From Kiloniella laminariae DSM 19542 (GTDB taxonomy: Bacteria; Pseudomonadota; Alphaproteobacteria; Kiloniellales; Kiloniellaceae): a DNA stretch of 64,000 nt. Below the pieces are notes generated by a model. That model saw only the letters and a program-made list of their open reading frames with translations, was not told where the DNA came from and did no database searches. Shown here piece after piece: positions 1 to 64,000 of the stretch. Position 1 is the stretch's first letter. Every line of letters begins with the position of its first letter. The stretch is from contig NZ_KB893134.1 of NCBI RefSeq assembly GCF_000374005.1, positions 654,643 through 718,642 on the forward strand. The letters run 5' to 3'. Position numbers and translations under genes: made by a program.

Positions 1-565
1 CGGTGGCTCGCTCGACAAATTCACGTACCCGCGGAATATCGATACCAAACTTGTTTTCGGCCTTACCTGTAGAAATTTTGGCATGGGTCTTGGCGTCAAC
101 ATCAGGGTTTATCCGAAAGGCGATGGGAGCCACGACACCCATTTTTTGAGCAACGGCAGAAAGGGCTTCCAGCTCAGGCAGGGATTCCACATTAAACTGC
201 AGAATGCCGACTTTCAGGCCGAGAGCCATTTCTTCGGGCTTTTTACCAACTCCGGCAAAGACAATCTTCTTGGGATCTATGCCTGCCGCAAGAGCACGGC
301 GCAGTTCGCCTTCGGATACAACATCTGCTCCGGCTCCGGCTGCGGCCAGTGTACTGATGACAGACTGGTTGGAGTTAGCCTTCAGGGCATAAAAGATTGT
401 ACCTTTAACGCCTGCATCTTTAAGGGCAGAGGCAAAGGCATTATAAGCGTTGACCATCGCGGCGGTGGAATAGCAGAAAAACGGCGTTCCGACTTCGCGG
501 GCAATGTCTTCCAGCGGCAGGTCCTCTACATGGAGCCTGCCGTTGCGGTATTCAAAAGAACTCAT
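1..565 (-). CDS. lysA: Diaminopimelate decarboxylase, N-terminal part (runs off the left edge)
   Basis: Last step of lysine synthesis: PLP-dependent decarboxylation of meso-diaminopimelate in the cytosol. Only about 188 N-terminal residues are in the window; the frame stays open to base 1. The visible part is the PLP-binding barrel, with the YALKAN motif and its Schiff-base lysine near residue 62, followed by family-typical blocks (GADVVSEGEL, FNVES, INPDVDAKTH, KFGID). The ATG lies just after the lptM stop. It is the third gene of argH-lptM-lysA, an order common in proteobacteria. The identification is firm; the C-terminal substrate-binding half cannot be checked. Confidence 0.95.
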   Translation of the reverse strand, partial: MSSFEYRNGRLHVEDLPLEDIAREVGTPFFCYSTAAMVNAYNAFASALKDAGVKGTIFYALKANSNQSVISTLAAAGAGADVVSEGELRRALAAGIDPKKIVFAGVGKKPEEMALGLKVGILQFNVESLPELEALSAVAQKMGVVAPIAFRINPDVDAKTHAKISTGKAENKFGIDIPRVREFVERAT

Positions 566-566
566 A

Positions 567-833
567 TCAGTTTCCGTAAGTCGTGGTCTTGGTCCGGGAA
601 TTTTTGCGGATATTCAAACCCTGAGGCAGAAGGTTCTCTTCTTCTACAGTCTGTGCCGGAGCAGAGGAAGTAGCAGGGGTCACTGAAGGAGGATAGGGAT
701 ACTGTGCCGGATAGTCCCAATCACCCTCAGGCCGATCAAGTTTGCCGACCTTGCCACAACTGGCCAGGAGCAACAAACCCGCCAGGAAAATCCCGGCTCT
801 AAAGACAGTTTTCCCTGTTGAGGAATAGGTCAT
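567..833 (-). CDS. lptM: Small LptM-like lipoprotein
   Basis: An 88-residue exported protein with a hydrophobic signal segment (about residues 10-24) ending in a LASC lipobox. Cys26 would be lipidated, and the rest is proline-rich and probably disordered. Small lipoproteins at this exact place between argH and lysA belong to the LptM (YifL) family, which helps mature the LPS translocon LptDE in the outer membrane. Its ATG overlaps the argH stop (ATGA), so the two are translationally coupled. The assignment rests on position, size and lipobox; the sequence after the cysteine is little conserved in this family. Confidence 0.75.
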
Positions 834-2242
834 CGGATAAAACGCTCCCGGGCGGCTTTGGCCGCTGCCTTGACATTTTCAGGTGCGGTGCCACCAAAAC
901 TTGTGCGGCTCTGCGTGGATTGCTCAACGGTAAGAAAACGGAATATTTCCTGTGTGATCCTTGGCTCGACGGACTGCATTTCTGCAAGATCCAGTTCACT
1001 GATATCACATTTTTTGTCTTCTGCCTTCTTCACAATCGTACCCGTAACGTGATGGGCATCCCGGAAGGGGAGACCAAGTTCACGCACAAGCCAATCGGCC
1101 AGGTCTGTCGCTGTCAGAAAACCGTCAGCAGTGGCGGCATGCAGTTTGTCGCGGTTGGCTTTCATATCGGTAACCATACCAGTCATAGCTGTTACGCAGA
1201 GGATCAGGGTATCTGCAGCGTCAAAAACAGGCTCTTTATCTTCCTGCATGTCCTTGCCGTAGGTCAGGGGAAGACCTTTCATGACGACGAGCAGGGTGTT
1301 GAGCGAGCCGATAACACGTCCGGCCTTGCCCCGGATCAGTTCTGCTGCATCGGGGTTTTTCTTCTGCGGCATGATCGAGCTGCCGGTGGTGAAAGCATCG
1401 GAGAGGGTGACAAATCCAAAGCCCTGAGAGCACCAGATGACCAGTTCTTCAGCAAAGCGGGAGAGATGGATGGCCATGATGGCCCCGGCGGACATGAATT
1501 CGAGAGCATAGTCACGATCAGAGACAGAATCGAGGGAGTTTGCGGTCGGACGATCAAATGCAAGAGCCGTGGCCGTAGCGTGACGGTCGATTGGAAAGGA
1601 TGTTCCGGCCAGAGCTGCAGCACCGAGGGGGCATTCATTCAGACGCTTGCGGCAGTCAACCAGGCGGCTGCGATCCCGGCCAAACATCTCGACATAGGCG
1701 AGCATATGATGCCCGAAGGTAACTGGCTGTGCTGCTTGCAGATGGGTATAGCCGGGCATGACTATGTCGTGGTTTTTTTCGGCCTGATCAATCAGAGCCT
1801 CAATCAGCAGCCCGGTCTGTTTATCCAGCTCATCAATTGCACCGCGAACCCAGAGTTTAAAGTCTGTTGCAACCTGGTCGTTTCTGGATCTGGCGGTGTG
1901 CAAACGGCCTGCTGCATCGCCGATCAATTCACGCAATCTGTTTTCGACATTCATATGAATATCTTCGAGCGCAGCAGAGAAGGTAAAACGTCCTTCCTGG
2001 ATTTCTCGCAAAATTGTGTCTAGACCTTCAAGGATTGCCTTGCCATCTTCAGGGGAAATGATGCCCTGTTTAACCAACATGGCGCAGTGAGCTTTGGAGC
2101 CTGCAATATCCTGTGCAGCCATGCGTTTGTCAAAGTCGATGGAAGCATTGATTTTTTCCATAACTTCCGCGGGGCCTACGGTAAAGCGGCCGCCCCACAT
2201 GGCGTTGGCTGTGGTTTCACTGGCTGTTTTGGTATTTGACAC
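830..2242 (-). CDS. argH: Argininosuccinate lyase
   Basis: Splits argininosuccinate into arginine and fumarate, the last step of arginine synthesis. At 470 residues it has the normal length. It carries the aspartase/fumarase superfamily signature [12 protein letters not shown] near residue 290, together with the HTARSRNDQ and GYTHLQ blocks that contain catalytic residues. It is first in the argH-lptM-lysA operon and diverges from the TlpA-like gene with only 48 bp between the start codons, so the two promoters must be compact or overlapping. Confidence 0.97.
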
Positions 2243-2290
2243 GGTGTTCTCTTTCGTCTTTTCAGGCGTGCGACTTATGGACTTTATATT

Positions 2291-2866
2291 ATGACTTTGG
2301 CTTACGCCTATCGTGTGTTTTCAGTTTTTATCGGGCTCTATTCGGCGGTTTTGTTCCTGCAGATAACCGGGGCAAGTGCCGAAACTTCCAACAAGCCCCC
2401 GCTGGAGGGGCGACTCGAGGGGAACTTTACTCTGTTCGATCCGCCTGTGCCAGTGCCGATCGAAAGCTTTGAGGATGAAGAGGGAAATCTTCGGTCTCTA
2501 AAAGATTTTGAAGGGCAGGTATTGCTTCTGAACTTTTGGGCCACATGGTGTCCTCCCTGTATCAAGGAAATGCCAGATCTGGACAAGCTGCAAGCCGAGC
2601 TTGGCAATGTTTCCTTTCGGGTTGTTACTTTGTCTGAAGACAGGGGCGGCCTTAAACAGGTAGTACCTTTCCTGAACGATAACGCTTTGAAAAATTTACC
2701 CCCTTATGTGGATGTAAAAGGCAGGGTTGCACGTGCCTTTGGCCTGAAAGGTTTGCCATCTACCTATTTGATCAACAAGGAAGGGTTGATTGTCGGTGCT
2801 TTGATCGGGCCGTTTGAGTGGTCAGCGCCGGAAGTAAAAAAACTTATTACCTTTTATACAAAGTAG
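2291..2866 (+). CDS. TlpA-family thiol:disulfide oxidoreductase
   Basis: A periplasmic thioredoxin-fold protein of 191 residues. An N-terminal hydrophobic segment (about residues 8-30) is a signal peptide or membrane anchor. The domain begins with [11 protein letters not shown] and has the redox motif WCPPC (Cys87, Cys90) and the cis-proline loop GLPSTYLI. TlpA/ResA-type proteins reduce protein disulfides outside the membrane, for example in cytochrome c or oxidase maturation. It is monocistronic, divergent from argH, and closed by the terminator at 2901-2937. The physiological target cannot be inferred. Confidence 0.9.
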
Positions 2867-2900
2867 GCCGTTGATTTAACCAAGGTGAAATTCTGATGAT

Positions 2901-2937
2901 AAAAAGCCCGAGATCAGTAAGATCGTCGGGCTTTTTT
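2901..2937. terminator. Bidirectional rho-independent terminator
   Basis: AAAAAGCCCGA and TCGGGCTTTTTT form an 11-bp stem around a short loop, with A and T tracts on opposite sides. The hairpin can therefore stop transcription of the TlpA-like gene (plus) and of the convergent 3-hydroxybutyryl-CoA dehydrogenase gene (minus). Confidence 0.9.
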
Positions 2938-2960
2938 GTACTGTTAGACCGCTTGTCAGA

Positions 2961-3854
2961 TTACCGGGTCGGGACGGGAACCTCGCCACCGTAATCATAG
3001 AAGCCCCGGCCAGCTTTTTTGCCGACCCAGCCTGCTTCAACATATTTGACCAGCAGGGGACAGGGGCGATATTTGGTATCAGCCAGGCCGTCGTAGAGGA
3101 CGTGCATAATGGCAAGGCAGGTGTCCAGGCCAATAAAATCAGCAAGTTCCAGTGGTCCCATGGGATGGTTGGCCCCCAGACGCATGGCGGTATCGATGGA
3201 ATCGACGGTGCCAACACCTTCGTAAAGCGTGTAGACCGCTTCGTTGATCATGGGCAGAAGGATTCTGTTGACGATAAAAGCTGGAAAATCTTCGGAAGAA
3301 GCCGATGTTTTGCCGAGCTTTGCAGTCATGTCCTTGATCAGCTGGTAAGTTGGCTCTTCGGTTGCGATACCCCGAATAAGCTCGACCAGCTGCATCACCG
3401 GTACGGGGTTCATAAAGTGCATGCCCATAAACTGGCCGGGACGTTTGGTAACGGCAGCCAGACGGGTGATGGAAATGGAAGAGGTGTTGGAACAGAGAAT
3501 GGCTTCCGGTTTCAGCAAAGGGCAGATTTTGCGAAAGATATCTTTTTTGATCTCTTCGTTTTCTGTTGCTGCTTCGATGACCACATCGCACTGGGCCAGA
3601 CTTTCCATTTCAACAGAATTTCTGATTCGGGGCAGGGCAGCTTCCATTTCGCCTTTGGCGATTTTTCCTTTGGAGGCCTGACGTTGCATGTTTTTCTTAA
3701 TGATACTCAGGGCACCGGTCAGCTGTTCCTGGCTGATATCGACCATGTGAACATCATAGCCAGCAAGGGCACAGACATGTGCAATCCCACTACCCATCTG
3801 GCCTGCGCCGATGATACCGACTGTTTTGATTTCCTGAATTGTCATACTCGTCAT
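2961..3854 (-). CDS. 3-hydroxybutyryl-CoA dehydrogenase
   Basis: NAD(P)-dependent interconversion of acetoacetyl-CoA and (S)-3-hydroxybutyryl-CoA. The N-terminal Rossmann motif GAGQMGSGIAH is followed by the SNTSSISIT and HFMNPVPVM blocks of the family and a C-terminal helical domain. I chose the ATG at 3854 (MTSMTIQ, about 297 residues) because AGGAAGG lies just upstream; an in-frame upstream ATG at 3887 falls inside the intercistronic stem-loop. It follows etfB-etfA on the same strand, so it sits with the electron carrier serving acyl-CoA dehydrogenases. It could feed the C4 intermediates of the ethylmalonyl-CoA pathway nearby, although the (S) form is also the beta-oxidation intermediate. 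Confidence 0.92.
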   Translation of the reverse strand: MTSMTIQEIKTVGIIGAGQMGSGIAHVCALAGYDVHMVDISQEQLTGALSIIKKNMQRQASKGKIAKGEMEAALPRIRNSVEMESLAQCDVVIEAATENEEIKKDIFRKICPLLKPEAILCSNTSSISITRLAAVTKRPGQFMGMHFMNPVPVMQLVELIRGIATEEPTYQLIKDMTAKLGKTSASSEDFPAFIVNRILLPMINEAVYTLYEGVGTVDSIDTAMRLGANHPMGPLELADFIGLDTCLAIMHVLYDGLADTKYRPCPLLVKYVEAGWVGKKAGRGFYDYGGEVPVPTR

Positions 3855-3884
3855 GGGCCTTCCTGCCACATCTGCTTCCCGAAA

Positions 3885-3914
3885 CAAGACGCTATCACAG
3901 ATGATAGCGTCTTG
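3885..3914 (-). other. Strong stem-loop between etfA and the hydroxybutyryl-CoA dehydrogenase gene
   Basis: CAAGACGCTATCA and TGATAGCGTCTTG form a perfect 13-bp stem with a 4-base loop in the 124-bp spacer. Only a weak T tract (TTGTTTC) follows on the minus strand. It may be a leaky terminator or an RNA-stability hairpin that sets etfBA and dehydrogenase expression apart. Confidence 0.75.
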
Positions 3915-3978
3915 CCGCAGGATATTATTTTAGAGCGACTGAAACCGTTCAGATTAACAAATTTGAACGGTAATCTCC

Positions 3979-4911
3979 CTAGCCGAGTTCTTTTTCAAGC
4001 TCGGGGATGGCATCAAAAAGATCAGCAACCAGACCGTAGTCTGCCACCTGGAAGATAGGTGCTTCCTGATCTTTGTTGATTGCCACGATAACTTTAGAGT
4101 CCTTCATTCCGGCCAGATGCTGGATTGCCCCGGAAATCCCGACTGCAATGTAGAGGTCAGGCGCCACAACCTTACCGGTTTGACCGACCTGATAGTCGTT
4201 GGGAACATAGCCTGCATCAACGGCAGCACGCGAGGCACCAACAGCCGCACCCAGCTTGTCAGCAACGCGTTCCAGCATGGCAAAGTTTTCACCATTCTGC
4301 ATGCCGCGGCCACCAGAGATGACAACACCAGCGCTGGTGAGCTCCGGACGTTCGGATTTGGTCAGTTCCTGGCCAATAAAAGTTGACAGGCCAGCATCAC
4401 CGGTTGCATCAACGTTCTCAACTGCAGCAGAACCACCTTCGTCCGCAGCTGCTTCAAAAGCGGTTCCACGAACAGTGATCAGCTTGATAGCATCGCTGGA
4501 CTGCACGGTTGCAAGTGCGTTTCCTGCATAGATCGGGCGAACGAAAGTATCAGCGCTTTCAATGGCGGAAATTTCGGAAATCTGCTGGACATCAAGAAAG
4601 GCAGATGCACGCGGCAGAATATTTTTCCCGTAAGTTGTGGCAGGAGCCAGAATGTGGCTGTAGCCAGAAGCCAGTTTGACAATAAGCGGCGCAATGTTTT
4701 CGGCGACATCCTGAGCATATTCAGGGGCATCGGAAACAAGAACCTTGGCTACACCGGCGATCTTGGCAGCAGCAGCGCCTGCATCGGCGCAACCGGAACC
4801 GGCAACCAGTACATGAACGTCACCACCGAGCTGAGCAGCTGCGGTCACTGTGTTCAGGGTTGCGGACTTGATCGTCGTATTGTCGTGTTCGGCGATAACA
4901 AGAATAGACAT
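3979..4911 (-). CDS. etfA: Electron transfer flavoprotein, alpha subunit
   Basis: The FAD-binding subunit of the ETF heterodimer, which collects electrons from acyl-CoA dehydrogenases and passes them to ETF:quinone oxidoreductase. It is 310 residues, the normal length. The C-terminal FAD domain shows SGGRGM, the QTGK loop, VGISGAIQH and a conserved C-terminal segment ending EKELG. It starts 2 bp after the etfB stop, as is usual. In this context it is the likely acceptor for Mcd, encoded at 12946. Confidence 0.97.
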
Positions 4912-4913
4912 CG

Positions 4914-5663
4914 TCAGATCACCTTTGCTTCGTTCTTCAGTTTGTCGACCAGCTCGGCAACGGAGCCAACAATTACACCGGCAGCACGCGCAGGTGGTTC
5001 GGTCACTTTGAGCGTTTTGACGCGTGGAGCAACTTCTACACCGAGATCTGCCGGACTTGTTGCATCAATCGGCTTTTTCTTGGCTTTCATGATGTTCGGC
5101 AGAGAAGCGTAGCGGGGCTCGTTCAGACGGAGATCAACGGTCAGAACGGATGGAAGCTTGACACTGACCTTTTGCAGACCGCCGTCAACTTCGCGGGTGA
5201 TTTTGAGCAGATCGCCGTCTTTTTCCATTGCGGAAATGAAGGCACCCTGCGACCAGCCGAGCAACGCAGACAGCATCTGTCCGGTCTGGTTGTTGTCGCC
5301 ATCAATCGCCTGCTTGCCAAGGATGACAAGACCGGGATCTTCATTGGCAACAACAGCCTTGAGCAACTTGGCAATAGCCAGCGGCTGAAGGTCTTCATCA
5401 CTCTGGATGTGGATGCCGCGATCTGCGCCCATGGCGAGACCTGTACGGAGAGTTTCCTGAGCCTGGGCAGGCCCGGCGGAAACGACAATAACTTCGCTGG
5501 CAATGCCAGCTTCTTTCAGACGCACAGCCTGTTCAACCGCAATCTCGCAGAACGGGTTCATCGCCATCTTGACGTTTGTGAGTTCAACGCCAGTCTGGTC
5601 CGACTTAACCCGAACCTGTACGTTCGCGTCAATGACACGTTTGATCGGGACGAGTACTTTCAT
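4914..5663 (-). CDS. etfB: Electron transfer flavoprotein, beta subunit
   Basis: The AMP-binding partner of EtfA, 249 residues as expected. The N-terminal [12 protein letters not shown], the segment [20 protein letters not shown] and the C-terminal ETF-beta signature region are all recognisable. It is the first gene of etfB-etfA-(stem-loop)-hydroxybutyryl-CoA dehydrogenase. The spacer before it (5664-5859) contains a block of degenerate tandem repeats. Confidence 0.97.
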
Positions 5664-5792
5664 AGAGAAGTATCCTTAATTATCACGCTTTCCCTAAGCA
5701 GATCTGTGGGTTTTTCCATCAAATTTCTGCTCTCTTACAGCCAGTCGCCGGGAACCTTAGGCCCGCCGGCATACACTGTCAATGACCGCCTA

Positions 5793-5853
5793 CCGAGTTT
5801 TTCCCGAGTTTTCCCTGAGAATTTTCGCTGAGAATATTCGGGAGAATTTTCGG
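5793..5853. repeat. Degenerate tandem repeats upstream of etfB
   Basis: Five consecutive units of 11, 11, 13, 13 and 13 bp: CCGAGTTTTTC, CCGAGTTTTCC, CTGAGAATTTTCG, CTGAGAATATTCG, GGAGAATTTTCGG. They lie in the spacer between the adenosyltransferase stop and the etfB start. The last three each contain a GAA(A/T)(A/T)TTC-like core. Confidence 0.8.
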
Positions 5854-5859
5854 GGCGGA

Positions 5860-6435
5860 TCATCTGTTCGCTCCAGGTATCCAGAGCACATCTCTGGCAC
5901 CGTTGTCATTGACGTGACGGGCCAGAACAAAAAACAGGTCCGAAAGCCGATTGATATACTTGAGGCCTTCGGAGTTGATTTCTTCTTCCTGTATCAAGGC
6001 TGACACCAGTCTTTCGGCACGACGTGCCACGGTGCGCGCCTGATGCAGATAAGCTGCTGCAGCGGAACCGCCAGGCAGAATGAATGATTTTAACGGTGCT
6101 AGGTCGGCATTGATCTGGTCGATTTCCTGCTCAAGCCTGGCGACCTGTTCGGCGGTAATGCGCAAAGGGGGATAGGCAGGGTCTTTTTCTTCAGGGCAGC
6201 AGAGATCCGCGCCCAGGTCGAAGAGATCGTTCTGAATACGGGAGAGCATCGCATCAATCGGCGCGTCAGTCGAGCCCCCGGTGTGCAGGCGAACCAGGCC
6301 GACAATCGCGTTGGTTTCGTCCACAGTTCCATAGGCCTCGACACGAAGATCATGCTTGAAGACACGTTTCCCGGAACCAAGAGATGTTTTCCCCTTGTCC
6401 CCGCCGCGTGTGTATATTCGTGTCAACTGTACCAT
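5860..6435 (-). CDS. Cob(I)yrinic acid a,c-diamide adenosyltransferase, PduO type
   Basis: Transfers adenosyl from ATP to cob(I)alamin, giving coenzyme B12. It is 191 residues with the PduO-type N-terminal ATP-binding motif YTRGGDKGKTSL (from residue 8) and the C-terminal RTVARRAERLV helix. Adenosylcobalamin is the cofactor of the ethylmalonyl-CoA mutase encoded at 9233-11260, so the nearby placement makes functional sense. It precedes etfB on the same strand, with about 200 bp between. Confidence 0.95.
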   Translation of the reverse strand: MVQLTRIYTRGGDKGKTSLGSGKRVFKHDLRVEAYGTVDETNAIVGLVRLHTGGSTDAPIDAMLSRIQNDLFDLGADLCCPEEKDPAYPPLRITAEQVARLEQEIDQINADLAPLKSFILPGGSAAAAYLHQARTVARRAERLVSALIQEEEINSEGLKYINRLSDLFFVLARHVNDNGARDVLWIPGANR

Positions 6436-6578
6436 TATGGTTTGGCTCCGTACTGCAGGGGCCGAATTCAGACCTTCTGCAAGATGAAATCACAACATAG
6501 CCTATAGATCTTTGTTCAGGATATCACCGTTGCGACTGGCTTTTGATGAATTGAACAAATCCGTAAGATTCCTTTTAC

Positions 6579-6776
6579 TCAGCTGCCTTTGGCCAGCAAT
6601 GCGAGGACGAGCACCAGCAAAGCGATGCCTTGGGCAATAACCCGGTAGCGCATGAAGCGGTTGGCGTTGTTTTTGTTGAACTCTCCCCCTTTGGCCATGG
6701 TGAAGAGGCCGATGAAGAGGATGATCAGGACGGCTGCAAGAGATAGAACGATGAGGACGTTGAGAAAGGTTTCCAT
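6579..6776 (-). CDS. Small HIG1-type twin-transmembrane protein
   Basis: A 65-residue inner-membrane protein with two hydrophobic helices (about residues 5-26 and 47-63). They are joined by a polar, basic loop containing KGGEFNKNNANRFMRYRV, the kind of loop seen in HIG_1-domain proteins. Mitochondrial relatives (Rcf1/HIG1) assist respiratory oxidase and supercomplex assembly; the bacterial role is inferred. It often sits beside the adenosyltransferase and etf genes in alphaproteobacteria, as here. Confidence 0.8.
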   Translation of the reverse strand: METFLNVLIVLSLAAVLIILFIGLFTMAKGGEFNKNNANRFMRYRVIAQGIALLVLVLALLAKGS

Positions 6777-6832
6777 GTGTTTACTGTCTCGCAGCGCTGG
6801 ATGTTTTTATAGGATGACGGTGTGTTTTTGAA

Positions 6833-6846
6833 AATTGTGCATTGCA
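6833..6846. promoter_or_regulatory. Candidate operator: AATTGTGCATTGCA, copy 1
   Basis: The 14-mer AATTGTGCATTGCA lies 57-70 bp before the HIG1-type gene start and is identical to one in the ccr/ecm divergent spacer (11376-11389). Its core TGCATTGCA fits the TGCRNYGCA pattern I recall for PhaR-type regulators. A second palindrome, TTGCGCAA (6850-6857), follows 3 bp later. Confidence 0.4.
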
Positions 6847-6942
6847 TCATTGCGCAAAGGGGCGGCAGAGAAAACCCAAAAACCGGATTTTTTCTGCAAG
6901 GAGGCTTTGTTCTTCTTGCACCTTCGGGTGCAGGGGGGGAGC

Positions 6943-7797
6943 TCAGATGCTCTGGCGTTGCATACCACTAGCAAGGGAACAGTAATCCGGATCATCCGGT
7001 GTGATATAGCCCTCGCGAATCAGAAAGTGGATAATGACCAGACTAACATTGAATTTGAAGTCGTCACTGCTTTTGATCCGCTCGATGACCTGTTCCAGGG
7101 GCCAGAGATAGAACTCTTCAACTTCACCGTCAGTGTTCCGGGGCATGAAGCCTTCAGGCAGATAGAGGTCATAAACAAAAAGGATGTCATTGCGCAAGCC
7201 GTCCTCACGGGCGCAACGGTAGGAGACGATCCCGGCCGGTTTGGCCTTTTGTACAAGGGTTTCTGGAATATCGGCTTCTTCAGCGGCTTCCTTGACGAGG
7301 TTTTCGTAAACACCAAGCCCGAAAGGTTGCCCCCCTGCAACAATGTGATCCAGTTTGCCGGGCGCGTTGGGTTTGTCGAGCGAGCGTTTTCCGACCCAGA
7401 TCTTTAATCCTGAAGCTGTGCGCACCAGACCGTTGACGTGAACACCATATCCCCGGATGCCAAAATACCCGGCAGCACCACGGTCCAGCTTCATAACCGG
7501 AGTTTGGCTCCAGTCGTTGGTTACGGGATAGTATTCATCCCGCCAGCGGGAAATGCTGTCTTCAGCAACGAGCTGACGGATGACGCTTTCAACTTTTTCT
7601 GTGCGGTCATCAAAACTTTGCAGGCTGGGGTAAAGAGTGACCTGCTGTTCATCTACGACAAAGACTTGGGGGAATTTGGCAAGTTTTTGAGCAAACTCGT
7701 GGGTGATATGCCCAAAAATCTCTGCGTCGATCAGAAAGGGGCGGTATTTTTCCGGCTGCCAGGTATGGCAACTGGCTACACGATCCATAAAGGCCAC
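6943..7797 (-). CDS. Nudix hydrolase with N-terminal DUF4743 domain
   Basis: A 284-residue protein. The N-terminal 120 residues resemble the DUF4743 region seen in Nudix proteins related to thiamine-pyrophosphokinase-associated enzymes. The Nudix domain follows, with a slightly degenerate box at residues 155-177 (GGxxxG, then ENLVKEAAEEAD): the usual REuxEE is KEAAEE and the last glycine is aspartate. The substrate is probably a nucleoside-diphosphate-type or thiamine-related compound, but this is not determined. GTG at 7797 is preceded by AGGGAG at good spacing; ATG at 7788 is an alternative. Confidence 0.85.
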   Translation of the reverse strand: MAFMDRVASCHTWQPEKYRPFLIDAEIFGHITHEFAQKLAKFPQVFVVDEQQVTLYPSLQSFDDRTEKVESVIRQLVAEDSISRWRDEYYPVTNDWSQTPVMKLDRGAAGYFGIRGYGVHVNGLVRTASGLKIWVGKRSLDKPNAPGKLDHIVAGGQPFGLGVYENLVKEAAEEADIPETLVQKAKPAGIVSYRCAREDGLRNDILFVYDLYLPEGFMPRNTDGEVEEFYLWPLEQVIERIKSSDDFKFNVSLVIIHFLIREGYITPDDPDYCSLASGMQRQSI

Positions 7798-7917
7798 AGG
7801 AGACTCCCTAAAGGCTGGTCCAGTTCAGGGGCCATAGTGCGTTGGAAGTCCGTCTGTCACAATCCTGAATTTGGCCTGCTCTGTTGGGAAGAGAGGGTTG
7901 CTTAAGAATCTTGCCTG

Positions 7918-8502
7918 TTATTTTGTTGCGATACCTTCGATGGCAAAGGTGATGCGGACCATCTCGCCAATAACTGCCGTGTCGAGCCATTGGCCGTTGC
8001 CGATGCCATAATCCAGCCGTGAGATTTCTGCCGCACCCTGGGCTCGCAGTTCGTCGCCTTCAACCGAGGCCTGGAAAGGCAGGTCGATTTTTTTGGTGAC
8101 GCCGCGCATGGTCAGGGAGCCGTGGGCGACAAAGCTGTCGGGGGAAAGCTGTTCGAAAGACGAGGCCTCAAAAATGGCTTTCGGGTGCGCGGCGGAATCG
8201 AAAAAAGCATCAGAACGGATCAGCTTATCCCGATCACCAGACTGGGTGTTGACTGATTCGGTCGTGATTTCTACACGGATATGACTGTCTGTGAGCTCTT
8301 CCGGGTGGAAGGTAATTTCGGCCTGGTAGTGTTCAAATACACCAGGAACTTCCGCACCAGACTGTTTGGCAACAAAGCCAACCTGGCTCTGGTCGTTTTT
8401 CACAGACCAGAGCGTTGCTGCTTCTGCGTGGGAACGGCCCAGAAACATGATGCCAAACACCAGCAGGGCGACTGAAAAAATAACGCGAAATAGAAATTTC
8501 AT
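7918..8502 (-). CDS. YceI-family periplasmic protein
   Basis: A 194-residue exported lipocalin-like protein. The signal peptide ends near AEA (residues 27-29). The mature part has the typical YceI start (WSVKNDQSQVGFVAKQSG) and the conserved SDAFFDSAAHP and GSLTMRGVTKKIDLPF blocks. YceI proteins bind polyisoprenoid-like molecules in a beta-barrel. It sits directly downstream of a b561-type cytochrome gene, a common pairing that suggests a periplasmic redox or quinone-like ligand role; that role is inferred. Confidence 0.93.
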   Translation of the reverse strand: MKFLFRVIFSVALLVFGIMFLGRSHAEAATLWSVKNDQSQVGFVAKQSGAEVPGVFEHYQAEITFHPEELTDSHIRVEITTESVNTQSGDRDKLIRSDAFFDSAAHPKAIFEASSFEQLSPDSFVAHGSLTMRGVTKKIDLPFQASVEGDELRAQGAAEISRLDYGIGNGQWLDTAVIGEMVRITFAIEGIATK

Positions 8503-8530
8503 GACGGGTTCGATTCAAAAAATGTCGGGT

Positions 8531-9115
8531 TCAGCTCCGCGGTTTGCCAAAAGGCATCATGCGAAGCAGGACTGTGTCTTTATCTAGAAAATGATGCTTG
8601 AGCGCTGCGCCGGCATGAAGAAGGACCAGTGCTGCGATACCCCAGCCGATATAGAAATGGGAAGCGGCCAGAAGATCTGCAAGTTCTTTGTTGGCTTCAA
8701 TTATACTTGGCAGGCTGTAGTGGTTAAAAAACACGATGGGATATCCGCTTGCCCCGGAATGGGCAATTCCGATCAGGGGCTGAAGGATGAAGGCTGCGTA
8801 AAGCGCAAGGTGTACGGCGTGAGCTGCAAGTTTTTCCAGAACGGGTTGTCCGGAAAGCGGAGGCGGGGGCGGAGACAAAAAGCGCCAGACCAGTCTGGTC
8901 AGAGCCAGGGCCAGAACGATCAATCCTAGGGACTTATGCAGGTTGTAATACCAAACCTTGTCAAGACCGAGCGGAAGCTCTCCCATCCAGATCCCGAGAA
9001 TGATCAGGGTGATGATCAGCAGGGCCATGGACCAGTGCAACAGCTTGGCGATAGCTCCATAGCGTTCTGCATCATTTTTGTATTGCATCTGATCCAATCC
9101 GGCGGTTTCGACCAT
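8531..9115 (-). CDS. Cytochrome b561-type diheme membrane protein
   Basis: About 194 residues with four transmembrane helices. Histidines in KLLHW, NLHKSLG, HAVHLALY and the C-terminal HAGAALKHHF are the likely heme ligands of a prokaryotic b561 (Ni/Fe-hydrogenase-like cytochrome b fold). It moves electrons across or within the inner membrane, probably between quinol and a periplasmic acceptor. The open frame extends to 9196, but the family begins near QYKNDAERYGAIAKLLHW; starts at 9115 or 9088 are likelier, with no clear ribosome site for either. It pairs with the downstream yceI gene. Confidence 0.88.
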   Translation of the reverse strand: MVETAGLDQMQYKNDAERYGAIAKLLHWSMALLIITLIILGIWMGELPLGLDKVWYYNLHKSLGLIVLALALTRLVWRFLSPPPPPLSGQPVLEKLAAHAVHLALYAAFILQPLIGIAHSGASGYPIVFFNHYSLPSIIEANKELADLLAASHFYIGWGIAALVLLHAGAALKHHFLDKDTVLLRMMPFGKPRS

Positions 9116-9232
9116 TCTCTGGCCCGTTGGCAAAACATGGTTCGCTATAACTCTGTAGTTGAGAGATAGGAAATGTTTTCGGCAATCAGTAGTCACAAAT
9201 GGGTGATGAGAATGTTTACCGGGGGGAAATAA

Positions 9233-11260
9233 TCAGAAGGCAGTGTCTTTGCTCTGGGTCCTGGAGGCAGTTGAATCAAGAATGGTTACAATATCAGCAA
9301 GGATGGACGTGAGGTCATAGTCCTTGGGCGTATAGATGGCTGCGACACCTGCCTTGAGCAGGGCTGCGGCATCTTCGGGCGGGATGATACCGCCCACAAC
9401 GACGGGGATGTCAGGCAATCCGGCGACCTTAAGGCGGGAAATGACTTCTGTAACCAGGGGGCCGTGCGATCCCGACAGGATGGAGAGGCCGACAATGTGA
9501 ACATCCTCTTCCAGGGCGGCATTGACAATCTGCGCCGGGGTAAGGCGGATGCCTTCATAGACCACCTCAAAACCGGCATCCCGTGCCCTGACAGCGATCT
9601 GTTCCGCGCCGTTGGAGTGACCATCCAGCCCGGGTTTGCCAACGAGAATCTTGGCGCGTCGTCCGAGTTTCGCCGAGACCTGGTCAAGCTTTTGGCGAAT
9701 TTCAGTCAGTGAGTTGATGTCATTGCTGACTGCACTGGCGCGACCAACACCTGTTGGAGCCCGGTACTCGCCAAAAATTTCCCTGAGGGCCTGACCCCAT
9801 TCGCCAGTTGTGACACCCGCATGGGCGCAGGCAATTGAACTCTCCATGATGTTTTTGCCTTCGCGCGCAGCTGCCTGTAGGTCTTCGAGAGATTTTTTGA
9901 CTTGCTGCTGATCGCGTTTTTCCCGCCATTCCTTCAGGCGGGAGATCTGTTCGGCTTCGGCCTTGTCGTCAATTTTCATATAGCCACCGTCCCCGCCACT
10001 GGTCAGAGGGGACAGTTCGGTTTCGGTATGTTTGTTGACGCCAATAACCGTCAGATCGCCGCTTTCGATATCCCGAAATCTCCTGGCTGCGGATTCAACC
10101 AGTTTGCCTTTCATATAAGAACTCTCGACAGCAGCAACCGCTCCGCCCATTTCCTCGATCCGGGCAAGTTCTTCGCGCGCTTCCTGCATCAGTTCTTCCA
10201 CCTTGGCTTCAATCACAACCGAACCATTGAAGATATCACCATATTCCAGCAGGTCAGTTTCGAAGGCGACGATCTGCTGAAGCCGGAGAGACCATTGCTG
10301 GTCCCAGGCACGAGGGAGCCCCATTGCTTCGTTCCAGGCGGGTAACTGAACAGCGCGGGCTCGGGCATCTTTCGAGAGGACAACGGCCATCATTTCAAGA
10401 AGGATTCGGTAAACGTTGTTTTCCGGTTGCTGCTCGGTCAGGCCAAGAGAGTTAACTTGGACGCCATAACGGAAACGGCGATATTTTTCTTCTTCAACAC
10501 CATAGCGCTCGCGGCAGATCTCATCCCAAAGGCGGGTGAAGGCCCGCATTTTACACAGCTCGGTGACAAAGCGGACGCCGGCATTCACAAAAAAGGATAT
10601 GCGTCCGACAACCCGGGCAAAATCCTTGTCGGGTACCTGTCCGGCAGTCTTGAGCGAATCGAGAACCGCAATCGCGGTCGCCAGGGCATAGGCAAGCTCC
10701 TGTACCGGTGTCGCGCCTGCTTCCTGAAGGTGATAGGAGCAGACATTCATCGGATTCCATTTGGGAATTTCTGTGTAGGTGAAGGCAATGACATCCGTGA
10801 TTAGTCGCATGGATTGCCGCGGCGGGAAGATATAGGTGCCGCGTGAAAGATATTCCTTGATCAGATCGTTCTGGGTCGTGCCGGAAAGGCTGTCGCGGGG
10901 CAGTCCCTGCTTTTCGGCGCAGGCGATATAAAGCGCCAGCAGCCAGGGGGCCGTGGCGTTGATGGTCATGGAGGTGTTCATCTGATCCAGCGGGATCTGG
11001 GTAAAGAGCGTTTCCATATCGCCAAGGTGGGAGATCGGTACGCCAACCTTTCCGACCTCGCCTTTTGAAAGAGGGTGGTCGGAGTCGTATCCGGTTTGGG
11101 TCGGGAGGTCAAAAGCGACGGATAACCCGGTTTGCCCCTTGGCCAGATTTGTCTTGTAGAGCGCATTGGAAGCGGCAGCAGTTGAATGTCCGGCGTAGGT
11201 GCGAAAGAGCCAGGGTTTATCGCGGGACTCAGGTTTTGCTGCACTTGCGTTCATGATCAT
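9233..11260 (-). CDS. ecm: Ethylmalonyl-CoA mutase
   Basis: Adenosylcobalamin enzyme that converts (2R)-ethylmalonyl-CoA to (2S)-methylsuccinyl-CoA. At 675 residues it is a single-chain mutase. The N-terminal substrate barrel begins KPWLFRTYAGHSTAAASNAL, wording specific to Ecm rather than methylmalonyl-CoA mutase. The C-terminal B12 domain has the DxHxxG motif (GLDGHSNG, about residue 547) and the SILSGSH and VVGGIIP segments. Starts at 11260 or 11254 both follow AGGAAAA. It is divergent from ccr, the gene for the preceding pathway step, and the 238-bp shared spacer probably controls both. Confidence 0.95.
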   Translation of the reverse strand: MIMNASAAKPESRDKPWLFRTYAGHSTAAASNALYKTNLAKGQTGLSVAFDLPTQTGYDSDHPLSKGEVGKVGVPISHLGDMETLFTQIPLDQMNTSMTINATAPWLLALYIACAEKQGLPRDSLSGTTQNDLIKEYLSRGTYIFPPRQSMRLITDVIAFTYTEIPKWNPMNVCSYHLQEAGATPVQELAYALATAIAVLDSLKTAGQVPDKDFARVVGRISFFVNAGVRFVTELCKMRAFTRLWDEICRERYGVEEEKYRRFRYGVQVNSLGLTEQQPENNVYRILLEMMAVVLSKDARARAVQLPAWNEAMGLPRAWDQQWSLRLQQIVAFETDLLEYGDIFNGSVVIEAKVEELMQEAREELARIEEMGGAVAAVESSYMKGKLVESAARRFRDIESGDLTVIGVNKHTETELSPLTSGGDGGYMKIDDKAEAEQISRLKEWREKRDQQQVKKSLEDLQAAAREGKNIMESSIACAHAGVTTGEWGQALREIFGEYRAPTGVGRASAVSNDINSLTEIRQKLDQVSAKLGRRAKILVGKPGLDGHSNGAEQIAVRARDAGFEVVYEGIRLTPAQIVNAALEEDVHIVGLSILSGSHGPLVTEVISRLKVAGLPDIPVVVGGIIPPEDAAALLKAGVAAIYTPKDYDLTSILADIVTILDSTASRTQSKDTAF

Positions 11261-11375
11261 TTTTCCTGTTCTGTCGATATCAGGATTTTTCCCTGATTTT
11301 ATCGTTATAGACTACATTAATGTTACATATAGACATAAAGTTTCTTTATTTATTAATCTATAGCAAAATTATAAC

Positions 11376-11389
11376 AATTGTGCATTGCA
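11376..11389. promoter_or_regulatory. Candidate operator: AATTGTGCATTGCA, copy 2 (ccr/ecm divergent spacer)
   Basis: The second exact copy of the 14-mer found at 6833. It lies in the very AT-rich spacer between ecm and ccr (11261-11498), about 110 bp before the chosen ccr ATG and 116 bp before ecm. The core TGCATTGCA is followed by an A tract. A small hairpin ATCAGG/CCTGAT (11279-11297) lies in the ecm leader. Confidence 0.45.
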
Positions 11390-11498
11390 AAAAAAACAAG
11401 CCCCAGCTAAGCTTGTTTTCAAGCGGCGACAGACCTACCGCCATCCGAAGAAATCTGAAGACCGTCACAAGGCGGCTGGAACGGGGATGAGGCTCAAG

Positions 11499-12782
11499 AT
11501 GACTGATACAGCTAAAGTAGTGGACCTTACTGTCCATCAGGAAAAAAAAGATCTCTATGAAGTTGGTGAAATCCCGCCTATGGGACATGTGCCGAAACAG
11601 ATGTATGCCTGGGCAATCCGGCGGGAGCGTCAGGGCGAGCCGGAAAAGGCGATGCAGGTTGAAGTGGTTGATGTCCCCACACTGGAAACCAACGAGGTTC
11701 TGGTTCTGGTTATGGCGGCAGGGGTTAACTACAACGGCGTCTGGGCCGGACTGGGTAAGCCGATTTCCGTGTTCGATGTCCACAAAGAACCCTATCATAT
11801 TGCCGGTTCTGACGCATCAGGGATTGTCTGGGCAGTCGGTGCCAAGGTTACCCGCTGGAAGGTGGGTGATGAGGTTGTGGTTCACTGTAATCAGGATGAC
11901 GGGGACGATGAGGAGTGTAATGGCGGCGATCCCATGTTTTCTCCCTCCCAGCGTATATGGGGTTATGAAACGCCAGATGGTTCTTTTGCCCAGTTTACAA
12001 GAGTCCAGTCCCAGCAGCTCATGCATCGTCCCCGTCACCTGACCTGGGAAGAATCCGCCTGTTACACTCTGACCCTGGCAACCGCCTATCGCATGCTTTT
12101 TGGTCATCGACCCCATATTCTCCGGCCGGGCCATAATGTTCTGGTCTGGGGGGCTTCGGGGGGGCTGGGTTCCATGGCAATCCAGTTGATTGCCACCGCA
12201 GGCGCCAACGCCATTGGAGTGATTTCGGATGAAACCAAACGAGATTTTGTGCTTTCCCTCGGCGCTAAGGGCGTTATCAACCGCCGCGATTTTGACTGTT
12301 GGGGACGCTTGCCTGAAGTCAACGACGTTGAGGGTTACAAAGACTACATGAAGGAAGTCCGCAAGGTCGGCAAGGCGATCTGGGATATCACCGGCAAGGG
12401 GAATGATGTCGATTTTGTCTTTGAGCATCCCGGGGAGCAGACCTTTCCGGTCAGCTGCAACATTGTCAAGCGCGGGGGCATGGTGGTTTTCTGTGCCGGA
12501 ACAACCGGTTTTAACCTGACCTTTGATGCCCGTTTTGTCTGGATGCGGCAAAAACGTATTCAGGGCAGCCACTTCGCCAATCTGAAACAGGCGTCGCAGG
12601 CAAATCAGCTGGTGATTGAACAGCGTCTCGACCCCTGTATGTCCGAGGTTTTTTCCTGGGATGATATCCCGCGCGCGCATACCAAAATGCTCAATAATCA
12701 GCACAAACCCGGGAATATGGCTGTGCTGGTGCAGTCAAAGCGTCCGGGCTTGCGTACGCTGGAAGACGTGGTTGAAGGCTAG
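11499..12782 (+). CDS. ccr: Crotonyl-CoA carboxylase/reductase
   Basis: NADPH-dependent reductive carboxylation of crotonyl-CoA to (2S)-ethylmalonyl-CoA, the defining enzyme of the ethylmalonyl-CoA pathway. It is an MDR-type protein. Diagnostic blocks include LYEVGEIPPMGHVP, AAGVNYNGVWAGLG, HIAGSDASGIVW, GDDEECNGGDPMFSPSQR, the nucleotide loop VWGASGGLGSMA and VWMRQKRIQGSHF. The frame is open from 11385, but ATG at 11499 (427 residues, normal length) has GAGG at good spacing and matches where homologues begin. Divergent from ecm; mcd follows after a 163-bp spacer that looks structured. Confidence 0.97.
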   Translation: MTDTAKVVDLTVHQEKKDLYEVGEIPPMGHVPKQMYAWAIRRERQGEPEKAMQVEVVDVPTLETNEVLVLVMAAGVNYNGVWAGLGKPISVFDVHKEPYHIAGSDASGIVWAVGAKVTRWKVGDEVVVHCNQDDGDDEECNGGDPMFSPSQRIWGYETPDGSFAQFTRVQSQQLMHRPRHLTWEESACYTLTLATAYRMLFGHRPHILRPGHNVLVWGASGGLGSMAIQLIATAGANAIGVISDETKRDFVLSLGAKGVINRRDFDCWGRLPEVNDVEGYKDYMKEVRKVGKAIWDITGKGNDVDFVFEHPGEQTFPVSCNIVKRGGMVVFCAGTTGFNLTFDARFVWMRQKRIQGSHFANLKQASQANQLVIEQRLDPCMSEVFSWDDIPRAHTKMLNNQHKPGNMAVLVQSKRPGLRTLEDVVEG

Positions 12783-12796
12783 GCCTTCGCCGGTTG

Positions 12797-12889
12797 CCGA
12801 CAGGGATTGTATCTGTTCGGGGGTCTCGAACTCCCGGATGGTTGCAAAGCCGTTCCTATAACCTGCTGTTGTAAGAACGCCCCTGTCGG
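12797..12889. ncRNA. Candidate structured RNA in the ccr-mcd spacer
   Basis: CCGACAGGG (12797-12805) and CCCTGTCGG (12881-12889) form a perfect 9-bp closing stem around 75 bases. Inside are a hairpin CGGGGG-TCTCGAA-CTCCCG (12818-12836) and a second hairpin GGTT-GCAA-AGCC (12840-12851) with a GNRA-type loop, extendable by GGA/TCC. Together this is a three-way-junction shape, 57 bp before mcd. It could be a leader element of mcd or a small RNA; the strand is not certain. I do not recognise a known family. Confidence 0.45.
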
Positions 12890-12945
12890 AACCCACGCTG
12901 TCCCCGTGTCACAGTTTCATTATCCTGCGTGTTAAAAGGTTCCAA

Positions 12946-14607
12946 ATGATGTCTCATGATCCGCTGCTGTTCTCCCGCTGCGAGAAGGCTGTCGCTGCTG
13001 CCACCGTTTTGTTGGAAGAGGCGAAGCAGTCTGTTGCTGGTCTGGTCAAGCAGGAGGGGCGCATCAGCTCTGAACTGCTGGAGGAACAGCAGTTTGCAGC
13101 ACATGGTCTGGCCTGGATGGCAACCTATGTTGCGGCGCTGGATACATTGCTGAACTGGGCGCGGAAACTGGAGGAAGTAGGGAGCTTTCGGGAACTCGAA
13201 GCGCTGCTGCTGAAAATTGCCTTTGGCGAATATCTTGCGCAGATCAGTGGCGGGATTGCCATCAGCCAGGTCGAAGTTTTGCGCCCGGTCGACATGGGGC
13301 TTTCAGAAGAACAGGTTGCCACCTTTGAAAGCGAGGCGGTCAAAATTCTGATTGCACAGGGAAACACAGTCGAAAACCGCAAGGCGTTGTCGGGATATCT
13401 GGCGAACAGTCTCGAAACTGGACACTTCGGAGCCACGGGTCTTGGTGATGAAACGCTGGAGATGATCCGCGGCCAGTTTCACAAGATTGCCGATGATTAT
13501 CAGGATGCGGCTCATGGCTGGCATCTTCGGGATGAGCTCATTCCGATTGAGGTGGTTGAGCAACTGGCTGAACTTGGCATCTTTGGCCTCACCGTACCCG
13601 AGGAATATGGCGGGCTGGGGATGGGCAAGCTGGCCATGTGTGTTGTAACCGAAGAGCTTTCCCGCGGATATATTGGTCTGGGCTCACTTGGAACGCGGTC
13701 TGAGATTGCGGCTGAATTGATTCGTCTGGGGGGAACCGAGGAACAAAAACAGTCATGGTTGCCGCGGATTTCCTCGGGTGAAATCTTGCCAACTGCGGTC
13801 TTTACAGAGCCGAATACGGGATCAGATCTCGGATCCTTGAAGACCCGGGCGATCCGTGACGGGGATTGTTATCGCATCACAGGCAACAAGACCTGGATTA
13901 CCCATGCGTCGCGCAGCGATATCATGACCTTGTTGGCCCGGACCAACCCGGACGAGCCCGGCTATAAAGGGCTGTCGATGTTCATTGCGGAAAAACCGCG
14001 CGGCAGCGAAGAGGCCCCTTTTCCGGCAGCAGGGATGAGCGGGGGCGAGATCAAGGTGCTCGGTTATCGCGGTATGAAAGAGTATGAGCTTGGCTTTGAT
14101 AACTTTGAAGTCAAGAGCGAGAACCTGCTGGGAGGAGAAGAGGGGCAGGGTTTTAAACAGCTGATGGCGACTTTTGAATCCGCAAGGATCCAGACTGCGG
14201 CCCGGGCAGTAGGGGTAGCACAATGCGCCCTGGAGCTGGGCATGCAATATGCCCATGAGCGTATCCAGTTCGGCAAGCCGCTCTACAGTTTTCCACGGGT
14301 GTTCGGCAAGCTGGTCTGGATGGTGGTGGAAACCATGGTTGCCCGCCAGTTGACCTATGCAGCAGCCAGGGAAAAGGATTCTGATCTCCGCTGTGATATC
14401 GAAGCTGGCATGGCAAAGCTTTTGGGGGCGCGTGTAGCCTGGTCCAATGCGGATAATGCTCTCCAGATTCATGGCGGCAATGGTTACGCCGAGGAATACA
14501 AGATCAGCCGGGTCCTTTGTGATGCGCGGATCCTCAATATTTTTGAGGGGGCCGCAGAAATTCAGGCGCAGGTGATTGCCAGGGGACTCTTGTCTGGGCG
14601 CAACTAG
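12946..14607 (+). CDS. mcd: (2S)-methylsuccinyl-CoA dehydrogenase
   Basis: FAD enzyme oxidising methylsuccinyl-CoA to mesaconyl-CoA, with electrons passing to ETF. At 553 residues it is longer than ordinary acyl-CoA dehydrogenases (about 380-400) because of an extra N-terminal helical domain of some 150 residues, a hallmark of Mcd. The core shows FGLTVPEEYGGLG, FTEPNTGSDLGS, the TWITHASRSD flavin segment and the C-terminal HGGNGYAEEY and IFEGAAEIQ, the latter holding the likely catalytic Glu. The position beside ccr and ecm supports the specific assignment. Starts at 12946 and 12949 are adjacent ATGs. Convergent with gluQ. Confidence 0.93.
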   Translation: MMSHDPLLFSRCEKAVAAATVLLEEAKQSVAGLVKQEGRISSELLEEQQFAAHGLAWMATYVAALDTLLNWARKLEEVGSFRELEALLLKIAFGEYLAQISGGIAISQVEVLRPVDMGLSEEQVATFESEAVKILIAQGNTVENRKALSGYLANSLETGHFGATGLGDETLEMIRGQFHKIADDYQDAAHGWHLRDELIPIEVVEQLAELGIFGLTVPEEYGGLGMGKLAMCVVTEELSRGYIGLGSLGTRSEIAAELIRLGGTEEQKQSWLPRISSGEILPTAVFTEPNTGSDLGSLKTRAIRDGDCYRITGNKTWITHASRSDIMTLLARTNPDEPGYKGLSMFIAEKPRGSEEAPFPAAGMSGGEIKVLGYRGMKEYELGFDNFEVKSENLLGGEEGQGFKQLMATFESARIQTAARAVGVAQCALELGMQYAHERIQFGKPLYSFPRVFGKLVWMVVETMVARQLTYAAAREKDSDLRCDIEAGMAKLLGARVAWSNADNALQIHGGNGYAEEYKISRVLCDARILNIFEGAAEIQAQVIARGLLSGRN

Positions 14608-14623
14608 ATTTCTCTAATGCCGT

Positions 14624-15475
14624 TCATAAGAGGCCAATCATTTTGCGGATGTCATCAGGTTTTTTCCCTTCTTCGCGCAGGACCCGGATTGCAAGAGCAT
14701 TATGGCGTTTTGCCAAACGAACACCCTGATCGTCACTGACCAGTTCGTGATGGTGCCAGCGGGGCACAGGCAGATCGAGCAAAGCCTGTAACAGGCGATG
14801 AATATGCGTGGCCTCAAAAAGGTCCCTGCCGCGGGTGACATAGGTTATGCCCTGCAAGGCGTCGTCCAGCGTGACCGAAAGGTGATAGCTGGTGGCAATA
14901 TCCTTGCGGGCCAGGACCACATCCCCGAAAATTTCCGGCGTGGCATGCACGTCTCCTGCTGCGAGGTCCTGCCAGAACAAGGTGCCCGATTGCGCCAGAG
15001 CGCGATCCATATGTAGACGCAGGGCATAAGGCGCTCCGCCGTCCTTGCGGTCTTTTTGTTCACTCGAGGACAGATGTTTGCAGATCCCCGGGTAGATGAC
15101 ACCATCCGGGCCATGAGGAGCGTTGCCTGACTGCCCGATTTCCTCAGCGATATCCTTGCGGGTGCAGAAACAGGGATAGATCAGTCCTCGCTGTGCCAGT
15201 TTGTCCAGGGCGCTTTGATACTCAGGCAGGTGTTCTGATTGGCGGCGTACCGGTATTTCCCATTCCAACCCCAGCCAGGCGAGATCTTCATAAAGGGCCT
15301 GCTCAAAAATCTTGCGGCAGCGCGTGGTGTCGATATCTTCGATACGAAGCAAGAAACGTGCAGACACCTCGCGGGCTTTCTGCCAGCTGAAGAGTGCAGA
15401 GTAGGCGTGCCCCAGATGGAGATATCCAGTGGGGGAGGGGGCAAAGCGGCAGGCGGGTGTTTCAGGTCGGATCAT
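14624..15475 (-). CDS. gluQ: Glutamyl-Q tRNA(Asp) synthetase
   Basis: Attaches glutamate to queuosine in the anticodon of tRNA-Asp. It resembles the catalytic core of GluRS but lacks the anticodon-binding domain, hence only about 283 residues. Visible are FAPSPTGYLHLGH (HIGH-type), the zinc-region cysteines CFC and YPGIC, and the KMSKS-like LAKRH. ATG at 15475 (MIRPETPACRFAPSPTG) gives the usual N terminus; an in-frame ATG lies six codons upstream. Convergent with mcd. Confidence 0.94.
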   Translation of the reverse strand: MIRPETPACRFAPSPTGYLHLGHAYSALFSWQKAREVSARFLLRIEDIDTTRCRKIFEQALYEDLAWLGLEWEIPVRRQSEHLPEYQSALDKLAQRGLIYPCFCTRKDIAEEIGQSGNAPHGPDGVIYPGICKHLSSSEQKDRKDGGAPYALRLHMDRALAQSGTLFWQDLAAGDVHATPEIFGDVVLARKDIATSYHLSVTLDDALQGITYVTRGRDLFEATHIHRLLQALLDLPVPRWHHHELVSDDQGVRLAKRHNALAIRVLREEGKKPDDIRKMIGLL

Positions 15476-15517
15476 GATCTGACAAATGTGCAATGACCAG
15501 GGGGAAGAAGTCCAGTT

Positions 15518-16147
15518 GTGAGTGATAGAAAAATATCAGACGAGAGCTTGCGCCCTGCACTGGTGGCACTTTCCGGCCTTGACCCGGATGTTGCCCGGGC
15601 CTTTGCCGAACATGGTCTGCCGCCGGAACGTTCCCAGGAAGCCGGTTTCGACGGGCTTATTCGCATGATTATCTCGCAGCAGGTTTCGGTCCAGTCAGCC
15701 CGTGCCATTCTCGGGCGCTTGCTGGAGCAGGTCGGTGAGATCACACCAGAAGCAATCCTGAAACTGGATGACGAGGGGATGAAAGCCGCTGGCCTCAGTC
15801 GCCCCAAACAACGGTATGCTCGTGGATTGGCCGATGATGTTCTCAGCGGAAAACTCCAGCTGGATCTGTTGCCGGGGATGGAGGATGAGGCAGTTATTGA
15901 TCATCTGATTGCGGTAAAGGGGATCGGGCGCTGGACCTGTGAGGTCTATTTGCTTTTTGCTTTGCGGCGCCCCGATGTGATGCCTGCAGCCGACCTTGCC
16001 CTGCAGGAGGCAATGAAACATCTCAAGGGACTGGAACAACGGCCAAGTCCTGCGGAAATGTACCGCCTTTCTGAACTCTGGCGTCCCCATCGCAGTGCCG
16101 GGGCCAGGTTCCTCTGGCACTATTATCGCCATGCCGGAATTGCCTGA
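15518..16147 (+). CDS. DNA-3-methyladenine glycosylase 2 (AlkA-type HhH-GPD)
   Basis: Base-excision repair enzyme that removes alkylated bases. It is 209 residues and has the helix-hairpin-helix VKGIGRWTCE followed by the GPD region with the catalytic aspartate at residue 159 (MPAADLALQ). There is no iron-sulfur cluster C terminus, which points to the AlkA/Mag branch rather than EndoIII. It starts with GTG at 15518 behind a GGGGGAAGAAG ribosome site. Divergent from gluQ. Confidence 0.92.
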   Translation: MSDRKISDESLRPALVALSGLDPDVARAFAEHGLPPERSQEAGFDGLIRMIISQQVSVQSARAILGRLLEQVGEITPEAILKLDDEGMKAAGLSRPKQRYARGLADDVLSGKLQLDLLPGMEDEAVIDHLIAVKGIGRWTCEVYLLFALRRPDVMPAADLALQEAMKHLKGLEQRPSPAEMYRLSELWRPHRSAGARFLWHYYRHAGIA

Positions 16148-16259
16148 AAGCCCGCTTGCTGACTCCTGCAGACAGATATTTATTAACCATTTTTGTTAAA
16201 TTCGTGACCTCGGGCGAAAATTCGTGTAAAAGTATAGTGTTATTCATGGGGGGCATGAA

Positions 16260-16931
16260 ATGTCAGAGGTAGTTTTAACGGGCCCAAGGCACGAGCCAAG
16301 CTCGGGCGGACCGGCCAAAGAATTAATCATTATGCTGCATGGTCTCGGTGCAAACGGACAGGACCTGATTGGTCTTGCGCCTTTTTTTGCCCAGGCTCTT
16401 CCTTCCGCTGCGATTGTTTCTCCTGATGCGCATCAGGCCTGTGATATGGCCCCGATGGGACGTCAGTGGTTCAGTTTGATGAGCAGGGATCCCGACCAGA
16501 TTTTGGCTGGTATTAAAGCTGCGGCACCGATTGTCGATGCTTTCATCGACCAGCAAATGGCGCATTACAAGCTTCCGGCAGACCGGGTTTTGCTGATGGG
16601 ATTTTCCCAGGGAGCAATGATGGCCTATCATGTTGGTCTGCGCCGTAAAGAGGCCTTTGCCGGAATGATGGCCTATTCCGGGATGCTGGTATCATCTGAT
16701 CTGCTCAAGACGGAAATGACCAGCCCCTGTCCGGTGCTGGCGATCCACGGGGACAAGGACGAGGTTGTGCCGTCTCAGGCTCTGCCTTCTGCTGTGAAGG
16801 CTTTGCAGGACCACAATGTGCCAGTTTATCAGCAGATGATCTCGGAACTTGGTCACGGAATTGACGAGAACGGTATCTCCATGGGCGTGGGCTTTGCGCT
16901 TGAGGTTCTGGGCTACAGCATAGCTGAATAA
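16260..16931 (+). CDS. Alpha/beta-hydrolase, phospholipase/carboxylesterase family
   Basis: A 223-residue cytosolic serine hydrolase of the Abhydrolase_2 (carboxylesterase/acyl-protein thioesterase-like) family. It shows the oxyanion motif LHGLGANGQDL, the nucleophile elbow GFSQGA (Ser116), Asp167 in DKDEVVP and His199 in ELGHGID, a complete triad. No signal peptide. The natural ester is unknown. A hairpin terminator at 16971-17001 follows. Confidence 0.92.
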   Translation: MSEVVLTGPRHEPSSGGPAKELIIMLHGLGANGQDLIGLAPFFAQALPSAAIVSPDAHQACDMAPMGRQWFSLMSRDPDQILAGIKAAAPIVDAFIDQQMAHYKLPADRVLLMGFSQGAMMAYHVGLRRKEAFAGMMAYSGMLVSSDLLKTEMTSPCPVLAIHGDKDEVVPSQALPSAVKALQDHNVPVYQQMISELGHGIDENGISMGVGFALEVLGYSIAE

Positions 16932-16970
16932 AAAATTCTCTTTGGGGGCTGCCCCTCCCTCCCAGATAAC

Positions 16971-17001
16971 AGGCTGTCCTCATATGAGCGACAGCCTTTT
17001 T
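16971..17001 (+). terminator. Rho-independent terminator after the esterase gene
   Basis: AGGCTGTC and GACAGCCT pair around a loop (CTCATATGAG) that is itself palindromic, giving a long near-continuous stem followed by five T residues on the plus strand. Confidence 0.85.
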
Positions 17002-17102
17002 GCTGTGTGCCTCAGTTCCAATCCGACCAGATCGGGTTTGTGAAGACGTGACGACAGTCGTGTGACAGTGGAATCTGAATTTTGTGTTTCTTTTATTACG
17101 CG

Positions 17103-17120
17103 CATACAAAATGTTGTATG
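17103..17120. promoter_or_regulatory. Inverted repeat in the 337-bp spacer before the HNH gene
   Basis: CATACAA-AATG-TTGTATG is a perfect 7-bp inverted repeat about 150 bp before the HNH gene. The surrounding spacer (16932-17268) otherwise contains the esterase terminator and AT-rich promoter-like DNA, and no credible gene. Confidence 0.4.
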
Positions 17121-17268
17121 TATTCGAAATATGCAGTATTTTTAAATAGATGCTGGTTCCAGGTTGGAACGAAGGAAGTTTATTTCGGACAAGCTGGCAG
17201 GCAGCATCGACAGGCCCAAGTTTTTGATGATTCCCTAGGTGTGTTTGGTAATCCTGCGGAGGAAAGAC

Positions 17269-17850
17269 GTGGTTTCCTTTTCTGCCAATCCGGCGTTAGT
17301 TCTCAATGCAGACTTTCGACCGCTCAGTTATTTCCCTCTTTCTTTGCTGTCATGGCAGGATGCGATCAAGGCTGTGTTTCTTGACCGGGTCCAGATTGTT
17401 TCAGAATATGATAGCGAGGTTCACTCGCCGTCCTTTCAGATGCGTTTGCCTTCTGTTGTCGCGCTGAAAGATTATGTCCAGCTGGATCGCCGTCCAGCCT
17501 TTACCCGCTTTAATGTTTTTTTGCGAGATTCCTTTACCTGCCAGTATTGTGGTGTGAAGCAGGCGTCTGAATTGTTGACGTTCGACCATGTGGTGCCACG
17601 CTGTCAGGGTGGCGGCACGTCCTGGGAAAATATCGTAACGGCTTGCCAGTGTTGTAATCTGGCCAAGGGCGGACGTTCTCCCGGACAGGCACGGATGAGC
17701 TTGCAGTCCTGGCCCTGTTGCCCCACGGTTCATGAACTGAACATTAAAGGACGTGCTTTCCCGCCAAACTATCTGCACCAGAGCTGGCGAGATTTTCTCT
17801 ATTGGGATACGGAACTGGAAGGGGAAAGCGGCATATCGCTGCTTCACTAA
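17269..17850 (+). CDS. HNH endonuclease domain protein
   Basis: A 193-residue protein of the widespread proteobacterial type beginning LVLNADFRPLSYFPLSL. The C-terminal half is a zinc-stabilised HNH domain: CQYC, then DHVVPR, ENIVTACQCCN with the second Cys pair, and K/R residues. The family is usually a solitary chromosomal gene of unknown role, not an intron or restriction enzyme. I chose GTG at 17269 because GGAGGAAA lies directly upstream and homologues start here; an in-frame GTG at 17239 is less likely. Confidence 0.9.
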   Translation: MVSFSANPALVLNADFRPLSYFPLSLLSWQDAIKAVFLDRVQIVSEYDSEVHSPSFQMRLPSVVALKDYVQLDRRPAFTRFNVFLRDSFTCQYCGVKQASELLTFDHVVPRCQGGGTSWENIVTACQCCNLAKGGRSPGQARMSLQSWPCCPTVHELNIKGRAFPPNYLHQSWRDFLYWDTELEGESGISLLH

Positions 17851-17872
17851 AACATTTTGACGGGTGCTGTCT

Positions 17873-18388
17873 TCAGGAAGCGGTGTTTTTTCTGAGAGCC
17901 ATAAGGCAGATCACAGCCAATGCCAAAGCAATCACCATATTGTAACCAGCCATAGAGATCCCAAAAAGATCCCAGGGGATCTGGTCACAGCGGGCGACAG
18001 GCTTGTCGAGCAGCTGGGCCATCAGCTCTTCGCTCGAGAGCGAGAGATCAATGGCATCACCCTGACACTTGCTGCTTCCTTCCCACCATTGCTGTTCAAC
18101 CCCGCTATGGAAAGCGGCCACGGCTGATTCAATGAAGAAGGAGAGCCCGGCAAGGGCAATAAACAGTCGGGCGAGAGCAGGGTGTTTACGCAGGAGCCAG
18201 GCTACCAAGCCAATTGCAGCTGCGCAGACATAGACCCACCGCTGGTACATGCAAAGAACACAGGGGGAAAGGCCACCAATATATTCAAACGCCAGAGCTC
18301 CTGCGAGCATTGCCGCACTGGAAAGGATGGTCAGGAGCGCCATCCAACCGGTACGGAAATCAAACAGATTCTCTGTGAATTTTGACAT
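17873..18388 (-). CDS. dsbB: Disulfide bond formation protein B
   Basis: Inner-membrane protein that reoxidises DsbA and passes electrons to quinone. It is 171 residues with four transmembrane helices. The first periplasmic pair is in SPCVLCMYQRW; the second is formed by Cys in SKCQGD and ARCDQIPWD. ATG at 18388 follows a clear family start. It is on the same strand as, and 23 bp after, the DedA-family gene, so probably co-transcribed. No dsbA is seen in the window. Confidence 0.93.
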   Translation of the reverse strand: MSKFTENLFDFRTGWMALLTILSSAAMLAGALAFEYIGGLSPCVLCMYQRWVYVCAAAIGLVAWLLRKHPALARLFIALAGLSFFIESAVAAFHSGVEQQWWEGSSKCQGDAIDLSLSSEELMAQLLDKPVARCDQIPWDLFGISMAGYNMVIALALAVICLMALRKNTAS

Positions 18389-18411
18389 GGTCTTTCCCCC
18401 CGGGATTTCTG

Positions 18412-18993
18412 TCAGAGCAGGTATTTGAGGGCAACAAAGCCCCCGACCAGAAGTATGCAGAAAATTGTGGCGAGAATATTGAGATACTTTTCGATAAAAA
18501 TCCGGATTGGTTGACCAAAATACCACAGAAGCCCGGCCACAAGGAAGAAGCGTGCGCCGCGAGCACCGACAGAAGCGATCGAGAAAACCCCGAAGTTCAG
18601 CTCAAAGAAGCCTGAGGCAATCGTGATGACCTTGTAAGGGAAAGGTGTCACGCCAGCGATAAAGACAATCCAGGCGCCCCACTCGTGATATTTCTCGCGG
18701 AAGCTCTCAATGTAGTCTGCTTTGCCGTAAAATTCGATAACCGGTTGGCCCACGGATTCAAACAGAAACGCGCCGATACCATATCCCAGCATCCCGCCGA
18801 GAACAGAGGCAATGGTCGCGACCAGTGCAATTTTCCAGGCCTGGTCCCGGGCAGCAAGAACCATGGGAATAATCAGAATGTCCGGTGGAATGGGGAAAAC
18901 CGAGCTTTCGATAAAGGCGATAAAGGCGAGGGCGAGCAGGGCATGGGGGTGCGCTGCAAGCCCCATGGTCCAGTTATAGAGGCTGCGAAACAC
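18412..18993 (-). CDS. DedA/YqaA-family membrane protein
   Basis: A 193-residue integral membrane protein of the DedA (SNARE-associated) superfamily, YqaA-like branch. These are thought to act as lipid flippases or to need the proton motive force. Conserved blocks are ESSVFPIPPDILIIP, the glycine-rich GGMLGYGIGAFLFE, and the re-entrant FIAGVTPFPYKVITIASGF. GTG at 18993 is preferred: AGGAAG sits 6 bp upstream and the long upstream extension to 19077 does not resemble the family. It lies in front of dsbB. Confidence 0.88.
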   Translation of the reverse strand: MFRSLYNWTMGLAAHPHALLALAFIAFIESSVFPIPPDILIIPMVLAARDQAWKIALVATIASVLGGMLGYGIGAFLFESVGQPVIEFYGKADYIESFREKYHEWGAWIVFIAGVTPFPYKVITIASGFFELNFGVFSIASVGARGARFFLVAGLLWYFGQPIRIFIEKYLNILATIFCILLVGGFVALKYLL

Positions 18994-19075
18994 AGGGAGC
19001 TTCCTTTTGTTGATCTGGTGGCGAAGCAAACAGGAGCAGGACTGATACGTCAAGGCAGATTGACGTGATTCATTC

Positions 19076-19145
19076 AAGCATCAGGCAAGCATCAGGAATT
19101 TTGCCAGGAAAATCGGGCCGCAGATCTTCCGGCCACAGATCTTTA
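19076..19145. repeat. Short direct repeats between the cold-shock and DedA genes
   Basis: CAAGCATCAGG occurs twice in tandem (19076-19097). It is followed closely by a second imperfect pair, CGCAGATCTTCCGG and CACAGATCTTTAGG (about 19119-19147). They lie in the spacer 18994-19186. Confidence 0.7.
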
Positions 19146-19186
19146 GGGGCTCAGGGAAAGCAAAAACTTGGGAGGGAAAAGTTTTA

Positions 19187-19690
19187 TTATTCGATCAATT
19201 GCGCCAGTGTCGCCAGTGGACCCTTGTCTCCATCTTCGATTTCCATTCTGATTCGCTGGTTCTGGGCGATGCGGAAGATGCCGGATCTTTCCAGAATGCG
19301 GGCGGAGATAAAGATATCCCGGCTGCCGTCATCAGGAGCAACAAAGCCATAGCCCTTGTCGGCATTGAAGAACTTGACCACACCGTCGATGGTGGGCAGC
19401 CCACTCTCGCTGCCTGGCGGCGGCGGTGGTTCCGGCAGGGATTCGACCCGGTGGATATGTTTGACCTGCAGGCCCTTGTCTCCGTTGGTCAGATCACAGA
19501 CCAGTTCAGCTCCTTCGGGCAGAGATCGGTGGCCTGCCCGTTCAAGAACCGAAATGTGGAGGAACGCATCGGGCAGGTCTTCTCCCGCCTGGACAAAGCC
19601 AAACCCTTTGGTGGCATTGAACCATTTGACGCGGGCTTGAATGTCAGGCAGTTCGATTTCTGCCTGGTCGAGTGTACTGGTTTCCAACAT
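19187..19690 (-). CDS. Twin cold-shock-domain protein
   Basis: A 167-residue nucleic-acid-binding protein with two cold-shock domains joined by a proline-rich linker (residues 87-93). Domain 1 has RNP1 KGFGFV (28-33) and RNP2 DAFLHIS; domain 2 has RNP1 KGYGFV (112-117) and RNP2 RDIFIS. Double-CSD proteins are typical of alphaproteobacteria and probably act as RNA chaperones or growth-phase regulators. The upstream DNA holds two hairpins and a 16-bp palindrome, suggesting a long regulated leader as in cspA-type genes. Confidence 0.92.
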   Translation of the reverse strand: MLETSTLDQAEIELPDIQARVKWFNATKGFGFVQAGEDLPDAFLHISVLERAGHRSLPEGAELVCDLTNGDKGLQVKHIHRVESLPEPPPPPGSESGLPTIDGVVKFFNADKGYGFVAPDDGSRDIFISARILERSGIFRIAQNQRIRMEIEDGDKGPLATLAQLIE

Positions 19691-19762
19691 GGCGCACGGT
19701 TACTCCCGGACTGACCTCTCTGTTGAACCTGCCAGCTATCCCTCCCTGTCTGCTGCAGGGCT

Positions 19763-19860
19763 TCCCGGGAAATCACCGGGAGGATGTCTCGCAAGCTTGG
19801 AGGGAAATGTTCGTCTTTGATCGGCCAGAACGTTGAAAAGCTTCCCCCCAGAACCTGGCC
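19763..19860 (-). promoter_or_regulatory. Structured 5' leader of the cold-shock gene
   Basis: Two inverted repeats lie upstream of the twin-CSD gene: TCCCGG/CCGGGA (19763-19781) and GGCCAG/CTGGCC (19823-19860). If transcription starts near the palindrome at 19876, the leader would be close to 200 bases, as in cspA-like mRNAs. The remainder of the 19691-20144 spacer contains no credible gene. Confidence 0.4.
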
Positions 19861-19875
19861 GTTGGAACAGATCAT

Positions 19876-19891
19876 ACCCTTAATTAAGGGT
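19876..19891. promoter_or_regulatory. 16-bp perfect palindrome upstream of the cold-shock gene
   Basis: ACCCTTAATTAAGGGT is perfectly self-complementary over 16 bp and sits about 185-200 bp upstream of the twin-CSD start, at the far end of the structured leader. It has the form of a homodimer operator; no regulator is identified. Confidence 0.5.
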
Positions 19892-20102
19892 TAAGTTCCA
19901 GTGACACTTTACTAAAATTTGCGAAAGAAGGCAAAAATGCAGGTTTGGCGTGTGAAATGCTGCCTTCTCATGGTCGCAGGTGCCAGTTGCAGAGGCGATG
20001 ATGATGAGAAAAAGCTGAGCTAGCTAATGCTGTCGGAATGATATCGACAGGGAGTATCTGTGCTGGAGAGCGACAGGCCGGATTTATTTTTACAAAGGAG
20101 AC

Positions 20103-20130
20103 TTGCCAAAGACGCTGGCATAAGTAATAT
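20103..20130 (+). promoter_or_regulatory. Candidate promoter of tRNA-Leu
   Basis: TTGCCA (20103-20108) and TAATAT (20125-20130) are separated by 16 bp, placing the start a few bases before the tRNA 5' end at 20145. Confidence 0.45.
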
Positions 20131-20144
20131 GCGCATCCACGAGA

Positions 20145-20229
20145 GCCCCCGTGGCGGAATTGGTAGACGCGCGTGACTCAAAATCTCGTATCTTCGGATG
20201 TGCCTGTTCGAGTCAGGCCGGGGGCACCA
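20145..20229 (+). tRNA. tRNA-Leu (anticodon CAA)
   Basis: An 85-base class II tRNA with encoded CCA. The acceptor GCCCCCG pairs with CGGGGGC. The D arm is GCGGAATTGGTAGACGC, the anticodon loop CTCAAAA reads CAA, a long variable arm follows, and the T arm is GCCTG-TTCGAGT-CAGGC. The anticodon stem CGTGA/TCTCG has one central T-T mismatch. A terminator follows at once, and nothing suggests an integrated element at its 3' end. Confidence 0.95.
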
Positions 20230-20239
20230 ATAATTTGAA

Positions 20240-20282
20240 AAATAAAGAGGCTTGAGCCAACCGCTCGCCTCTTTATTTTTTT
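20240..20282 (+). terminator. Rho-independent terminator after tRNA-Leu
   Basis: AAATAAAGAGGC and GCCTCTTTATTT form a 12-bp stem with a 15-base loop, followed by a T-rich tail. Confidence 0.92.
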
Positions 20283-20404
20283 GTCTGGAGCAATTCTTCC
20301 TGACGTCTTTTCTGTCGTGACGCCACTGCTGTGGCATTTCTGTGTGATGAGCGAAATTGTTCCCGCCCAAAATCACATTCATGGTTGAAATTTTAGCTAT
20401 TGCT

Positions 20405-20485
20405 TATAATACTTGAGTGTTCGCGTCAGGAATGATGGTCACAGCCTTTTTCAGCGCTTTGAGCTGGAACGGCGCTGTGATTTTT
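20405..20485 (+). promoter_or_regulatory. Promoter with downstream attenuator-like hairpin before the dioxygenase gene
   Basis: A perfect -10 box TATAAT (20405-20410) has only weak -35 matches upstream (TTGAAA at 20385, spacing short). Shortly after, TCACAGC (20439-20445) and GCTGTGA (20474-20480) form a stem followed by TTTTT, with an overlapping inner stem CAGCGC/GCGCTG. This resembles a terminator inside the leader of the dioxygenase gene, about 110 bp before its start. The rest of the 20283-20593 spacer shows no gene. Confidence 0.4.
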
Positions 20486-20593
20486 ACGTTGAACAGGAGG
20501 TATCCCTAGCAAGGCCGGAAAACAAACAGCAAAACAGGCCGGGAGTAGTCCGAAGAGGGCACGACAGGGATGGCGGGAGAATAGAGGGGTCTT

Positions 20594-21631
20594 ATGGGTA
20601 GTCTCCCGGTGATTGATATTGCGCCACTTGCAGGAGATGATCCGCGGGCGTTTCGACGGGCTGCCGATCAGTTGGGGCGGGCGGCGCGCGAGGTCGGCTT
20701 TTTTTATATCACCAATCACGGGGTTTCTCCGGATCTGATTGCCCGTGCCTATGGGGCGGCGGAAGAGTTTTTTGCCCTGCCGGACGAAATCAAATGGCGC
20801 TATTACATTGGCAAAAGTGCCAACCATCGTGGCTATGTCCCCTTTACCGACAAGGGGGCTTATGATGATGAAGATCACCGCAGTTATGAAGCCTTTGATC
20901 TGGCGTTTGAATTGCCGCGGGATGATCCGGATTATCTGGCGGGAAATCTGTTGCTGGGGCCAAATGTCTGGCCTGAATCCACGTATTTTCGTGAAACCAT
21001 ATCGACCTATTACCAAGCAATTTCCGGGGTAGGTTTTCGCCTTTGTTCGGCGCTGGAGCTGCATCTGGGTCTGGCGCGGGGAGAAATGACCAGCCTGATG
21101 CGCAAACCGATTGCCCAGTTGCGGTTGCTGCATTATCTGCACAGCCGCTCCAGCTTTGTGAAAAAGAGTGTCAACATGGGGGCGCATACAGATTATGAAT
21201 GCCTGACGCTGCTGCATCAGCGGCAGAAGGGCCTGCAGATTCTTGATTCTGGCAACAGCTGGACCGATGTGCCGGTCATGCCAGAGAATTATATCGTCAA
21301 CATCGGCGACATCATGGAAGCCTGGAGCAACGGAGCTTTTCGCGCGACCCCGCACCGGGTGCTCAACCTTGCGCCGGAGCGTTTTTCCATGCCTTATTTT
21401 GTTGCCCCGGACTATCACACGCTGGTCAAGCCGTTTGAGCGCTTGATCTCACCAGAAAATCCGCCAAAATACGAAAGTTTTCTGGCGGGCATGCATCTGG
21501 AACGCATGTTGCGGCGGGATTTTTCCTATCTGCGCGAGCGCAAGAAGGATTCGCTGTTTCCGCTGCCGGGCAGCGATCTTGCCGACTTTCGCAATCCTTT
21601 TGAAAACCGTATTACTGCATTGAAGAGTTGA
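20594..21631 (+). CDS. Isopenicillin N synthase-like Fe(II)/2-oxoglutarate dioxygenase
   Basis: A 345-residue non-heme iron oxygenase of the 2OG-FeII/IPNS superfamily. It has the DIOX_N start (LPVIDIAPLAG, GFFYITNHGVS) and the iron facial triad His198 and Asp200 (AHTDYE) with His254 (TPHRV). Arg263 and Ser265 (RFSMPYF) would bind 2-oxoglutarate. The substrate is unknown; bacterial relatives hydroxylate or desaturate amino acids and small metabolites. A LysE-type exporter gene starts 7 bp downstream, so the product might be an amino-acid derivative that is exported. ATG is at 20594; an antisense open frame here is a shadow. Confidence 0.9.
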   Translation: MGSLPVIDIAPLAGDDPRAFRRAADQLGRAAREVGFFYITNHGVSPDLIARAYGAAEEFFALPDEIKWRYYIGKSANHRGYVPFTDKGAYDDEDHRSYEAFDLAFELPRDDPDYLAGNLLLGPNVWPESTYFRETISTYYQAISGVGFRLCSALELHLGLARGEMTSLMRKPIAQLRLLHYLHSRSSFVKKSVNMGAHTDYECLTLLHQRQKGLQILDSGNSWTDVPVMPENYIVNIGDIMEAWSNGAFRATPHRVLNLAPERFSMPYFVAPDYHTLVKPFERLISPENPPKYESFLAGMHLERMLRRDFSYLRERKKDSLFPLPGSDLADFRNPFENRITALKS

Positions 21632-21637
21632 GGTGTG

Positions 21638-22267
21638 ATGCCCAGTCTGGATACCATTATCGCTGTAACAATTGCCGGTTTGTGGCTCAGCGCGACACCG
21701 GGTCCCTCCATGCTTTATGTGGTCTCCCGGACTGTGGGACAAAGCCGCTCTGCCGGGCTGGCTTCGGCAATTGGTCTGGGGCTCGGCGGGGTGATTCTGG
21801 CATTGATCGCGGTGCTGGGGCTGGCCGTGGTTTTTCAGAAATCCTCGCTGGCTTATAACCTCTTGACCTTTGTCGGGGCTGGTTATCTGACCTATCTCGG
21901 CCTGATGATGATCCGGGAAGCGATCAGGGGAGACCAGCGGACCCTGTGTGTGGAGAAGGTTGAGCAGGCAAGTTTTATCCGGATTGTCTGGCAGGGCATT
22001 CTGGTCGAGGTGCTTAACCCCAAGACAGTTCTTTTTTTCCTCGCCTTTCTGCCACCCTTTGTCGATACCAGTCGTGATGATGTGATGCTGCAGATGCTGG
22101 TTCTGGGTATTCTGGTGCCCCTGACAGCCCTGCCTTCGGATATTCTGATGGCTTTTGCCGGGGGCTGGGCTGCCGGACGAGTCAATAACAACCCGGGCAT
22201 CAAGCGGTTGTTTTCTCTTAGCGGTGGCCTGTTCCTGATCGGAATTGCGATCTATCTGTTTATCTGA
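21638..22267 (+). CDS. LysE-family amino-acid exporter
   Basis: A 209-residue inner-membrane transporter of the LysE/RhtB family with about six hydrophobic helices and the conserved N-terminal ATPGPSMLYVVSRTVGQSRSAG and the LNPKTVLFFLAFLPPFVD segment. It exports amino acids or derivatives using the proton gradient. ATG at 21638 follows GAGG; a GTG immediately before is in frame. It is co-transcribed with the upstream dioxygenase, which may supply its substrate (inference). Confidence 0.92.
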   Translation: MPSLDTIIAVTIAGLWLSATPGPSMLYVVSRTVGQSRSAGLASAIGLGLGGVILALIAVLGLAVVFQKSSLAYNLLTFVGAGYLTYLGLMMIREAIRGDQRTLCVEKVEQASFIRIVWQGILVEVLNPKTVLFFLAFLPPFVDTSRDDVMLQMLVLGILVPLTALPSDILMAFAGGWAAGRVNNNPGIKRLFSLSGGLFLIGIAIYLFI

Positions 22268-22364
22268 CCGTTTCCTTTTGAAGGCGCAAGCAAGGCGCTT
22301 GGCTTCGCAGATCAACCATCAGCGTGAAGCGGTAGCAGATATCTTTGCGCAATAGGTTCGACTG

Positions 22365-22871
22365 ATGAAATCCTTGGTGATGGTGCCGAGGAAGTGGAGA
22401 GAGTTTAAGGAATTGGAAAAGCTAGATTCGGTGCGAGCGCAGGTGTTGGCAGAGTTGGCCAAAGAGCAGGGAAGCCAGTTACGTTTTATGGCGGATCTGG
22501 ATCTGCGTCTGGTATTCGGATATCTCACAGCCCAGTTTATTCTTGTTGGCTGGATCTCGGCACAACAGTCTCTGACCTTGTCCTTGGTCTGGGCGATTCT
22601 GCTGGTGAATGCCCTGCTGTTTTGTGTGATTGTTCTGTTGCTGGTACGCCATGGCCGCCGTCGGCATCAGGCATCCTTGACACTGCGGAACATCGACATC
22701 GCGCTGCAGCTTTATGACGAAGGGGCCTATTTTGACGGGCGGATCAAGAATCCAGATCGCCAGCGCAGCCGAAACCCGCTGCTGCTGTACTGGCACCCGA
22801 TCTATATCGGCATCTGTTCTGTCGCTTTTGTCGTTGTGACCCTGCTGATCAGCTTCACGCGTTTCGCCTAA
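22365..22871 (+). CDS. Hypothetical three-helix membrane protein
   Basis: A 168-residue protein I do not recognise. The first 45 residues are charged and probably helical and cytosolic (KWREFKELEKLDSVRAQV). Hydrophobic segments lie at about 53-70, 78-98 and 147-165. Between the last two is a basic stretch (RHGRRRHQ) and a polar region with NPDRQRSRNP. It stands alone between the LysE gene and the convergent ABC operon. Codon use resembles its neighbours, so it is probably a real gene. Confidence 0.65.
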   Translation: MKSLVMVPRKWREFKELEKLDSVRAQVLAELAKEQGSQLRFMADLDLRLVFGYLTAQFILVGWISAQQSLTLSLVWAILLVNALLFCVIVLLLVRHGRRRHQASLTLRNIDIALQLYDEGAYFDGRIKNPDRQRSRNPLLLYWHPIYIGICSVAFVVVTLLISFTRFA

Positions 22872-22907
22872 ATCCGGATGACGGGAAATCGGCAAAGCAG
22901 GTGGGGT

Positions 22908-23717
22908 TTATGTGCGCCAACCGAGCAGCCATTTTTCCAGCAAGCCAATTGCCGCACTCATGCCCAGCCCCAAAAGCGAGAGAATGGCGACGCCTGTGAA
23001 GAGACGTTCCAGATTATAAAGTGATCCCGCTTCGAGGATATAAGCCCCGATCCCGTATTCCGCGCCGAGCATTTCTGCAGCGACCAGAAGAATGATGGCG
23101 ATTGCCAGGCTGATTCGCAAGCCAGAGAGAATACCCGGCATGGCACCTGGCAGAACAATTTTCCGGACGATCGAGAACCAGGAGAGGGAGAAACTTTGTC
23201 CCATGCGAATCAGGGAACGATCGACGTTGTCAACGGCACCGTAAGTGGCAACAACCGTCGGCGTGAAGGTACCAAAGGCAATGAGCGCATACTTCGAAGT
23301 CTCGTCAATGCCAAACCAGATAACAAACAGTGGTAGCAGGGCGATTTTGGGAATCGGAAAGATCGCGGCAACCAGTGGAACAAGCCCGGCGCGGAGCAGG
23401 GAAAAAAGACCGATCAGGATGCCAATACCAATGCCAAAGCTGGCACCGATGGTTGCGCCAATCAGCAGGCGGCTGAAGGAGGGAACAAGATGTTTCCAGA
23501 GCAGGCCGCTGTTCCATAGGTCAATAAAGGTAGACAAGACATCTGACGGGCGCGGCAGGGTGAGCGGTGTGATGAAGCCGCTACGGGTTCCCATTTCAAG
23601 CAGGGCGATCAGGGCAATGAAAAGGGCTGCACCAGCCCAGCGGTTTGGTCTTGGGGCGAAGCCGCCGCCTCGGAACAGGACTGTCTTCGGCGGATTTTCT
23701 TGAGATATCTCAGGCAT
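22908..23717 (-). CDS. ABC transporter permease, nitrate/sulfonate/taurine type
   Basis: The membrane subunit of a NitT/TauT-family importer. ATG at 23717 (MPEISQENPP, about 269 residues) overlaps the ATPase stop by 8 bp. It has about six helices and the cytoplasmic coupling loop EAA-type motif (VLPGAMPGILSGLRISLAIA). Homologous to SsuC/TauC/ThiX permeases. It is the last gene of the operon SBP-ATPase-permease. Confidence 0.92.
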   Translation of the reverse strand: MPEISQENPPKTVLFRGGGFAPRPNRWAGAALFIALIALLEMGTRSGFITPLTLPRPSDVLSTFIDLWNSGLLWKHLVPSFSRLLIGATIGASFGIGIGILIGLFSLLRAGLVPLVAAIFPIPKIALLPLFVIWFGIDETSKYALIAFGTFTPTVVATYGAVDNVDRSLIRMGQSFSLSWFSIVRKIVLPGAMPGILSGLRISLAIAIILLVAAEMLGAEYGIGAYILEAGSLYNLERLFTGVAILSLLGLGMSAAIGLLEKWLLGWRT

Positions 23718-24477
23718 TGACCAACTCCTGATCTGCGGCCATGGCTTCATCGCGCATCAGATTCCAGAGGTGTTGCTGCTGGCGCTCCAGATCGGGATGT
23801 CCCAGAGTGCGTTCCGCGAGGGGGATGTCGATATCTACGACTTCACGAATACAGCCGGGTCGGCGGGAGAGCACGACAACAGCATGCCCCAGTCGTACGG
23901 CCTCGTTGAGGTTGTGCGTTACGTAAACCGCGGTGAAAGCTTCTCTGGTCCAGAGATTGACCAGATCGTCCATCAACAACTCCCGAGTTTGGCTGTCGAG
24001 GGCGGAAAGCGGTTCATCCATCAGCATCACGGCAGGCTTGACGGCAAGGGCGCGGGCAATGGCAACCCGCTGTTTCATGCCCCCAGACAGTTGTTTGGGA
24101 AGGGCCTGGCGAAAATCGGTCAGCTTTGTGCGGGTCAGAACGTCGGAGATGATGACTTCGGTTTCCCGGTTTGTGATGCCGTGGTCTTCCAGGACCAGAC
24201 GGATATTGCCTTCGACGCTGCGCCAGGGAAGCAGGGCAAAGTCCTGAAAAACATAAGTGAGCGGATTGAGACTGTCGCCAGGCGGATCACCAATCTGTAC
24301 CACCTGACCTGTGCTTGGGCGTTCAAGCCCGCCAATCAGCCGCAGCAGGGTTGATTTCCCGCAGCCGGACGGTCCGACAATACAGACAATTTTTCCGGCA
24401 GGAATGTCGAGGTCAATATCCTGCAAAACGTCTGTTGCGCCATAGCGATGGCCAATTTTTTTTAATTGCAGGTTCAT
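23710..24477 (-). CDS. ABC transporter ATP-binding protein, nitrate/sulfonate/taurine type
   Basis: A 255-residue ATPase that powers the importer. Walker A is GPSGCGKST, the Q loop is YVFQDFALLPWR, the signature is LSGGMKQR, Walker B is VMLMDEPLSALD, and the H loop is YVTHNLNEA. It matches SsuB/TauB-like proteins. It stands between the binding-protein gene and the permease gene; a strong hairpin in the spacer in front of it may lower its expression relative to the binding protein. Confidence 0.93.
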   Translation of the reverse strand: MNLQLKKIGHRYGATDVLQDIDLDIPAGKIVCIVGPSGCGKSTLLRLIGGLERPSTGQVVQIGDPPGDSLNPLTYVFQDFALLPWRSVEGNIRLVLEDHGITNRETEVIISDVLTRTKLTDFRQALPKQLSGGMKQRVAIARALAVKPAVMLMDEPLSALDSQTRELLMDDLVNLWTREAFTAVYVTHNLNEAVRLGHAVVVLSRRPGCIREVVDIDIPLAERTLGHPDLERQQQHLWNLMRDEAMAADQELVNA

Positions 24478-24513
24478 GAGGTTTCCTGTGTCGGGCGCTG
24501 TGCTGTTTGGGGA

Positions 24514-24554
24514 GAAGGGGCAAGCTGAACTGTTCCTGGTCTACCTGCCCCTTC
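24514..24554 (-). other. Intercistronic stem-loop after the binding-protein gene
   Basis: GAAGGGGCA and TGCCCCTTC form a perfect 9-bp stem with a 23-base loop between the binding-protein and ATPase genes. Such hairpins often protect the upstream message and so keep the binding protein in excess over the membrane complex. A T tract is absent, so full termination is unlikely. Confidence 0.6.
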
Positions 24555-24586
24555 CTCTCTATGCTGTCCTTGCGGAGCAATCGTGA

Positions 24587-25612
24587 TCACTTTGTGACGT
24601 AGGAACTGTCGACGAGGGTTTCGTAGGTTACGCTGTCATTGATCAGCTTTTCCGATTTGAACCAGTCCAGTTGATCCTGAACAGAGGCAGCATTCAGGGC
24701 GGCATTCGGGCTGATGCGCATCGCGCCGTTGCGAATGCTTGGTTCTGCCTCTTCGAAAGGCTTGTCGGCATAGACATACTTGTGGACCAGATTCACCATT
24801 TCGAGCGCAGCTTCGTCTCCGGCAGTCTTGTCAACGAGGGCAGCGTTGAAATCCGCGGCACCCCGGGAAAAGGCACGCAGGAAAGCTTCTGTCAGGGGGC
24901 GTTTGTTGGCGGCGTTTTCTGCCGAGGTGAATACGACGGTAACCTGATAATCGGGGATATAGTCAGCCACATTACCAATAATGTGAACCGCACCGCTTTT
25001 GTCGAGAGGCTTGGCGATATGCGGCTGGATTGTCCAGCCGTCAACCTGGCCTGATTTTAAGGCTCCGATAATGGCTCCGACTTTCTGGAGCGGTTTATAG
25101 CTGAGGGTTGTGCCTTCTTTGGCAGCAATCTTTGCGCCCATGTAGTGGAAGGAAGATCCGGCCTGGGTGACGGCCCAGGACTTTCCATCCAGTTTTGAAG
25201 GGTCTGTCAGACCAGCCTTGTAGGCAGCATCCGAGACCAGGATTTTCTGCCCGTCAACACCTGCTTCTTCTACCAGTGCGCCGCCGATGACCTTTGCTGC
25301 ACCTTTTTCTGCGAGCGAAACCAGCCCGCCGGAAATTGCCGTCACTGCATAGTCAACATCCCCGGAGGCAACCGCAACGGCCATAGGCTGGGCAGCCTGA
25401 AAAAAACGGAAGGTAACATCCAGCCCTTCGTCTTTGAAATAACCGCGTTCATAAGCCACAAAACTGGCAGCGTGGCTGGTAAAACGTAGGGCGCCAACAT
25501 TGATTGCGGTGTTTTCGGCATAGGCTGATGTTGCTAGCGAGGGCAAAAAGGCGAGGCCGCTGATCAGACCGAGAAGCTTGAGTGTGTTTCTTTTGCTGGA
25601 GATGTTTATCAT
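24587..25612 (-). CDS. ABC transporter substrate-binding protein (NMT1/SsuA-like)
   Basis: A periplasmic solute-binding protein of about 341 residues. The N-terminal signal peptide ends near ATSAYAEN. The fold pattern (VGALRFTSHAASFVAYERGYFKDEGLDVTF, then AVASGDVDYAV) is that of NitT/TauT aliphatic sulfonate, taurine or pyrimidine-precursor binding proteins. ATG at 25612 has GGGAAG upstream; the longer frame to 25663 is less likely. The ligand cannot be told from sequence, and no sulfonate or nitrate genes accompany it. Confidence 0.9.
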   Translation of the reverse strand: MINISSKRNTLKLLGLISGLAFLPSLATSAYAENTAINVGALRFTSHAASFVAYERGYFKDEGLDVTFRFFQAAQPMAVAVASGDVDYAVTAISGGLVSLAEKGAAKVIGGALVEEAGVDGQKILVSDAAYKAGLTDPSKLDGKSWAVTQAGSSFHYMGAKIAAKEGTTLSYKPLQKVGAIIGALKSGQVDGWTIQPHIAKPLDKSGAVHIIGNVADYIPDYQVTVVFTSAENAANKRPLTEAFLRAFSRGAADFNAALVDKTAGDEAALEMVNLVHKYVYADKPFEEAEPSIRNGAMRISPNAALNAASVQDQLDWFKSEKLINDSVTYETLVDSSYVTK

Positions 25613-25771
25613 GGTCTTCCCTGCATGGTGATGATTGGCTGTGGTTCTTTTTTGATTCTGCAATCAGTTTTAAAGCGCGCGGCTGCAATTTAAAAGACCA
25701 GTATTTTCAAATGTTTTCCAACGGTGACAATCATTGAGCCAAGCGGGAAGCTGTTCTGGCAACTTACGGGA

Positions 25772-25820
25772 CCAGAAATATTATCCTGAAACTTACTTTG
25801 AAATTTACCCTGAGATTTAT
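25772..25820. repeat. 12-13 bp degenerate tandem repeats upstream of the DUF2975 gene
   Basis: Four consecutive related units: CCAGAAATATTAT, CCTGAAACTTAC, TTTGAAATTTAC, CCTGAGATTTAT. They lie in the 379-bp spacer (25613-25991), which holds no gene. Their theme (CTGA followed by an AT-rich run) resembles the block at 5793-5853. Confidence 0.7.
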
Positions 25821-25887
25821 GGAGTTTGTCCGGGATCTGGCAGGGGGAATCCTTTGAAATAATTAAGCGGATGAAGAATGGACAAGA

Positions 25888-25934
25888 TTTTATCGATAAA
25901 AATTTATTGTTTATCGATAATTTTTTCTTGATAA
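25888..25934. promoter_or_regulatory. Twin TTATCGATAA palindromes, candidate operator of the DUF2975/XRE pair
   Basis: TTATCGATAA occurs at 25890-25899 (extending to a 14-bp perfect palindrome TTTTATCGATAAAA) and again at 25911-25920. The centres are 21 bp apart, two helical turns, so both sites face the same side of the DNA. A third, weaker match TTCTTGATAA (8 of 10) lies at 25925-25934. They are 60-100 bp before the DUF2975 start, a natural place for autoregulation by the XRE protein. Confidence 0.55.
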
Positions 25935-25991
25935 ACGGAATTGTTTTTGCTTTTCTGTTTTAGAAATATTTATTCAGAGAGAGTTCTTCAA

Positions 25992-26531
25992 ATGCCCAAA
26001 ACCAGTCTTGATCGTATTGGCGGTGCCAGTCGGAAATATCGTTTTCTCTTTACCTTGTTGCTTGTCCTGATACCTCTGCTGGATCTGGCCTATTGGGGGT
26101 TCTTCAATCATCTGCCTGAAGGGTTCCATGACGATTTGCCTGTGGCGATTACGGGCGAGCTTACGGCTCTGCCGCTTTTGCTGGCGTTTGTGGCCAGTTT
26201 GCTTCCTTTATCTGTCACGCTTTATGGTTTGTTTATCTTGAGAAAGCTGTTCGGTCTTTATGAGCAGGGCATAATTTTTGCCGAAGAGAACGTTCGCTGC
26301 TTTCAAAAGCTCGGTTATTGTTTCATTGCTTCCGTGGCAGCCGGGTTTCTTTTTACTCCTTTGGCCAGTGTTGCTCTGACCTTTAATAATCTTCCGGGGC
26401 AGCGAGAGCTGGTGCTTGATCTGCGCAGTGATGATTTGCTGGCGCTGATTGTTGGCGGCATTATTTTGCTGATTTCCTGGGTGATGGAGGAAGGGCAAAA
26501 GCTTGAAGATGAACAACGACACACGGTTTAG
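25992..26531 (+). CDS. DUF2975 membrane protein
   Basis: A 179-residue protein with four hydrophobic helices (about residues 17-37, 60-82, 107-130 and 152-170). The motif LYGLFILRKLFGLYEQGIIF followed by ENVRCFQKLGY is typical of DUF2975. Function is unknown. Family members are regularly followed, as here, by a small XRE regulator, suggesting a membrane sensor or a controlled partner. ATG at 25992 is preferred over the longer frame from 25941. Confidence 0.88.
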   Translation: MPKTSLDRIGGASRKYRFLFTLLLVLIPLLDLAYWGFFNHLPEGFHDDLPVAITGELTALPLLLAFVASLLPLSVTLYGLFILRKLFGLYEQGIIFAEENVRCFQKLGYCFIASVAAGFLFTPLASVALTFNNLPGQRELVLDLRSDDLLALIVGGIILLISWVMEEGQKLEDEQRHTV

Positions 26532-26540
26532 GTAAGGTCC

Positions 26541-26747
26541 ATGGCAATTGTATTGAATCTTGATGTCATGCTGGCCAGGCGCAAGATGAAGTCGGGGGAA
26601 CTGGCCCGGCGTATCGGCATCACCGAACAGAACCTTTCCATCCTCAAGACCGGAAAGGCAAAGGCCGTTCGCTTCACCACACTGGATGCAATCTGTCGGG
26701 AACTGGAATGTCAACCGGGGGATCTGCTGGAATTTCAGGAGGATTGA
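26541..26747 (+). CDS. Small XRE-family transcriptional regulator (YozG-like)
   Basis: A 68-residue helix-turn-helix protein consisting of almost nothing but the DNA-binding domain: MLARRKMKSGELARRIGITEQNLSILKTGK is the Cro/CI HTH. The ending ICRELECQPGDLLEF is the typical YozG-like C terminus. It starts 9 bp after the DUF2975 gene and forms an operon with it. The twin palindromes at 25888-25934 are the obvious candidate target (inference). Confidence 0.92.
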   Translation: MAIVLNLDVMLARRKMKSGELARRIGITEQNLSILKTGKAKAVRFTTLDAICRELECQPGDLLEFQED

Positions 26748-26756
26748 AGCGGGAGT

Positions 26757-27674
26757 TTATTCGCCGCTGCCGGGCTGTTTGGCGGCGGCATCCTTTAACA
26801 GGCCAGACAGATAGGAAATTGCAGTTTCCTTGCCAGAAGCTCTTTTGCGGAGCAACAGGATCTGTCTGGTGTAAGCCGGATCGGGCAGGATAACCTTGTC
26901 CAGCTCTAGCCCTTCGGCCCAGGGTGTTGGCCAATTTGGAACAAGGGCAAGACCAAGATCTGAATTGACCAGTACCGCTATGGCTTCCAGAGCATCCAGT
27001 TCACAAAACTCCCGGGTCTGAATGTGATGCTCTTTCAGGTACCGATCGACAAGTCTGCCTCCCCAGGCATTGCGGTCATACCGAATAAAAGGCTTTTGTC
27101 CGAGCAGGAGATGCAGCTTTTCTGGTTGCCACTTTGTCAGGGGAATCTCTCCGGTTGCGCCGATCAGGCAAAGTGGTTCTTGATTCAGAAGGTCTGCGAT
27201 CAGAGTTTTGGGCAGAGTAAAAGGTGGTGCAGAAATTACAACAGCATCAAGCTCGTCCTGTAGCAGCCTGTTGTAAAGCTGGGACGAGGTGCCGGGATGG
27301 AGTTTGACCTCCAGATCTTCCCCAGGATTCCCCTGTCTGCCCAAGGAACGCAGGACGGAGGGGAGAAGGCTGGTCATGCTGGTCGAGATGGCACCGATCT
27401 CAAGACGTCCGGTCAGGCTTTTCTCATTGAGGGACAGGAAGAGTCTGCGTTGCTCATCAAGCAGTTGTCGGGCATGAGGCAAAATACGCTGTCCTGCTTC
27501 GGTCAAGACAACAGTTTTGCCTGATCTCGTGACCAGGGAGGTGCCGAGCAAATTTTCCAGAGCCTTGATGCGTTGTCCCAAGGCTGTCGCGGTCAGTCTC
27601 TGGGCGCGCGCGGCTTCAGCCAGGGAGCCAAGGCGATCCAGATAGATCAGGCTTTCCAGAAACAACAGATTCAA
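26757..27674 (-). CDS. LysR-family transcriptional regulator
   Basis: A 305-residue regulator with the N-terminal winged HTH (YLDRLGSLAEAARAQRLTATALGQRIKALE region, residues 12-42) and a C-terminal effector domain (from about 90). It is divergent from the VOC and 2-hydroxyacid dehydrogenase genes, which it probably controls. An inverted repeat AAAGAAT-N9-ATTCTTT in the shared spacer is a candidate binding site. The effector is unknown. Confidence 0.93.
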   Translation of the reverse strand: MNLLFLESLIYLDRLGSLAEAARAQRLTATALGQRIKALENLLGTSLVTRSGKTVVLTEAGQRILPHARQLLDEQRRLFLSLNEKSLTGRLEIGAISTSMTSLLPSVLRSLGRQGNPGEDLEVKLHPGTSSQLYNRLLQDELDAVVISAPPFTLPKTLIADLLNQEPLCLIGATGEIPLTKWQPEKLHLLLGQKPFIRYDRNAWGGRLVDRYLKEHHIQTREFCELDALEAIAVLVNSDLGLALVPNWPTPWAEGLELDKVILPDPAYTRQILLLRKRASGKETAISYLSGLLKDAAAKQPGSGE

Positions 27675-27699
27675 AGAAAAGCATTCCTTCTGTTTGAAG

Positions 27700-27722
27700 A
27701 AAGAATAATACAGTAATTCTTT
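27700..27722. promoter_or_regulatory. Candidate LysR operator
   Basis: AAAGAAT (27700-27706) and ATTCTTT (27716-27722) form a perfect 7-bp inverted repeat with a 9-bp spacer. The repeat lies 26-48 bp upstream of the LysR start and 80-102 bp upstream of the VOC gene start. Confidence 0.45.
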
Positions 27723-27801
27723 TGTTGTGGCTGTGCTAGAAAATCTCGAAAACAGTTGAAATTTTAAAAACGCAAAAAATGTATCAAGTCGGGAGATCCA
27801 G

Positions 27802-28215
27802 ATGAAAAGCTTGTTCCATCTTGCCTATAATGTACGTGATCTTGAGGCTGCAAGATCCTTCTATGGAACACTGCTCGGCTGTTCCGAAGGACGTTCAGCG
27901 CCGACATGGGTTGATTTTGACTTCTTTGGCCATGAAATTTCCCTGCATCTGGGAGAGCCTTTCAACGTTGCGAACACAGGCCGGGTTGGTGAACATCTGG
28001 TGCCCATGCCACATCTGGGGGTGATCCTGCCATACGAAAATTGGCGGGAGCTTGCGGACCGCTTGAAAAAAGCTGACATATCTTTTGTACTGGAACCGAT
28101 GGTTCGTTTTGAAGGGGAACCGGGGGAGCAATGGACCATGTTCTTTTACGATCCGTCCGGTAATCCGATTGAAATCAAGGGCTTCAAGTCTATGGATAAG
28201 GTGTTTGCATCATGA
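27802..28215 (+). CDS. VOC (glyoxalase/dioxygenase superfamily) protein
   Basis: A 137-residue vicinal-oxygen-chelate fold protein made of two beta-alpha-beta-beta-beta modules. The start FHLAYNVRDLEAARSFYGTLLGCSEGR and the end FYDPSGNPIEIKGF are typical, with possible metal ligands His6 and the Glu in IEIKG. Reaction unknown: glyoxalase-, extradiol- or epimerase-like. It overlaps the downstream dehydrogenase gene by 4 bp (ATGA) and is divergent from a LysR gene. Confidence 0.9.
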   Translation: MKSLFHLAYNVRDLEAARSFYGTLLGCSEGRSAPTWVDFDFFGHEISLHLGEPFNVANTGRVGEHLVPMPHLGVILPYENWRELADRLKKADISFVLEPMVRFEGEPGEQWTMFFYDPSGNPIEIKGFKSMDKVFAS

Positions 28216-29147
28216 CCATTCTGCTGCTGACTTCTGTGCCCCGTGAAGAAGAAGCCCAGTGGCTGTTCTCTTTGCGCGCAGCGCTGCCAGAGGAACAGAT
28301 CCTGTTGCCTCAGGATTTGTTGGACAAAGCTGCGGTTGATCTTGCGATCGTTGCCAATCCACCCAAAGGCGTGCTGGCAGATCTGCCCAATTTGCGCTGG
28401 ATCCAGAGTCTCTGGGCTGGCGTAGATGCCCTGCTGGGGGATCCGACCTTGCCATTGGAAGTGCCGCTGGTGCGTTTGGTTGACCCAACCTTGGCACGAT
28501 CCATGGCTGAAGCCGTGGCGACGCATGTGCTCGTCTTGCACCGGAATCTGCCGCTTTATGCCAGGCAGCAACAACAGGCTAAATGGGAGCAGCACGTATT
28601 GGCCCTGGCCGCGGATCGTGTGATCGGCGTGATGGGGCTTGGGGAAATGGGGGCGCTTTCAGCAAAGCAGTTATGTCAGTTGGGTTTCAAGGTGCAGGGC
28701 TGGAGCCGTTCTGCTAAATCGATTTCCGGGGTTGACTGTTTTGCGGGACCGGAAAGCTTGCCAGCATTTTTATCCGGGCTTGATGTCCTGGTGAACCTTT
28801 TGCCTCTTACCGAAGAAACCCGGGGAATTCTCTCAAAAGAACTTTTTGACCGTTTGCCCAAGGGAGCAGGGGTGATCAATTTCGGCAGGGGCGGGCATCA
28901 GGTTGAAGAGGATATTCTGGCTGCCCTGGATGCAGGGCGGTTGTCTCATGCCGTGCTGGATGTTTTTTCTCAGGAACCTCTGCCTGCTGATCACGCCTTC
29001 TGGTGTCACCCGGATATTACGCTGTTGCCGCATGTGGCTGCGCCGACCAATCCCCGCAGTGCCGTAGAGATCGTGGCTGACAATATCCGGCGATACAGAT
29101 CAACAGGTGTGTTACCAAAAACAGTTGAACGTTCAGCAGGGTATTAG
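28212..29147 (+). CDS. D-2-hydroxyacid dehydrogenase (GhrA-like glyoxylate/hydroxypyruvate reductase)
   Basis: A 311-residue NAD(P)-dependent enzyme. The nucleotide fold carries GLGEMGALSAKQL; FGRGGHQVEEDIL and DVFSQEPLPADHAFW precede the catalytic LLPHVAAPTNP with its His. The arrangement matches GhrA, which reduces glyoxylate and hydroxypyruvate. It is translationally coupled to the VOC gene; with the divergent LysR gene this looks like a small 2-oxo/2-hydroxyacid catabolic unit. Ends 15 bp before a convergent flavoprotein gene. Confidence 0.9.
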   Translation: MTILLLTSVPREEEAQWLFSLRAALPEEQILLPQDLLDKAAVDLAIVANPPKGVLADLPNLRWIQSLWAGVDALLGDPTLPLEVPLVRLVDPTLARSMAEAVATHVLVLHRNLPLYARQQQQAKWEQHVLALAADRVIGVMGLGEMGALSAKQLCQLGFKVQGWSRSAKSISGVDCFAGPESLPAFLSGLDVLVNLLPLTEETRGILSKELFDRLPKGAGVINFGRGGHQVEEDILAALDAGRLSHAVLDVFSQEPLPADHAFWCHPDITLLPHVAAPTNPRSAVEIVADNIRRYRSTGVLPKTVERSAGY

Positions 29148-29162
29148 GTACTGCTGAAGCAG

Positions 29163-30350
29163 CTATACGGCTTGCCCAGCGGCATGACCACAGGCCCAGG
29201 CCCACTGGAAGTTAAAACCGCCGAGATGGCCGGTGACATCCATGACCTCGCCAATAAAAAACAGGCCGGGCTTGGTCTTGCTTTCCATGGTGGCTGAGGA
29301 AAGGTCTTTGGTATCGACCCCGCCCAAGGTGACTTCAGCCTTGGCATAACCTTCATCCCCCGCCGGGGTAATGATCCAGTTATGAATGTCTTCAGCGATT
29401 TTGTGCAGCTTTTTACTGCCGAGGTCAGCGGGTGTCCGGTTCTCGGCCTTTCGTTCAACCCATTCCTGGGCAAAGCGTTTGCTCATAAAAGGAGCAAGAA
29501 CATTGGTCAGGGCTTTCTTGCTGTTTTCTGTCGCAACCAGGTCAGCTTCGATATCTTGGTCCGGCAGCAGGTTTATAGAGATACTTTTTCCGGGCTCCCA
29601 ATAGGATGATATTTGCAGGATGGCCGGACCGCTGAGGCCGCGGTGGGTGAAAAGAAGGTTTTCCTGAAATTTCTGTTTTTTTACCGAGGCGATACAGTTT
29701 TGGGATACACCGCTTAAGGTTTTACAAAACTCTTTGTCGGCCTCGTTCAGGGTCAGTGGCACCAGAGCTGGGCGCAAAGGCGTCAGCGGCACGCCAAACT
29801 GCTTCGCGATCCGGTGACCAAAATCTGTAGCACCAATTTTTGGAATAGATAAACCGCCCGTGGCGATCACCAGAGAGTTACAGGTCAGGGGACCATCACT
29901 GCTTTCCAGAGAGAATTTTGCGCCTGAGCCCTGTTGCGGCAAGGGACGCACACCTTTGACGGTCACGGGATTTTTGACCGTTACTGATGCAGAGCGGCAT
30001 TCTGCGAGCAAAAGATCGATTATGTCTTGGGCCGAGTTGTCACAAAACAGCTGGCCAAGGGTTTTTTCGTGCCATTTGATGCCGTGTTTTTCCACAAGGT
30101 CGAGAAAATCACGCGGCGTATAGCGTGCCAGAGCTGATTTGGCGAAGTGGCGGTTGTTCGAAAGAAAATCAGCTGCTGTGGTATGGATGTTGGTGAAGTT
30201 GCAACGCCCGCCACCGGAAATTCGGATCTTCTCACAGAGCTTGCTGGCGTGATCAAGAATCAAAACCTTGCGGCCCCGCTTTCCGGCTTCAATGGCGCAC
30301 ATCAGCCCCGCTGCACCTGCGCCGATGATGATGACGTCCCAGCTCTGCAT
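29163..30350 (-). CDS. HI0933/YhiN-family flavoprotein
   Basis: An FAD-dependent oxidoreductase-like protein of about 395 residues. The dinucleotide fold IIIGAGAAGLMCAIEAG (residues 7-23) is followed by the family signature ISGGGRCNFTN and, at the C terminus, GLFFIGEVMDVTGHLGGFNFQWAWACG. HI0933-type proteins are near-universal in proteobacteria and their reaction is not settled. ATG at 30350 fits the family start; the longer frame to 30497 does not. Confidence 0.92.
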   Translation of the reverse strand: MQSWDVIIIGAGAAGLMCAIEAGKRGRKVLILDHASKLCEKIRISGGGRCNFTNIHTTAADFLSNNRHFAKSALARYTPRDFLDLVEKHGIKWHEKTLGQLFCDNSAQDIIDLLLAECRSASVTVKNPVTVKGVRPLPQQGSGAKFSLESSDGPLTCNSLVIATGGLSIPKIGATDFGHRIAKQFGVPLTPLRPALVPLTLNEADKEFCKTLSGVSQNCIASVKKQKFQENLLFTHRGLSGPAILQISSYWEPGKSISINLLPDQDIEADLVATENSKKALTNVLAPFMSKRFAQEWVERKAENRTPADLGSKKLHKIAEDIHNWIITPAGDEGYAKAEVTLGGVDTKDLSSATMESKTKPGLFFIGEVMDVTGHLGGFNFQWAWACGHAAGQAV

Positions 30351-30408
30351 CTGTTTTACTCTGTTATGGAGACAAGAGAGAGGGTCATACCTGAAAAGAA
30401 GAGAAAAT

Positions 30409-30426
30409 CCAAGGCAGATGCCTTGG
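30409..30426. other. Inverted repeat upstream of the NnrU gene
   Basis: CCAAGGC-AGAT-GCCTTGG is a perfect 7-bp inverted repeat in the 160-bp spacer between the flavoprotein and NnrU starts. It could be an operator or a leader hairpin. Confidence 0.4.
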
Positions 30427-30510
30427 GCAGGCTGGCTGGGGCAGAAGAAGCAGGATGAAGACGTGTTAGGGCTGTTATCTGCAGGCGCTGCTGTCATACT
30501 GTCGGAAATA

Positions 30511-31215
30511 ATGTCAGATATGGCTTTTGATGGAGCGGAAAGGTGTGTTGATATGCAGGAGGGCGCAGGAGTACCCTTGCAGATTGTCGGTTTATTGGTT
30601 TTTGCGGTTTTGCATCTGGCAACCGCGACACGGAGTTTCCGTTCCCTCTTGGTCTCTCGTTTGGGAGAAGGCCTCTACAAGAGCCTGTTTTCTGTTTTAT
30701 CACTCCTGAGTTTTGCTGCTGCCCTATACGGGTATGCCCGCACCGGGTTTGTACCTTACTGGCCTAATGATGCCGCTGTGGTCCTGCTACAGAGTTTTCT
30801 GATCATGCCGTTGGCTATTATCCTGTTGGTCAGTTCCTACGTGTCTCGGGGGACGCAGCGTTTAACCCGGCATCCCATGTTGAGTGGTGTCGCTCTTGCC
30901 TGTTTCGGTCATGTGCTGGTCAATGGGGACCAGTCCGCTGTGATCCTGTTCGGCGGTCTGGGGATTTATGCTGTTATCGCGATGGTCTGGAGTGATCAAC
31001 AGCGTCGTCATTCCTCTTCTGAACAGGATCAGCTGTTCCTGTCCCAGACGGGATATCTGCCAAAGATATCTCGGCTCAAATTCCAGCCTGGTGATACTCT
31101 GCCCCGGTTGGGTGTGATGGGGCCAGCGATAGGCCTGGTGGCTTATGGTCTTGCCCTGAGTTACCACGGCCAGCTTATTGGCGTTTCTCCCTTGGCTTCA
31201 CTGGTGGGCGGGTAG
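30511..31215 (+). CDS. NnrU-family membrane protein
   Basis: About 234 residues with six or so hydrophobic helices and the NnrU pattern (LVFAVLHLATATRSFRSLLV near the start, then TRHPMLSGVALACFGHVLVNGD). NnrU is required for nitric oxide reductase expression or activity in some denitrifiers and is distantly related to isoprenylcysteine methyltransferases. No nitrogen-oxide genes occur nearby. In-frame starts at 30511, 30520 and 30553 are all possible; 30511 has GGAAATA upstream and 30553 gives the most typical N terminus. Confidence 0.85.
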   Translation: MSDMAFDGAERCVDMQEGAGVPLQIVGLLVFAVLHLATATRSFRSLLVSRLGEGLYKSLFSVLSLLSFAAALYGYARTGFVPYWPNDAAVVLLQSFLIMPLAIILLVSSYVSRGTQRLTRHPMLSGVALACFGHVLVNGDQSAVILFGGLGIYAVIAMVWSDQQRRHSSSEQDQLFLSQTGYLPKISRLKFQPGDTLPRLGVMGPAIGLVAYGLALSYHGQLIGVSPLASLVGG

Positions 31216-31319
31216 CTGCATTGCATTATCCAGGGTGAAGTTTACTTGCATTTTTCGCATAGATCTTTACCTAGGCATCTATGATGACTGCTCTTGAATA
31301 ATATGGCTGGAAATAACCG

Positions 31320-31673
31320 ATGTCTGTGACGACCAAAATTCATGGAATCAAAAATTGCGATACCTGTCGCAAGGCGATCAAGATTTTTGCCGGGAAAGCT
31401 ATACCGCACAGTTATCACGATTTTCGCGCTGATGGATTATCCGAACAACAGCTTGATCGTTGGTTACAGGCTGTTGGTTGGGAAAAGTTGCTGAATCGCC
31501 GGGGGACAAGCTGGCGCGCCCTTCCGGATGATGTGAAAGAACGCATTGATGCTGATCAGGCAAAGTCTCTGATGCTGGAAAATCCAACCCTGATCAAACG
31601 CCCGGTATTCGAGGTCGGAGATGCTGTTGTCGTTGGGTTCTCAAAAATTGAACAAGAAATATTAGGACTTTAG
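31320..31673 (+). CDS. ArsC/Spx-like reductase, YffB family
   Basis: A 117-residue thioredoxin-fold protein with the redox motif NCDTCRK (Cys15 and Cys18), HDFRADGLSEQQLDRWL and the family ending ENPTLIKRPVFEVGDAVVVGFS. YffB-type proteins may be glutathione-dependent thiol reductases; true arsenate reduction is not implied and no ars genes are present. It lies 9 bp before the RsmB-like gene and is probably co-transcribed. Confidence 0.92.
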   Translation: MSVTTKIHGIKNCDTCRKAIKIFAGKAIPHSYHDFRADGLSEQQLDRWLQAVGWEKLLNRRGTSWRALPDDVKERIDADQAKSLMLENPTLIKRPVFEVGDAVVVGFSKIEQEILGL

Positions 31674-31682
31674 GAAACGCGC

Positions 31683-33419
31683 ATGGCTGACAGATCTGAT
31701 CCCAAAAAAAGCGGTAAAGTCCCAAGTGGGCCGGAAAAGCAGCAAGCGCGAAAAGAACGCTTTCTGACCAAGAAAGGTTCAGGCGGAGGCCAATCTGCCT
31801 CGGGAAAACCCGCTGATCGTTCTTATGCTGATCGTTCTGGAGAGCGCTCTGGGGGACGTTCTGCTGGCACGGCCTCGGATCGCCCGTATAATCGTTCACG
31901 TGATCAAAAATCTGGCGGCAGTAAAACAGGATCCTATACCAAGAGAGTTGAAACTCAAGGAGACGAAAAGAGAACGTCTCCTGCTCTGGAGACCAGAGCT
32001 GCAGCCTTGAGAACAGAAGAAGAGCGTCCAAAAAGTGGTGCGCGACCCGGGCGAGATTTTCAGCGGGTTGATCTTCCGTTGGGCCGATTGCTGTTCCATA
32101 TCCATCAAATTCTGGAAAATGCCTCGGCAACCAATAGCCCGATTGACCGGGAGCTGGCATCCCATTTTGCCAACATAAAGGGTCGTTTGACCGACCGGGA
32201 TCACAGCCGCATCCGCGATATGGTCTGGGGGGTGATTCGGCGCTATCGTCGGTTGCTCTGGTGGCTTGAGATCAAGGGGCAGACAAAACAGCTGCGCAAA
32301 CTTTTGCTGGCGGATCTGGCGCTGACTTATAACAAGTCTGTGGCTGATATCACGGCACTTTGTCGTGGCGGTGGCGGATATCTTGCCCGTCTGACAGATT
32401 CCGAGGCGCGGGTTTTAAGCTCGATGGAAGGAAAAAGTCTGGCAGAGGAAACCATGCCGGAAGGGGCGATGAACGAATGTCCGCCCTGGGCAGAAAGCGG
32501 CATGCGTGCCGTCTTCGGAGAGCGATTTGGCGAAGAAGCCGCGGCACTCAATGGGCCAGCCCCGCTTGATCTGCGGGTTAATCCTTTCAAGGGAAACCGT
32601 GAGGATCTGCTGCCGCGTCTGGAAAAAGCCGGGTGCAAGGCTGAAGCTATCGACTGGCTGCCAAATGGTATCCGTGTTCTGGATGACCCGAAGAAAGTAC
32701 ATCTTCCCTTCTATGAACGGGGGGAAATCGAGATCCAGGACGCTGGTTCCCAGGTCTTGTCTGTCCTGGTTGCGGTTGAACCCGGCCAGAGAGTGATCGA
32801 CTTTTGCGCAGGGGCTGGCGGAAAGACGCTCGCGCTTGCCGCTGATATGGATAACAAAGGCCAGCTGATTGCTGCCGATGTTCATAGCAAACGTCTGGCA
32901 CGTGCGGCGCAACGCCTCAAACGGGCGGGGGTGTTTAATGCCGAGCGTAAAATCCTTGAAAGCGAACGCGATCCCTGGGTCAAGAAAAACAAGGGCAAGT
33001 TCGACCGGGTTTTGATTGATGCACCCTGTAGCGGTACCGGTGCTTGGCGGCGATCACCTGATTCAAAATGGCGGCGTGATGAAGAGGACCTGGCAGAGCT
33101 GGTGGCTTTGCAGGAGAGTATTCTGACATCTGCAGCCCGTCTGGTGAAACCCGGGGGGCGTCTGGTCTATGCCACCTGTTCGCTGCTTCCTGCCGAGAAT
33201 GAAGAGCAGGTAGAAAAGTTTCTTCGCTCCCGGCCCGATTTCAAACTTATGCCTGTAGCCGAAATCTGGGAAGAGCGTATGCCCAAGAAAATGCCGGAAC
33301 ACATCGGCGAAATGCTGCGTCTGAGCCCGGCACGCGACGCAACAGACGGTTTTTTTGCGGCAGTGCTGGTGCGAGAGGATGTTGTTCCAGCCGCTGTTTC
33401 GGCTCAGGAAGAAGATTAG
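31683..33419 (+). CDS. RsmB/NOP-family rRNA (cytosine-C5) methyltransferase
   Basis: SAM-dependent m5C RNA methyltransferase of 578 residues. The first 115 residues are basic, glycine/serine/arginine-rich and low-complexity, with repeated ADRS-like units, probably disordered and RNA-binding. After a NusB-like helical region come the SAM fold DFCAGAGGKTLALA, motif IV APCSGTGAWRR (Cys about 448) and motif VI YATCSLLP (Cys about 499), the two cysteines of the two-step mechanism. It could be RsmB or a related rRNA enzyme; the target base is not certain. Confidence 0.9.
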   Translation: MADRSDPKKSGKVPSGPEKQQARKERFLTKKGSGGGQSASGKPADRSYADRSGERSGGRSAGTASDRPYNRSRDQKSGGSKTGSYTKRVETQGDEKRTSPALETRAAALRTEEERPKSGARPGRDFQRVDLPLGRLLFHIHQILENASATNSPIDRELASHFANIKGRLTDRDHSRIRDMVWGVIRRYRRLLWWLEIKGQTKQLRKLLLADLALTYNKSVADITALCRGGGGYLARLTDSEARVLSSMEGKSLAEETMPEGAMNECPPWAESGMRAVFGERFGEEAAALNGPAPLDLRVNPFKGNREDLLPRLEKAGCKAEAIDWLPNGIRVLDDPKKVHLPFYERGEIEIQDAGSQVLSVLVAVEPGQRVIDFCAGAGGKTLALAADMDNKGQLIAADVHSKRLARAAQRLKRAGVFNAERKILESERDPWVKKNKGKFDRVLIDAPCSGTGAWRRSPDSKWRRDEEDLAELVALQESILTSAARLVKPGGRLVYATCSLLPAENEEQVEKFLRSRPDFKLMPVAEIWEERMPKKMPEHIGEMLRLSPARDATDGFFAAVLVREDVVPAAVSAQEED

Positions 33420-33443
33420 GCCACAGACTTTATCGTCGACTGT

Positions 33444-33878
33444 TCAGGGAAGAAGCTTCTGTCCTTTGAGATCCTCCAGGGCTTCTTCTTCTGACACCTC
33501 TTCGATTGTCAAATAGGTTCTGACCACCGAGGTGGTGCCGAAGGCCCGTATATAATAGGTTTCTCCCGGATTCAGAGTCAGTGGCAGTATTTTTTTCATG
33601 TGAGAGGAGATCTGGATCTCATAGTTTCCAGGGTGTGCATCGCGAAAAAAAGCTTGGTTGAGCACAGCACTTCCCACCGCTTTGCCGTTGACCAGAAATT
33701 CAGGTTGTAGAGCGGCAAGAAAGGGAACTTTCGAGCGATAAAAATAAATTCGGGCTTGTTCGGCTGATGCCTGGGGAAGACTGCCGGTGATTGGGCGGGC
33801 GTTTTTATCCGCACCACAGGCCACAAGCAATGTAAGGGCGAGAAAGCCCAGGGTTGTCTTTAGAGTTCGATAGAGCAT
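33444..33878 (-). CDS. DUF2846-like lipoprotein
   Basis: A 144-residue lipoprotein. The signal segment ends in a lipobox LLVAC with Cys21. The mature domain (ARIYFYRSKVPF, LVNGKAVGSAV, PGNYEIQI, LNPGETYYIRAF) matches the small DUF2846-type beta domain; function unknown. ATG at 33878 is chosen for the signal peptide; the open frame reaches 34064. Divergent from the PhaJ-type gene across a 243-bp spacer. Confidence 0.85.
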   Translation of the reverse strand: MLYRTLKTTLGFLALTLLVACGADKNARPITGSLPQASAEQARIYFYRSKVPFLAALQPEFLVNGKAVGSAVLNQAFFRDAHPGNYEIQISSHMKKILPLTLNPGETYYIRAFGTTSVVRTYLTIEEVSEEEALEDLKGQKLLP

Positions 33879-33978
33879 CACTGTTCCAAGCTGGATTGAT
33901 GCCTCATTGTAAGACGTGGACCCACCAAAGAACAACCAGAGTTTATGCACATCCATTGTTGCTGTCGGATGCTTTTGC

Positions 33979-33987
33979 TGCAGTGCA
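33979..33987. promoter_or_regulatory. PhaR-like site upstream of the PhaJ-type hydratase gene
   Basis: TGCAGTGCA fits the TGCRNYGCA pattern and has the context TTTTGCTGCAGTGCAAAA, largely symmetrical. It lies 135 bp before the hydratase ATG and 101 bp before the divergent lipoprotein ATG. The related core TGCATTGCA occurs at ccr and at the HIG1-type gene. Confidence 0.4.
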
Positions 33988-34121
33988 AAAATAACTTGTT
34001 TTGCTCTCTTTGAAAAGTTAGCGTGAGACAGTAAATTACAGTTATCGGCTTTGTCGCGAAACAAAACACTAATTTGGAAAACAATGATTTTGGGCGGGTA
34101 CTGGCTTAACAGGGGAATGAT

Positions 34122-34541
34122 ATGCAGGGTTATTATCTTGAAGATCTAAGCGCAGGGATGGAAGCATCTTTTGCCAAAACAGTGACAGAAGCTGACATTG
34201 TGCTGTTTTCCGGCATCTCCGGTGATACCAACCCGGTACATATCAACGAAGAGTTGGCCCGGACGAGTGTATTTGAAGGTCGCATCGCCCACGGAATGCT
34301 GACAGCTTCTTTTCTCTCGGCAGTTTTAGGCACTAAACTGCCCGGACCTGGCAGTATTTATCTTTCGCAGTCTTTGAAGTTCAAGGCGCCGGTACGTATT
34401 GGCGATACCGTGACGGCTACAGCGCGGGTAAAAGAGGTTATTGTCGAGAAGAAACGTGTTGTTCTCGAGACATTTTGTCAGGTGGCCGGGAAGACGGTTC
34501 TTGAAGGTGAAGCCGTGATCATGGTTTCTTCACGCCCCTGA
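34122..34541 (+). CDS. MaoC-family (R)-specific enoyl-CoA hydratase, PhaJ-like
   Basis: A 139-residue hot-dog-fold hydratase. The hydratase-2 motif is visible as SGDTNPVHINEE with Asp35 and His40 as the catalytic pair, then the GRIAHGMLTASFLSAVLGTKLPG block. It makes or uses (R)-3-hydroxyacyl-CoA from enoyl-CoA. In this organism it would link crotonyl-CoA to polyhydroxybutyrate or fatty-acid pools. It is too short for mesaconyl-CoA hydratase (about 340 residues), so it is not that ethylmalonyl-CoA pathway step. Confidence 0.9.
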   Translation: MQGYYLEDLSAGMEASFAKTVTEADIVLFSGISGDTNPVHINEELARTSVFEGRIAHGMLTASFLSAVLGTKLPGPGSIYLSQSLKFKAPVRIGDTVTATARVKEVIVEKKRVVLETFCQVAGKTVLEGEAVIMVSSRP

Positions 34542-34649
34542 TCAGCGCTGCGTTCAGGGATGGTCCCGATCTGACTGGAACTATCAGGGTATTTATCTGG
34601 TTGCTCAACACAGCTATCAAGGCGTTTCTCGGCTATTCTTTTGTAAAAA

Positions 34650-34736
34650 GGCTACTCGCCTGTTTTCAAGCGCCTGCTGAGCTAGTATTCATAGGCGCTT
34701 GAAGCGAGTCCCCGAATTAACGGGGCTCGGGTAGCT
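34650..34736 (+). ncRNA. Candidate structured RNA upstream of ribF
   Basis: GGCTAC (34650-34655) and GTAGCT (34731-34736) close a junction with two hairpins: CAAGCGCCT/AGGCGCTTG (34667-34701, perfect 9 bp, 17-base loop) and CGAG-T-CCCCG/CGGGGCTCG (34705-34729, 9 bp with one bulge, AATTAA loop). The element begins about 180 bases and ends 95 bases before the ribF ATG, in a 289-bp spacer without a gene. It lacks the conserved FMN-riboswitch sequence blocks. It could be a leader element of ribF-ileS-lspA, a small RNA, or a dispersed repeat. Confidence 0.45.
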
Positions 34737-34830
34737 ATCTCTTCGAAACACGTTGGGCGCAACAAACAGAACAAGCTTGCGACTGGTTTTGTCGAGGAAA
34801 TGTACGGGATGAGCAGGGCCAGATCTGAAC

Positions 34831-35826
34831 ATGGCAGTTTTTCATAATTTCTCCAATTTACCCGCTGAAGCCAGGGGCGCTGTTGTTGCGATTGGCAACT
34901 TTGACGGGGTGCACCTTGGTCATCAGGCTGTTATCGGACAGGCGGCGGAGATCGCAAAGAAGCTTGGCTTGCCACTGGCCGTGCTGACTTTTGAGCCACA
35001 CCCTCGATCCCTGTTCCAGCCTAACCAACCCTGTTTCCGGCTGACGCCGATGATTGCCAAAGCACATGCTTTGCATAAAGCGGGTGTCGATCATGTTTTT
35101 GTTCAGGATTTCACCAGGGAATTCTCGCAACAGTCGGCCGAGGTTTTTGTGCTGGACACACTGGTCCGGGATCTGGGTGCCAAGCAACTGGTGATCGGAT
35201 GGGATTTCTGCTTTGGCAAAAATCGTCAGGGTAATGCCCAGCTGCTTGAGAAGATGGGGGCCGAGCATGGCTTTTCTGTCCATGCCGCAAAAGCTGTGAC
35301 AGACCACAGTGACGTGGCCCTTTCCTCATCGCGAGTTCGTGATTATCTGCAGCAGGGAAAGCCTGTTGCCGCGGCAAAAATCCTTGGGCGTTATTGGGAA
35401 ATTGATGGCCCGGTGCTACACGGGTTTCAGCGAGGCAGGACCATCGGTTTCCCGACGGCCAATCTGTCGATGGATAACTATCTTGTTCCGGCTCTGGGTG
35501 TTTACGCCGTACGCATTGCCAAGGCCGGGGTAGAAGGTTTGGGGCGAACCCACTGGTATCACGGTGTTGCCAATATTGGCACACGCCCGACCCTGGATGG
35601 AGATTCAGTTAATCTTGAAGTCTTTATCTTTGACTTTGATGAAGATATTTATGGTATGGACCTGCGGGTGCAAATCGTGGATTATCTTCGCCCCGAGAAG
35701 AAATTTGACGGGCTGACAGCCCTGAAAGAACAGATCGACAAAGACAGCAAACAGGCCAGAGAGCTTTTGATGTCCTTAAGAGATCACCCTCTAGAGTTTG
35801 TTGTTCCGACAGCAAGCATAGAATAA
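34831..35826 (+). CDS. ribF: Bifunctional riboflavin kinase/FMN adenylyltransferase
   Basis: Makes FMN and then FAD from riboflavin and ATP. It is 331 residues. The N-terminal nucleotidyltransferase has the HxGH motif in IGNFDGVHLGHQAVI (residues 22-36), and the C-terminal kinase has GRTIGFPTANLSMD and GVANIGTRPT. It begins the classical ribF-ileS-lspA order. The 289-bp upstream spacer contains the structured element at 34650-34736. Confidence 0.96.
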   Translation: MAVFHNFSNLPAEARGAVVAIGNFDGVHLGHQAVIGQAAEIAKKLGLPLAVLTFEPHPRSLFQPNQPCFRLTPMIAKAHALHKAGVDHVFVQDFTREFSQQSAEVFVLDTLVRDLGAKQLVIGWDFCFGKNRQGNAQLLEKMGAEHGFSVHAAKAVTDHSDVALSSSRVRDYLQQGKPVAAAKILGRYWEIDGPVLHGFQRGRTIGFPTANLSMDNYLVPALGVYAVRIAKAGVEGLGRTHWYHGVANIGTRPTLDGDSVNLEVFIFDFDEDIYGMDLRVQIVDYLRPEKKFDGLTALKEQIDKDSKQARELLMSLRDHPLEFVVPTASIE

Positions 35827-35869
35827 GCCAATAATCACCAAAAATTGCCAAAAATAGTAGGCCAAAACG
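35827..35869. repeat. Degenerate GCCAAAAAT repeats between ribF and ileS
   Basis: Four short related units occur in the 62-bp spacer: GCCAATAATCA, CCAAAAATT, GCCAAAAATAGTAG, GCCAAAACG. They immediately precede the ileS ribosome-binding region. Confidence 0.55.
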
Positions 35870-35888
35870 TAGACGGAAGAGTGGCTCC

Positions 35889-38729
35889 ATGAGCACGGAT
35901 TATAAAGATACAGTTTTTCTCCCCAAGACCGATTTCCCCATGCGCGCAGGACTGCCGGCTAAAGAGCCGGAAATTCTGAAGCACTGGATTGATATTGGTC
36001 TGTTTGAAAAGCTGCGTGCGACGAGCAAGGATCGTGAAAAATTCATACTTCACGATGGTCCTCCCTATGCGAACGGCCACCTGCACATGGGGCATGCCCT
36101 GAACAAAGTACTGAAAGACGTGATCAACCGCTCGCAGCAGATGATGGGCAAGAATGCTCATTACGTCCCGGGATGGGATTGTCACGGTCTGCCGATCGAG
36201 TGGAAAATTGAAGAGGGTTATCGCGCGCGCGGACAGGACAAGGACGAGGTGCCTGTGATCGAGTTCCGCAAGGAGTGCCGCGAGTTTGCAGACAAATGGA
36301 TTGCGACCCAGATCGAGGAATTCAAGCGTCTCGGGATTGAGGCTGACTGGGACAGACCATACAAGACGATGGATTTTGCCTCGGAAGCTCTGATTGTAAA
36401 AGAAATGGGCAAGTTCCTGATGAACAAGGGGCTATACATGGGCACCAAGGCGGTGCTCTGGTCTGTTGTGGAGAAAACGGCCCTGGCTGATGCCGAGGTC
36501 GAATACCATGAACACAAATCCCCGACCATCTGGGTTCGTTTCCCGATTGCCAGCAGCAAAGATCCCTTACTTGATGGTGCTTCGGTTGTCATCTGGACAA
36601 CGACGCCCTGGACCATTCCTGCCAACCGGGCTGTTGCCTGTGGGGCCGAGTTTGAGTATGTGGTCTATGAGGTCGAGGAACTTGGCGAAGGCAGTTTGGC
36701 CCGGGTTGGCGAACGCCTGGTCCTCAATCGGGAACTGTCCGAGCAGGTACGGCTTGATGCCCGGATCGAAAAGTGGCGGGAAGCGGGTGTCGTATCCGAT
36801 TTGACTGAAGTGCGTGTCCAGCATCCGTTGCGTGGTCTCGAAGGTGCGGATGGCGGATACGACTATGACGTGCCTCTGCTGCAGGCAGATTTTGTGACTA
36901 ATGAAGCCGGTACCGGCTTTGTGCATGTTGCCCCAAGCCATGGTGCCGACGATAACGAACTGGGGCGCAAACACGGCCTTGAAGTGCCGATGATGCTGGA
37001 CGAAGCCGGGATCTATTACGATCACGTTCCCTTCTTTTCTGGTGCTTGTGTCTATACCCAGGAAGGCAAGCCGGGCGATGCTAATGGCAAGGCGATCAAG
37101 GCCCTGATCGAAACCGGCGGGTTGCTGGCCAAAGGCTCCATGCGCCACAGCTATCCGCATTCCTGGCGCTCCAAAGCGCCATTGATTTTCCGGAGTACGC
37201 CGCAATGGTTTATCTCTATGGAGACAAACGGCCTTCGGGAAAAAGCACTCAAGGCAATTGATGATACCCGCTTTGTCCCGGAGCAGGGCAGCAACAGACT
37301 CTATAAAATGGTTGAGGGTCGCCCGGATTGGTGTGTCTCGCGTCAGCGCGTCTGGGGTGTGCCTTTGCCGATTTTCATGGAAAAGAAAACCGGCGAACCT
37401 TTGCGGGATCAGAAAGTTCTCGACCGGATTGTCGAGGCTTTCCACGCAGAAGGTGGGGATGCCTGGTTTAACAGTTCCCCGGCACGGTTCCTGGGCAATG
37501 AATATAATCCGGATGATTTTGAACAGATCATGGATGTGATCGAGGTCTGGTTTGATTCCGGCTCTACCCACAGTTTTGTGCTCGAGGCCCGTCCCGAGCT
37601 GAAATGGCCCGCGGATCTCTATCTTGAAGGATCAGACCAGCATCGTGGCTGGTTCCACACTTCCCTTCTGGAATCTGCAGGAACAAGAAACCGTGCCCCT
37701 TATGATGCGGTTCTGACCCACGGTTTTGTGCTGGATGACAAGGGCCGAAAGATGTCCAAGTCTCTGGGTAATATTATTGCTCCGGCAGAAATCATCGCCA
37801 AATATGGTGCGGATATTCTGCGTCTCTGGGTGGTGGCTTCCGATTATTCCCAGGACTTGCGGGTTGGGGATGAAATCCTCAAGTATCAGGCCGATGCCTA
37901 CCGTCGTCTGCGCAACACCCTGCGCTTTTTGTTGGGGAGCCTGGACGGCTTCACCGATGAGGAGCGCTTGCCAGTCGAGCAGATGCCCGAACTTGAAAAG
38001 TGGGTTCTGCATCGCTTGACCGAGCTTGATGTGATTGTGCGCAAAAGCTGTGATGACTATGACTATCACGCCATGTTCCAGGCCCTGCACAATTTCTGCG
38101 CTGTAGATCTGTCGGCTTTCTATCTCGATCTGCGCAAGGATGCGCTTTATTGCGATGCACCTGACAGCACTGTTCGCCGTGCGGCCCGTACGGTTATTGA
38201 TATTCTCTTTGACAGTCTGACGGCCTGGCTGGCACCAATCCTCTGTTTCACAACCGAGGAAGCCTGGCTGGCCCGGGGCAAGAAGGGGGCTGAAGAGTCC
38301 GTACATCTTCGCACCTTTGCCGAAATTCCGGCGAGTTGGAAGAACGAAGAACTGGCAAGCCGTTGGGATAAAATCCGTGAAGTGCGCCGGGTTGTTACCG
38401 GAGCAATTGAAGTTCTGCGGGCAGAAAAGAAAATCGGATCCAGCCTTCAGGCGCGCCCTGCGGTTTATATTGCCCGTAACGAGCTGATGGAGGCCATTGG
38501 TGATCTTGATATGGCTGACATCTGTATCACGTCCCAGATCGAGCTGGTTCGTGCAGATGCACCAGAGGAAGCCTACAGGCTTCAGGATGTTGAAGGTGTG
38601 GGGGTTGTTGTAGATATTGCAGAAGGTGACAAGTGTCAGCGTTGCTGGAAGGTTCTGCCTGACGTGGGAAGCCATCCGCATGCCGAAGATACCTGCAGCC
38701 GCTGTGCAGATGTTCTGGTGAAGTCATAA
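35889..38729 (+). CDS. ileS: Isoleucyl-tRNA synthetase
   Basis: Charges tRNA-Ile. It is 946 residues, class I. HIGH motif at residues 66-69 (GHLHMGHAL), KMSKS near residue 622 (GRKMSKSLGN), and a C-terminal zinc finger with CQRCW and CSRC, all typical of the bacterial-type enzyme. It lies between ribF and lspA, as in many proteobacteria. Confidence 0.98.
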   Translation: MSTDYKDTVFLPKTDFPMRAGLPAKEPEILKHWIDIGLFEKLRATSKDREKFILHDGPPYANGHLHMGHALNKVLKDVINRSQQMMGKNAHYVPGWDCHGLPIEWKIEEGYRARGQDKDEVPVIEFRKECREFADKWIATQIEEFKRLGIEADWDRPYKTMDFASEALIVKEMGKFLMNKGLYMGTKAVLWSVVEKTALADAEVEYHEHKSPTIWVRFPIASSKDPLLDGASVVIWTTTPWTIPANRAVACGAEFEYVVYEVEELGEGSLARVGERLVLNRELSEQVRLDARIEKWREAGVVSDLTEVRVQHPLRGLEGADGGYDYDVPLLQADFVTNEAGTGFVHVAPSHGADDNELGRKHGLEVPMMLDEAGIYYDHVPFFSGACVYTQEGKPGDANGKAIKALIETGGLLAKGSMRHSYPHSWRSKAPLIFRSTPQWFISMETNGLREKALKAIDDTRFVPEQGSNRLYKMVEGRPDWCVSRQRVWGVPLPIFMEKKTGEPLRDQKVLDRIVEAFHAEGGDAWFNSSPARFLGNEYNPDDFEQIMDVIEVWFDSGSTHSFVLEARPELKWPADLYLEGSDQHRGWFHTSLLESAGTRNRAPYDAVLTHGFVLDDKGRKMSKSLGNIIAPAEIIAKYGADILRLWVVASDYSQDLRVGDEILKYQADAYRRLRNTLRFLLGSLDGFTDEERLPVEQMPELEKWVLHRLTELDVIVRKSCDDYDYHAMFQALHNFCAVDLSAFYLDLRKDALYCDAPDSTVRRAARTVIDILFDSLTAWLAPILCFTTEEAWLARGKKGAEESVHLRTFAEIPASWKNEELASRWDKIREVRRVVTGAIEVLRAEKKIGSSLQARPAVYIARNELMEAIGDLDMADICITSQIELVRADAPEEAYRLQDVEGVGVVVDIAEGDKCQRCWKVLPDVGSHPHAEDTCSRCADVLVKS

Positions 38730-38731
38730 AA

Positions 38732-39253
38732 ATGAGCCGGGTGTCAACAAATGGTTCCGCGATGTTGCTCAGGGCTCTGTTCCTGGCGACCCTGATTGTC
38801 GGGCTGGACCAGGCAAGCAAATGGTTCATCCTGATCGAAGTGATGAACCCGCCCCGGGTTATCGAGGTTACGGGCTTTTTTGATCTGGTTCTTGCCTATA
38901 ATACGGGGGTGAGTTTTGGTCTCTTTGGCAGCGATTCCCCCTGGCGCCCCTTCATTCTTGCAGGAGCCGCCGTGGCAATCGTTATCGGGATGTTTGTCTG
39001 GTTGCACAGGGAACCCTCCCGCCGACTGGCACTGTCGGTCGGTCTGATTTGTGGAGGAGCGATTGGTAATGTGATTGACCGTATTCTCCATATTGGTGTG
39101 GTGGATTTTCTCAGTTTCACCCTCTCATGGCTTCCCTGGCAGATCTTCAATCCCTGGCCCGCATTTAATCTGGCAGACAGTACGATTTTCATCGGAGTGG
39201 TGATTTTACTCTGTGATGGCTTGTTCTTGACGCAATCTAAGGGTAATAAATAG
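38732..39253 (+). CDS. lspA: Signal peptidase II (prolipoprotein signal peptidase)
   Basis: Inner-membrane aspartyl protease that removes signal peptides from lipoproteins, needed for the several lipoproteins encoded here. It is 173 residues with four transmembrane helices. Catalytic aspartates lie in GNVIDR (about 115) and FNLADS (about 148). It starts 2 bp after the ileS stop and is followed by a DUF3035 lipoprotein gene. Confidence 0.96.
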   Translation: MSRVSTNGSAMLLRALFLATLIVGLDQASKWFILIEVMNPPRVIEVTGFFDLVLAYNTGVSFGLFGSDSPWRPFILAGAAVAIVIGMFVWLHREPSRRLALSVGLICGGAIGNVIDRILHIGVVDFLSFTLSWLPWQIFNPWPAFNLADSTIFIGVVILLCDGLFLTQSKGNK

Positions 39254-39283
39254 GGACCTTGTAAAGGGACGCAGGTTGAACGG

Positions 39284-39865
39284 ATGAAAAGTTTGAAGAT
39301 TTTGGGAGTCCTCGGGATCTCCCTCGCAGTTGCCGGATGCGGTGATACCCTGAAAGAACAGATCGGTTTGGGTAAACGCTCCCCCGACGAGTTCAAAGTT
39401 GTATCGCGTGCTCCTTTGAGCTTGCCACCTGATTATAATCTTGCTCCGCCTCGCCCGGGTGCCTTGCGTCCGCAGGAAGGCTCTCCTCAAGGTAAAGCAC
39501 GGCGGGCTGTATTCAATCTGGACGGCAGTGCCGGGCCGGCTGAAGACTTTGCTCTGTCCCAGGGCAACCGCAGTGAAGGTGAGATGTCTTTACTGAAATC
39601 GGCTGGTGCTGATGAGGCACCAAGTGATATCCGCCTGCTGGTTGATCGTGAAACCCGCCAGTTGAACTCAGAGAGCGAACAGGTGGTTGATACACTGATC
39701 TTCTGGAAAGACCAGCCAACTCCAAACTCTGTCGTTGATCCGGTCAAGGAAGCCAAACGTCTGCAGGAGAATGCAGCTCTTGGAACCAGAGGGCAGGGTG
39801 AGACCCCAACGATTGTTCGCAATCGCGAAGCGCCTCTTGAAGGTGTTCTGGACGGTATCTTCTAG
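39284..39865 (+). CDS. DUF3035 lipoprotein (BamF-like)
   Basis: A 193-residue outer-membrane lipoprotein. The signal ends in a VAGC lipobox (Cys19). The conserved N-terminal segment GLGKRSPDEFKVVSRAPLSLPPDYNLAPPRPG is the DUF3035 hallmark; the rest is charged and low in predicted structure. Alphaproteobacterial members have been linked to the outer-membrane assembly complex as BamF, an association I recall and cannot check here. It is last in ribF-ileS-lspA-DUF3035, before a strong terminator. Confidence 0.88.
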   Translation: MKSLKILGVLGISLAVAGCGDTLKEQIGLGKRSPDEFKVVSRAPLSLPPDYNLAPPRPGALRPQEGSPQGKARRAVFNLDGSAGPAEDFALSQGNRSEGEMSLLKSAGADEAPSDIRLLVDRETRQLNSESEQVVDTLIFWKDQPTPNSVVDPVKEAKRLQENAALGTRGQGETPTIVRNREAPLEGVLDGIF

Positions 39866-39887
39866 AGATACAGGATCGCCTGAATCT

Positions 39888-39915
39888 AAAAGCTCCGGTT
39901 TGCCGGAGCTTTTTT
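39888..39915 (+). terminator. Rho-independent terminator after the DUF3035 gene
   Basis: AAAAGCTCCGG-TTTG-CCGGAGCTTTTTT is an 11-bp perfect stem with a 4-base loop and T tail. It ends the ribF-ileS-lspA-DUF3035 unit. Confidence 0.95.
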
Positions 39916-40112
39916 GCGTTGGAACTGTTTTACAGGTTATGAAATTCGATACTGATTTCGCTCCTGTTCAGAACGGCGCAGAGCGTGAATAATGCCGGTT
40001 TCCGGTAGATATATTTTTCTACGGCCCTTGTGTCGGGATTGAACCGGATCTACTTATTTTCCTAGCATCAGGGGAAGTTCTCCCCTGGGATAAAGGGCGA
40101 ACCGATCTGCTC

Positions 40113-41486
40113 ATGAATAGTGTTATATTTTCCAAATTGAAGTGCCTTTCCACTGCGATTACCGGACTTTGTTTTCTTGTCGCGGTCAGTCCTGTTCAGG
40201 CTGAAATCTTCAAACCAGAGACCTTCACCCTCGATAACGGGTTACAGGTGGTGGTGATCTCTAACCATCGTGCACCGATCGTGACGCAGATGCTGTGGTA
40301 CAAGGTTGGTGCTGCGGATGAAGTGGCGGGGGAATCCGGGAATGCTCATTTCCTTGAACATCTGATGTTCAAGGGAACCGAACGTTTTAAGAACGGCGAT
40401 TTTTCATCCCTCGTGGCAAAAAATGGTGGTGAGGAAAATGCCTTCACTTCCTGGGACTACACCGCCTACCATCAGACCGTTGCCAAGGATCGTCTGGCAC
40501 TGGTGATGGAGCTTGAAGCGGACAGGATGACAGGGCTGGTACTGACCGATGATATCGTCCTGCCTGAACGCGAAGTGGTGCGGGAAGAACGCCGGAGCCG
40601 GGTTGATAACAACCCTTCTGCCCAACTTGGAGAAGTTATGCAGGCGAGCCAGTACCTCAATCATCCCTACCGGATACCGATCATTGGGTGGGATCATGAA
40701 ATCGAGGAGCTCAATACCGAAACCGCCTTGAGATTCTATCACAAATGGTACGCTCCGAATAATGCTGTGCTGGTTGTCGCGGGAGATACCACGGCTGAGG
40801 AAGTCCGTCCTCTGGCGGAGAAATTCTATGGTGTGATTCCGGCGCGGGATGTTCCTGAACGAAACCGGATATCCGAACCACCCCAGAATGCGGCCCGACG
40901 GGTGGAACTGGAAAGCAAGCTGGTTAGCAGTCCCACGCTTTCAATCCGCTATCTTGCACCGAGTTACCGCACGGCGGAAGGTAACGTTCCTTACGCCTTA
41001 CAGATCCTAGACGAAATTATTGGCAGTGGGGCGACCAGCAAGCTCTACAAGACCTTGGCTGTCGAAGAGGGAACAGCGGCCTCTGTTGGGACTTCCTATA
41101 ATCCAGGAGCTTATGATCTGGGCAGCTTTATTTTTTATATTTCTCCCCGCCCCGACATCCCTCTTGAACAGGCAGAAGAACGTCTGCATGAGGAGATCCA
41201 GAAGATCATGGAAACTGGTGTGACGGAGGAAGAGGTCCGTAAAGCGCAGAGCCGGATGGCGGATGCTGCGGTGTTTGCCCGCGATCCTCTTTCGGCTGCT
41301 CCCAATATATTCGGGCGCGCCCTGACAACAGGACGTACGGTTGCTGATGTCGAGAACTGGCCTGCGCGGATTGCAGAAGTAACGGCTGAGGATGTCAATC
41401 GAGCTATGAAGCAGATTGTTATTACCAACCAATCCGTGACCGGCGTGCTGTTACCAGAAGGGCTGACCGAGGAAATTACAGAATGA
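40113..41486 (+). CDS. M16-family zinc peptidase, catalytic subunit
   Basis: A 457-residue exported pitrilysin-type metalloprotease. The signal peptide ends near VQA (residue 30). The inverted zinc motif HFLEH (His79, Glu82, His83) is followed by a downstream Glu in the ELEADRM region, so it should be active. A partner gene without HxxEH overlaps its end, a typical heterodimer of active plus inactive subunits. Periplasmic, probably degrading short peptides. Confidence 0.93.
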   Translation: MNSVIFSKLKCLSTAITGLCFLVAVSPVQAEIFKPETFTLDNGLQVVVISNHRAPIVTQMLWYKVGAADEVAGESGNAHFLEHLMFKGTERFKNGDFSSLVAKNGGEENAFTSWDYTAYHQTVAKDRLALVMELEADRMTGLVLTDDIVLPEREVVREERRSRVDNNPSAQLGEVMQASQYLNHPYRIPIIGWDHEIEELNTETALRFYHKWYAPNNAVLVVAGDTTAEEVRPLAEKFYGVIPARDVPERNRISEPPQNAARRVELESKLVSSPTLSIRYLAPSYRTAEGNVPYALQILDEIIGSGATSKLYKTLAVEEGTAASVGTSYNPGAYDLGSFIFYISPRPDIPLEQAEERLHEEIQKIMETGVTEEEVRKAQSRMADAAVFARDPLSAAPNIFGRALTTGRTVADVENWPARIAEVTAEDVNRAMKQIVITNQSVTGVLLPEGLTEEITE

Positions 41487-42877
41487 GTGTTTTGTTAAAG
41501 AGAAACAGCTCTTTTGCGGGAAAAATTATCAAGTCAGGCTGTGCGTATTTTTATCTGTTCCTGCTTTCATCTCTCCTGATAACAATTCGCCCGGAATTGT
41601 CATTGGCAGTAGAGGTCAAACAGGTGGTGTCTCCGGGTGGGATCAAGGCCTGGCTGGTTGAAAACCACAGAAACCCGATTGTTGCGATCAATTTTTCTTT
41701 TGGTGGCGGATCTTCGGTTGATCCCTATGGTAAAGAAGGCCTGGCCAACTTTGTTGCGGCGACAATTGACGAAGGTTCCGGCGATCTCGATTCCCAAGCC
41801 TTCCAGGGGAAACTAAATGACCTCTCTATCTCGCTTCGTTTTGATGCGGGTCGCGACCAGCTGAATGGCAGCCTTTTTACATTGAAAAAAAATCAGGCTA
41901 CGGCAATCGGTCTTTTACGTTCATCTTTGACTGAGCCTCGGTTTGATCCAGAACCAGTAGAAAGAATTCGCTCGCAAATCAAGCTGACGTTGGAACGCCG
42001 TCAGGAAGACCCCAGTTACAAGACACAGGACAGGCTCAGACAGCTGTTCTATCCAGGACATGTTTTTGGACGGCCAAATGATGGCACACCTGAAAGCCTC
42101 TCGTCGGTTACGGTAGAGGACATGCGTCATTATATGAGTAATTTTATCGGACAGGATAATCTTACTGTTGCGGCTGTTGGGGATATTTCTGCCGAGGAAC
42201 TCGGGGTCATACTTGATCAAGCTTTTTCCGGAGTTTCCGAAAAATCCAGATCCAGCGAGATTGTCGATGTTTCCCCTGCCGTGACGGGGGGAACCATCGT
42301 GATTGAAGAAGATATCCCTCAAAGCGAAGTTTTGTTGGCCCAGGGTGGTATTGCTCGTGATGATCCTGATTACTATGCAGCGGTGATCGTGAACCATATC
42401 CTGGGAGGTGGTAGTTTTTCATCGCGCCTTTATCAGGAGGTTCGGGAAAAGAGAGGCTTGGCCTATTCCGTCGGTAGTTTTCTCTCTGCACAAGAGCAGG
42501 CACCTTTACTTATTGCAACAGTTGCAACCCAAAATGACCGGGTTGCGGAATCGATTCAGATTATTCGGGATCAGTGGCGCTTGATGGCAAATAAGGGACC
42601 GAGCCAGCAGGAGCTATCGGATGCCGTGACCTATCTGACAGGATCATTCCCGCTGAACTTTACCAGTACGGAACAGGTTTCGGATATTCTTCTGGCGATG
42701 CAGCTTAACAAATTGGGCATCGATTATCTGGACAAGCGTAATAGCTATCTGGAGGCTGTAACGCTGGAGGATGCCCGGCGGGTTGCCCGCAGAATGTATG
42801 ATGCGGATAACCTGACTGTTATTGTCGCGGGGGCTCCTGTGGGTTTGAAAGAGGAAAATCCGGTGCCAAGACGCTGA
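41483..42877 (+). CDS. M16-family peptidase, non-catalytic partner subunit
   Basis: A 464-residue exported M16 protein. It has an N-terminal hydrophobic signal (about residues 18-40) and then the M16 fold, but at the zinc site position it reads GLANFVAATIDEGSG instead of HxxEH, so it lacks the catalytic residues. The C-terminal half keeps HILGGGSFSSRLYQEVREKRGLAYSV, the R/Y substrate-binding motif that completes the active site of the partner. It overlaps the upstream gene by 4 bp. Confidence 0.92.
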   Translation: MSVLLKRNSSFAGKIIKSGCAYFYLFLLSSLLITIRPELSLAVEVKQVVSPGGIKAWLVENHRNPIVAINFSFGGGSSVDPYGKEGLANFVAATIDEGSGDLDSQAFQGKLNDLSISLRFDAGRDQLNGSLFTLKKNQATAIGLLRSSLTEPRFDPEPVERIRSQIKLTLERRQEDPSYKTQDRLRQLFYPGHVFGRPNDGTPESLSSVTVEDMRHYMSNFIGQDNLTVAAVGDISAEELGVILDQAFSGVSEKSRSSEIVDVSPAVTGGTIVIEEDIPQSEVLLAQGGIARDDPDYYAAVIVNHILGGGSFSSRLYQEVREKRGLAYSVGSFLSAQEQAPLLIATVATQNDRVAESIQIIRDQWRLMANKGPSQQELSDAVTYLTGSFPLNFTSTEQVSDILLAMQLNKLGIDYLDKRNSYLEAVTLEDARRVARRMYDADNLTVIVAGAPVGLKEENPVPRR

Positions 42878-42883
42878 TCAAGC

Positions 42884-42930
42884 TGGTTTCATGGAAACCA
42901 AGGGGTGTTTGTGCTTTTGGTCCAAACACC
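42884..42930 (+). other. Two consecutive hairpins between the M16 pair and pgi
   Basis: TGGTTTC-ATG-GAAACCA (42884-42900) is followed by GGTGTTTG and CAAACACC around an 11-base loop (42904-42930). No T tract follows, so they are more likely mRNA-stability or leader structures than a terminator. Confidence 0.5.
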
Positions 42931-42993
42931 AGTTTGTTACGGTTCAGTTTCAGCGCGTCGGCTGTTGCCGATAGCAAATAACCTGTGGATGCG

Positions 42994-44313
42994 ATGTCTT
43001 ATACTCACGATATTAATTTTTGCCTTGAGGAATTCCTCGGTGAAGGTGGTCTTAAACGCCAGATATTTGAAGAGCAGCTTGCCAGCTGCACACAGAGTCT
43101 GGTGCGCTTGAAAGAGGACAAGGAAAGCGGGCGTCTGCCGTTTCTTTCCATCCCCGAAGAGCGTGAAGATCTTGCGGCTTGTCAGTCGCTGGTTTCCTCC
43201 TACCGGGATAACTGTAGCGATGTAATTGTTCTGGGGACGGGTGGCTCTTCCCTGGGAGGCAGAACACTCTACGGTTTGGCGAACAGCCCTTTTGGACCAG
43301 TAAACGGTGGTCCACGGCTGCATTTTGTCGATAATATTGACCCCTACAGCTTTGCTGTTCTGCTCAAGCGGCTGGACATTTCGACCACGGGTCTGATCAC
43401 CCTGTCGAAATCGGGATCAACAGCGGAAACCGTCGCCCAGTTCATGGCGCTACTTCCGGCCTTTCAAAAGGCCTATGGCCCGGACAAACTGGCCGAGCGG
43501 GTGACCATTATTACAGAGCCCAGACCAAATCCCCTGAGAAAACTCGCGCGTGAACTAGGGCTGGAGTGTCTGGATCAAAATCCGCTGATCGGCGGGCGCT
43601 TCTGTCTTTTGACCATTGTCGGGCTGTTGCCCGCAATGATTGCAGGTCTGGATGTCAACGCCTTGCGCGAAGCTGCTGCCAAAGTGGTTCATCAGGCGCT
43701 GAACACAAAGGATATGGAAGAGATTGCCCCGGTCGTCGGCGCGTCTGTTGCCACGGGTCTGCTGCGTCAGCGCAATATTTCGCAGACAGTGATCATGCCC
43801 TATGAAGACCGTTTGGCGGATCTGGGGCTCTGGTATAACCAACTCTGGGCTGAAAGTCTGGGCAAGGAAGGCAAGGGCACCACCCCGATCCGCGCCTTGG
43901 GAACGGTTGACCAGCATAGCCAGTTGCAGCTCTACCTTGATGGTCCCCAGGACAAAATGTTCACCATGATCTATCACGATGCCCGTGGTGAAGGTCTGCC
44001 GGTGGATTCCGCCCTGCCGGATGGTGAGGACACACTGAGCTATCTGCGTGGACGGACATTGGGGGATCTGCTTACAGTATCAGCCGAAGCGACAGCGCAG
44101 ACCCTGGCAAAGAACGGTCGTCCGGTGCGCAAGATCACCTTGCAGCAGATTGACGAGCAGGCGCTTGGGGCGCTGACCATGCATTATATGCTTGAAACGG
44201 TGATCGCCGCAGATCTTCTGGGTGTGAACCCCTATGATCAACCCGCAGTGGAGCAGGGCAAGGTTCTTGCTCGTCGTTTCCTGCGGGACCTTAATACAGA
44301 AAACGCCACGTAA
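42994..44313 (+). CDS. pgi: Glucose-6-phosphate isomerase
   Basis: Interconverts glucose-6-phosphate and fructose-6-phosphate. At about 439 residues it belongs to the short form (the E. coli enzyme is about 550). Motifs: LGTGGSSLGGRTLYGL, TLSKSGSTAETVAQF, and the GKGTTPIRALGTVDQHSQLQ active-site region. ATG at 42994 is chosen; GTG at 42985 is in frame and neither has a clear ribosome site. Followed by mutL with 41 bp between. Confidence 0.93.
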   Translation: MSYTHDINFCLEEFLGEGGLKRQIFEEQLASCTQSLVRLKEDKESGRLPFLSIPEEREDLAACQSLVSSYRDNCSDVIVLGTGGSSLGGRTLYGLANSPFGPVNGGPRLHFVDNIDPYSFAVLLKRLDISTTGLITLSKSGSTAETVAQFMALLPAFQKAYGPDKLAERVTIITEPRPNPLRKLARELGLECLDQNPLIGGRFCLLTIVGLLPAMIAGLDVNALREAAAKVVHQALNTKDMEEIAPVVGASVATGLLRQRNISQTVIMPYEDRLADLGLWYNQLWAESLGKEGKGTTPIRALGTVDQHSQLQLYLDGPQDKMFTMIYHDARGEGLPVDSALPDGEDTLSYLRGRTLGDLLTVSAEATAQTLAKNGRPVRKITLQQIDEQALGALTMHYMLETVIAADLLGVNPYDQPAVEQGKVLARRFLRDLNTENAT

Positions 44314-44354
44314 GCTGACTGTCAAAGCCGATTGGTTCTGAAGGGAAATTTGTA

Positions 44355-46265
44355 GTGTCTATCCGTCGTTTGCCGGAAACCCTGGTCAACCAGATTGCTG
44401 CAGGAGAAGTTCTTGAACGCCCGGCTGCGGCGGTCAAGGAGCTGGTGGAAAATGCGCTGGATGCCGGGGCGACGCATATTGATGTGCAGATGCGCGACGG
44501 CGGGCGCAGCTATATTGCGGTGAGCGATGATGGCTGCGGGATGAGCAAAGAGGGGCTTGCTCTCTGTATTGAGCGGCATGCAACTTCCAAGCTTCCGAGT
44601 GATGATCTGGTCCATATTGAAACGCTGGGGTTTCGGGGGGAGGCCTTGCCGTCTATTGGTGCGGTGGCTCGCCTGCAGATTACCAGCCGCGAGAAACAGG
44701 CTGAGGATGCCTGGTCGATCCGGGTCGAGGGCGGCACAGTATCGTCTGTCCAGCCTGCAGCCTGTAATCCGGGCACAAGGGTAGAGATCAGGGATCTGTT
44801 TTTTGCCACGCCAGCGCGACTGAAATTTCTCAAGGTCGCCCGGACAGAACTTAGTCATGCTGAAGATGTGATGAAACGTCTGGCGATGGCACATCCTGAG
44901 GTTGGCTTTTCGCTCTCTGATGAGAAGCGTACCCTGCTGCGCCTGCCTGCCAATAGCGGTGATCTTTTTGAAGCCCGGCTCAAGCGCCTGTCGTCTGTTA
45001 TGGCGCGCGAGTTTGGAGAAAATGCCCTCAGGGTCGATGCAGAGCGGGAATATCTTTCTCTGTCCGGCTACATTGGCCTGCCGACCCTGAACCGGGGCAA
45101 TGCCCAGCACCAGTATCTTTTTGTCAATGGTCGTCCGGTTAAGGATCGTCTGTTACAGGGAGCGGTACGGGGGGCTTATCAGGATTTTCTGGCCCGTGAT
45201 CGTCATCCGCTGTTGGCGCTGTTTCTGGAAATGCCGCCCGAGATGGTGGATGTCAACGTGCATCCCGCCAAAACCGAGGTCCGCTTCCGCGATGCTGCCC
45301 TGGTGCGGGGACTGATTGTCGGGGCCTGCAAACATGCGCTGGCCGAAGCGGGGCACCGGGCGTCCACGTCAGTTGCCAACTCGGCCCTTGGCATGCTTGA
45401 AGCGGCAAGAAATCGTCAGGAACAGGACGGGTCAGAGGGGCGTTCTGGTCACGCCTATAACTGGCAAGCAAGGCCTTCAGTGAGTTATCCTTCCGGTCGC
45501 CTGTCTGAAACCATCTTTTCGTCCCAGGCTCCTCTTGGCGGCAACCAGTCGACCTTGCCCGGCGCAGAGAGCTTTGCCCCTCATGCCCGCGGGGGAGAGG
45601 CGACAAGCGGGTTGGCGGAAACCGGCAGCAGCTGGAATCCACAAACAGAAGCTCGTGAAGCTGAACACTTTGACCATGCTGCGCATCCCCTTGGCGCGGC
45701 GCGGGCGCAGTATCATGAAAATTATATTATTGCCCAGACAGAAACAGGCATTGTTATTGTTGATCAGCATGCTGCCCATGAACGGTTGGTGCTGGAAAAA
45801 ATGAAAGAGCAGATGGCAGCGCAGGGGATGAAATCCCAAATGCTGTTGCTGCCGGAGGTGGTCGAGCTGGAAGAAGATGCAGCACGCCGCCTGGTCAAGC
45901 GGGCGGATGAACTGTCGGAACTTGGTCTGGTATTGGAAGCTTTCGGCCCGGGGGCTGTGGTGGTTCGGGAGGTTCCGGCTATTCTCGGGGAGCGGGCCAA
46001 TGCTGCAGCACTGGTCATGGATCTTGCGGATGAACTGGCTGAACTGGGTGAAACGCTGGCTCTGAAAGAGCGGGTGGAGCGGGTGCTGGGGACCATGGCC
46101 TGTCATGGATCGGTGCGGTCAGGACGACGGTTGAACAGTGAAGAGATGAACGCCCTGTTACGACAGATGGAAGTGACACCTCATTCCGGGCAGTGCAATC
46201 ACGGCAGACCCACCTATATAGAATTGAAGCTTACAGATATTGAAAAACTTTTTTCAAGAAGATGA
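44355..46265 (+). CDS. mutL: DNA mismatch repair protein MutL
   Basis: A 636-residue mismatch-repair ATPase. The N-terminal GHKL domain has [17 protein letters not shown] and [13 protein letters not shown]; a low-complexity linker spans about residues 345-445. The C-terminal domain has [12 protein letters not shown] (about 470-481), which matches the DQHA(X)2E(X)4E endonuclease motif, plus ACHGS and CNHGRP (about 615), so this is an endonuclease-type MutL. It starts at GTG 44355 with AAGGGAA upstream. Confidence 0.96.
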
Positions 46266-46342
46266 GAGCTCTTGTTCCGTTATACGGCCCTGCAGATTTA
46301 TGATTTTTTTGTGAGTTGATCGTAAATCAGGCGCCAATGCTG

Positions 46343-46348
46343 TATAAT
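46343..46348 (+). promoter_or_regulatory. Consensus -10 box before the 86-residue gene
   Basis: TATAAT at 46343-46348 is about 100 bp before the GTG at 46449. The best -35 candidate, TTGATC at 46316, is 21 bp upstream, which is longer than ideal. Confidence 0.4.
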
Positions 46349-46396
46349 ACAAAGAAATGTAAGGAAGCTTATTTAATCTGAAATCTTGCATGCCAT

Positions 46397-46435
46397 CCTG
46401 TTTTTGAAACTATTCACCTGTTTTGAAACTATTCA
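46397..46435 (+). repeat. 19-20 bp perfect tandem duplication in a leader
   Basis: CCTGTTTTTGAAACTATTCA (46397-46416) is followed at once by the same sequence minus one T (46417-46435). It lies directly before the ribosome site GGGAGGA of the 86-residue gene. Confidence 0.9.
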
Positions 46436-46448
46436 AGGGAGGATAAAA

Positions 46449-46709
46449 GTGATTGATCTGGAAAAAGCAATGCTTGATCCCACAGCTGTATTCGATATTC
46501 CTGCGGAAGTTCTTGATACGGACGAATTGAACCGTGCTCAGAAAGTCGAGATCTTGCGCCGTTGGGAATACGATGCCCGGGAACTGGAAGTCGCCGAAGA
46601 GGAAGCGGGGATGGCTGTTCGTCGACCTGAAATGTTTGGTCTGGTGCTCAAGGCTCTGAAGGATCTTGGGGCAACACATGATACAGAACACAGTCCCCCG
46701 ACAAAATAG
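46449..46709 (+). CDS. Small conserved-looking soluble protein
   Basis: An 86-residue acidic protein of unknown function. The central part (LNRAQKVEILRRWEYDARELEVAEEEAGM) is a strongly amphipathic helix region. It resembles small proteobacterial proteins that share an 'EILRRWEYDA..L.VA.EEGM' pattern, as far as I recall. GTG at 46449 is chosen because of the strong GGGAGGATAAAA ribosome site; the frame upstream to 46386 runs through the tandem repeat and is unlikely to be coding. Monocistronic, between mutL and the DUF3095 gene. Confidence 0.75.
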   Translation: MIDLEKAMLDPTAVFDIPAEVLDTDELNRAQKVEILRRWEYDARELEVAEEEAGMAVRRPEMFGLVLKALKDLGATHDTEHSPPTK

Positions 46710-46866
46710 CAGCATGAAGTTGTGTCGTATCTGGCCCGCAAAAATCCGGAGAAGCCCCTTGTCTGATTTTCTGTTGCTTCGCATACCAGACGGCAAAACA
46801 TGAACAACTGCAGGTTCAGGTTGTTGAAAGAGCAAAAATATTTCCTATTTTCTTGCGGGAGCCGTT

Positions 46867-48003
46867 ATGGGGTTTGATTTTTTGCAGCTCTTTCCGGCCA
46901 GGCAGTTTTCTGATGCTTTTTCCAAGGACTTCTACTATCCGGTACCGGATGACTGGTGGGTTGTGACCACCGACGTTGTTCATTCCACGAGGGCTATCCA
47001 GGCCGGACGTTATAAAGATATCAATATGCTTGGGGCAGCGGGGATCACGGCGGTGTTCAACCTGCTCGGCGGGGCAAAGATTCCCTTTGTCTTTGGCGGA
47101 GATGGTGCGAGTTTTCTCTGTTCAAATGGACAACAGCCTGCTCTGGTGGACGAGCTACTGGCGGTGCAACACTTCGGGCGTGATTTTTTTGATCTGGAAC
47201 TCCGGGTTGGTGCAGTGCCGTTAAGCCAGATCAGAAAACAGGGAAAAGACGTCCTGGTTGCTCGTCTGGAACTCTCCCCGGGGAATAACCTCGCTCTGTT
47301 CAGCGGGGGCGGGCTTGTCCTTGCGGATCAACTGATCAAAGCAGACAGCACAGGCGAGTACTGCAAACAGCAAAGCTCTGACAGATTACCAAATCTGGAA
47401 GGTCTGAGCTGTCGTTGGCAACCTTTAAAACCCCGGAACGGAACGATCCTGACGTTGTTGATCCAGGCTAATGAAGAGACTGATTATCAGCGTGTTGTCG
47501 AGGATGTGCAGGGGATGATCGAGCGCGACGTCGAAGATATCAATCCGGTCAAAATCGCGGACTTGAAGATCAGAAAGTTTTTTGAAGATTTTACCCTGGA
47601 AAATTTTACTCTCAGTGCCGGGCGGGGAGGTTTTTTTAGGCCTTTTTTCCTGCAAATCCTAACGAAGGTGTGGCACCGGGTGGCTCATTGGATTAACGCC
47701 CAACACGGGCCCTACAAACCGGAAGTCTATCTGAAAGAGCTGCGGAGCAACTCGGACTTCAGGAAGTTTGACGATATGGTGCGGATGGTCGTTGACTGTC
47801 GGCCTGAATCTGTTCCCGATTTGAGGGCCTATCTGGAACAAAAACGGGCCGAAGGTATTATCCGTTACGGTCTTCACCTGTCTCCTGAAGCTCTTATGAC
47901 CTGCCTGGTACTGGATTTCGCCTGTTCCCAGCACCTGCACTTTATCGACGGCGCCGATGGCGGCTATGCTATGGCAGCTAAAGAGTTAAAAGCGCAGTAC
48001 TGA
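46867..48003 (+). CDS. DUF3095 protein with nucleotidyl-cyclase-like motifs
   Basis: A 378-residue soluble protein of the DUF3095 family. The segment VTTDVVHSTRAI (Asp36) followed about 40 residues later by FGGDGA (76-81, Asp79) recalls the two metal-binding stretches of class III nucleotidyl cyclases and GGDEF-like folds. The C-terminal 100 residues (VDCRPESVPDLRAYLEQKRAEGIIRYGLH) form a second domain with HFIDGADGGYAMAAKEL at the end. No function is established to my knowledge; signalling activity is an inference. It stands alone and ends 6 bp before the convergent rsmD stop. Confidence 0.85.
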   Translation: MGFDFLQLFPARQFSDAFSKDFYYPVPDDWWVVTTDVVHSTRAIQAGRYKDINMLGAAGITAVFNLLGGAKIPFVFGGDGASFLCSNGQQPALVDELLAVQHFGRDFFDLELRVGAVPLSQIRKQGKDVLVARLELSPGNNLALFSGGGLVLADQLIKADSTGEYCKQQSSDRLPNLEGLSCRWQPLKPRNGTILTLLIQANEETDYQRVVEDVQGMIERDVEDINPVKIADLKIRKFFEDFTLENFTLSAGRGGFFRPFFLQILTKVWHRVAHWINAQHGPYKPEVYLKELRSNSDFRKFDDMVRMVVDCRPESVPDLRAYLEQKRAEGIIRYGLHLSPEALMTCLVLDFACSQHLHFIDGADGGYAMAAKELKAQY

Positions 48004-48009
48004 CTTGAC

Positions 48010-48597
48010 CTAAACCGCTTCTTGCCTGAGGAAAAAGAAAATCCGTGCCTTGCCGTATTTGCGGTTGTCGACCAGTTCAAATCCTTCGGGGGCGGTCAGG
48101 GTTTCTTTGGCCTCGGCCTCAACGGCGATCAGGGCGGTGGGGGAAATCCATCCGGCACGGTCAAGGGCAGCCAGTGCGGGGCTGCTCAGGTTCTGGTTAT
48201 AGGGGGCGTCCATCAGGATCAGGCTGCAGGCTTCGGACGCTTTTGGCGGCGCGAGGACGTCAGCGGCAATCACCTGGGTGGTGCTCTGCTCCCGCAGGGT
48301 ACTGATATTTTCCCGGAGGGCGGCAAGGCTCTCCGGGGCTTTTTCGATAAAGGTTACTTTTTGCGCTCCCCGGGAGAGGGCTTCCAGTCCCAAAGCACCG
48401 GTTCCGGCAAAAACATCAAGGATGTGCTGGCCGACAAGAAGCCGTGCTGTGCCGGAAGGAAGCTGTCCTTTGCTGACGTCCCCTTGCAGCAGGATGTTGA
48501 AAAGGGATTCCCTTGTCCGGTCCTGTGTCGGGCGGGCGATGTCTCCTGCTGGACAGCTAAGCGGGCGCCCACGATGTCGGCCTCCAACAATGCGCAT
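48010..48597 (-). CDS. rsmD: 16S rRNA (guanine-966-N2) methyltransferase
   Basis: SAM-dependent methyltransferase that modifies G966 of 16S rRNA. It is 195 residues with the N-terminal MRIVGGRHRGRPL, RPTQDRTRESLFNIL, the SAM loop VFAGTGALGLEALSRGA and the catalytic motif DAPYNQ (a D/NPPY variant). It lies 1 bp after the pseudouridine synthase gene, forming a two-gene rRNA modification operon. Confidence 0.95.
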   Translation of the reverse strand: MRIVGGRHRGRPLSCPAGDIARPTQDRTRESLFNILLQGDVSKGQLPSGTARLLVGQHILDVFAGTGALGLEALSRGAQKVTFIEKAPESLAALRENISTLREQSTTQVIAADVLAPPKASEACSLILMDAPYNQNLSSPALAALDRAGWISPTALIAVEAEAKETLTAPEGFELVDNRKYGKARIFFFLRQEAV

Positions 48598-48598
48598 A

Positions 48599-49861
48599 TC
48601 AGGAACGTTTGCCTTTAAGGGTCAGCTTCCCCCGGGCCTTGGCAGCAGGTTTCGCTGACTTGTTGTTTCTGGGGCGTTCACTGTCCTCGTTGTTGCGTGT
48701 GTCACGGCGAGGGCTGCTCTTCCCGGTCGATGCTTTGGCGGCCCCTGGCTTCTTGAAATCAGAACGGCCCGGTTTTCCTGATGCGGGGCGTCGGCTCTGG
48801 GGTGGTTTTTTTCCGCCTTTAGCCGAAGTTTCTTCCGGAATCGTGTCGGCTTCATCCCCTTGCAGACCCAGCTGGTCTTTCAACAGACGCGGAGGAATCT
48901 CGATAATCTCGCCGGGGGGCAGATCGCTGAGCTGGAAGGGGCCGTAGGAAATGCGGATCAGGCGGTTGACGATCAGTCCGAGATGCTCGCAGACACGCCG
49001 GATTTCACGGTTCTTTCCTTCGCGCAGGGACATCAGCATCCAGGCGTTGGTTTGGGCTTGATGGGCAATCGTCGCCTCAATTGGGCCATACTGGATACCA
49101 TCGATGTTCAGGCCATCAGCCAGGGCCTTGATGTGGTGTTCTTCTACCTGGCCGTGGACGCGAACCCGGTAGCGACGTTTCCAGCCTGTGGAAGGCAGTT
49201 CAAGGCGTCTTTTGATCTCGCCATCGTTGGTAAAAAGCAACAGGCCTTCCGAATTAAAGTCAAGCCGGCCTACAGGTTGAAGCCGGGGCAGATCCTTGGG
49301 CAGATTGTCAAAGACGGTCGGGCGGCCTTCTGGGTCGCGAACCGCTGTGATCAATCCCTTTGGCTTATGAAACTTCCACAGGCGGGCACGTTCTGCCTGG
49401 GGCAGCGCGACACCATCAACCTTGATCTGGCTTTTGGGGCCAACAACCACAGCCGGGCTGTCGAGCAGTTTGCCGTCAAGCTGTACCCGACCTTCGGCAA
49501 TCCAGCGCTCGGCATCACGGCGGGAGCAGAGGCCAGCCCGGGCGATAACCTTGGCGATACGCTCTTCCTTGTTCGAGGCGGGAGCTGCGACAAAATCCGA
49601 CCCGACAGAGGCAGTGCCTGCCCCATCCCTGCCCTCTCTATTGGGACGCGTGAAGGGTGCTTTTCCTTTACGCATTGCTGGTGCTCTGCTGTCAGCAGCC
49701 TTGCCTCTGGCAGGCCGCGCGCCGGATGATTTTCGCTCAGGAGATCTATCATCAATAGATCTGTCGTCAAAAGCTCTTCCTTTCCCGGCAGGGCGGGCTT
49801 GGGAACGGCTTGAACGGGGAGATCCGGATTTTGTGGTTCTGGGTTTTGCTGGTTTTGTCAT
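48599..49861 (-). CDS. rluB: RluB-type rRNA pseudouridine synthase with basic extensions
   Basis: Makes pseudouridine in 23S rRNA (RsuA/RluB/RluE/RluF branch). It is 420 residues. An S4 domain starts at about 100 (RIAKVIARAGLCSRRDAERWI) and the catalytic motif GRLDFNSEGLLL has Asp201. It is flanked by a basic, disordered N-terminal tail of about 95 residues and a C-terminal tail of about 80 residues rich in Lys, Ser, Arg and Gly. The exact target within the RluB/E/F group is not certain. Cotranscribed with rsmD. Confidence 0.9.
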   Translation of the reverse strand: MTKPAKPRTTKSGSPRSSRSQARPAGKGRAFDDRSIDDRSPERKSSGARPARGKAADSRAPAMRKGKAPFTRPNREGRDGAGTASVGSDFVAAPASNKEERIAKVIARAGLCSRRDAERWIAEGRVQLDGKLLDSPAVVVGPKSQIKVDGVALPQAERARLWKFHKPKGLITAVRDPEGRPTVFDNLPKDLPRLQPVGRLDFNSEGLLLFTNDGEIKRRLELPSTGWKRRYRVRVHGQVEEHHIKALADGLNIDGIQYGPIEATIAHQAQTNAWMLMSLREGKNREIRRVCEHLGLIVNRLIRISYGPFQLSDLPPGEIIEIPPRLLKDQLGLQGDEADTIPEETSAKGGKKPPQSRRPASGKPGRSDFKKPGAAKASTGKSSPRRDTRNNEDSERPRNNKSAKPAAKARGKLTLKGKRS

Positions 49862-50006
49862 GGCGGGGAATGTATGCCTGAGAAGGTCTGCTGTCTACTG
49901 TGAATAGAACAAAAGACCTATGCGTTTATTTAAGTTCCGCCTTGAGAGGATCCGTTACCTGATCACCCTCTTGACCAAGGGCGTATTTGCAAGGAAAGTC
50001 GACGGC

Positions 50007-50501
50007 ATGAAAAGTGATCAGCAGAGAGTTTATTGCAAGAAGCCCGGAGAAGCCATGGCAATCGCTCTGGACGAGGCAGAGCTTGCTGCGCAAGCGGGGG
50101 AAGTTCCTGTCGGTGCTGTGATTGTCGAGAGCGCAACGGGGCTCGTTTTGGCCCGGGCACATAACAGGGTGGAGCGGGATAATGATCCCACAGCTCATGC
50201 CGAGGTTCTGGTCATCCGGGCGGCCTGTCAGATCCAGGGAAGCCCCCGATTGGCAGAATGTGATCTCTATGTGACACTGGAACCCTGTCCTCTTTGTGCC
50301 ACGGCAATATCCTTCGCCCGCTTACGCCGGGTCTATTATGGTGCCTATGATCCCAAAGGTGGCGGAGTGGATCATGGTCCCCGGATATATGAACAGTCGA
50401 CCTGCCACCACAAGCCGGAGGTCTATGGTGGCTTGAGCGAAGAGGCCTCTGCCCTGCTGCTCAGAGGATTTTTTCAGGCCCGGCGGAGCGAAGCCGACTA
50501 G
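50007..50501 (+). CDS. tadA: tRNA-specific adenosine deaminase
   Basis: Converts A34 to inosine in tRNA-Arg(ACG). It is about 164 residues with the zinc motif HAE (His64, Glu66) and PCPLC (Cys94, Cys97), plus the GAVIV and HNRVERDNDPTAHAE segments. ATG at 50007 has AAGGAAAG upstream; the frame is open to 49920, and another Met lies at 50055. Convergent with purD, with only 3 bp between. Confidence 0.93.
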   Translation: MKSDQQRVYCKKPGEAMAIALDEAELAAQAGEVPVGAVIVESATGLVLARAHNRVERDNDPTAHAEVLVIRAACQIQGSPRLAECDLYVTLEPCPLCATAISFARLRRVYYGAYDPKGGGVDHGPRIYEQSTCHHKPEVYGGLSEEASALLLRGFFQARRSEAD

Positions 50502-50504
50502 AAA

Positions 50505-51779
50505 TCAGCGGTTGAGTTCACGCCAGCCGATATCCCTGCGGCAGAAACCTTCCGGCCAGGAAAGCTGATCAACTGCCTGATACGCAGCTTTTTGAGCGGC
50601 CCGAATATCCGAGCCCAAAGCTGTAACACCAAGCACACGTCCGCCAGTAGCAAGCAGATCTCCGTTGTCGTCGCGCGCGGTTCCTGCATGAAAAACCGTG
50701 ACGCCAGCTGTTGCATTGGCCTGCTCCAGCCCGTCAATCCGGGTGTTTTTATCGTAGCTACCGGGATAACCCCTGGCGGCCATGACCACGAGAAGCGCGG
50801 TTTCGTCGTGCCAGTCGAGAGTGACCTGATCGAGGTTACCTTTTGCTGTCGCCATCAAAGCAGGCAGGAGGTCTGATTTGAGACGCAGGCAGAGGGTCTG
50901 GCATTCGGGGTCGCCAAAACGCACATTGTATTCGATCAGTTTCGGCCCTGTATCGGTTAGCATCAGGCCGGCAAACAGAACACCTTTATAGGGGTGGCCC
51001 TCTGCTTTCATGCCTTCGATGGTTGGCCTGATCAACTGTTCGATTGCCTGTTGCTCAAGGGCGGGCGTTAGAACAGGCGCTGGAGAATAGGCACCCATGC
51101 CGCCTGTGTTTGGGCCGGTGTCACCTTCGCCGACACGCTTGTGGTCCTGGGCGGAGGCAAGCGGCAGGTAGTTTTCACCGTCTGTCAGGACAAAGAAGCT
51201 GACTTCTTCACCTTGCATGAACTCTTCAATAACGACCTCGGTTCCGGCGTCACCAAAAGCCCGGCCAGAGAGCGCTTCTTCCAGAGCCTGGCGGGCTTCT
51301 TCCATGGTCATGGCAACTGTAACGCCTTTGCCTGCGGCCAGGCCGTCGGTCTTGATGACGATTGGGGCGCCCTGTTCTTCGAGATAAGTCTGGGCCTTGG
51401 CCAGGTTGGTGAAGCGGGCATAAGCTGCCGTCGGAATGTTGTACCTGGCGCAGAAGTCTTTCATGTAGCCTTTTGAGCCTTCGAGCTGGGCTGCGGCAGC
51501 AGAAGGGCCAAAGGCCGGGACGCCGATGGCCTCTAGTCTGTCAACCAGCCCGGCAACCAGCTGGGCCTCGGCACCGACAATGACAAAGCCGATGTCGTTT
51601 TCCTGAACAAAAGTGACTAGCCCGTCGATATCTTCCGCCTTGATCGGCAGGCATTCTGCCACTTCGGCCATGCCTGCATTCCCCGGTGCACAGTAGAGTT
51701 TCTCGCAAAGAGGAGACTTGGCGACAGACCAGCTGAGGGCATGTTCGCGGCCACCAGATCCAACGACGAGAATGTTCAT
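50505..51779 (-). CDS. purD: Phosphoribosylamine-glycine ligase
   Basis: Second step of purine synthesis: ATP-dependent joining of glycine to phosphoribosylamine. It is 424 residues, an ATP-grasp enzyme: [42 protein letters not shown], the family signature RFGDPECQ, and a C-terminal [15 protein letters not shown] domain. Divergent from xseA, an arrangement common in alphaproteobacteria. Confidence 0.97.
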
Positions 51780-51961
51780 TTCAGGCTCCCGGTTTTGACA
51801 GGTCGATATTTCAGGTTGGTAATTCTGGCAAGCTTATGCCCTATTCCGCCACTGAAGACCAGACTTTGGCCTGTTATTGAGGGAGAAAAATTTCTGCTCA
51901 GGAGACTGAATCACAGCTTTGCTCTGTCGACTTTCCCAACGGGGCTGTTTAGGATGCGGGC

Positions 51962-53527
51962 ATGAACGATCTTTTTACGCCTCCTCCTTCTGCTCCGGCC
52001 GCTTCGGGAACCACTGAACGCGGAAATAATGCCCCTGCGCTCAGCGTTTCAGAGATTTCCAACTCGATCAAACGCGAGCTTGAAACCCGCTTTGACCGCG
52101 TGCGGGTGCGGGGGGAAATTTCCGGCTTCAAACAGGCTGCTTCAGGGCATATGTATATGTCTCTGAAAGACGATAATGCGGTGCTTAGCGTTATCTGCTG
52201 GCGCGGTGTTGCAAGCAAACTTTCGATCCGCCCCCAAGATGGTCTCGAGGTCATCGTCACGGGACGGATTACCAGTTATCCGGGGCGTTCGAACTACCAG
52301 ATCGTGATCGAGAGCATGGAACTGGCCGGGGAAGGTGCGCTGCTCAAGTTACTGGAAGAGCGCAAGCGCATGCTGGCCGGAGAGGGGCTCTTTGCCGAGG
52401 AACGCAAACACCGCATTCCTTTCCTGCCGGAAGTAATCGGTGTGGTGACGTCGCCAACGGGGGCAGTCATCCGGGATATCATGCACCGGCTTTCAGATCG
52501 TTTCCCGCGTCGCGTTCTGGTCTGGCCTGTTCTGGTGCAGGGCGATGGGGCGGCAGAACAGATTGCCAGGGCAATTGAAGGTTTTAACAAGCTTCCCCTG
52601 ACAGGCCCTGTGCCACGTCCGGATGTTCTGATTGTTGCCCGTGGCGGCGGCAGTCTGGAAGATCTCTGGGCCTTTAACGAGGAAGTCGTGGTCCGTGCCG
52701 CGGCTAATTCTGCAATTCCGTTGATTTCGGCTGTCGGGCACGAGACTGATACCACCCTGATCGATTTTGCCTCGGATCGCCGGGCACCAACCCCGACAGC
52801 AGCCGCCGAAATGGCGGTGCCGGTTCGGGCCGACCTGATTGGTGAAAATCAGGAAATCGGACGGCGGATCTATGCCGGGGCAAACCGTTTGCTCGGTGAG
52901 CGCAAGATGCAACTTGAAGCCCTTGCAAGAGGCCTTCCAGACCCGAGGCGCCTGATTGAAGAGAAGACCCAGCGGCTGGATGATCGGGCAGAGCGGATGC
53001 GCAATGCAGTGCGGGGTTATCTGCGTAACCAGACGGCACAGCTTTCTGAAATTTCGGCGCGACTGCCCCACCCGAAACAGCAGATCTTGCTGGCAAGCCA
53101 CCAGCTCGACAGTCTGAAAGAGCGGATGACTGTTTCCCTGGGGCAGATTCTCCCCAAACGGCAACAGGAATTTGATCGGCTTGATGCCGCGCGACGGATG
53201 CAGGCGGCGACAGGACTGCGGCTTGAACGGAGTGTGACTGCCCTGCAGTCTCTGGATCGTGTACTTGAGAGTGTGTCCTATAAAAATGTACTGAAACGCG
53301 GATTTTCTGTTGTGCGGGGCGACGATGGCGCGGTGCTTGCAGCAGACCAGATATCAGACGGTATGCATCTGAATATTGAGTTTGCCAATGATCGTTCTGT
53401 CGCGGCCGTTGCCGGGAGTGACAAAGGCCCTCTGGTTCCCCCTGGCGGCGCTTCTGGCAAGTCCGGTTCCAAGCCGAAAAAGAAGCCGGGCGCTTCTGGT
53501 GAGGCCGCGCAGGGGAGCCTTTTGTAA
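51962..53527 (+). CDS. xseA: Exodeoxyribonuclease VII, large subunit
   Basis: The catalytic subunit of ExoVII, which degrades single-stranded DNA. It is 521 residues with an N-terminal OB fold (VRGEISGFKQAASGHMYMSLKD), the conserved catalytic core GGGSLEDLWAFNEE and AVGHETDTTLIDFASDRRAPTPTAAAE, a central coiled-coil region and a C-terminal basic tail. The small subunit xseB is not in the window. The stop overlaps the next start (TAATG). Confidence 0.96.
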   Translation: MNDLFTPPPSAPAASGTTERGNNAPALSVSEISNSIKRELETRFDRVRVRGEISGFKQAASGHMYMSLKDDNAVLSVICWRGVASKLSIRPQDGLEVIVTGRITSYPGRSNYQIVIESMELAGEGALLKLLEERKRMLAGEGLFAEERKHRIPFLPEVIGVVTSPTGAVIRDIMHRLSDRFPRRVLVWPVLVQGDGAAEQIARAIEGFNKLPLTGPVPRPDVLIVARGGGSLEDLWAFNEEVVVRAAANSAIPLISAVGHETDTTLIDFASDRRAPTPTAAAEMAVPVRADLIGENQEIGRRIYAGANRLLGERKMQLEALARGLPDPRRLIEEKTQRLDDRAERMRNAVRGYLRNQTAQLSEISARLPHPKQQILLASHQLDSLKERMTVSLGQILPKRQQEFDRLDAARRMQAATGLRLERSVTALQSLDRVLESVSYKNVLKRGFSVVRGDDGAVLAADQISDGMHLNIEFANDRSVAAVAGSDKGPLVPPGGASGKSGSKPKKKPGASGEAAQGSLL

Positions 53528-54342
53528 TGCGCTTGATTTCACTTATGTTCGTGCTGTTGCTGCAAGCAACTGTGGCCAGGGGAGAAGAAGCTGTTTCGTT
53601 AAAAGGCCAGCTCATCCAGGGGGGAATCATTACTGGTAAAACGGCGCCGGGTTCACAAATTTTGCTGGATGGGCAGGCCTTGAGAGTCTCGGCAGTCGGG
53701 GATTTTGTCTTCGGCTTTGATCGCGACGCAGAACCACAGGCTCTCTTAACGGTTATCGCACCGGGTCAAGCGCCACTTATCCAGAAACTGGAGATCGCCC
53801 GCCGGGATTACGATATTCAGAAGATTGAAGGTGTTGAACAGAAGTATGTTTCTCCGCCAAAAGAGGTGACAGAGCGGATCAGCAGGGATGCCCAGTTGGT
53901 TGCCGCAGCCCGTAAGGATGATATCGACAAGCCGATGTTTGTTTCTGGTTTTGTCTGGCCTGCACAGGGGCGAATATCCGGGGTTTATGGCAGCCAGAGA
54001 GTTTTTAACGGCGTGCCCAAACGACCGCACTATGGTGTCGATGTTGCTGCGCCCGTGGGGACGCCTGTTCTGGCTCCGGCGGAGGGAATTGTGACCCTGG
54101 CCGAGGCGGATCTCTATTATTCGGGCGGGACGGTTATTCTGGATCATGGGCACGGCCTGTCCTCGAGTTTTCTGCATATGGATAGTGTCACGGCTAAAGT
54201 CGGTGACCATCTGACGCAGGGAGATCAACTGGGAACTCTTGGGGCGACAGGACGTGTTACTGGACCGCATCTGGACTGGCGGATGAACTGGTTTGAACAG
54301 AGAGTTGATCCGCAAACACTGGTTGGGGCTATGCCGCAGTAA
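53527..54342 (+). CDS. M23-family (LytM) peptidase with variant zinc site
   Basis: A 271-residue exported protein. The signal peptide ends near residue 20 and the LytM domain spans about 135-265. First zinc ligands are His168 and Asp172 (HYGVDVAAP), with His217 and His248 as likely catalytic residues. The usual HxH is HLDW, with Asp250 replacing the third zinc ligand. It may bind zinc through Asp, or be a regulatory, degenerate LytM factor. It starts inside the xseA stop and is translationally coupled. Confidence 0.88.
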   Translation: MRLISLMFVLLLQATVARGEEAVSLKGQLIQGGIITGKTAPGSQILLDGQALRVSAVGDFVFGFDRDAEPQALLTVIAPGQAPLIQKLEIARRDYDIQKIEGVEQKYVSPPKEVTERISRDAQLVAAARKDDIDKPMFVSGFVWPAQGRISGVYGSQRVFNGVPKRPHYGVDVAAPVGTPVLAPAEGIVTLAEADLYYSGGTVILDHGHGLSSSFLHMDSVTAKVGDHLTQGDQLGTLGATGRVTGPHLDWRMNWFEQRVDPQTLVGAMPQ

Positions 54343-54371
54343 ATATGCGACCAGACCGGAAAGAACAGGGT

Positions 54372-55283
54372 TTATTCGCTTTTTTCTTTCAGCTTTTTGT
54401 AAGCTGCTTTGGGCCAGCGTCGGTGAAGCCAGAGCCACTGTCCGGGGGTTTCCCGAATCCAGCTTTCGAAAACCCGGTTTAATTCGCTCATACCTTCCAG
54501 GCTGTCCTGATCCCGCTTGCCACTGCTGGGAAACGCGAGCGCATCGTGGCAGGTCAGGTGAAAAGAGGCCGGGCCGGTGCGTTTGCATTGAATGGGGAAC
54601 ACTGCAACGTCAGCTTTTGCTCCAAGGATCGCTGGAGCAGCAGGGCTCATGGCCGGGATACCAAAGAAAGGAACTTCGATCCCGTCGTTCATCTTCTGAT
54701 CGGCGAGTAAACCAACAGCTTCCCCATTGCGAATTGCCTTTAAGGAAGCTCTGGCTCCCTCAACGCCCTTGGAGGCCGAGCGGTTTCCGGTTGAGGTGCG
54801 GATATCGTCAATTATCTTGGCAACCAGCGGGTTGTTCGGCTGGCGGACAAGAATGGTCTGGGGATAGCCGAGCAGTGCCGCAGTCATGGGCAAAATTTCC
54901 CAATTGCCAATATGGGCGCCGATAAAAAGAAGTGCTTTACCTTCCCGGTGGGGCTGTTCGAATTTCTCTAGCCCGCTGACCGTGATGTATTTTTTGTGGT
55001 TCTGGACGATCTCTCTCAAGTGGGGGTATTCGAAGATTACCCGGCCCAGGTTATCCCACATGTCCCGGATTATCTGTTTGCGTTGCGATACGGAAAGCTC
55101 GGGCAGGGCCAGTTTGAGGTTCAGATCAGCTTTGCGGGTAATGCCCAAAGAAGGGCCGATGTTCCGCCCGAGAAAACCGCCAAAGTTTGAACAGCCTTTT
55201 ACAGGGAAAAGGCGAACCAGGCGCAGAAGGGCGCGCAAACCGAGAGCTTCAAACCTGTGGCGGTAGGTGGGGGCAGAGTTCAT
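54372..55283 (-). CDS. LpxL/HtrB-type lipid A acyltransferase
   Basis: Adds a secondary acyl chain to lipid A at the inner membrane. It is 303 residues with an N-terminal hydrophobic segment and the HX4E acyltransferase motif HIGNWE (His124, Glu129), then LADQKMNDGIEVPFFG and the ending WLWLHRRW. Whether it acts as LpxL, LpxM or a family variant cannot be told. It is last in the cluster pmbA-msbA-DUF374-lpxK-lpxL, 3 bp after lpxK. Confidence 0.9.
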   Translation of the reverse strand: MNSAPTYRHRFEALGLRALLRLVRLFPVKGCSNFGGFLGRNIGPSLGITRKADLNLKLALPELSVSQRKQIIRDMWDNLGRVIFEYPHLREIVQNHKKYITVSGLEKFEQPHREGKALLFIGAHIGNWEILPMTAALLGYPQTILVRQPNNPLVAKIIDDIRTSTGNRSASKGVEGARASLKAIRNGEAVGLLADQKMNDGIEVPFFGIPAMSPAAPAILGAKADVAVFPIQCKRTGPASFHLTCHDALAFPSSGKRDQDSLEGMSELNRVFESWIRETPGQWLWLHRRWPKAAYKKLKEKSE

Positions 55284-55286
55284 GGT

Positions 55287-56300
55287 CTAGTTGCCTGTGG
55301 CTTTCGAGAGCAAATCCTTGATGATCCCGGGATTATCCCAAACAGCGCGAATGGGCAAGCTGATGATTTCAGGAGCACCTGCAGGAGGTGTCAGGCGGCT
55401 CAGCTTAACCGCATCTTTTTCTGTGGTCAGGATTAGCTCGGCCCCCTTGTGTTGAGCTTCTTTGACGATCTGTTCTATATCGGCGTTGCAGTAGGGATGA
55501 TGGTCGGGGAAGTTCCGATTGCCAACCAGCTTCACACCGAGCTGTTCCAGTGTGGTATAGAATTTTGCCGGATAGCCAATACCTGCAAAGGCGAAGACAG
55601 CCTTGTGGTTTAAGTCAGCTGTAGCGCCTTCTGCGGGTCGCGGAGCAGGCTCTATATGGGCCTGTATGGCGGGAAGTCCCCGAAGGGTGGTACAAACTTC
55701 TTGATTTATCACTGTCTTGGCCGATGGCTTGAGCAGAACCACAGCGTCGGCACGGGAGAGCCCGGTTTTTACAGGCTCACGTAGAGGACCTGCAGGGAGA
55801 ACCCGCCCGTTGGAGAAACCCCGTATGGCATCGACAACGATGAGTGAAAGATCCTTGTAAAGACCGGGGTTCTGAAAGCCGTCATCCAGTAGAAGCACAT
55901 CAGCCCCGGCAGCGATGGCTGCCTCGGCTCCCGCAACACGGTCTTTGCTGACCCAGACGGGAAAATCCCGGGCAAGAAGCAGGGGTTCGTCTCCGACCTC
56001 GGCCGGGGTGTGACGTCCCGTTTGGACCTGCAGGGGGCCTGTTGTAGTTCCACCGTAACCGCGGGAAATAATATGCGGGTTCTTGCCCTCTTCCCGCAGC
56101 AACTGGGCCAGTGAGGCTGTAACGGGGGTCTTGCCGCTGCCTCCTGCAGTCAGGTTTCCGATGCAAATCACGGGTACGGATACCTGTTTCGGTCGGGCCA
56201 GACGCTGGTGCAGATTGCCGCCAAGGCTGTAAAGCAGAGCGGCGGGCAGGAGGAGAGTGCTGATAAAATTCCGCTCTTGCCAGAAATCAGGGGCGCGCAT
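55287..56300 (-). CDS. lpxK: Tetraacyldisaccharide 4'-kinase
   Basis: Phosphorylates the lipid A precursor at the 4' position on the inner membrane. It is 337 residues with an N-terminal membrane-associated helix, the P-loop GGSGKTPVT, GYGG, and the LLDDGFQNPGLYKDLSLIVVDA segment. Its start overlaps the end of the DUF374 acyltransferase gene by 14 bp. Confidence 0.96.
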   Translation of the reverse strand: MRAPDFWQERNFISTLLLPAALLYSLGGNLHQRLARPKQVSVPVICIGNLTAGGSGKTPVTASLAQLLREEGKNPHIISRGYGGTTTGPLQVQTGRHTPAEVGDEPLLLARDFPVWVSKDRVAGAEAAIAAGADVLLLDDGFQNPGLYKDLSLIVVDAIRGFSNGRVLPAGPLREPVKTGLSRADAVVLLKPSAKTVINQEVCTTLRGLPAIQAHIEPAPRPAEGATADLNHKAVFAFAGIGYPAKFYTTLEQLGVKLVGNRNFPDHHPYCNADIEQIVKEAQHKGAELILTTEKDAVKLSRLTPPAGAPEIISLPIRAVWDNPGIIKDLLSKATGN

Positions 56301-57039
56301 CAGCTACCCCCGTTTTGGCAGGTGTTTCAGTATTGTCGGTTCTGGCAGGAGAAACAGGAACGTGACCGAAACAGAGATCAGCTTTGCCCGTTAGCTCGTT
56401 CAACTGCTTTTCCAGTTCAATACGGTAGCCTTCCAGTTCTTCTTTGCTTGCATCACGGGGAACAGCAATTGGTGTGCCCCAATGAATGATTCCACGGCCA
56501 AAAGGCAGGGGCAGGCAGAAGCGATCCCAGGAATTAAAAATCTTTCGCGAGGAAACGTTGCCAGAGATGGCAATGACGGGACGGCCGGTCATTTGTGCGG
56601 CTTTGATCGCCCCGTTTTTGGCACGCATCCGGGGGCCTTTCGGGCCATCAGGTGTAATACCGATCGCCCCCCCTTTATCAAGGGTGCGTTTTAAGGTGAC
56701 CAGTGCAGAAGCACCGCCGCGGCGGCTTGAACCTTCGACTGTTCTGAAACCGAGGTTTTCAATCGCCCTGGCAATCACCCGGCCATCGCGGTGGGCAGAG
56801 ATCAGCATATGAAAGCGGCTGCGGTCGCTGTGCTTCCAGGCATGAAACATCATGACCATTCTTGAGTGCCAGAAACAGCCAATGATATTGGATTCCTGAT
56901 CGAGGAATCGGCGTGTCTCATCGGGCATCACTTCCTGCCAGCGGGTGGTCGCCCGAACCAGAACAATATAGCTCGACATAATCCGGGCTATGAAGTTCTG
57001 GATAGGTACTGAACGGAGGAGCCGCTTGCTAAGTTTCAT
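56287..57039 (-). CDS. DUF374-type lysophospholipid acyltransferase-like protein
   Basis: A 250-residue membrane-associated protein of the DUF374 acyltransferase group. FWHSRMVMMFHAWKH carries a His near the acyltransferase motif I position, followed by SAHRDGRVIARAIENLG and GITPDGPKGPRMRAKNGAIKAAQMTGRPVI. In alphaproteobacteria this gene normally precedes waaA and lpxK; here lpxK follows directly. Probably an acyl transfer to lipid A or a related lipid; the exact reaction is not known. Confidence 0.87.
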   Translation of the reverse strand: MKLSKRLLRSVPIQNFIARIMSSYIVLVRATTRWQEVMPDETRRFLDQESNIIGCFWHSRMVMMFHAWKHSDRSRFHMLISAHRDGRVIARAIENLGFRTVEGSSRRGGASALVTLKRTLDKGGAIGITPDGPKGPRMRAKNGAIKAAQMTGRPVIAISGNVSSRKIFNSWDRFCLPLPFGRGIIHWGTPIAVPRDASKEELEGYRIELEKQLNELTGKADLCFGHVPVSPARTDNTETPAKTGVADARP

Positions 57040-57046
57040 TATACCC

Positions 57047-58900
57047 TTATCCGGAGAGGCCGATCTTGTCTTTTGCTATCAGGTTGGCCTCTGTCAGTTG
57101 TGAGGGTGACCCAGTATCTATCTGGGCTTCTTCCGCAAACTGCAGGCTGTAAAGCCGGGCATAGGCGCCGTCTTTTTCCAGCAATTCACTATGAGATCCC
57201 TGTTCGATAATTTTCCCGCGATCCATTACATAGATAATATCAGCGTCAATAACAGTGGAAAGACGGTGGGCGATCACCAGTGTTGTTCGACCTTCCATAA
57301 GGATCTTCAGAGCATCCTGAACGTGCCGTTCTGATTCCGTATCGAGGGCTGAAGTGGCTTCATCAAGCAGAAGGATCGGTGCATTTTTGATCATGGCCCG
57401 GGCGATGGCAACTCTCTGGCGCTGTCCACCGGAAAGACGTGAACCCCGTGGACCAACCAGCGTGTCATAACCTTCAGGCAGGCTGCTGATAAAGTCATGG
57501 GCATGGGCATTGCGCGCGGCTGTGATGATCTCTTCTTCACTGGCAGCGGTATTGCCGTAGGCGATGTTAGCGCGGATGCTGTCATCAAAAAGCTGAATTT
57601 CCTGGCTGACCAGGGCGATTGACTGACGCAGACTTTCCAGCGTGGCACCACGGACATCTTGCCCGTCAAGCGTGATACTGCCTTCGCTTACGTCATAAAA
57701 ACGGGGAATCAGATTGAGGATTGATGTTTTTCCTGCTCCTGAGGCACCCACCAGAGCAATGGTTTTATTGGCGGGGGCATGAAGATTAATGTGTTGAAGA
57801 GCCGGGGCTTCGTCACTGTATTTAAAGGTGACGTTGTTAAAGAGGACCTCTCCCTTTTTGATCGTCAGTGGCTTCGCGTTCGGGGCATCCTGGATGTCAG
57901 GTTGGCTGTCCAGGACGGCATAAACCCTGTGTGCAGAAGCCAGTCCGGCCTGCATGCTGGCATTAAGTTTTGACAGTTTTTTGATCGGCTCATAAGCAAG
58001 CAGCAAAGCGGTTATGAAAGCAAAAAAAGACCCGGGGTCTTTGGTGCCCTGTATTACTTCATTTCCACCATAAAGAATAACGACAGCAATCGCGATGCCA
58101 CCCAGCGTTTCCATAATGGGAGACAGCAGGGAACTTGTCCTTGCTGATTTTATGTTCAGGTTCAAAACCTTGTGAATTACAGCTGAAACCCGCCGGGTTT
58201 CATGCTCTTCCATGTTATAGGCTTTGACATGGCGGATCCCCTGAAAGGCTTCATCCAGCCGGGTGGTCAAGAGGCCAAGGCTTTCCTGCGTGTTATTTGA
58301 AACTTTGCGGATACGACGGCCGGTTTTGGCAATAGGAAGAATTGCAGTCGGAAATGCTGCAAAGGCAACGGAAGCAAGAATCCAGTCCTGATAAAACATC
58401 ATTCCAATCAGGCCTGCTGCGGTCAGTGTATCTTTACCGATAGAGGTCAGTGTGTTTGATACTACGCCTTTGAGCATGTTCGCGTCGTTGAGAAAGCGGG
58501 AAACCAGATTTCCAGGGGATTCCTCATGGAAATAGGCCAAATCTGCACGCATCAACTTTCTGAACAGCTGCTCCTGGATGGTGGCAATGATTTCCAGGCC
58601 GACACGTTGCATCAACATGGTCTGGGCGTAAGTCGCAACACCTTTTACGACAAAGATGGCGACAACCCCCAGAGAGATCGGGACGAGCAAATCGGCCTGT
58701 TTGTTCAGAAATATATCGTTGATAATCGGTTCCATCTGCTTGGCCAGCATGACGGTACAGGCCGAGACCAGCGCCATCGCCAGAAGCGAGAGCCCGATTT
58801 TACCAAGTTGTCCGGTGACGTAGTCCTTGAACAGACGCTTGAGAAGAAAGCGGGTCGAAGGGTCGCCCAGTTTCATCTTGTTGTTTCTATCATTCGACAT
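57047..58900 (-). CDS. msbA: Lipid A/phospholipid flippase ABC transporter
   Basis: A homodimeric ABC exporter that flips lipid A-core across the inner membrane. It is 617 residues: six transmembrane helices in the first 330, then the nucleotide-binding domain with Walker A GASGAGKTS, signature LSGGQRQR, Walker B ILLLDEATSALD and switch His in IAHRLS. The cluster with lpxK and lipid A acyltransferases supports MsbA rather than a drug exporter. Confidence 0.92.
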   Translation of the reverse strand: MSNDRNNKMKLGDPSTRFLLKRLFKDYVTGQLGKIGLSLLAMALVSACTVMLAKQMEPIINDIFLNKQADLLVPISLGVVAIFVVKGVATYAQTMLMQRVGLEIIATIQEQLFRKLMRADLAYFHEESPGNLVSRFLNDANMLKGVVSNTLTSIGKDTLTAAGLIGMMFYQDWILASVAFAAFPTAILPIAKTGRRIRKVSNNTQESLGLLTTRLDEAFQGIRHVKAYNMEEHETRRVSAVIHKVLNLNIKSARTSSLLSPIMETLGGIAIAVVILYGGNEVIQGTKDPGSFFAFITALLLAYEPIKKLSKLNASMQAGLASAHRVYAVLDSQPDIQDAPNAKPLTIKKGEVLFNNVTFKYSDEAPALQHINLHAPANKTIALVGASGAGKTSILNLIPRFYDVSEGSITLDGQDVRGATLESLRQSIALVSQEIQLFDDSIRANIAYGNTAASEEEIITAARNAHAHDFISSLPEGYDTLVGPRGSRLSGGQRQRVAIARAMIKNAPILLLDEATSALDTESERHVQDALKILMEGRTTLVIAHRLSTVIDADIIYVMDRGKIIEQGSHSELLEKDGAYARLYSLQFAEEAQIDTGSPSQLTEANLIAKDKIGLSG

Positions 58901-58977
58901 CTTGTTCGTTTCTGTTTATCGCAGCCATTTCGGCGGTTTGATTGTATATTTCACCAGACTTCATATCCGGGGGCGGC

Positions 58978-60324
58978 CTAGTTCCCGGCGACAGTCATGC
59001 CGTCAATTCTAACGGTTGGAGCATTACTCCCATAACGGAAAGTAAGATCATTTGCTGGTGTCAGGTTCAGGAACATCTCTTTGAGATTTCCAGCAATGGT
59101 TGCTTCTGAGACCGGATAGAGGATTTCTCCATTTTCAATCCAGTAGCCACCTGCACCGCGACTGTAATCACCCGTCAGTCCATTGACACTTGAGCCCATC
59201 ATCTCCGTCACAAACAGCCCTTGCTTGATATCCCTGATCAGCTCTTCTGGCGGCAGATTTCCTGCTTCCATATAGAGATTTGTCGGGGAAGGCCCCGGGT
59301 TCCCCGAGGTTCCGCGGGAGGCGTGTGCCGTGCTTGTTAAACCAAGCTGGCGCGCAGAGCTCAGGCTGAGTAACCAGGTCAAGAGCTCGCCGTCTTCAAC
59401 AATATTCTGTTTTCGATTGGGCAATCCTTCACCATCAAAGGGTTTGGATCGTAATCCCCGGGCGAGGTGGGGATCATCAACAATATTGATACCCCGGGAG
59501 AAAATCTGCTTGCCGAGAGAGTTTTTGAGAAAGCTGGTGCCCCGGGCAATGGCGGGGCCTGTGATCGCCCCGATCATATGCCCCATGATACTGGTGGACA
59601 CACGGGGATCGAAAACAACAGAGATATTGTTGGTAGTCTTCGGTTTACGAGGATTTAACCGTCGCATAGCCTTGTTGCCAGCACTGAGTCCGATTTCCTG
59701 TGCAGACATCAGATCATTGCCATAAACGGCGCTGGAAAAGTCATAATCCCGTTCCATCCCGGCTTTTTCTCCGGCAAGAACCGAAACAGAAAGAGAATGG
59801 CCGGAAGAGTTGTAGGCTCCGGCAAAGCCGTTGGAAGCAGCCATGGCGATAGAGGCCTCGCCCCAACTGGCTTCAGCGCCACCAGAGTTGCTTACTCCTT
59901 CAACTGAAAGTGCCGCTTCTTCACAGTCCCGAGCCCGGGTAATCAGTTCTTCTGCTGCCGGTTCAACCGGGTCATAGATATCCAGTTCCGGGATTGTGCG
60001 GGCAATATCTTCAGGATCTGCTATTCCGGCATAAGGATCTTCGGGCACTGCGCGCGCCATGGCAACGACGCGTTCAACCAGCTGATCAAGTGCTTCCGGT
60101 GATGTGTCTGTGGAGGAAACAACCGCGTTGCGTTTTCCAATAAACACCCGCAGCCCAAGATCTTTACTTTCTTCGCGTTCGAGCTTTTCCATCTTCCCCA
60201 TACGTTGGGCATGGGATACAGATACGGACCTGAACATCACGGCATCCGCCGAATCAGCTCCTGAGGACTTGGCTTTTTTTAAAAGGTCTTCAAGCAGATT
60301 CAGGGATTCGTTGGGTGCTGACAT
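58978..60324 (-). CDS. pmbA: PmbA/TldE-family metalloprotease component
   Basis: A 448-residue member of the TldD/PmbA family, the partner (TldE) of the TldD zinc protease that degrades unfolded peptides and matures some modified peptides. Typical segments are GADSADAVMFRS, the GLRVFIGKRNAVVSSTD strand, VVFDPRVSTSIMGHM and the C-terminal SRGAGGYWIENGEILYPVSEATIAGNL. Like other PmbA proteins it lacks the HExxxH of TldD. Located before msbA, as often in alphaproteobacteria. Ribosome site GAGG upstream of the ATG. Confidence 0.94.
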   Translation of the reverse strand: MSAPNESLNLLEDLLKKAKSSGADSADAVMFRSVSVSHAQRMGKMEKLEREESKDLGLRVFIGKRNAVVSSTDTSPEALDQLVERVVAMARAVPEDPYAGIADPEDIARTIPELDIYDPVEPAAEELITRARDCEEAALSVEGVSNSGGAEASWGEASIAMAASNGFAGAYNSSGHSLSVSVLAGEKAGMERDYDFSSAVYGNDLMSAQEIGLSAGNKAMRRLNPRKPKTTNNISVVFDPRVSTSIMGHMIGAITGPAIARGTSFLKNSLGKQIFSRGINIVDDPHLARGLRSKPFDGEGLPNRKQNIVEDGELLTWLLSLSSARQLGLTSTAHASRGTSGNPGPSPTNLYMEAGNLPPEELIRDIKQGLFVTEMMGSSVNGLTGDYSRGAGGYWIENGEILYPVSEATIAGNLKEMFLNLTPANDLTFRYGSNAPTVRIDGMTVAGN

Positions 60325-60352
60325 CGGGGATCCTCATGTAAAATATCTTTGA

Positions 60353-60377
60353 GCCTATATATAGGCCAGCTCGGCCT
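60353..60377. promoter_or_regulatory. Palindrome and hairpin upstream of pmbA
   Basis: GCCTATATATAGGC (60353-60366) is a perfect 14-bp palindrome about 30-40 bp before the pmbA start, overlapped by a second inverted repeat AGGCC-AGCTC-GGCCT (60363-60377). They probably lie in the pmbA promoter or leader. The rest of the 335-bp spacer 60325-60659 shows no gene. Confidence 0.45.
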
Positions 60378-60659
60378 GACGATAAAGCAGCTGCTGCAGG
60401 TTTATTTCTGTATGACGGGAACTAGACGACATGGAATGAGTTCAGAAGTTCCGTTTTGTTTATGTCGTGTTGTTCGTACCAGATATCAAAAGTTGAAAGT
60501 TGTGCTGGTGATAGGGGGAATTCTCATCTAAACAAAACCCAATTATCCACCAAACGAAGTCTGGTCCAAAAGCGCTGACCGTATGTGACATCCGGTAAAG
60601 GACCCCAATGTGGGACAAAGCGACATAAATGCTGCCTGCCGATTGACCAAACGAATGCC

Positions 60660-61850
60660 CTAACTCTCAAAATGGCGCAACCAGATTTCTGTTCGGATAT
60701 CGTCACGCGTTTGATAATTTTCGATGGCTTGCCCAAGGTCGCCAACTACGTCTGTCTCTTTGTCAGCTCCGATTTCCGTCAGCCGCATCGTATACCACGC
60801 CGTTATCCCGCCCTCCGGCGCATCTGAAAACCGTGGAAAGGCGGGCTCTGGCGTCTGGTCTTCCATCCAGAGATTGGGAAGGGTCGGTTCAAGAACGAGT
60901 GCACGGGCCAGGCCGACTATGTCAACTGCGCCGCTCGTGACCGCCACCTCTGCTTGCGACCGCGTTTTGAAGCCTCCGGTCAACATCAAAGGCTTGGATG
61001 TCACCGTTCGGGCGCGTTTGGCAAATGCTATGAAATATGGCCCACGTCCGGCGCTGTCAGAAGCAGATTTAGCGCCGGGGAAATACGTCCCACCGCTGAT
61101 GTCGATTAAGTCGACTGATGATGTGTCCAGAGCGGCCACAACCTGAAGCGCATCATCTTCGCCAAGCCCGCCCTCAAGCTGGTCTGAAGAGTTAAGCTTC
61201 ACCGCGATTGGAAAGTGAGGACCGACCGCCGCGCGTGTTGCCTCAATGGATTCAAGTAGAATTTTCATACGGTTGGCGATTGATCCACCATACCCATCGC
61301 GGCGCTTATTGAACAAAGGCGACAGAAACTGGCTGAGCAGAAAACCATGTGCTGCATGTATTTGCACGCCGCCGAAACCAGCCCGCTTTGCCAATATAGC
61401 TGTCTTGGCAAACTCTGCCGGAACCTGATGGATTTCATCTTGCGTCAGCGCCTCGCAGCGTAGGCCAGGTAAATCGAGAGCGCTTGGCCCCTTCGGATTG
61501 CTGATCGGCGCGTATGCAAGCGCCCCAGCATGACCGAGTTGTAACCACAACTGCGTGCTGTTTTGACTACCATGCACGGCAAGGTCCCGAAACTTGTTTA
61601 AGTCCGAAACTGCGTTGAGCACCAGATTTCCGGGCTTTTCGGCAAAGTGCGAAGTCGCTTGAACCTCGCCAATAATCGATACGGCCAGCCCGCCTTCCGC
61701 CCATCGCTGATACAGCCTGTTTTGTTCGGTCGTTGGGTGACCGGTGCCGTCGCCCAGAGAGTCCGACATTGCAGGTTTTGCAATCCGATTTTTCAAGACA
61801 ACGCCACATGGCAATTCAAGCGCCTGAAACAGAACCTCATTTTGTTGCAT
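60660..61850 (-). CDS. NADH:flavin oxidoreductase, Old Yellow Enzyme family
   Basis: An FMN-dependent ene-reductase-like TIM barrel of about 396 residues. Typical segments: PCGVVLKNRIAKPAMSDSLGDGTG near the start, the active-site-containing QIHAAHGFLLSQFLSPLFNKRRDGYGGS, and the phosphate-binding MLTGGFKTRSQAEVAV. It reduces activated C=C bonds with NAD(P)H; substrate unknown. ATG at 61850 is chosen for AGGAG at good spacing; the frame runs to 61868. It stands next to an IS element, apart from other operons, and may be acquired. Confidence 0.9.
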   Translation of the reverse strand: MQQNEVLFQALELPCGVVLKNRIAKPAMSDSLGDGTGHPTTEQNRLYQRWAEGGLAVSIIGEVQATSHFAEKPGNLVLNAVSDLNKFRDLAVHGSQNSTQLWLQLGHAGALAYAPISNPKGPSALDLPGLRCEALTQDEIHQVPAEFAKTAILAKRAGFGGVQIHAAHGFLLSQFLSPLFNKRRDGYGGSIANRMKILLESIEATRAAVGPHFPIAVKLNSSDQLEGGLGEDDALQVVAALDTSSVDLIDISGGTYFPGAKSASDSAGRGPYFIAFAKRARTVTSKPLMLTGGFKTRSQAEVAVTSGAVDIVGLARALVLEPTLPNLWMEDQTPEPAFPRFSDAPEGGITAWYTMRLTEIGADKETDVVGDLGQAIENYQTRDDIRTEIWLRHFES

Positions 61851-61950
61851 CCGAACAGCTCCTGTCAAATCTCAGCAATTGATAACATATCTATGAATAG
61901 TCTTGGCGCGGCAACCCAATGTAGGTTTGGGCTCGAAGCCGCCGTTGATC

Positions 61951-62973
61951 TTATGGCCAGGTCAAACCCCATTCAAGCGTGCGGCGCATTTGCCGGCCAA
62001 TCGCGCAGCAGAGAAGCCCTCTCATCTGTTCGACGACAGGTATTGGCTTCCACGTTGTTGTCGTAACTGTCTTTGCGCCTGATTTCGTCAGTTTCTGCCG
62101 GACCTTCACGGCTGGCTGACGATGGTTCCAACGCCACAGGATCTCGTCGAGGTATCGCTGAAGGTGCTTTCGTCCAAGGCGATGATATACCCCGACAAGG
62201 GCGCGCTGGACCTGAGAATTGACGGCTTCCACCGTATTGATGTGCGCCCCGAGACTGGGACGGGAATACTGTCGAGCACCGTGATTGACCGTATGATGTG
62301 CAGCAAATGTTTTGCCGATTTTGCGATAAGCCCTATTGCCATCCGTCATCAGAATAGACTGCGGTTCCATCCATTCTTTCATGATTGGCCCAAGTGTTGC
62401 GCCTTGGGCGTTCGGAACCAGGGTCGCCTTGGCTTGGCCATTGCGGTCAGCGGCAACCAGCACGATAGGCTTTTTGGTGCCGCGCCCCCGCTTGTTTTTG
62501 ACCCCTTTCTTGAACTTGGGGGCACCTCCCACGAAGGATTCATCGACCTCGACTATGCCGCCCAACTGACTGGCGATCCCTTCTCTGTCGTCCATCAGTT
62601 CACGGATGGCGTGACCGAGTTTCCAGGCAGTTTTTTGGTTCACGCCCAGGATTCGTGACATGACGACCGAGGAGATCCCCTTGCTTGATGTCAGCACGAG
62701 AAAGATCGCGGCAATCCACAGTCGAAGATCCAGTTTGGTCGAGTGCATTGGCGTTCTTGTGGTGACGGTGAATTGACGACGACATTCGTGCTCCGAACAT
62801 TGATACAGTCCGGCACGCGCAGATTGACAGCGAAGCGCCACAGACCGCACACTGCCGCAGTGTGGACAATACCGGCCGGTGGGCCAGATCATTTCTTCGA
62901 GGAAGACGCGCCCGTGATGTTCGCTCGGCATCTTCTTCCAGATGTCCCTGACGGATTTCAGTTCCGTGATCAT
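61951..62973 (-). mobile_element. IS1595-family transposase (insertion sequence)
   Basis: A 340-residue transposase coded intact. The N-terminal zinc ribbon CPHCG with CSEHEC is followed by a helical region, then the ISXO2-like DDE domain: VDESFVGG, the lysine-rich RGRGTKKPIVLV, MTDGNRAY, and the third acidic region HINTVEAVNS. The C terminus (RYLDEILWRWNHR) is also typical of IS1595. ATG at 62973 has GGAGAG upstream. I could not define terminal inverted repeats or a target duplication, so only the coding part is given. Confidence 0.92.
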
Positions 62974-63161
62974 GTCGGCTCTCCAATGACTGGGAGCCGA
63001 CAATATTGGCCAACTACCTGTTTCCCGAAGGGAACAGTTTATTTCGCGCGAAATGGTGACAGGTCCGAGGTTTTTCTATGGTTTTCATAGCTATGGTTCA
63101 ACCAACGCTTCTTTTCGTGGATAATGGGGAAACAAAAAATATCATTTTTTTGGGAGGTATT

Positions 63162-63542
63162 ATGAGTTTTCTCGGAAACAGACAGTGTATTGGGCTTTCA
63201 GTTTTAGCGATTTCACTTGGACTTATGGGGTGCCAGACAACGGGATCAAGTATTCCTGGAGAAGGGAAAGTTTTAGCTGATTATCCGCTGGTTTTTTGTG
63301 CAAAGGATGGCTCTAAAACTCAACTGGTTGCCTATAAGAATTTGGACCACGCTCCGCGTACGAATTCAGTTTCTCCCTATTGCGATAAAGCAGCCTATGA
63401 AAAAGGAGAAATTTCCGGGTATCTTAAGGAAAACGGATACTTCTTTTCTGGCTTGAAGGGCGAATTTCATATCGTCTGTGCAGAAGGTTTCATTTCCCTT
63501 TCCGATCCGTTCGAAATTCCAGATTCATGTTCATTGCAATAA
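63162..63542 (+). CDS. Small lipoprotein of unknown function
   Basis: A 126-residue exported protein. The signal peptide ends in a GLMGC lipobox (Cys24). The mature part contains four further cysteines (VFCAK, PYCDK, HIVCAEG, DSCSLQ) that could form two disulfides. I do not recognise the family. ATG at 63162 has the strong ribosome site GGGAGG. AT content looks higher than the neighbours and it borders an IS element, so it may be accessory. It ends before a good terminator. Confidence 0.72.
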   Translation: MSFLGNRQCIGLSVLAISLGLMGCQTTGSSIPGEGKVLADYPLVFCAKDGSKTQLVAYKNLDHAPRTNSVSPYCDKAAYEKGEISGYLKENGYFFSGLKGEFHIVCAEGFISLSDPFEIPDSCSLQ

Positions 63543-63591
63543 TCTGGTTTGAGAAGGCTTCTGTAACTCTGCTTCGTTGCACAGGTAAGTA

Positions 63592-63629
63592 AAAAACAGC
63601 CGTGGGAAATTTATCCTACGGCTGTTTTT
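63592..63629. terminator. Bidirectional rho-independent terminator
   Basis: AAAAACAGCCGT and ACGGCTGTTTTT form a 12-bp stem around a 14-base loop, with A and T tracts on the two sides. It serves the lipoprotein gene (plus) and the convergent leuA (minus). Confidence 0.9.
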
Positions 63630-63653
63630 ATGAATACTCTGTCGAAGGATAGA

Positions 63654-64000
63654 TTATTTACCCAGAATCTGATTGGTCGCAGATACTATTGCCCGGATTG
63701 AGGCAACGGTGGTGTTCGAATCGATACCGATACCCCAGACAGTTTGGCCGTCATCGGTTTTCAGTTCGAGGTAGGCGACAGCCTTTGCGTCCGATCCGTG
63801 GGTCAGGGAGTGCTGGTGGTAGTCTTCCACTGTCAGGCGGACACCCAGGTTTTCAGCAACTGCGTTGATGAAGCCTGCGACAGGACCATTACCTTTACCG
63901 GTGATCTGGCGAGCTTCGTCGTTAAAGTTGATCTGAGCCGTGAGATGGCGGATTTCTGCAGCGTGTGTATCTGGCACTGTGGTGTGGTTTTTGAACTGCA
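63654..64000 (-). CDS. leuA: 2-isopropylmalate synthase, C-terminal part (runs off the right edge)
   Basis: The leucine-sensing C-terminal domain of alpha-isopropylmalate synthase, the first committed enzyme of leucine synthesis. About 115 residues are visible and the frame is open to base 64000. GKGNGPVAGFINAVAEN, DYHQHSLTHGSDAKAVAYLEL and VWGIGIDSNTTVASIRAIVSAVN-like segments are typical of the long form of LeuA. The catalytic barrel lies outside the window; a citramalate synthase relative is less likely because of the DYHQHS region. Confidence 0.9.
   Translation of the reverse strand, partial: QFKNHTTVPDTHAAEIRHLTAQINFNDEARQITGKGNGPVAGFINAVAENLGVRLTVEDYHQHSLTHGSDAKAVAYLELKTDDGQTVWGIGIDSNTTVASIRAIVSATNQILGK

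Follow-up and report, generated by a model that had tools for sequence, protein, structure and literature searches.

The spacer between the ccr and mcd genes of Kiloniella contains a branched RNA stem-loop that probably belongs to the end of the ccr message, where it would serve as a 3'-UTR terminator or as an intercistronic stabilising stem-loop, rather than as a leader or riboswitch of mcd. Judged from the nine genomes that we compared, the element is a genuine RNA structure that has been maintained in evolution. It is new as an individual and ordinary as a kind, and its branching is the sole unusual trait. Below, the window is the 64,000-nucleotide stretch of DNA that was analysed, and coordinates refer to it unless another source is named.

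The ccr-mcd locus

The window comes from the genome of a marine Kiloniella; judged by mcd, its nearest named relatives include K. litopenaei as well as K. spongiae. We compared this genome (G000) with eight other Kiloniella genomes (n = 9). The ccr gene, a gene of carbon assimilation encoding crotonyl-CoA carboxylase/reductase, lies on the plus strand at 11499..12782, and its protein matches NCBIfam TIGR01751 with 621.6 bits (cut-off 378.55). ATG 11499 is its likely start; the mechanical open reading frame opens 38 codons ahead of it, with TTG 11385. The next gene, also on the plus strand (12946..14607), encodes a 553-aa protein of the acyl-CoA dehydrogenase family. As none of the NCBIfam equivalogs claims this product, the name mcd (methylsuccinyl-CoA dehydrogenase) rests on context. 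Two successive ATG codons open mcd (12946-12951). In relatives, mcd begins where the second of them lies (MSHD/MSEN), so the true start may be 12949. A gene for a B12-type mutase, ecm by context, lies in divergent orientation at 9233-11260.

The spacer between the co-directional ccr and mcd genes is 163 nt long and contains the folded element. The stem begins 14 nt past the ccr stop codon, and the element ends 56 nt before ATG 12946, close to the 57 bp given in the original prediction.

The fold in the window species

On the plus strand, positions 12797-12889 fold into a three-way junction with a minimum free energy of -46.6 kcal/mol. All of the 200 dinucleotide shuffles were less stable (mean -26.4 +/- 3.3, z -6.1). 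The closing stem, P1, is identified by the fold and by covariation. It pairs the 5' arm CCGACAGGG (12797..12805) with the 3' arm CCCTGTCGG (12881..12889) in a perfect 9-bp stem around 75 bases that hold two more hairpins, just as had been proposed. P1 can be extended by three pairs (GTT 12793-12795 with AAC 12890-12892) past a bulged G at 12796. The two inner arms are defined by the fold on the same strand: P2 (12807..12847) has 5 + 12 pairs and the loop CUCGA at 12825-12829, while P3 (12851..12879) has 5 + 6 pairs and the loop CUGCU at 12863-12867. Directly 3' of P1 stands AACCCACGCTGT, with no T-tract.

Three other readings were considered and rejected. A GCAA (GNRA-type) loop had been assigned to one inner hairpin. 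In the minimum free energy fold GCAA sits in and beside the base of P2; forcing the GCAA hairpin yields -38.0 instead of -46.6, which is 8.6 kcal/mol worse, and in G002, the nearest relative, three non-pairs break its stem. A switch pairing of GGAACC (12888-12893) with GGTTCC (12938-12943), beside the mcd ribosome-binding site, is unpaired in G002 by reading. Finally, part of the minus strand resembles a tRNA T arm, a likeness already judged not to be a tRNA. ARAGORN reports a tRNA-Leu at 20145 only, and the resemblance is absent from G002. At gathering score, Rfam likewise finds only tRNA-Leu over the whole window.

Shape alone is close to chance

As a genome baseline we used 858 kb around the window. 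Genome-wide, the three-way shape alone is near chance and proves nothing. Perfect 9-bp inverted repeats of like spacing number 171 in the 858 kb, compared with 142-166 in Markov sequence, and random sequence of this length yields 1-6 structures with a 9-bp stem and as good an energy per base. With windows of 93 nt moved by 4 nt at a time, the ccr spacer comes 12th when ordered by energy and 35th when ordered by z. Strong stems 3' of genes are ordinary in this genome: where 100 nt or more separate the end of a gene from the next open reading frame, 50/260 gene ends have a hairpin z below -4.

Very strong terminator-like stems were also seen between convergent genes, at 718185-718295 and 606612-606737 of contig C1 of G000. 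They carry A and T runs inside the stem and look like bidirectional terminators common to both genes.

The closing stem is maintained across Kiloniella

The ccr tree divides the nine species into three lineages, A (the window species and G002), B (G001, G003, G004, G006 and G007) and C (G005 and G008). The closing stem was found in all nine genomes, 10-14 nt past the ccr stop. Because MAFFT, applied to the nine spacers together, does not align the interiors and the 3' arms correctly, covariation was counted on the two P1 arms joined by a linker; the 5' arms can be aligned by sequence across species. In the joined arms of the nine species, 98.4% of the P1 cells were paired compared with 84.6% in shuffles, a value that is inflated and partly true by construction, since the fold of each species supplied its arms. 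The compensatory changes in P1, not the pairing percentage, are in our judgement the real evidence for the stem. Five of the nine P1 pairs have changed on both sides: two are A-U/G-C, and the others are U-A/C-G, C-G/U-A and the pair that lies innermost. The covariation score is 0.561; it falls to 0.258 in shuffles and to 0.228 or less when the partner is slid. The chance of a full downstream complement of the 5' arm in shuffled regions is 0.5-3.5% per lineage. The covariation check on relatives that accompanied the original prediction has thus come out in favour of the stem.

These results bear on the possibility of a functionless chance fold. Such a fold would agree with the few comparably stable structures that random sequence produces, but we regard it as extremely unlikely, because the position and the covarying stem are kept in nine species of three lineages with 80-91% ccr DNA identity. 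Thus, it is conservation that makes the element credible, not its shape.

Within clade A, the P2 arm is kept in G002 through a double change (U-A/C-G) and several changes on one side, and the P3 arm and its loop are almost identical in G000 and G002. The sense fold is stabler than the antisense fold in nine of nine species (in the window species the antisense strand reaches -34.4 kcal/mol, z -4.0), and G-U pairs are present in every species. The strand bias and the G-U pairs point to an RNA of the ccr-mcd strand.

The better folding of the sense strand also argues against a DNA palindrome or mobile repeat (MITE/REP-like, with terminal inverted repeats). A perfect inverted repeat does flank the element, and palindromic repeats lie 3' of ccr in three relatives (L023, L029 and L035), as a mobile repeat would suggest. 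Nevertheless, the element has one copy in its own genome, where a DNA search for further copies returned just chance pieces of 14-23 nt, and no others were found in relatives. It also occupies the same site in nine species with compensatory changes. We therefore consider a mobile origin hardly probable at all.

The interior varies between clades

The interior of the element is a two-arm junction in clades A and B (seven species) and a single imperfect rod in clade C (two species). The three clades have the closing stem alone in common, and no loop sequence is shared. Two covariance models were run against 98 genomes, R1 for clade A and R2 for clade B, and each recovered its own clade only. Apart from marginal matches (E about 0.01-0.04), nothing appeared outside the own clade or at another locus. 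Around the element, Rfam gave no match at E<=1, and literature searches found no RNA described at ccr-mcd, in line with what the original prediction had stated.

Three-way junctions are common among riboswitches, and a leader of mcd that senses a CoA ester, B12 or a similar metabolite had been one proposal for this element. Its shape and its location, ahead of mcd and flanked by two genes of the same pathway, would be in keeping with that proposal. We now find it very improbable. A riboswitch should have a conserved unpaired core, which is absent here, and the architecture shifts from a junction to a rod between clades. The absence of an Rfam match and of a convincing copy at other genes or outside the genus also speaks against a riboswitch, as does a simple scan that shows no sigma-70-like promoter. 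The position of the element, fixed to the ccr stop and variable relative to mcd, and the U-tract that follows the stem in five species argue in the same direction.

A trans-acting small RNA cut from the ccr 3' UTR is somewhat easier to accommodate. In Rhodobacter sphaeroides, 3'-UTR-derived small RNAs that end in terminators or in PNPase-stalling structures are documented (PMC8625941), and the near identity of P3 and its loop in G000 and G002 would suit such an RNA. On the other hand, no single-stranded seed is shared across the genus and the loops differ entirely between clades. A small RNA is thus an unlikely reading, though less so than a riboswitch.

Anchoring to ccr and the U-tract

The distance from the element to mcd is 41-42 nt in clade C, 56-58 nt in clade A and 110-147 nt in clade B. 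By this comparison the element is anchored to ccr rather than to mcd, and it probably belongs to the ccr 3' UTR. What follows the stem also differs between clades. In clade B the 8 nt after the stem contain 6-7 T in the three species that were scored, and by reading G006 and G003 have a T5. The same 8 nt contain one T in the window species and two in G002 (clade A), and 3-4 in clade C.

Compared with an L-shaped intrinsic terminator, the window element has the stable G+C-rich stem-loop and lacks the U-tract, which clade B possesses. A terminator scan of the ccr-mcd spacer of the window was negative. Among the strong 3' stems of the same genome, 35/50 are followed by 5 or more T in 8 nt. The missing U-tract makes the window element untypical and means that no canonical intrinsic terminator is present there.

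We also looked at other relatives with ccr upstream of mcd. In spacers of at least 90 nt, a post-ccr hairpin with z <= -3 is present in 19/38 (counted by hand from the table, and including two Kiloniella loci), and none of the 10 shorter spacers that could be scored has such a hairpin after ccr. At a few of these loci the upstream gene has only about 53% identity and could be a paralogue. The post-ccr hairpins of the other alphaproteobacteria are unrelated in sequence, and some are plain terminators (L064, L069).

Several spacers contain repeats of other kinds. L041, a metagenome-assembled genome of the Kiloniellales, has a near-perfect palindrome of about 28 bp (CGGATGAACACAGATGGACAGGGATAACC... 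and its complement) directly 3' of ccr; at -63.5 kcal/mol (z -12.2) it resembles a repeat or a terminator, and a similar palindrome is present in L070. The repeat-like palindromes of L023, L029 and L035, of the same order, stand in the ccr-mcd spacer (CCCTCTCCC...GGGAGAGGG; CACCCTTCGACAGGCTCAGG...CCTGAGCCTGTCGAAGGGTG). In L039 (K. litopenaei), three tandem copies of approximately AATCTATATCCGG(A)AAA lie between the terminator and mcd, immediately ahead of mcd, at about 2400-2490 of that locus.

Discussion

In sum, anchoring to the stop codon, a stem that is kept without its sequence being kept, and an occasional U-tract together suggest a terminator or 3' stabiliser of the ccr message. We propose the following model. 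When transcription proceeds directly past the ccr stop codon, the element would fold into a branched stem-loop of great stability. In the five species of clade B, where mcd lies 110-147 nt further on, the stem and the five to seven U that follow it would form an intrinsic terminator that separates ccr from mcd. The window species, G002 and two others have no comparable U-run, and their mcd lies within 41-58 nt. In these U-poor species the element would most likely be a leaky or U-poor (I-shaped) terminator, an intercistronic barrier, or both. Such a barrier would block 3'-to-5' exonucleases and would stabilise the ccr mRNA relative to mcd in a putative ccr-mcd transcript. The sequence does not distinguish termination from stabilisation.

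Known systems offer parallels for both functions. Like intrinsic (Rho-independent) terminators, the element is a stable G+C-rich stem right after a stop codon, and in clade B it carries a U-tract. Unlike them, the Kiloniella hairpin branches in seven of the species and measures about 80-100 nt, and in the window species it is without a U-tract. The length of the branched structure, approximately 90 nt, exceeds that of usual terminators and counts against this part of the model. The lack of U residues has precedent in I-shaped terminators, which are stem-loops without a U-tract. In another alphaproteobacterium, Methylosinus sporium, U-poor ends are the majority, with 602/772 structured 3' ends (PMC12403871).

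For stabilisation, one comparison comes from the Rhodobacter puf operon, in which the hairpin that separates pufBA from pufLMX makes the upstream segment more stable and determines product ratios (PMC10253847). Both are stem-loops between two co-directional genes of one pathway; the sequences are unrelated, and the Kiloniella element is a three-way junction. In SRPS operons, the stability of transcripts and the stoichiometry of the operon are governed by stem-loops in the 3' UTRs of selected genes (PMC8219983). These were described for Clostridium operons. The Kiloniella element has the placement of the puf and SRPS type, namely co-directional genes with a stem near the upstream stop.

A more elaborate version of the model is conceivable. 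The branched 3' structure might be a regulated switch, or might give rise to an RNA derived from the 3' UTR, and so fix the ccr:mcd ratio in the ethylmalonyl-CoA pathway of Kiloniella; species might toggle between a terminator (U-tract, distant mcd) and a stabiliser (no U-tract, close mcd). We regard this version as speculative and give it little credence.

The case shows how RNA folds from single genomes can be judged: the shape is near chance, but comparison of nine relatives reveals a maintained stem. Moreover, Kiloniella provides a natural series in which the 3' stem of ccr is kept while the U-tract is gained or lost along with the distance to the next gene. This series should help in studying how terminators and stabilising stems inside operons turn into one another.
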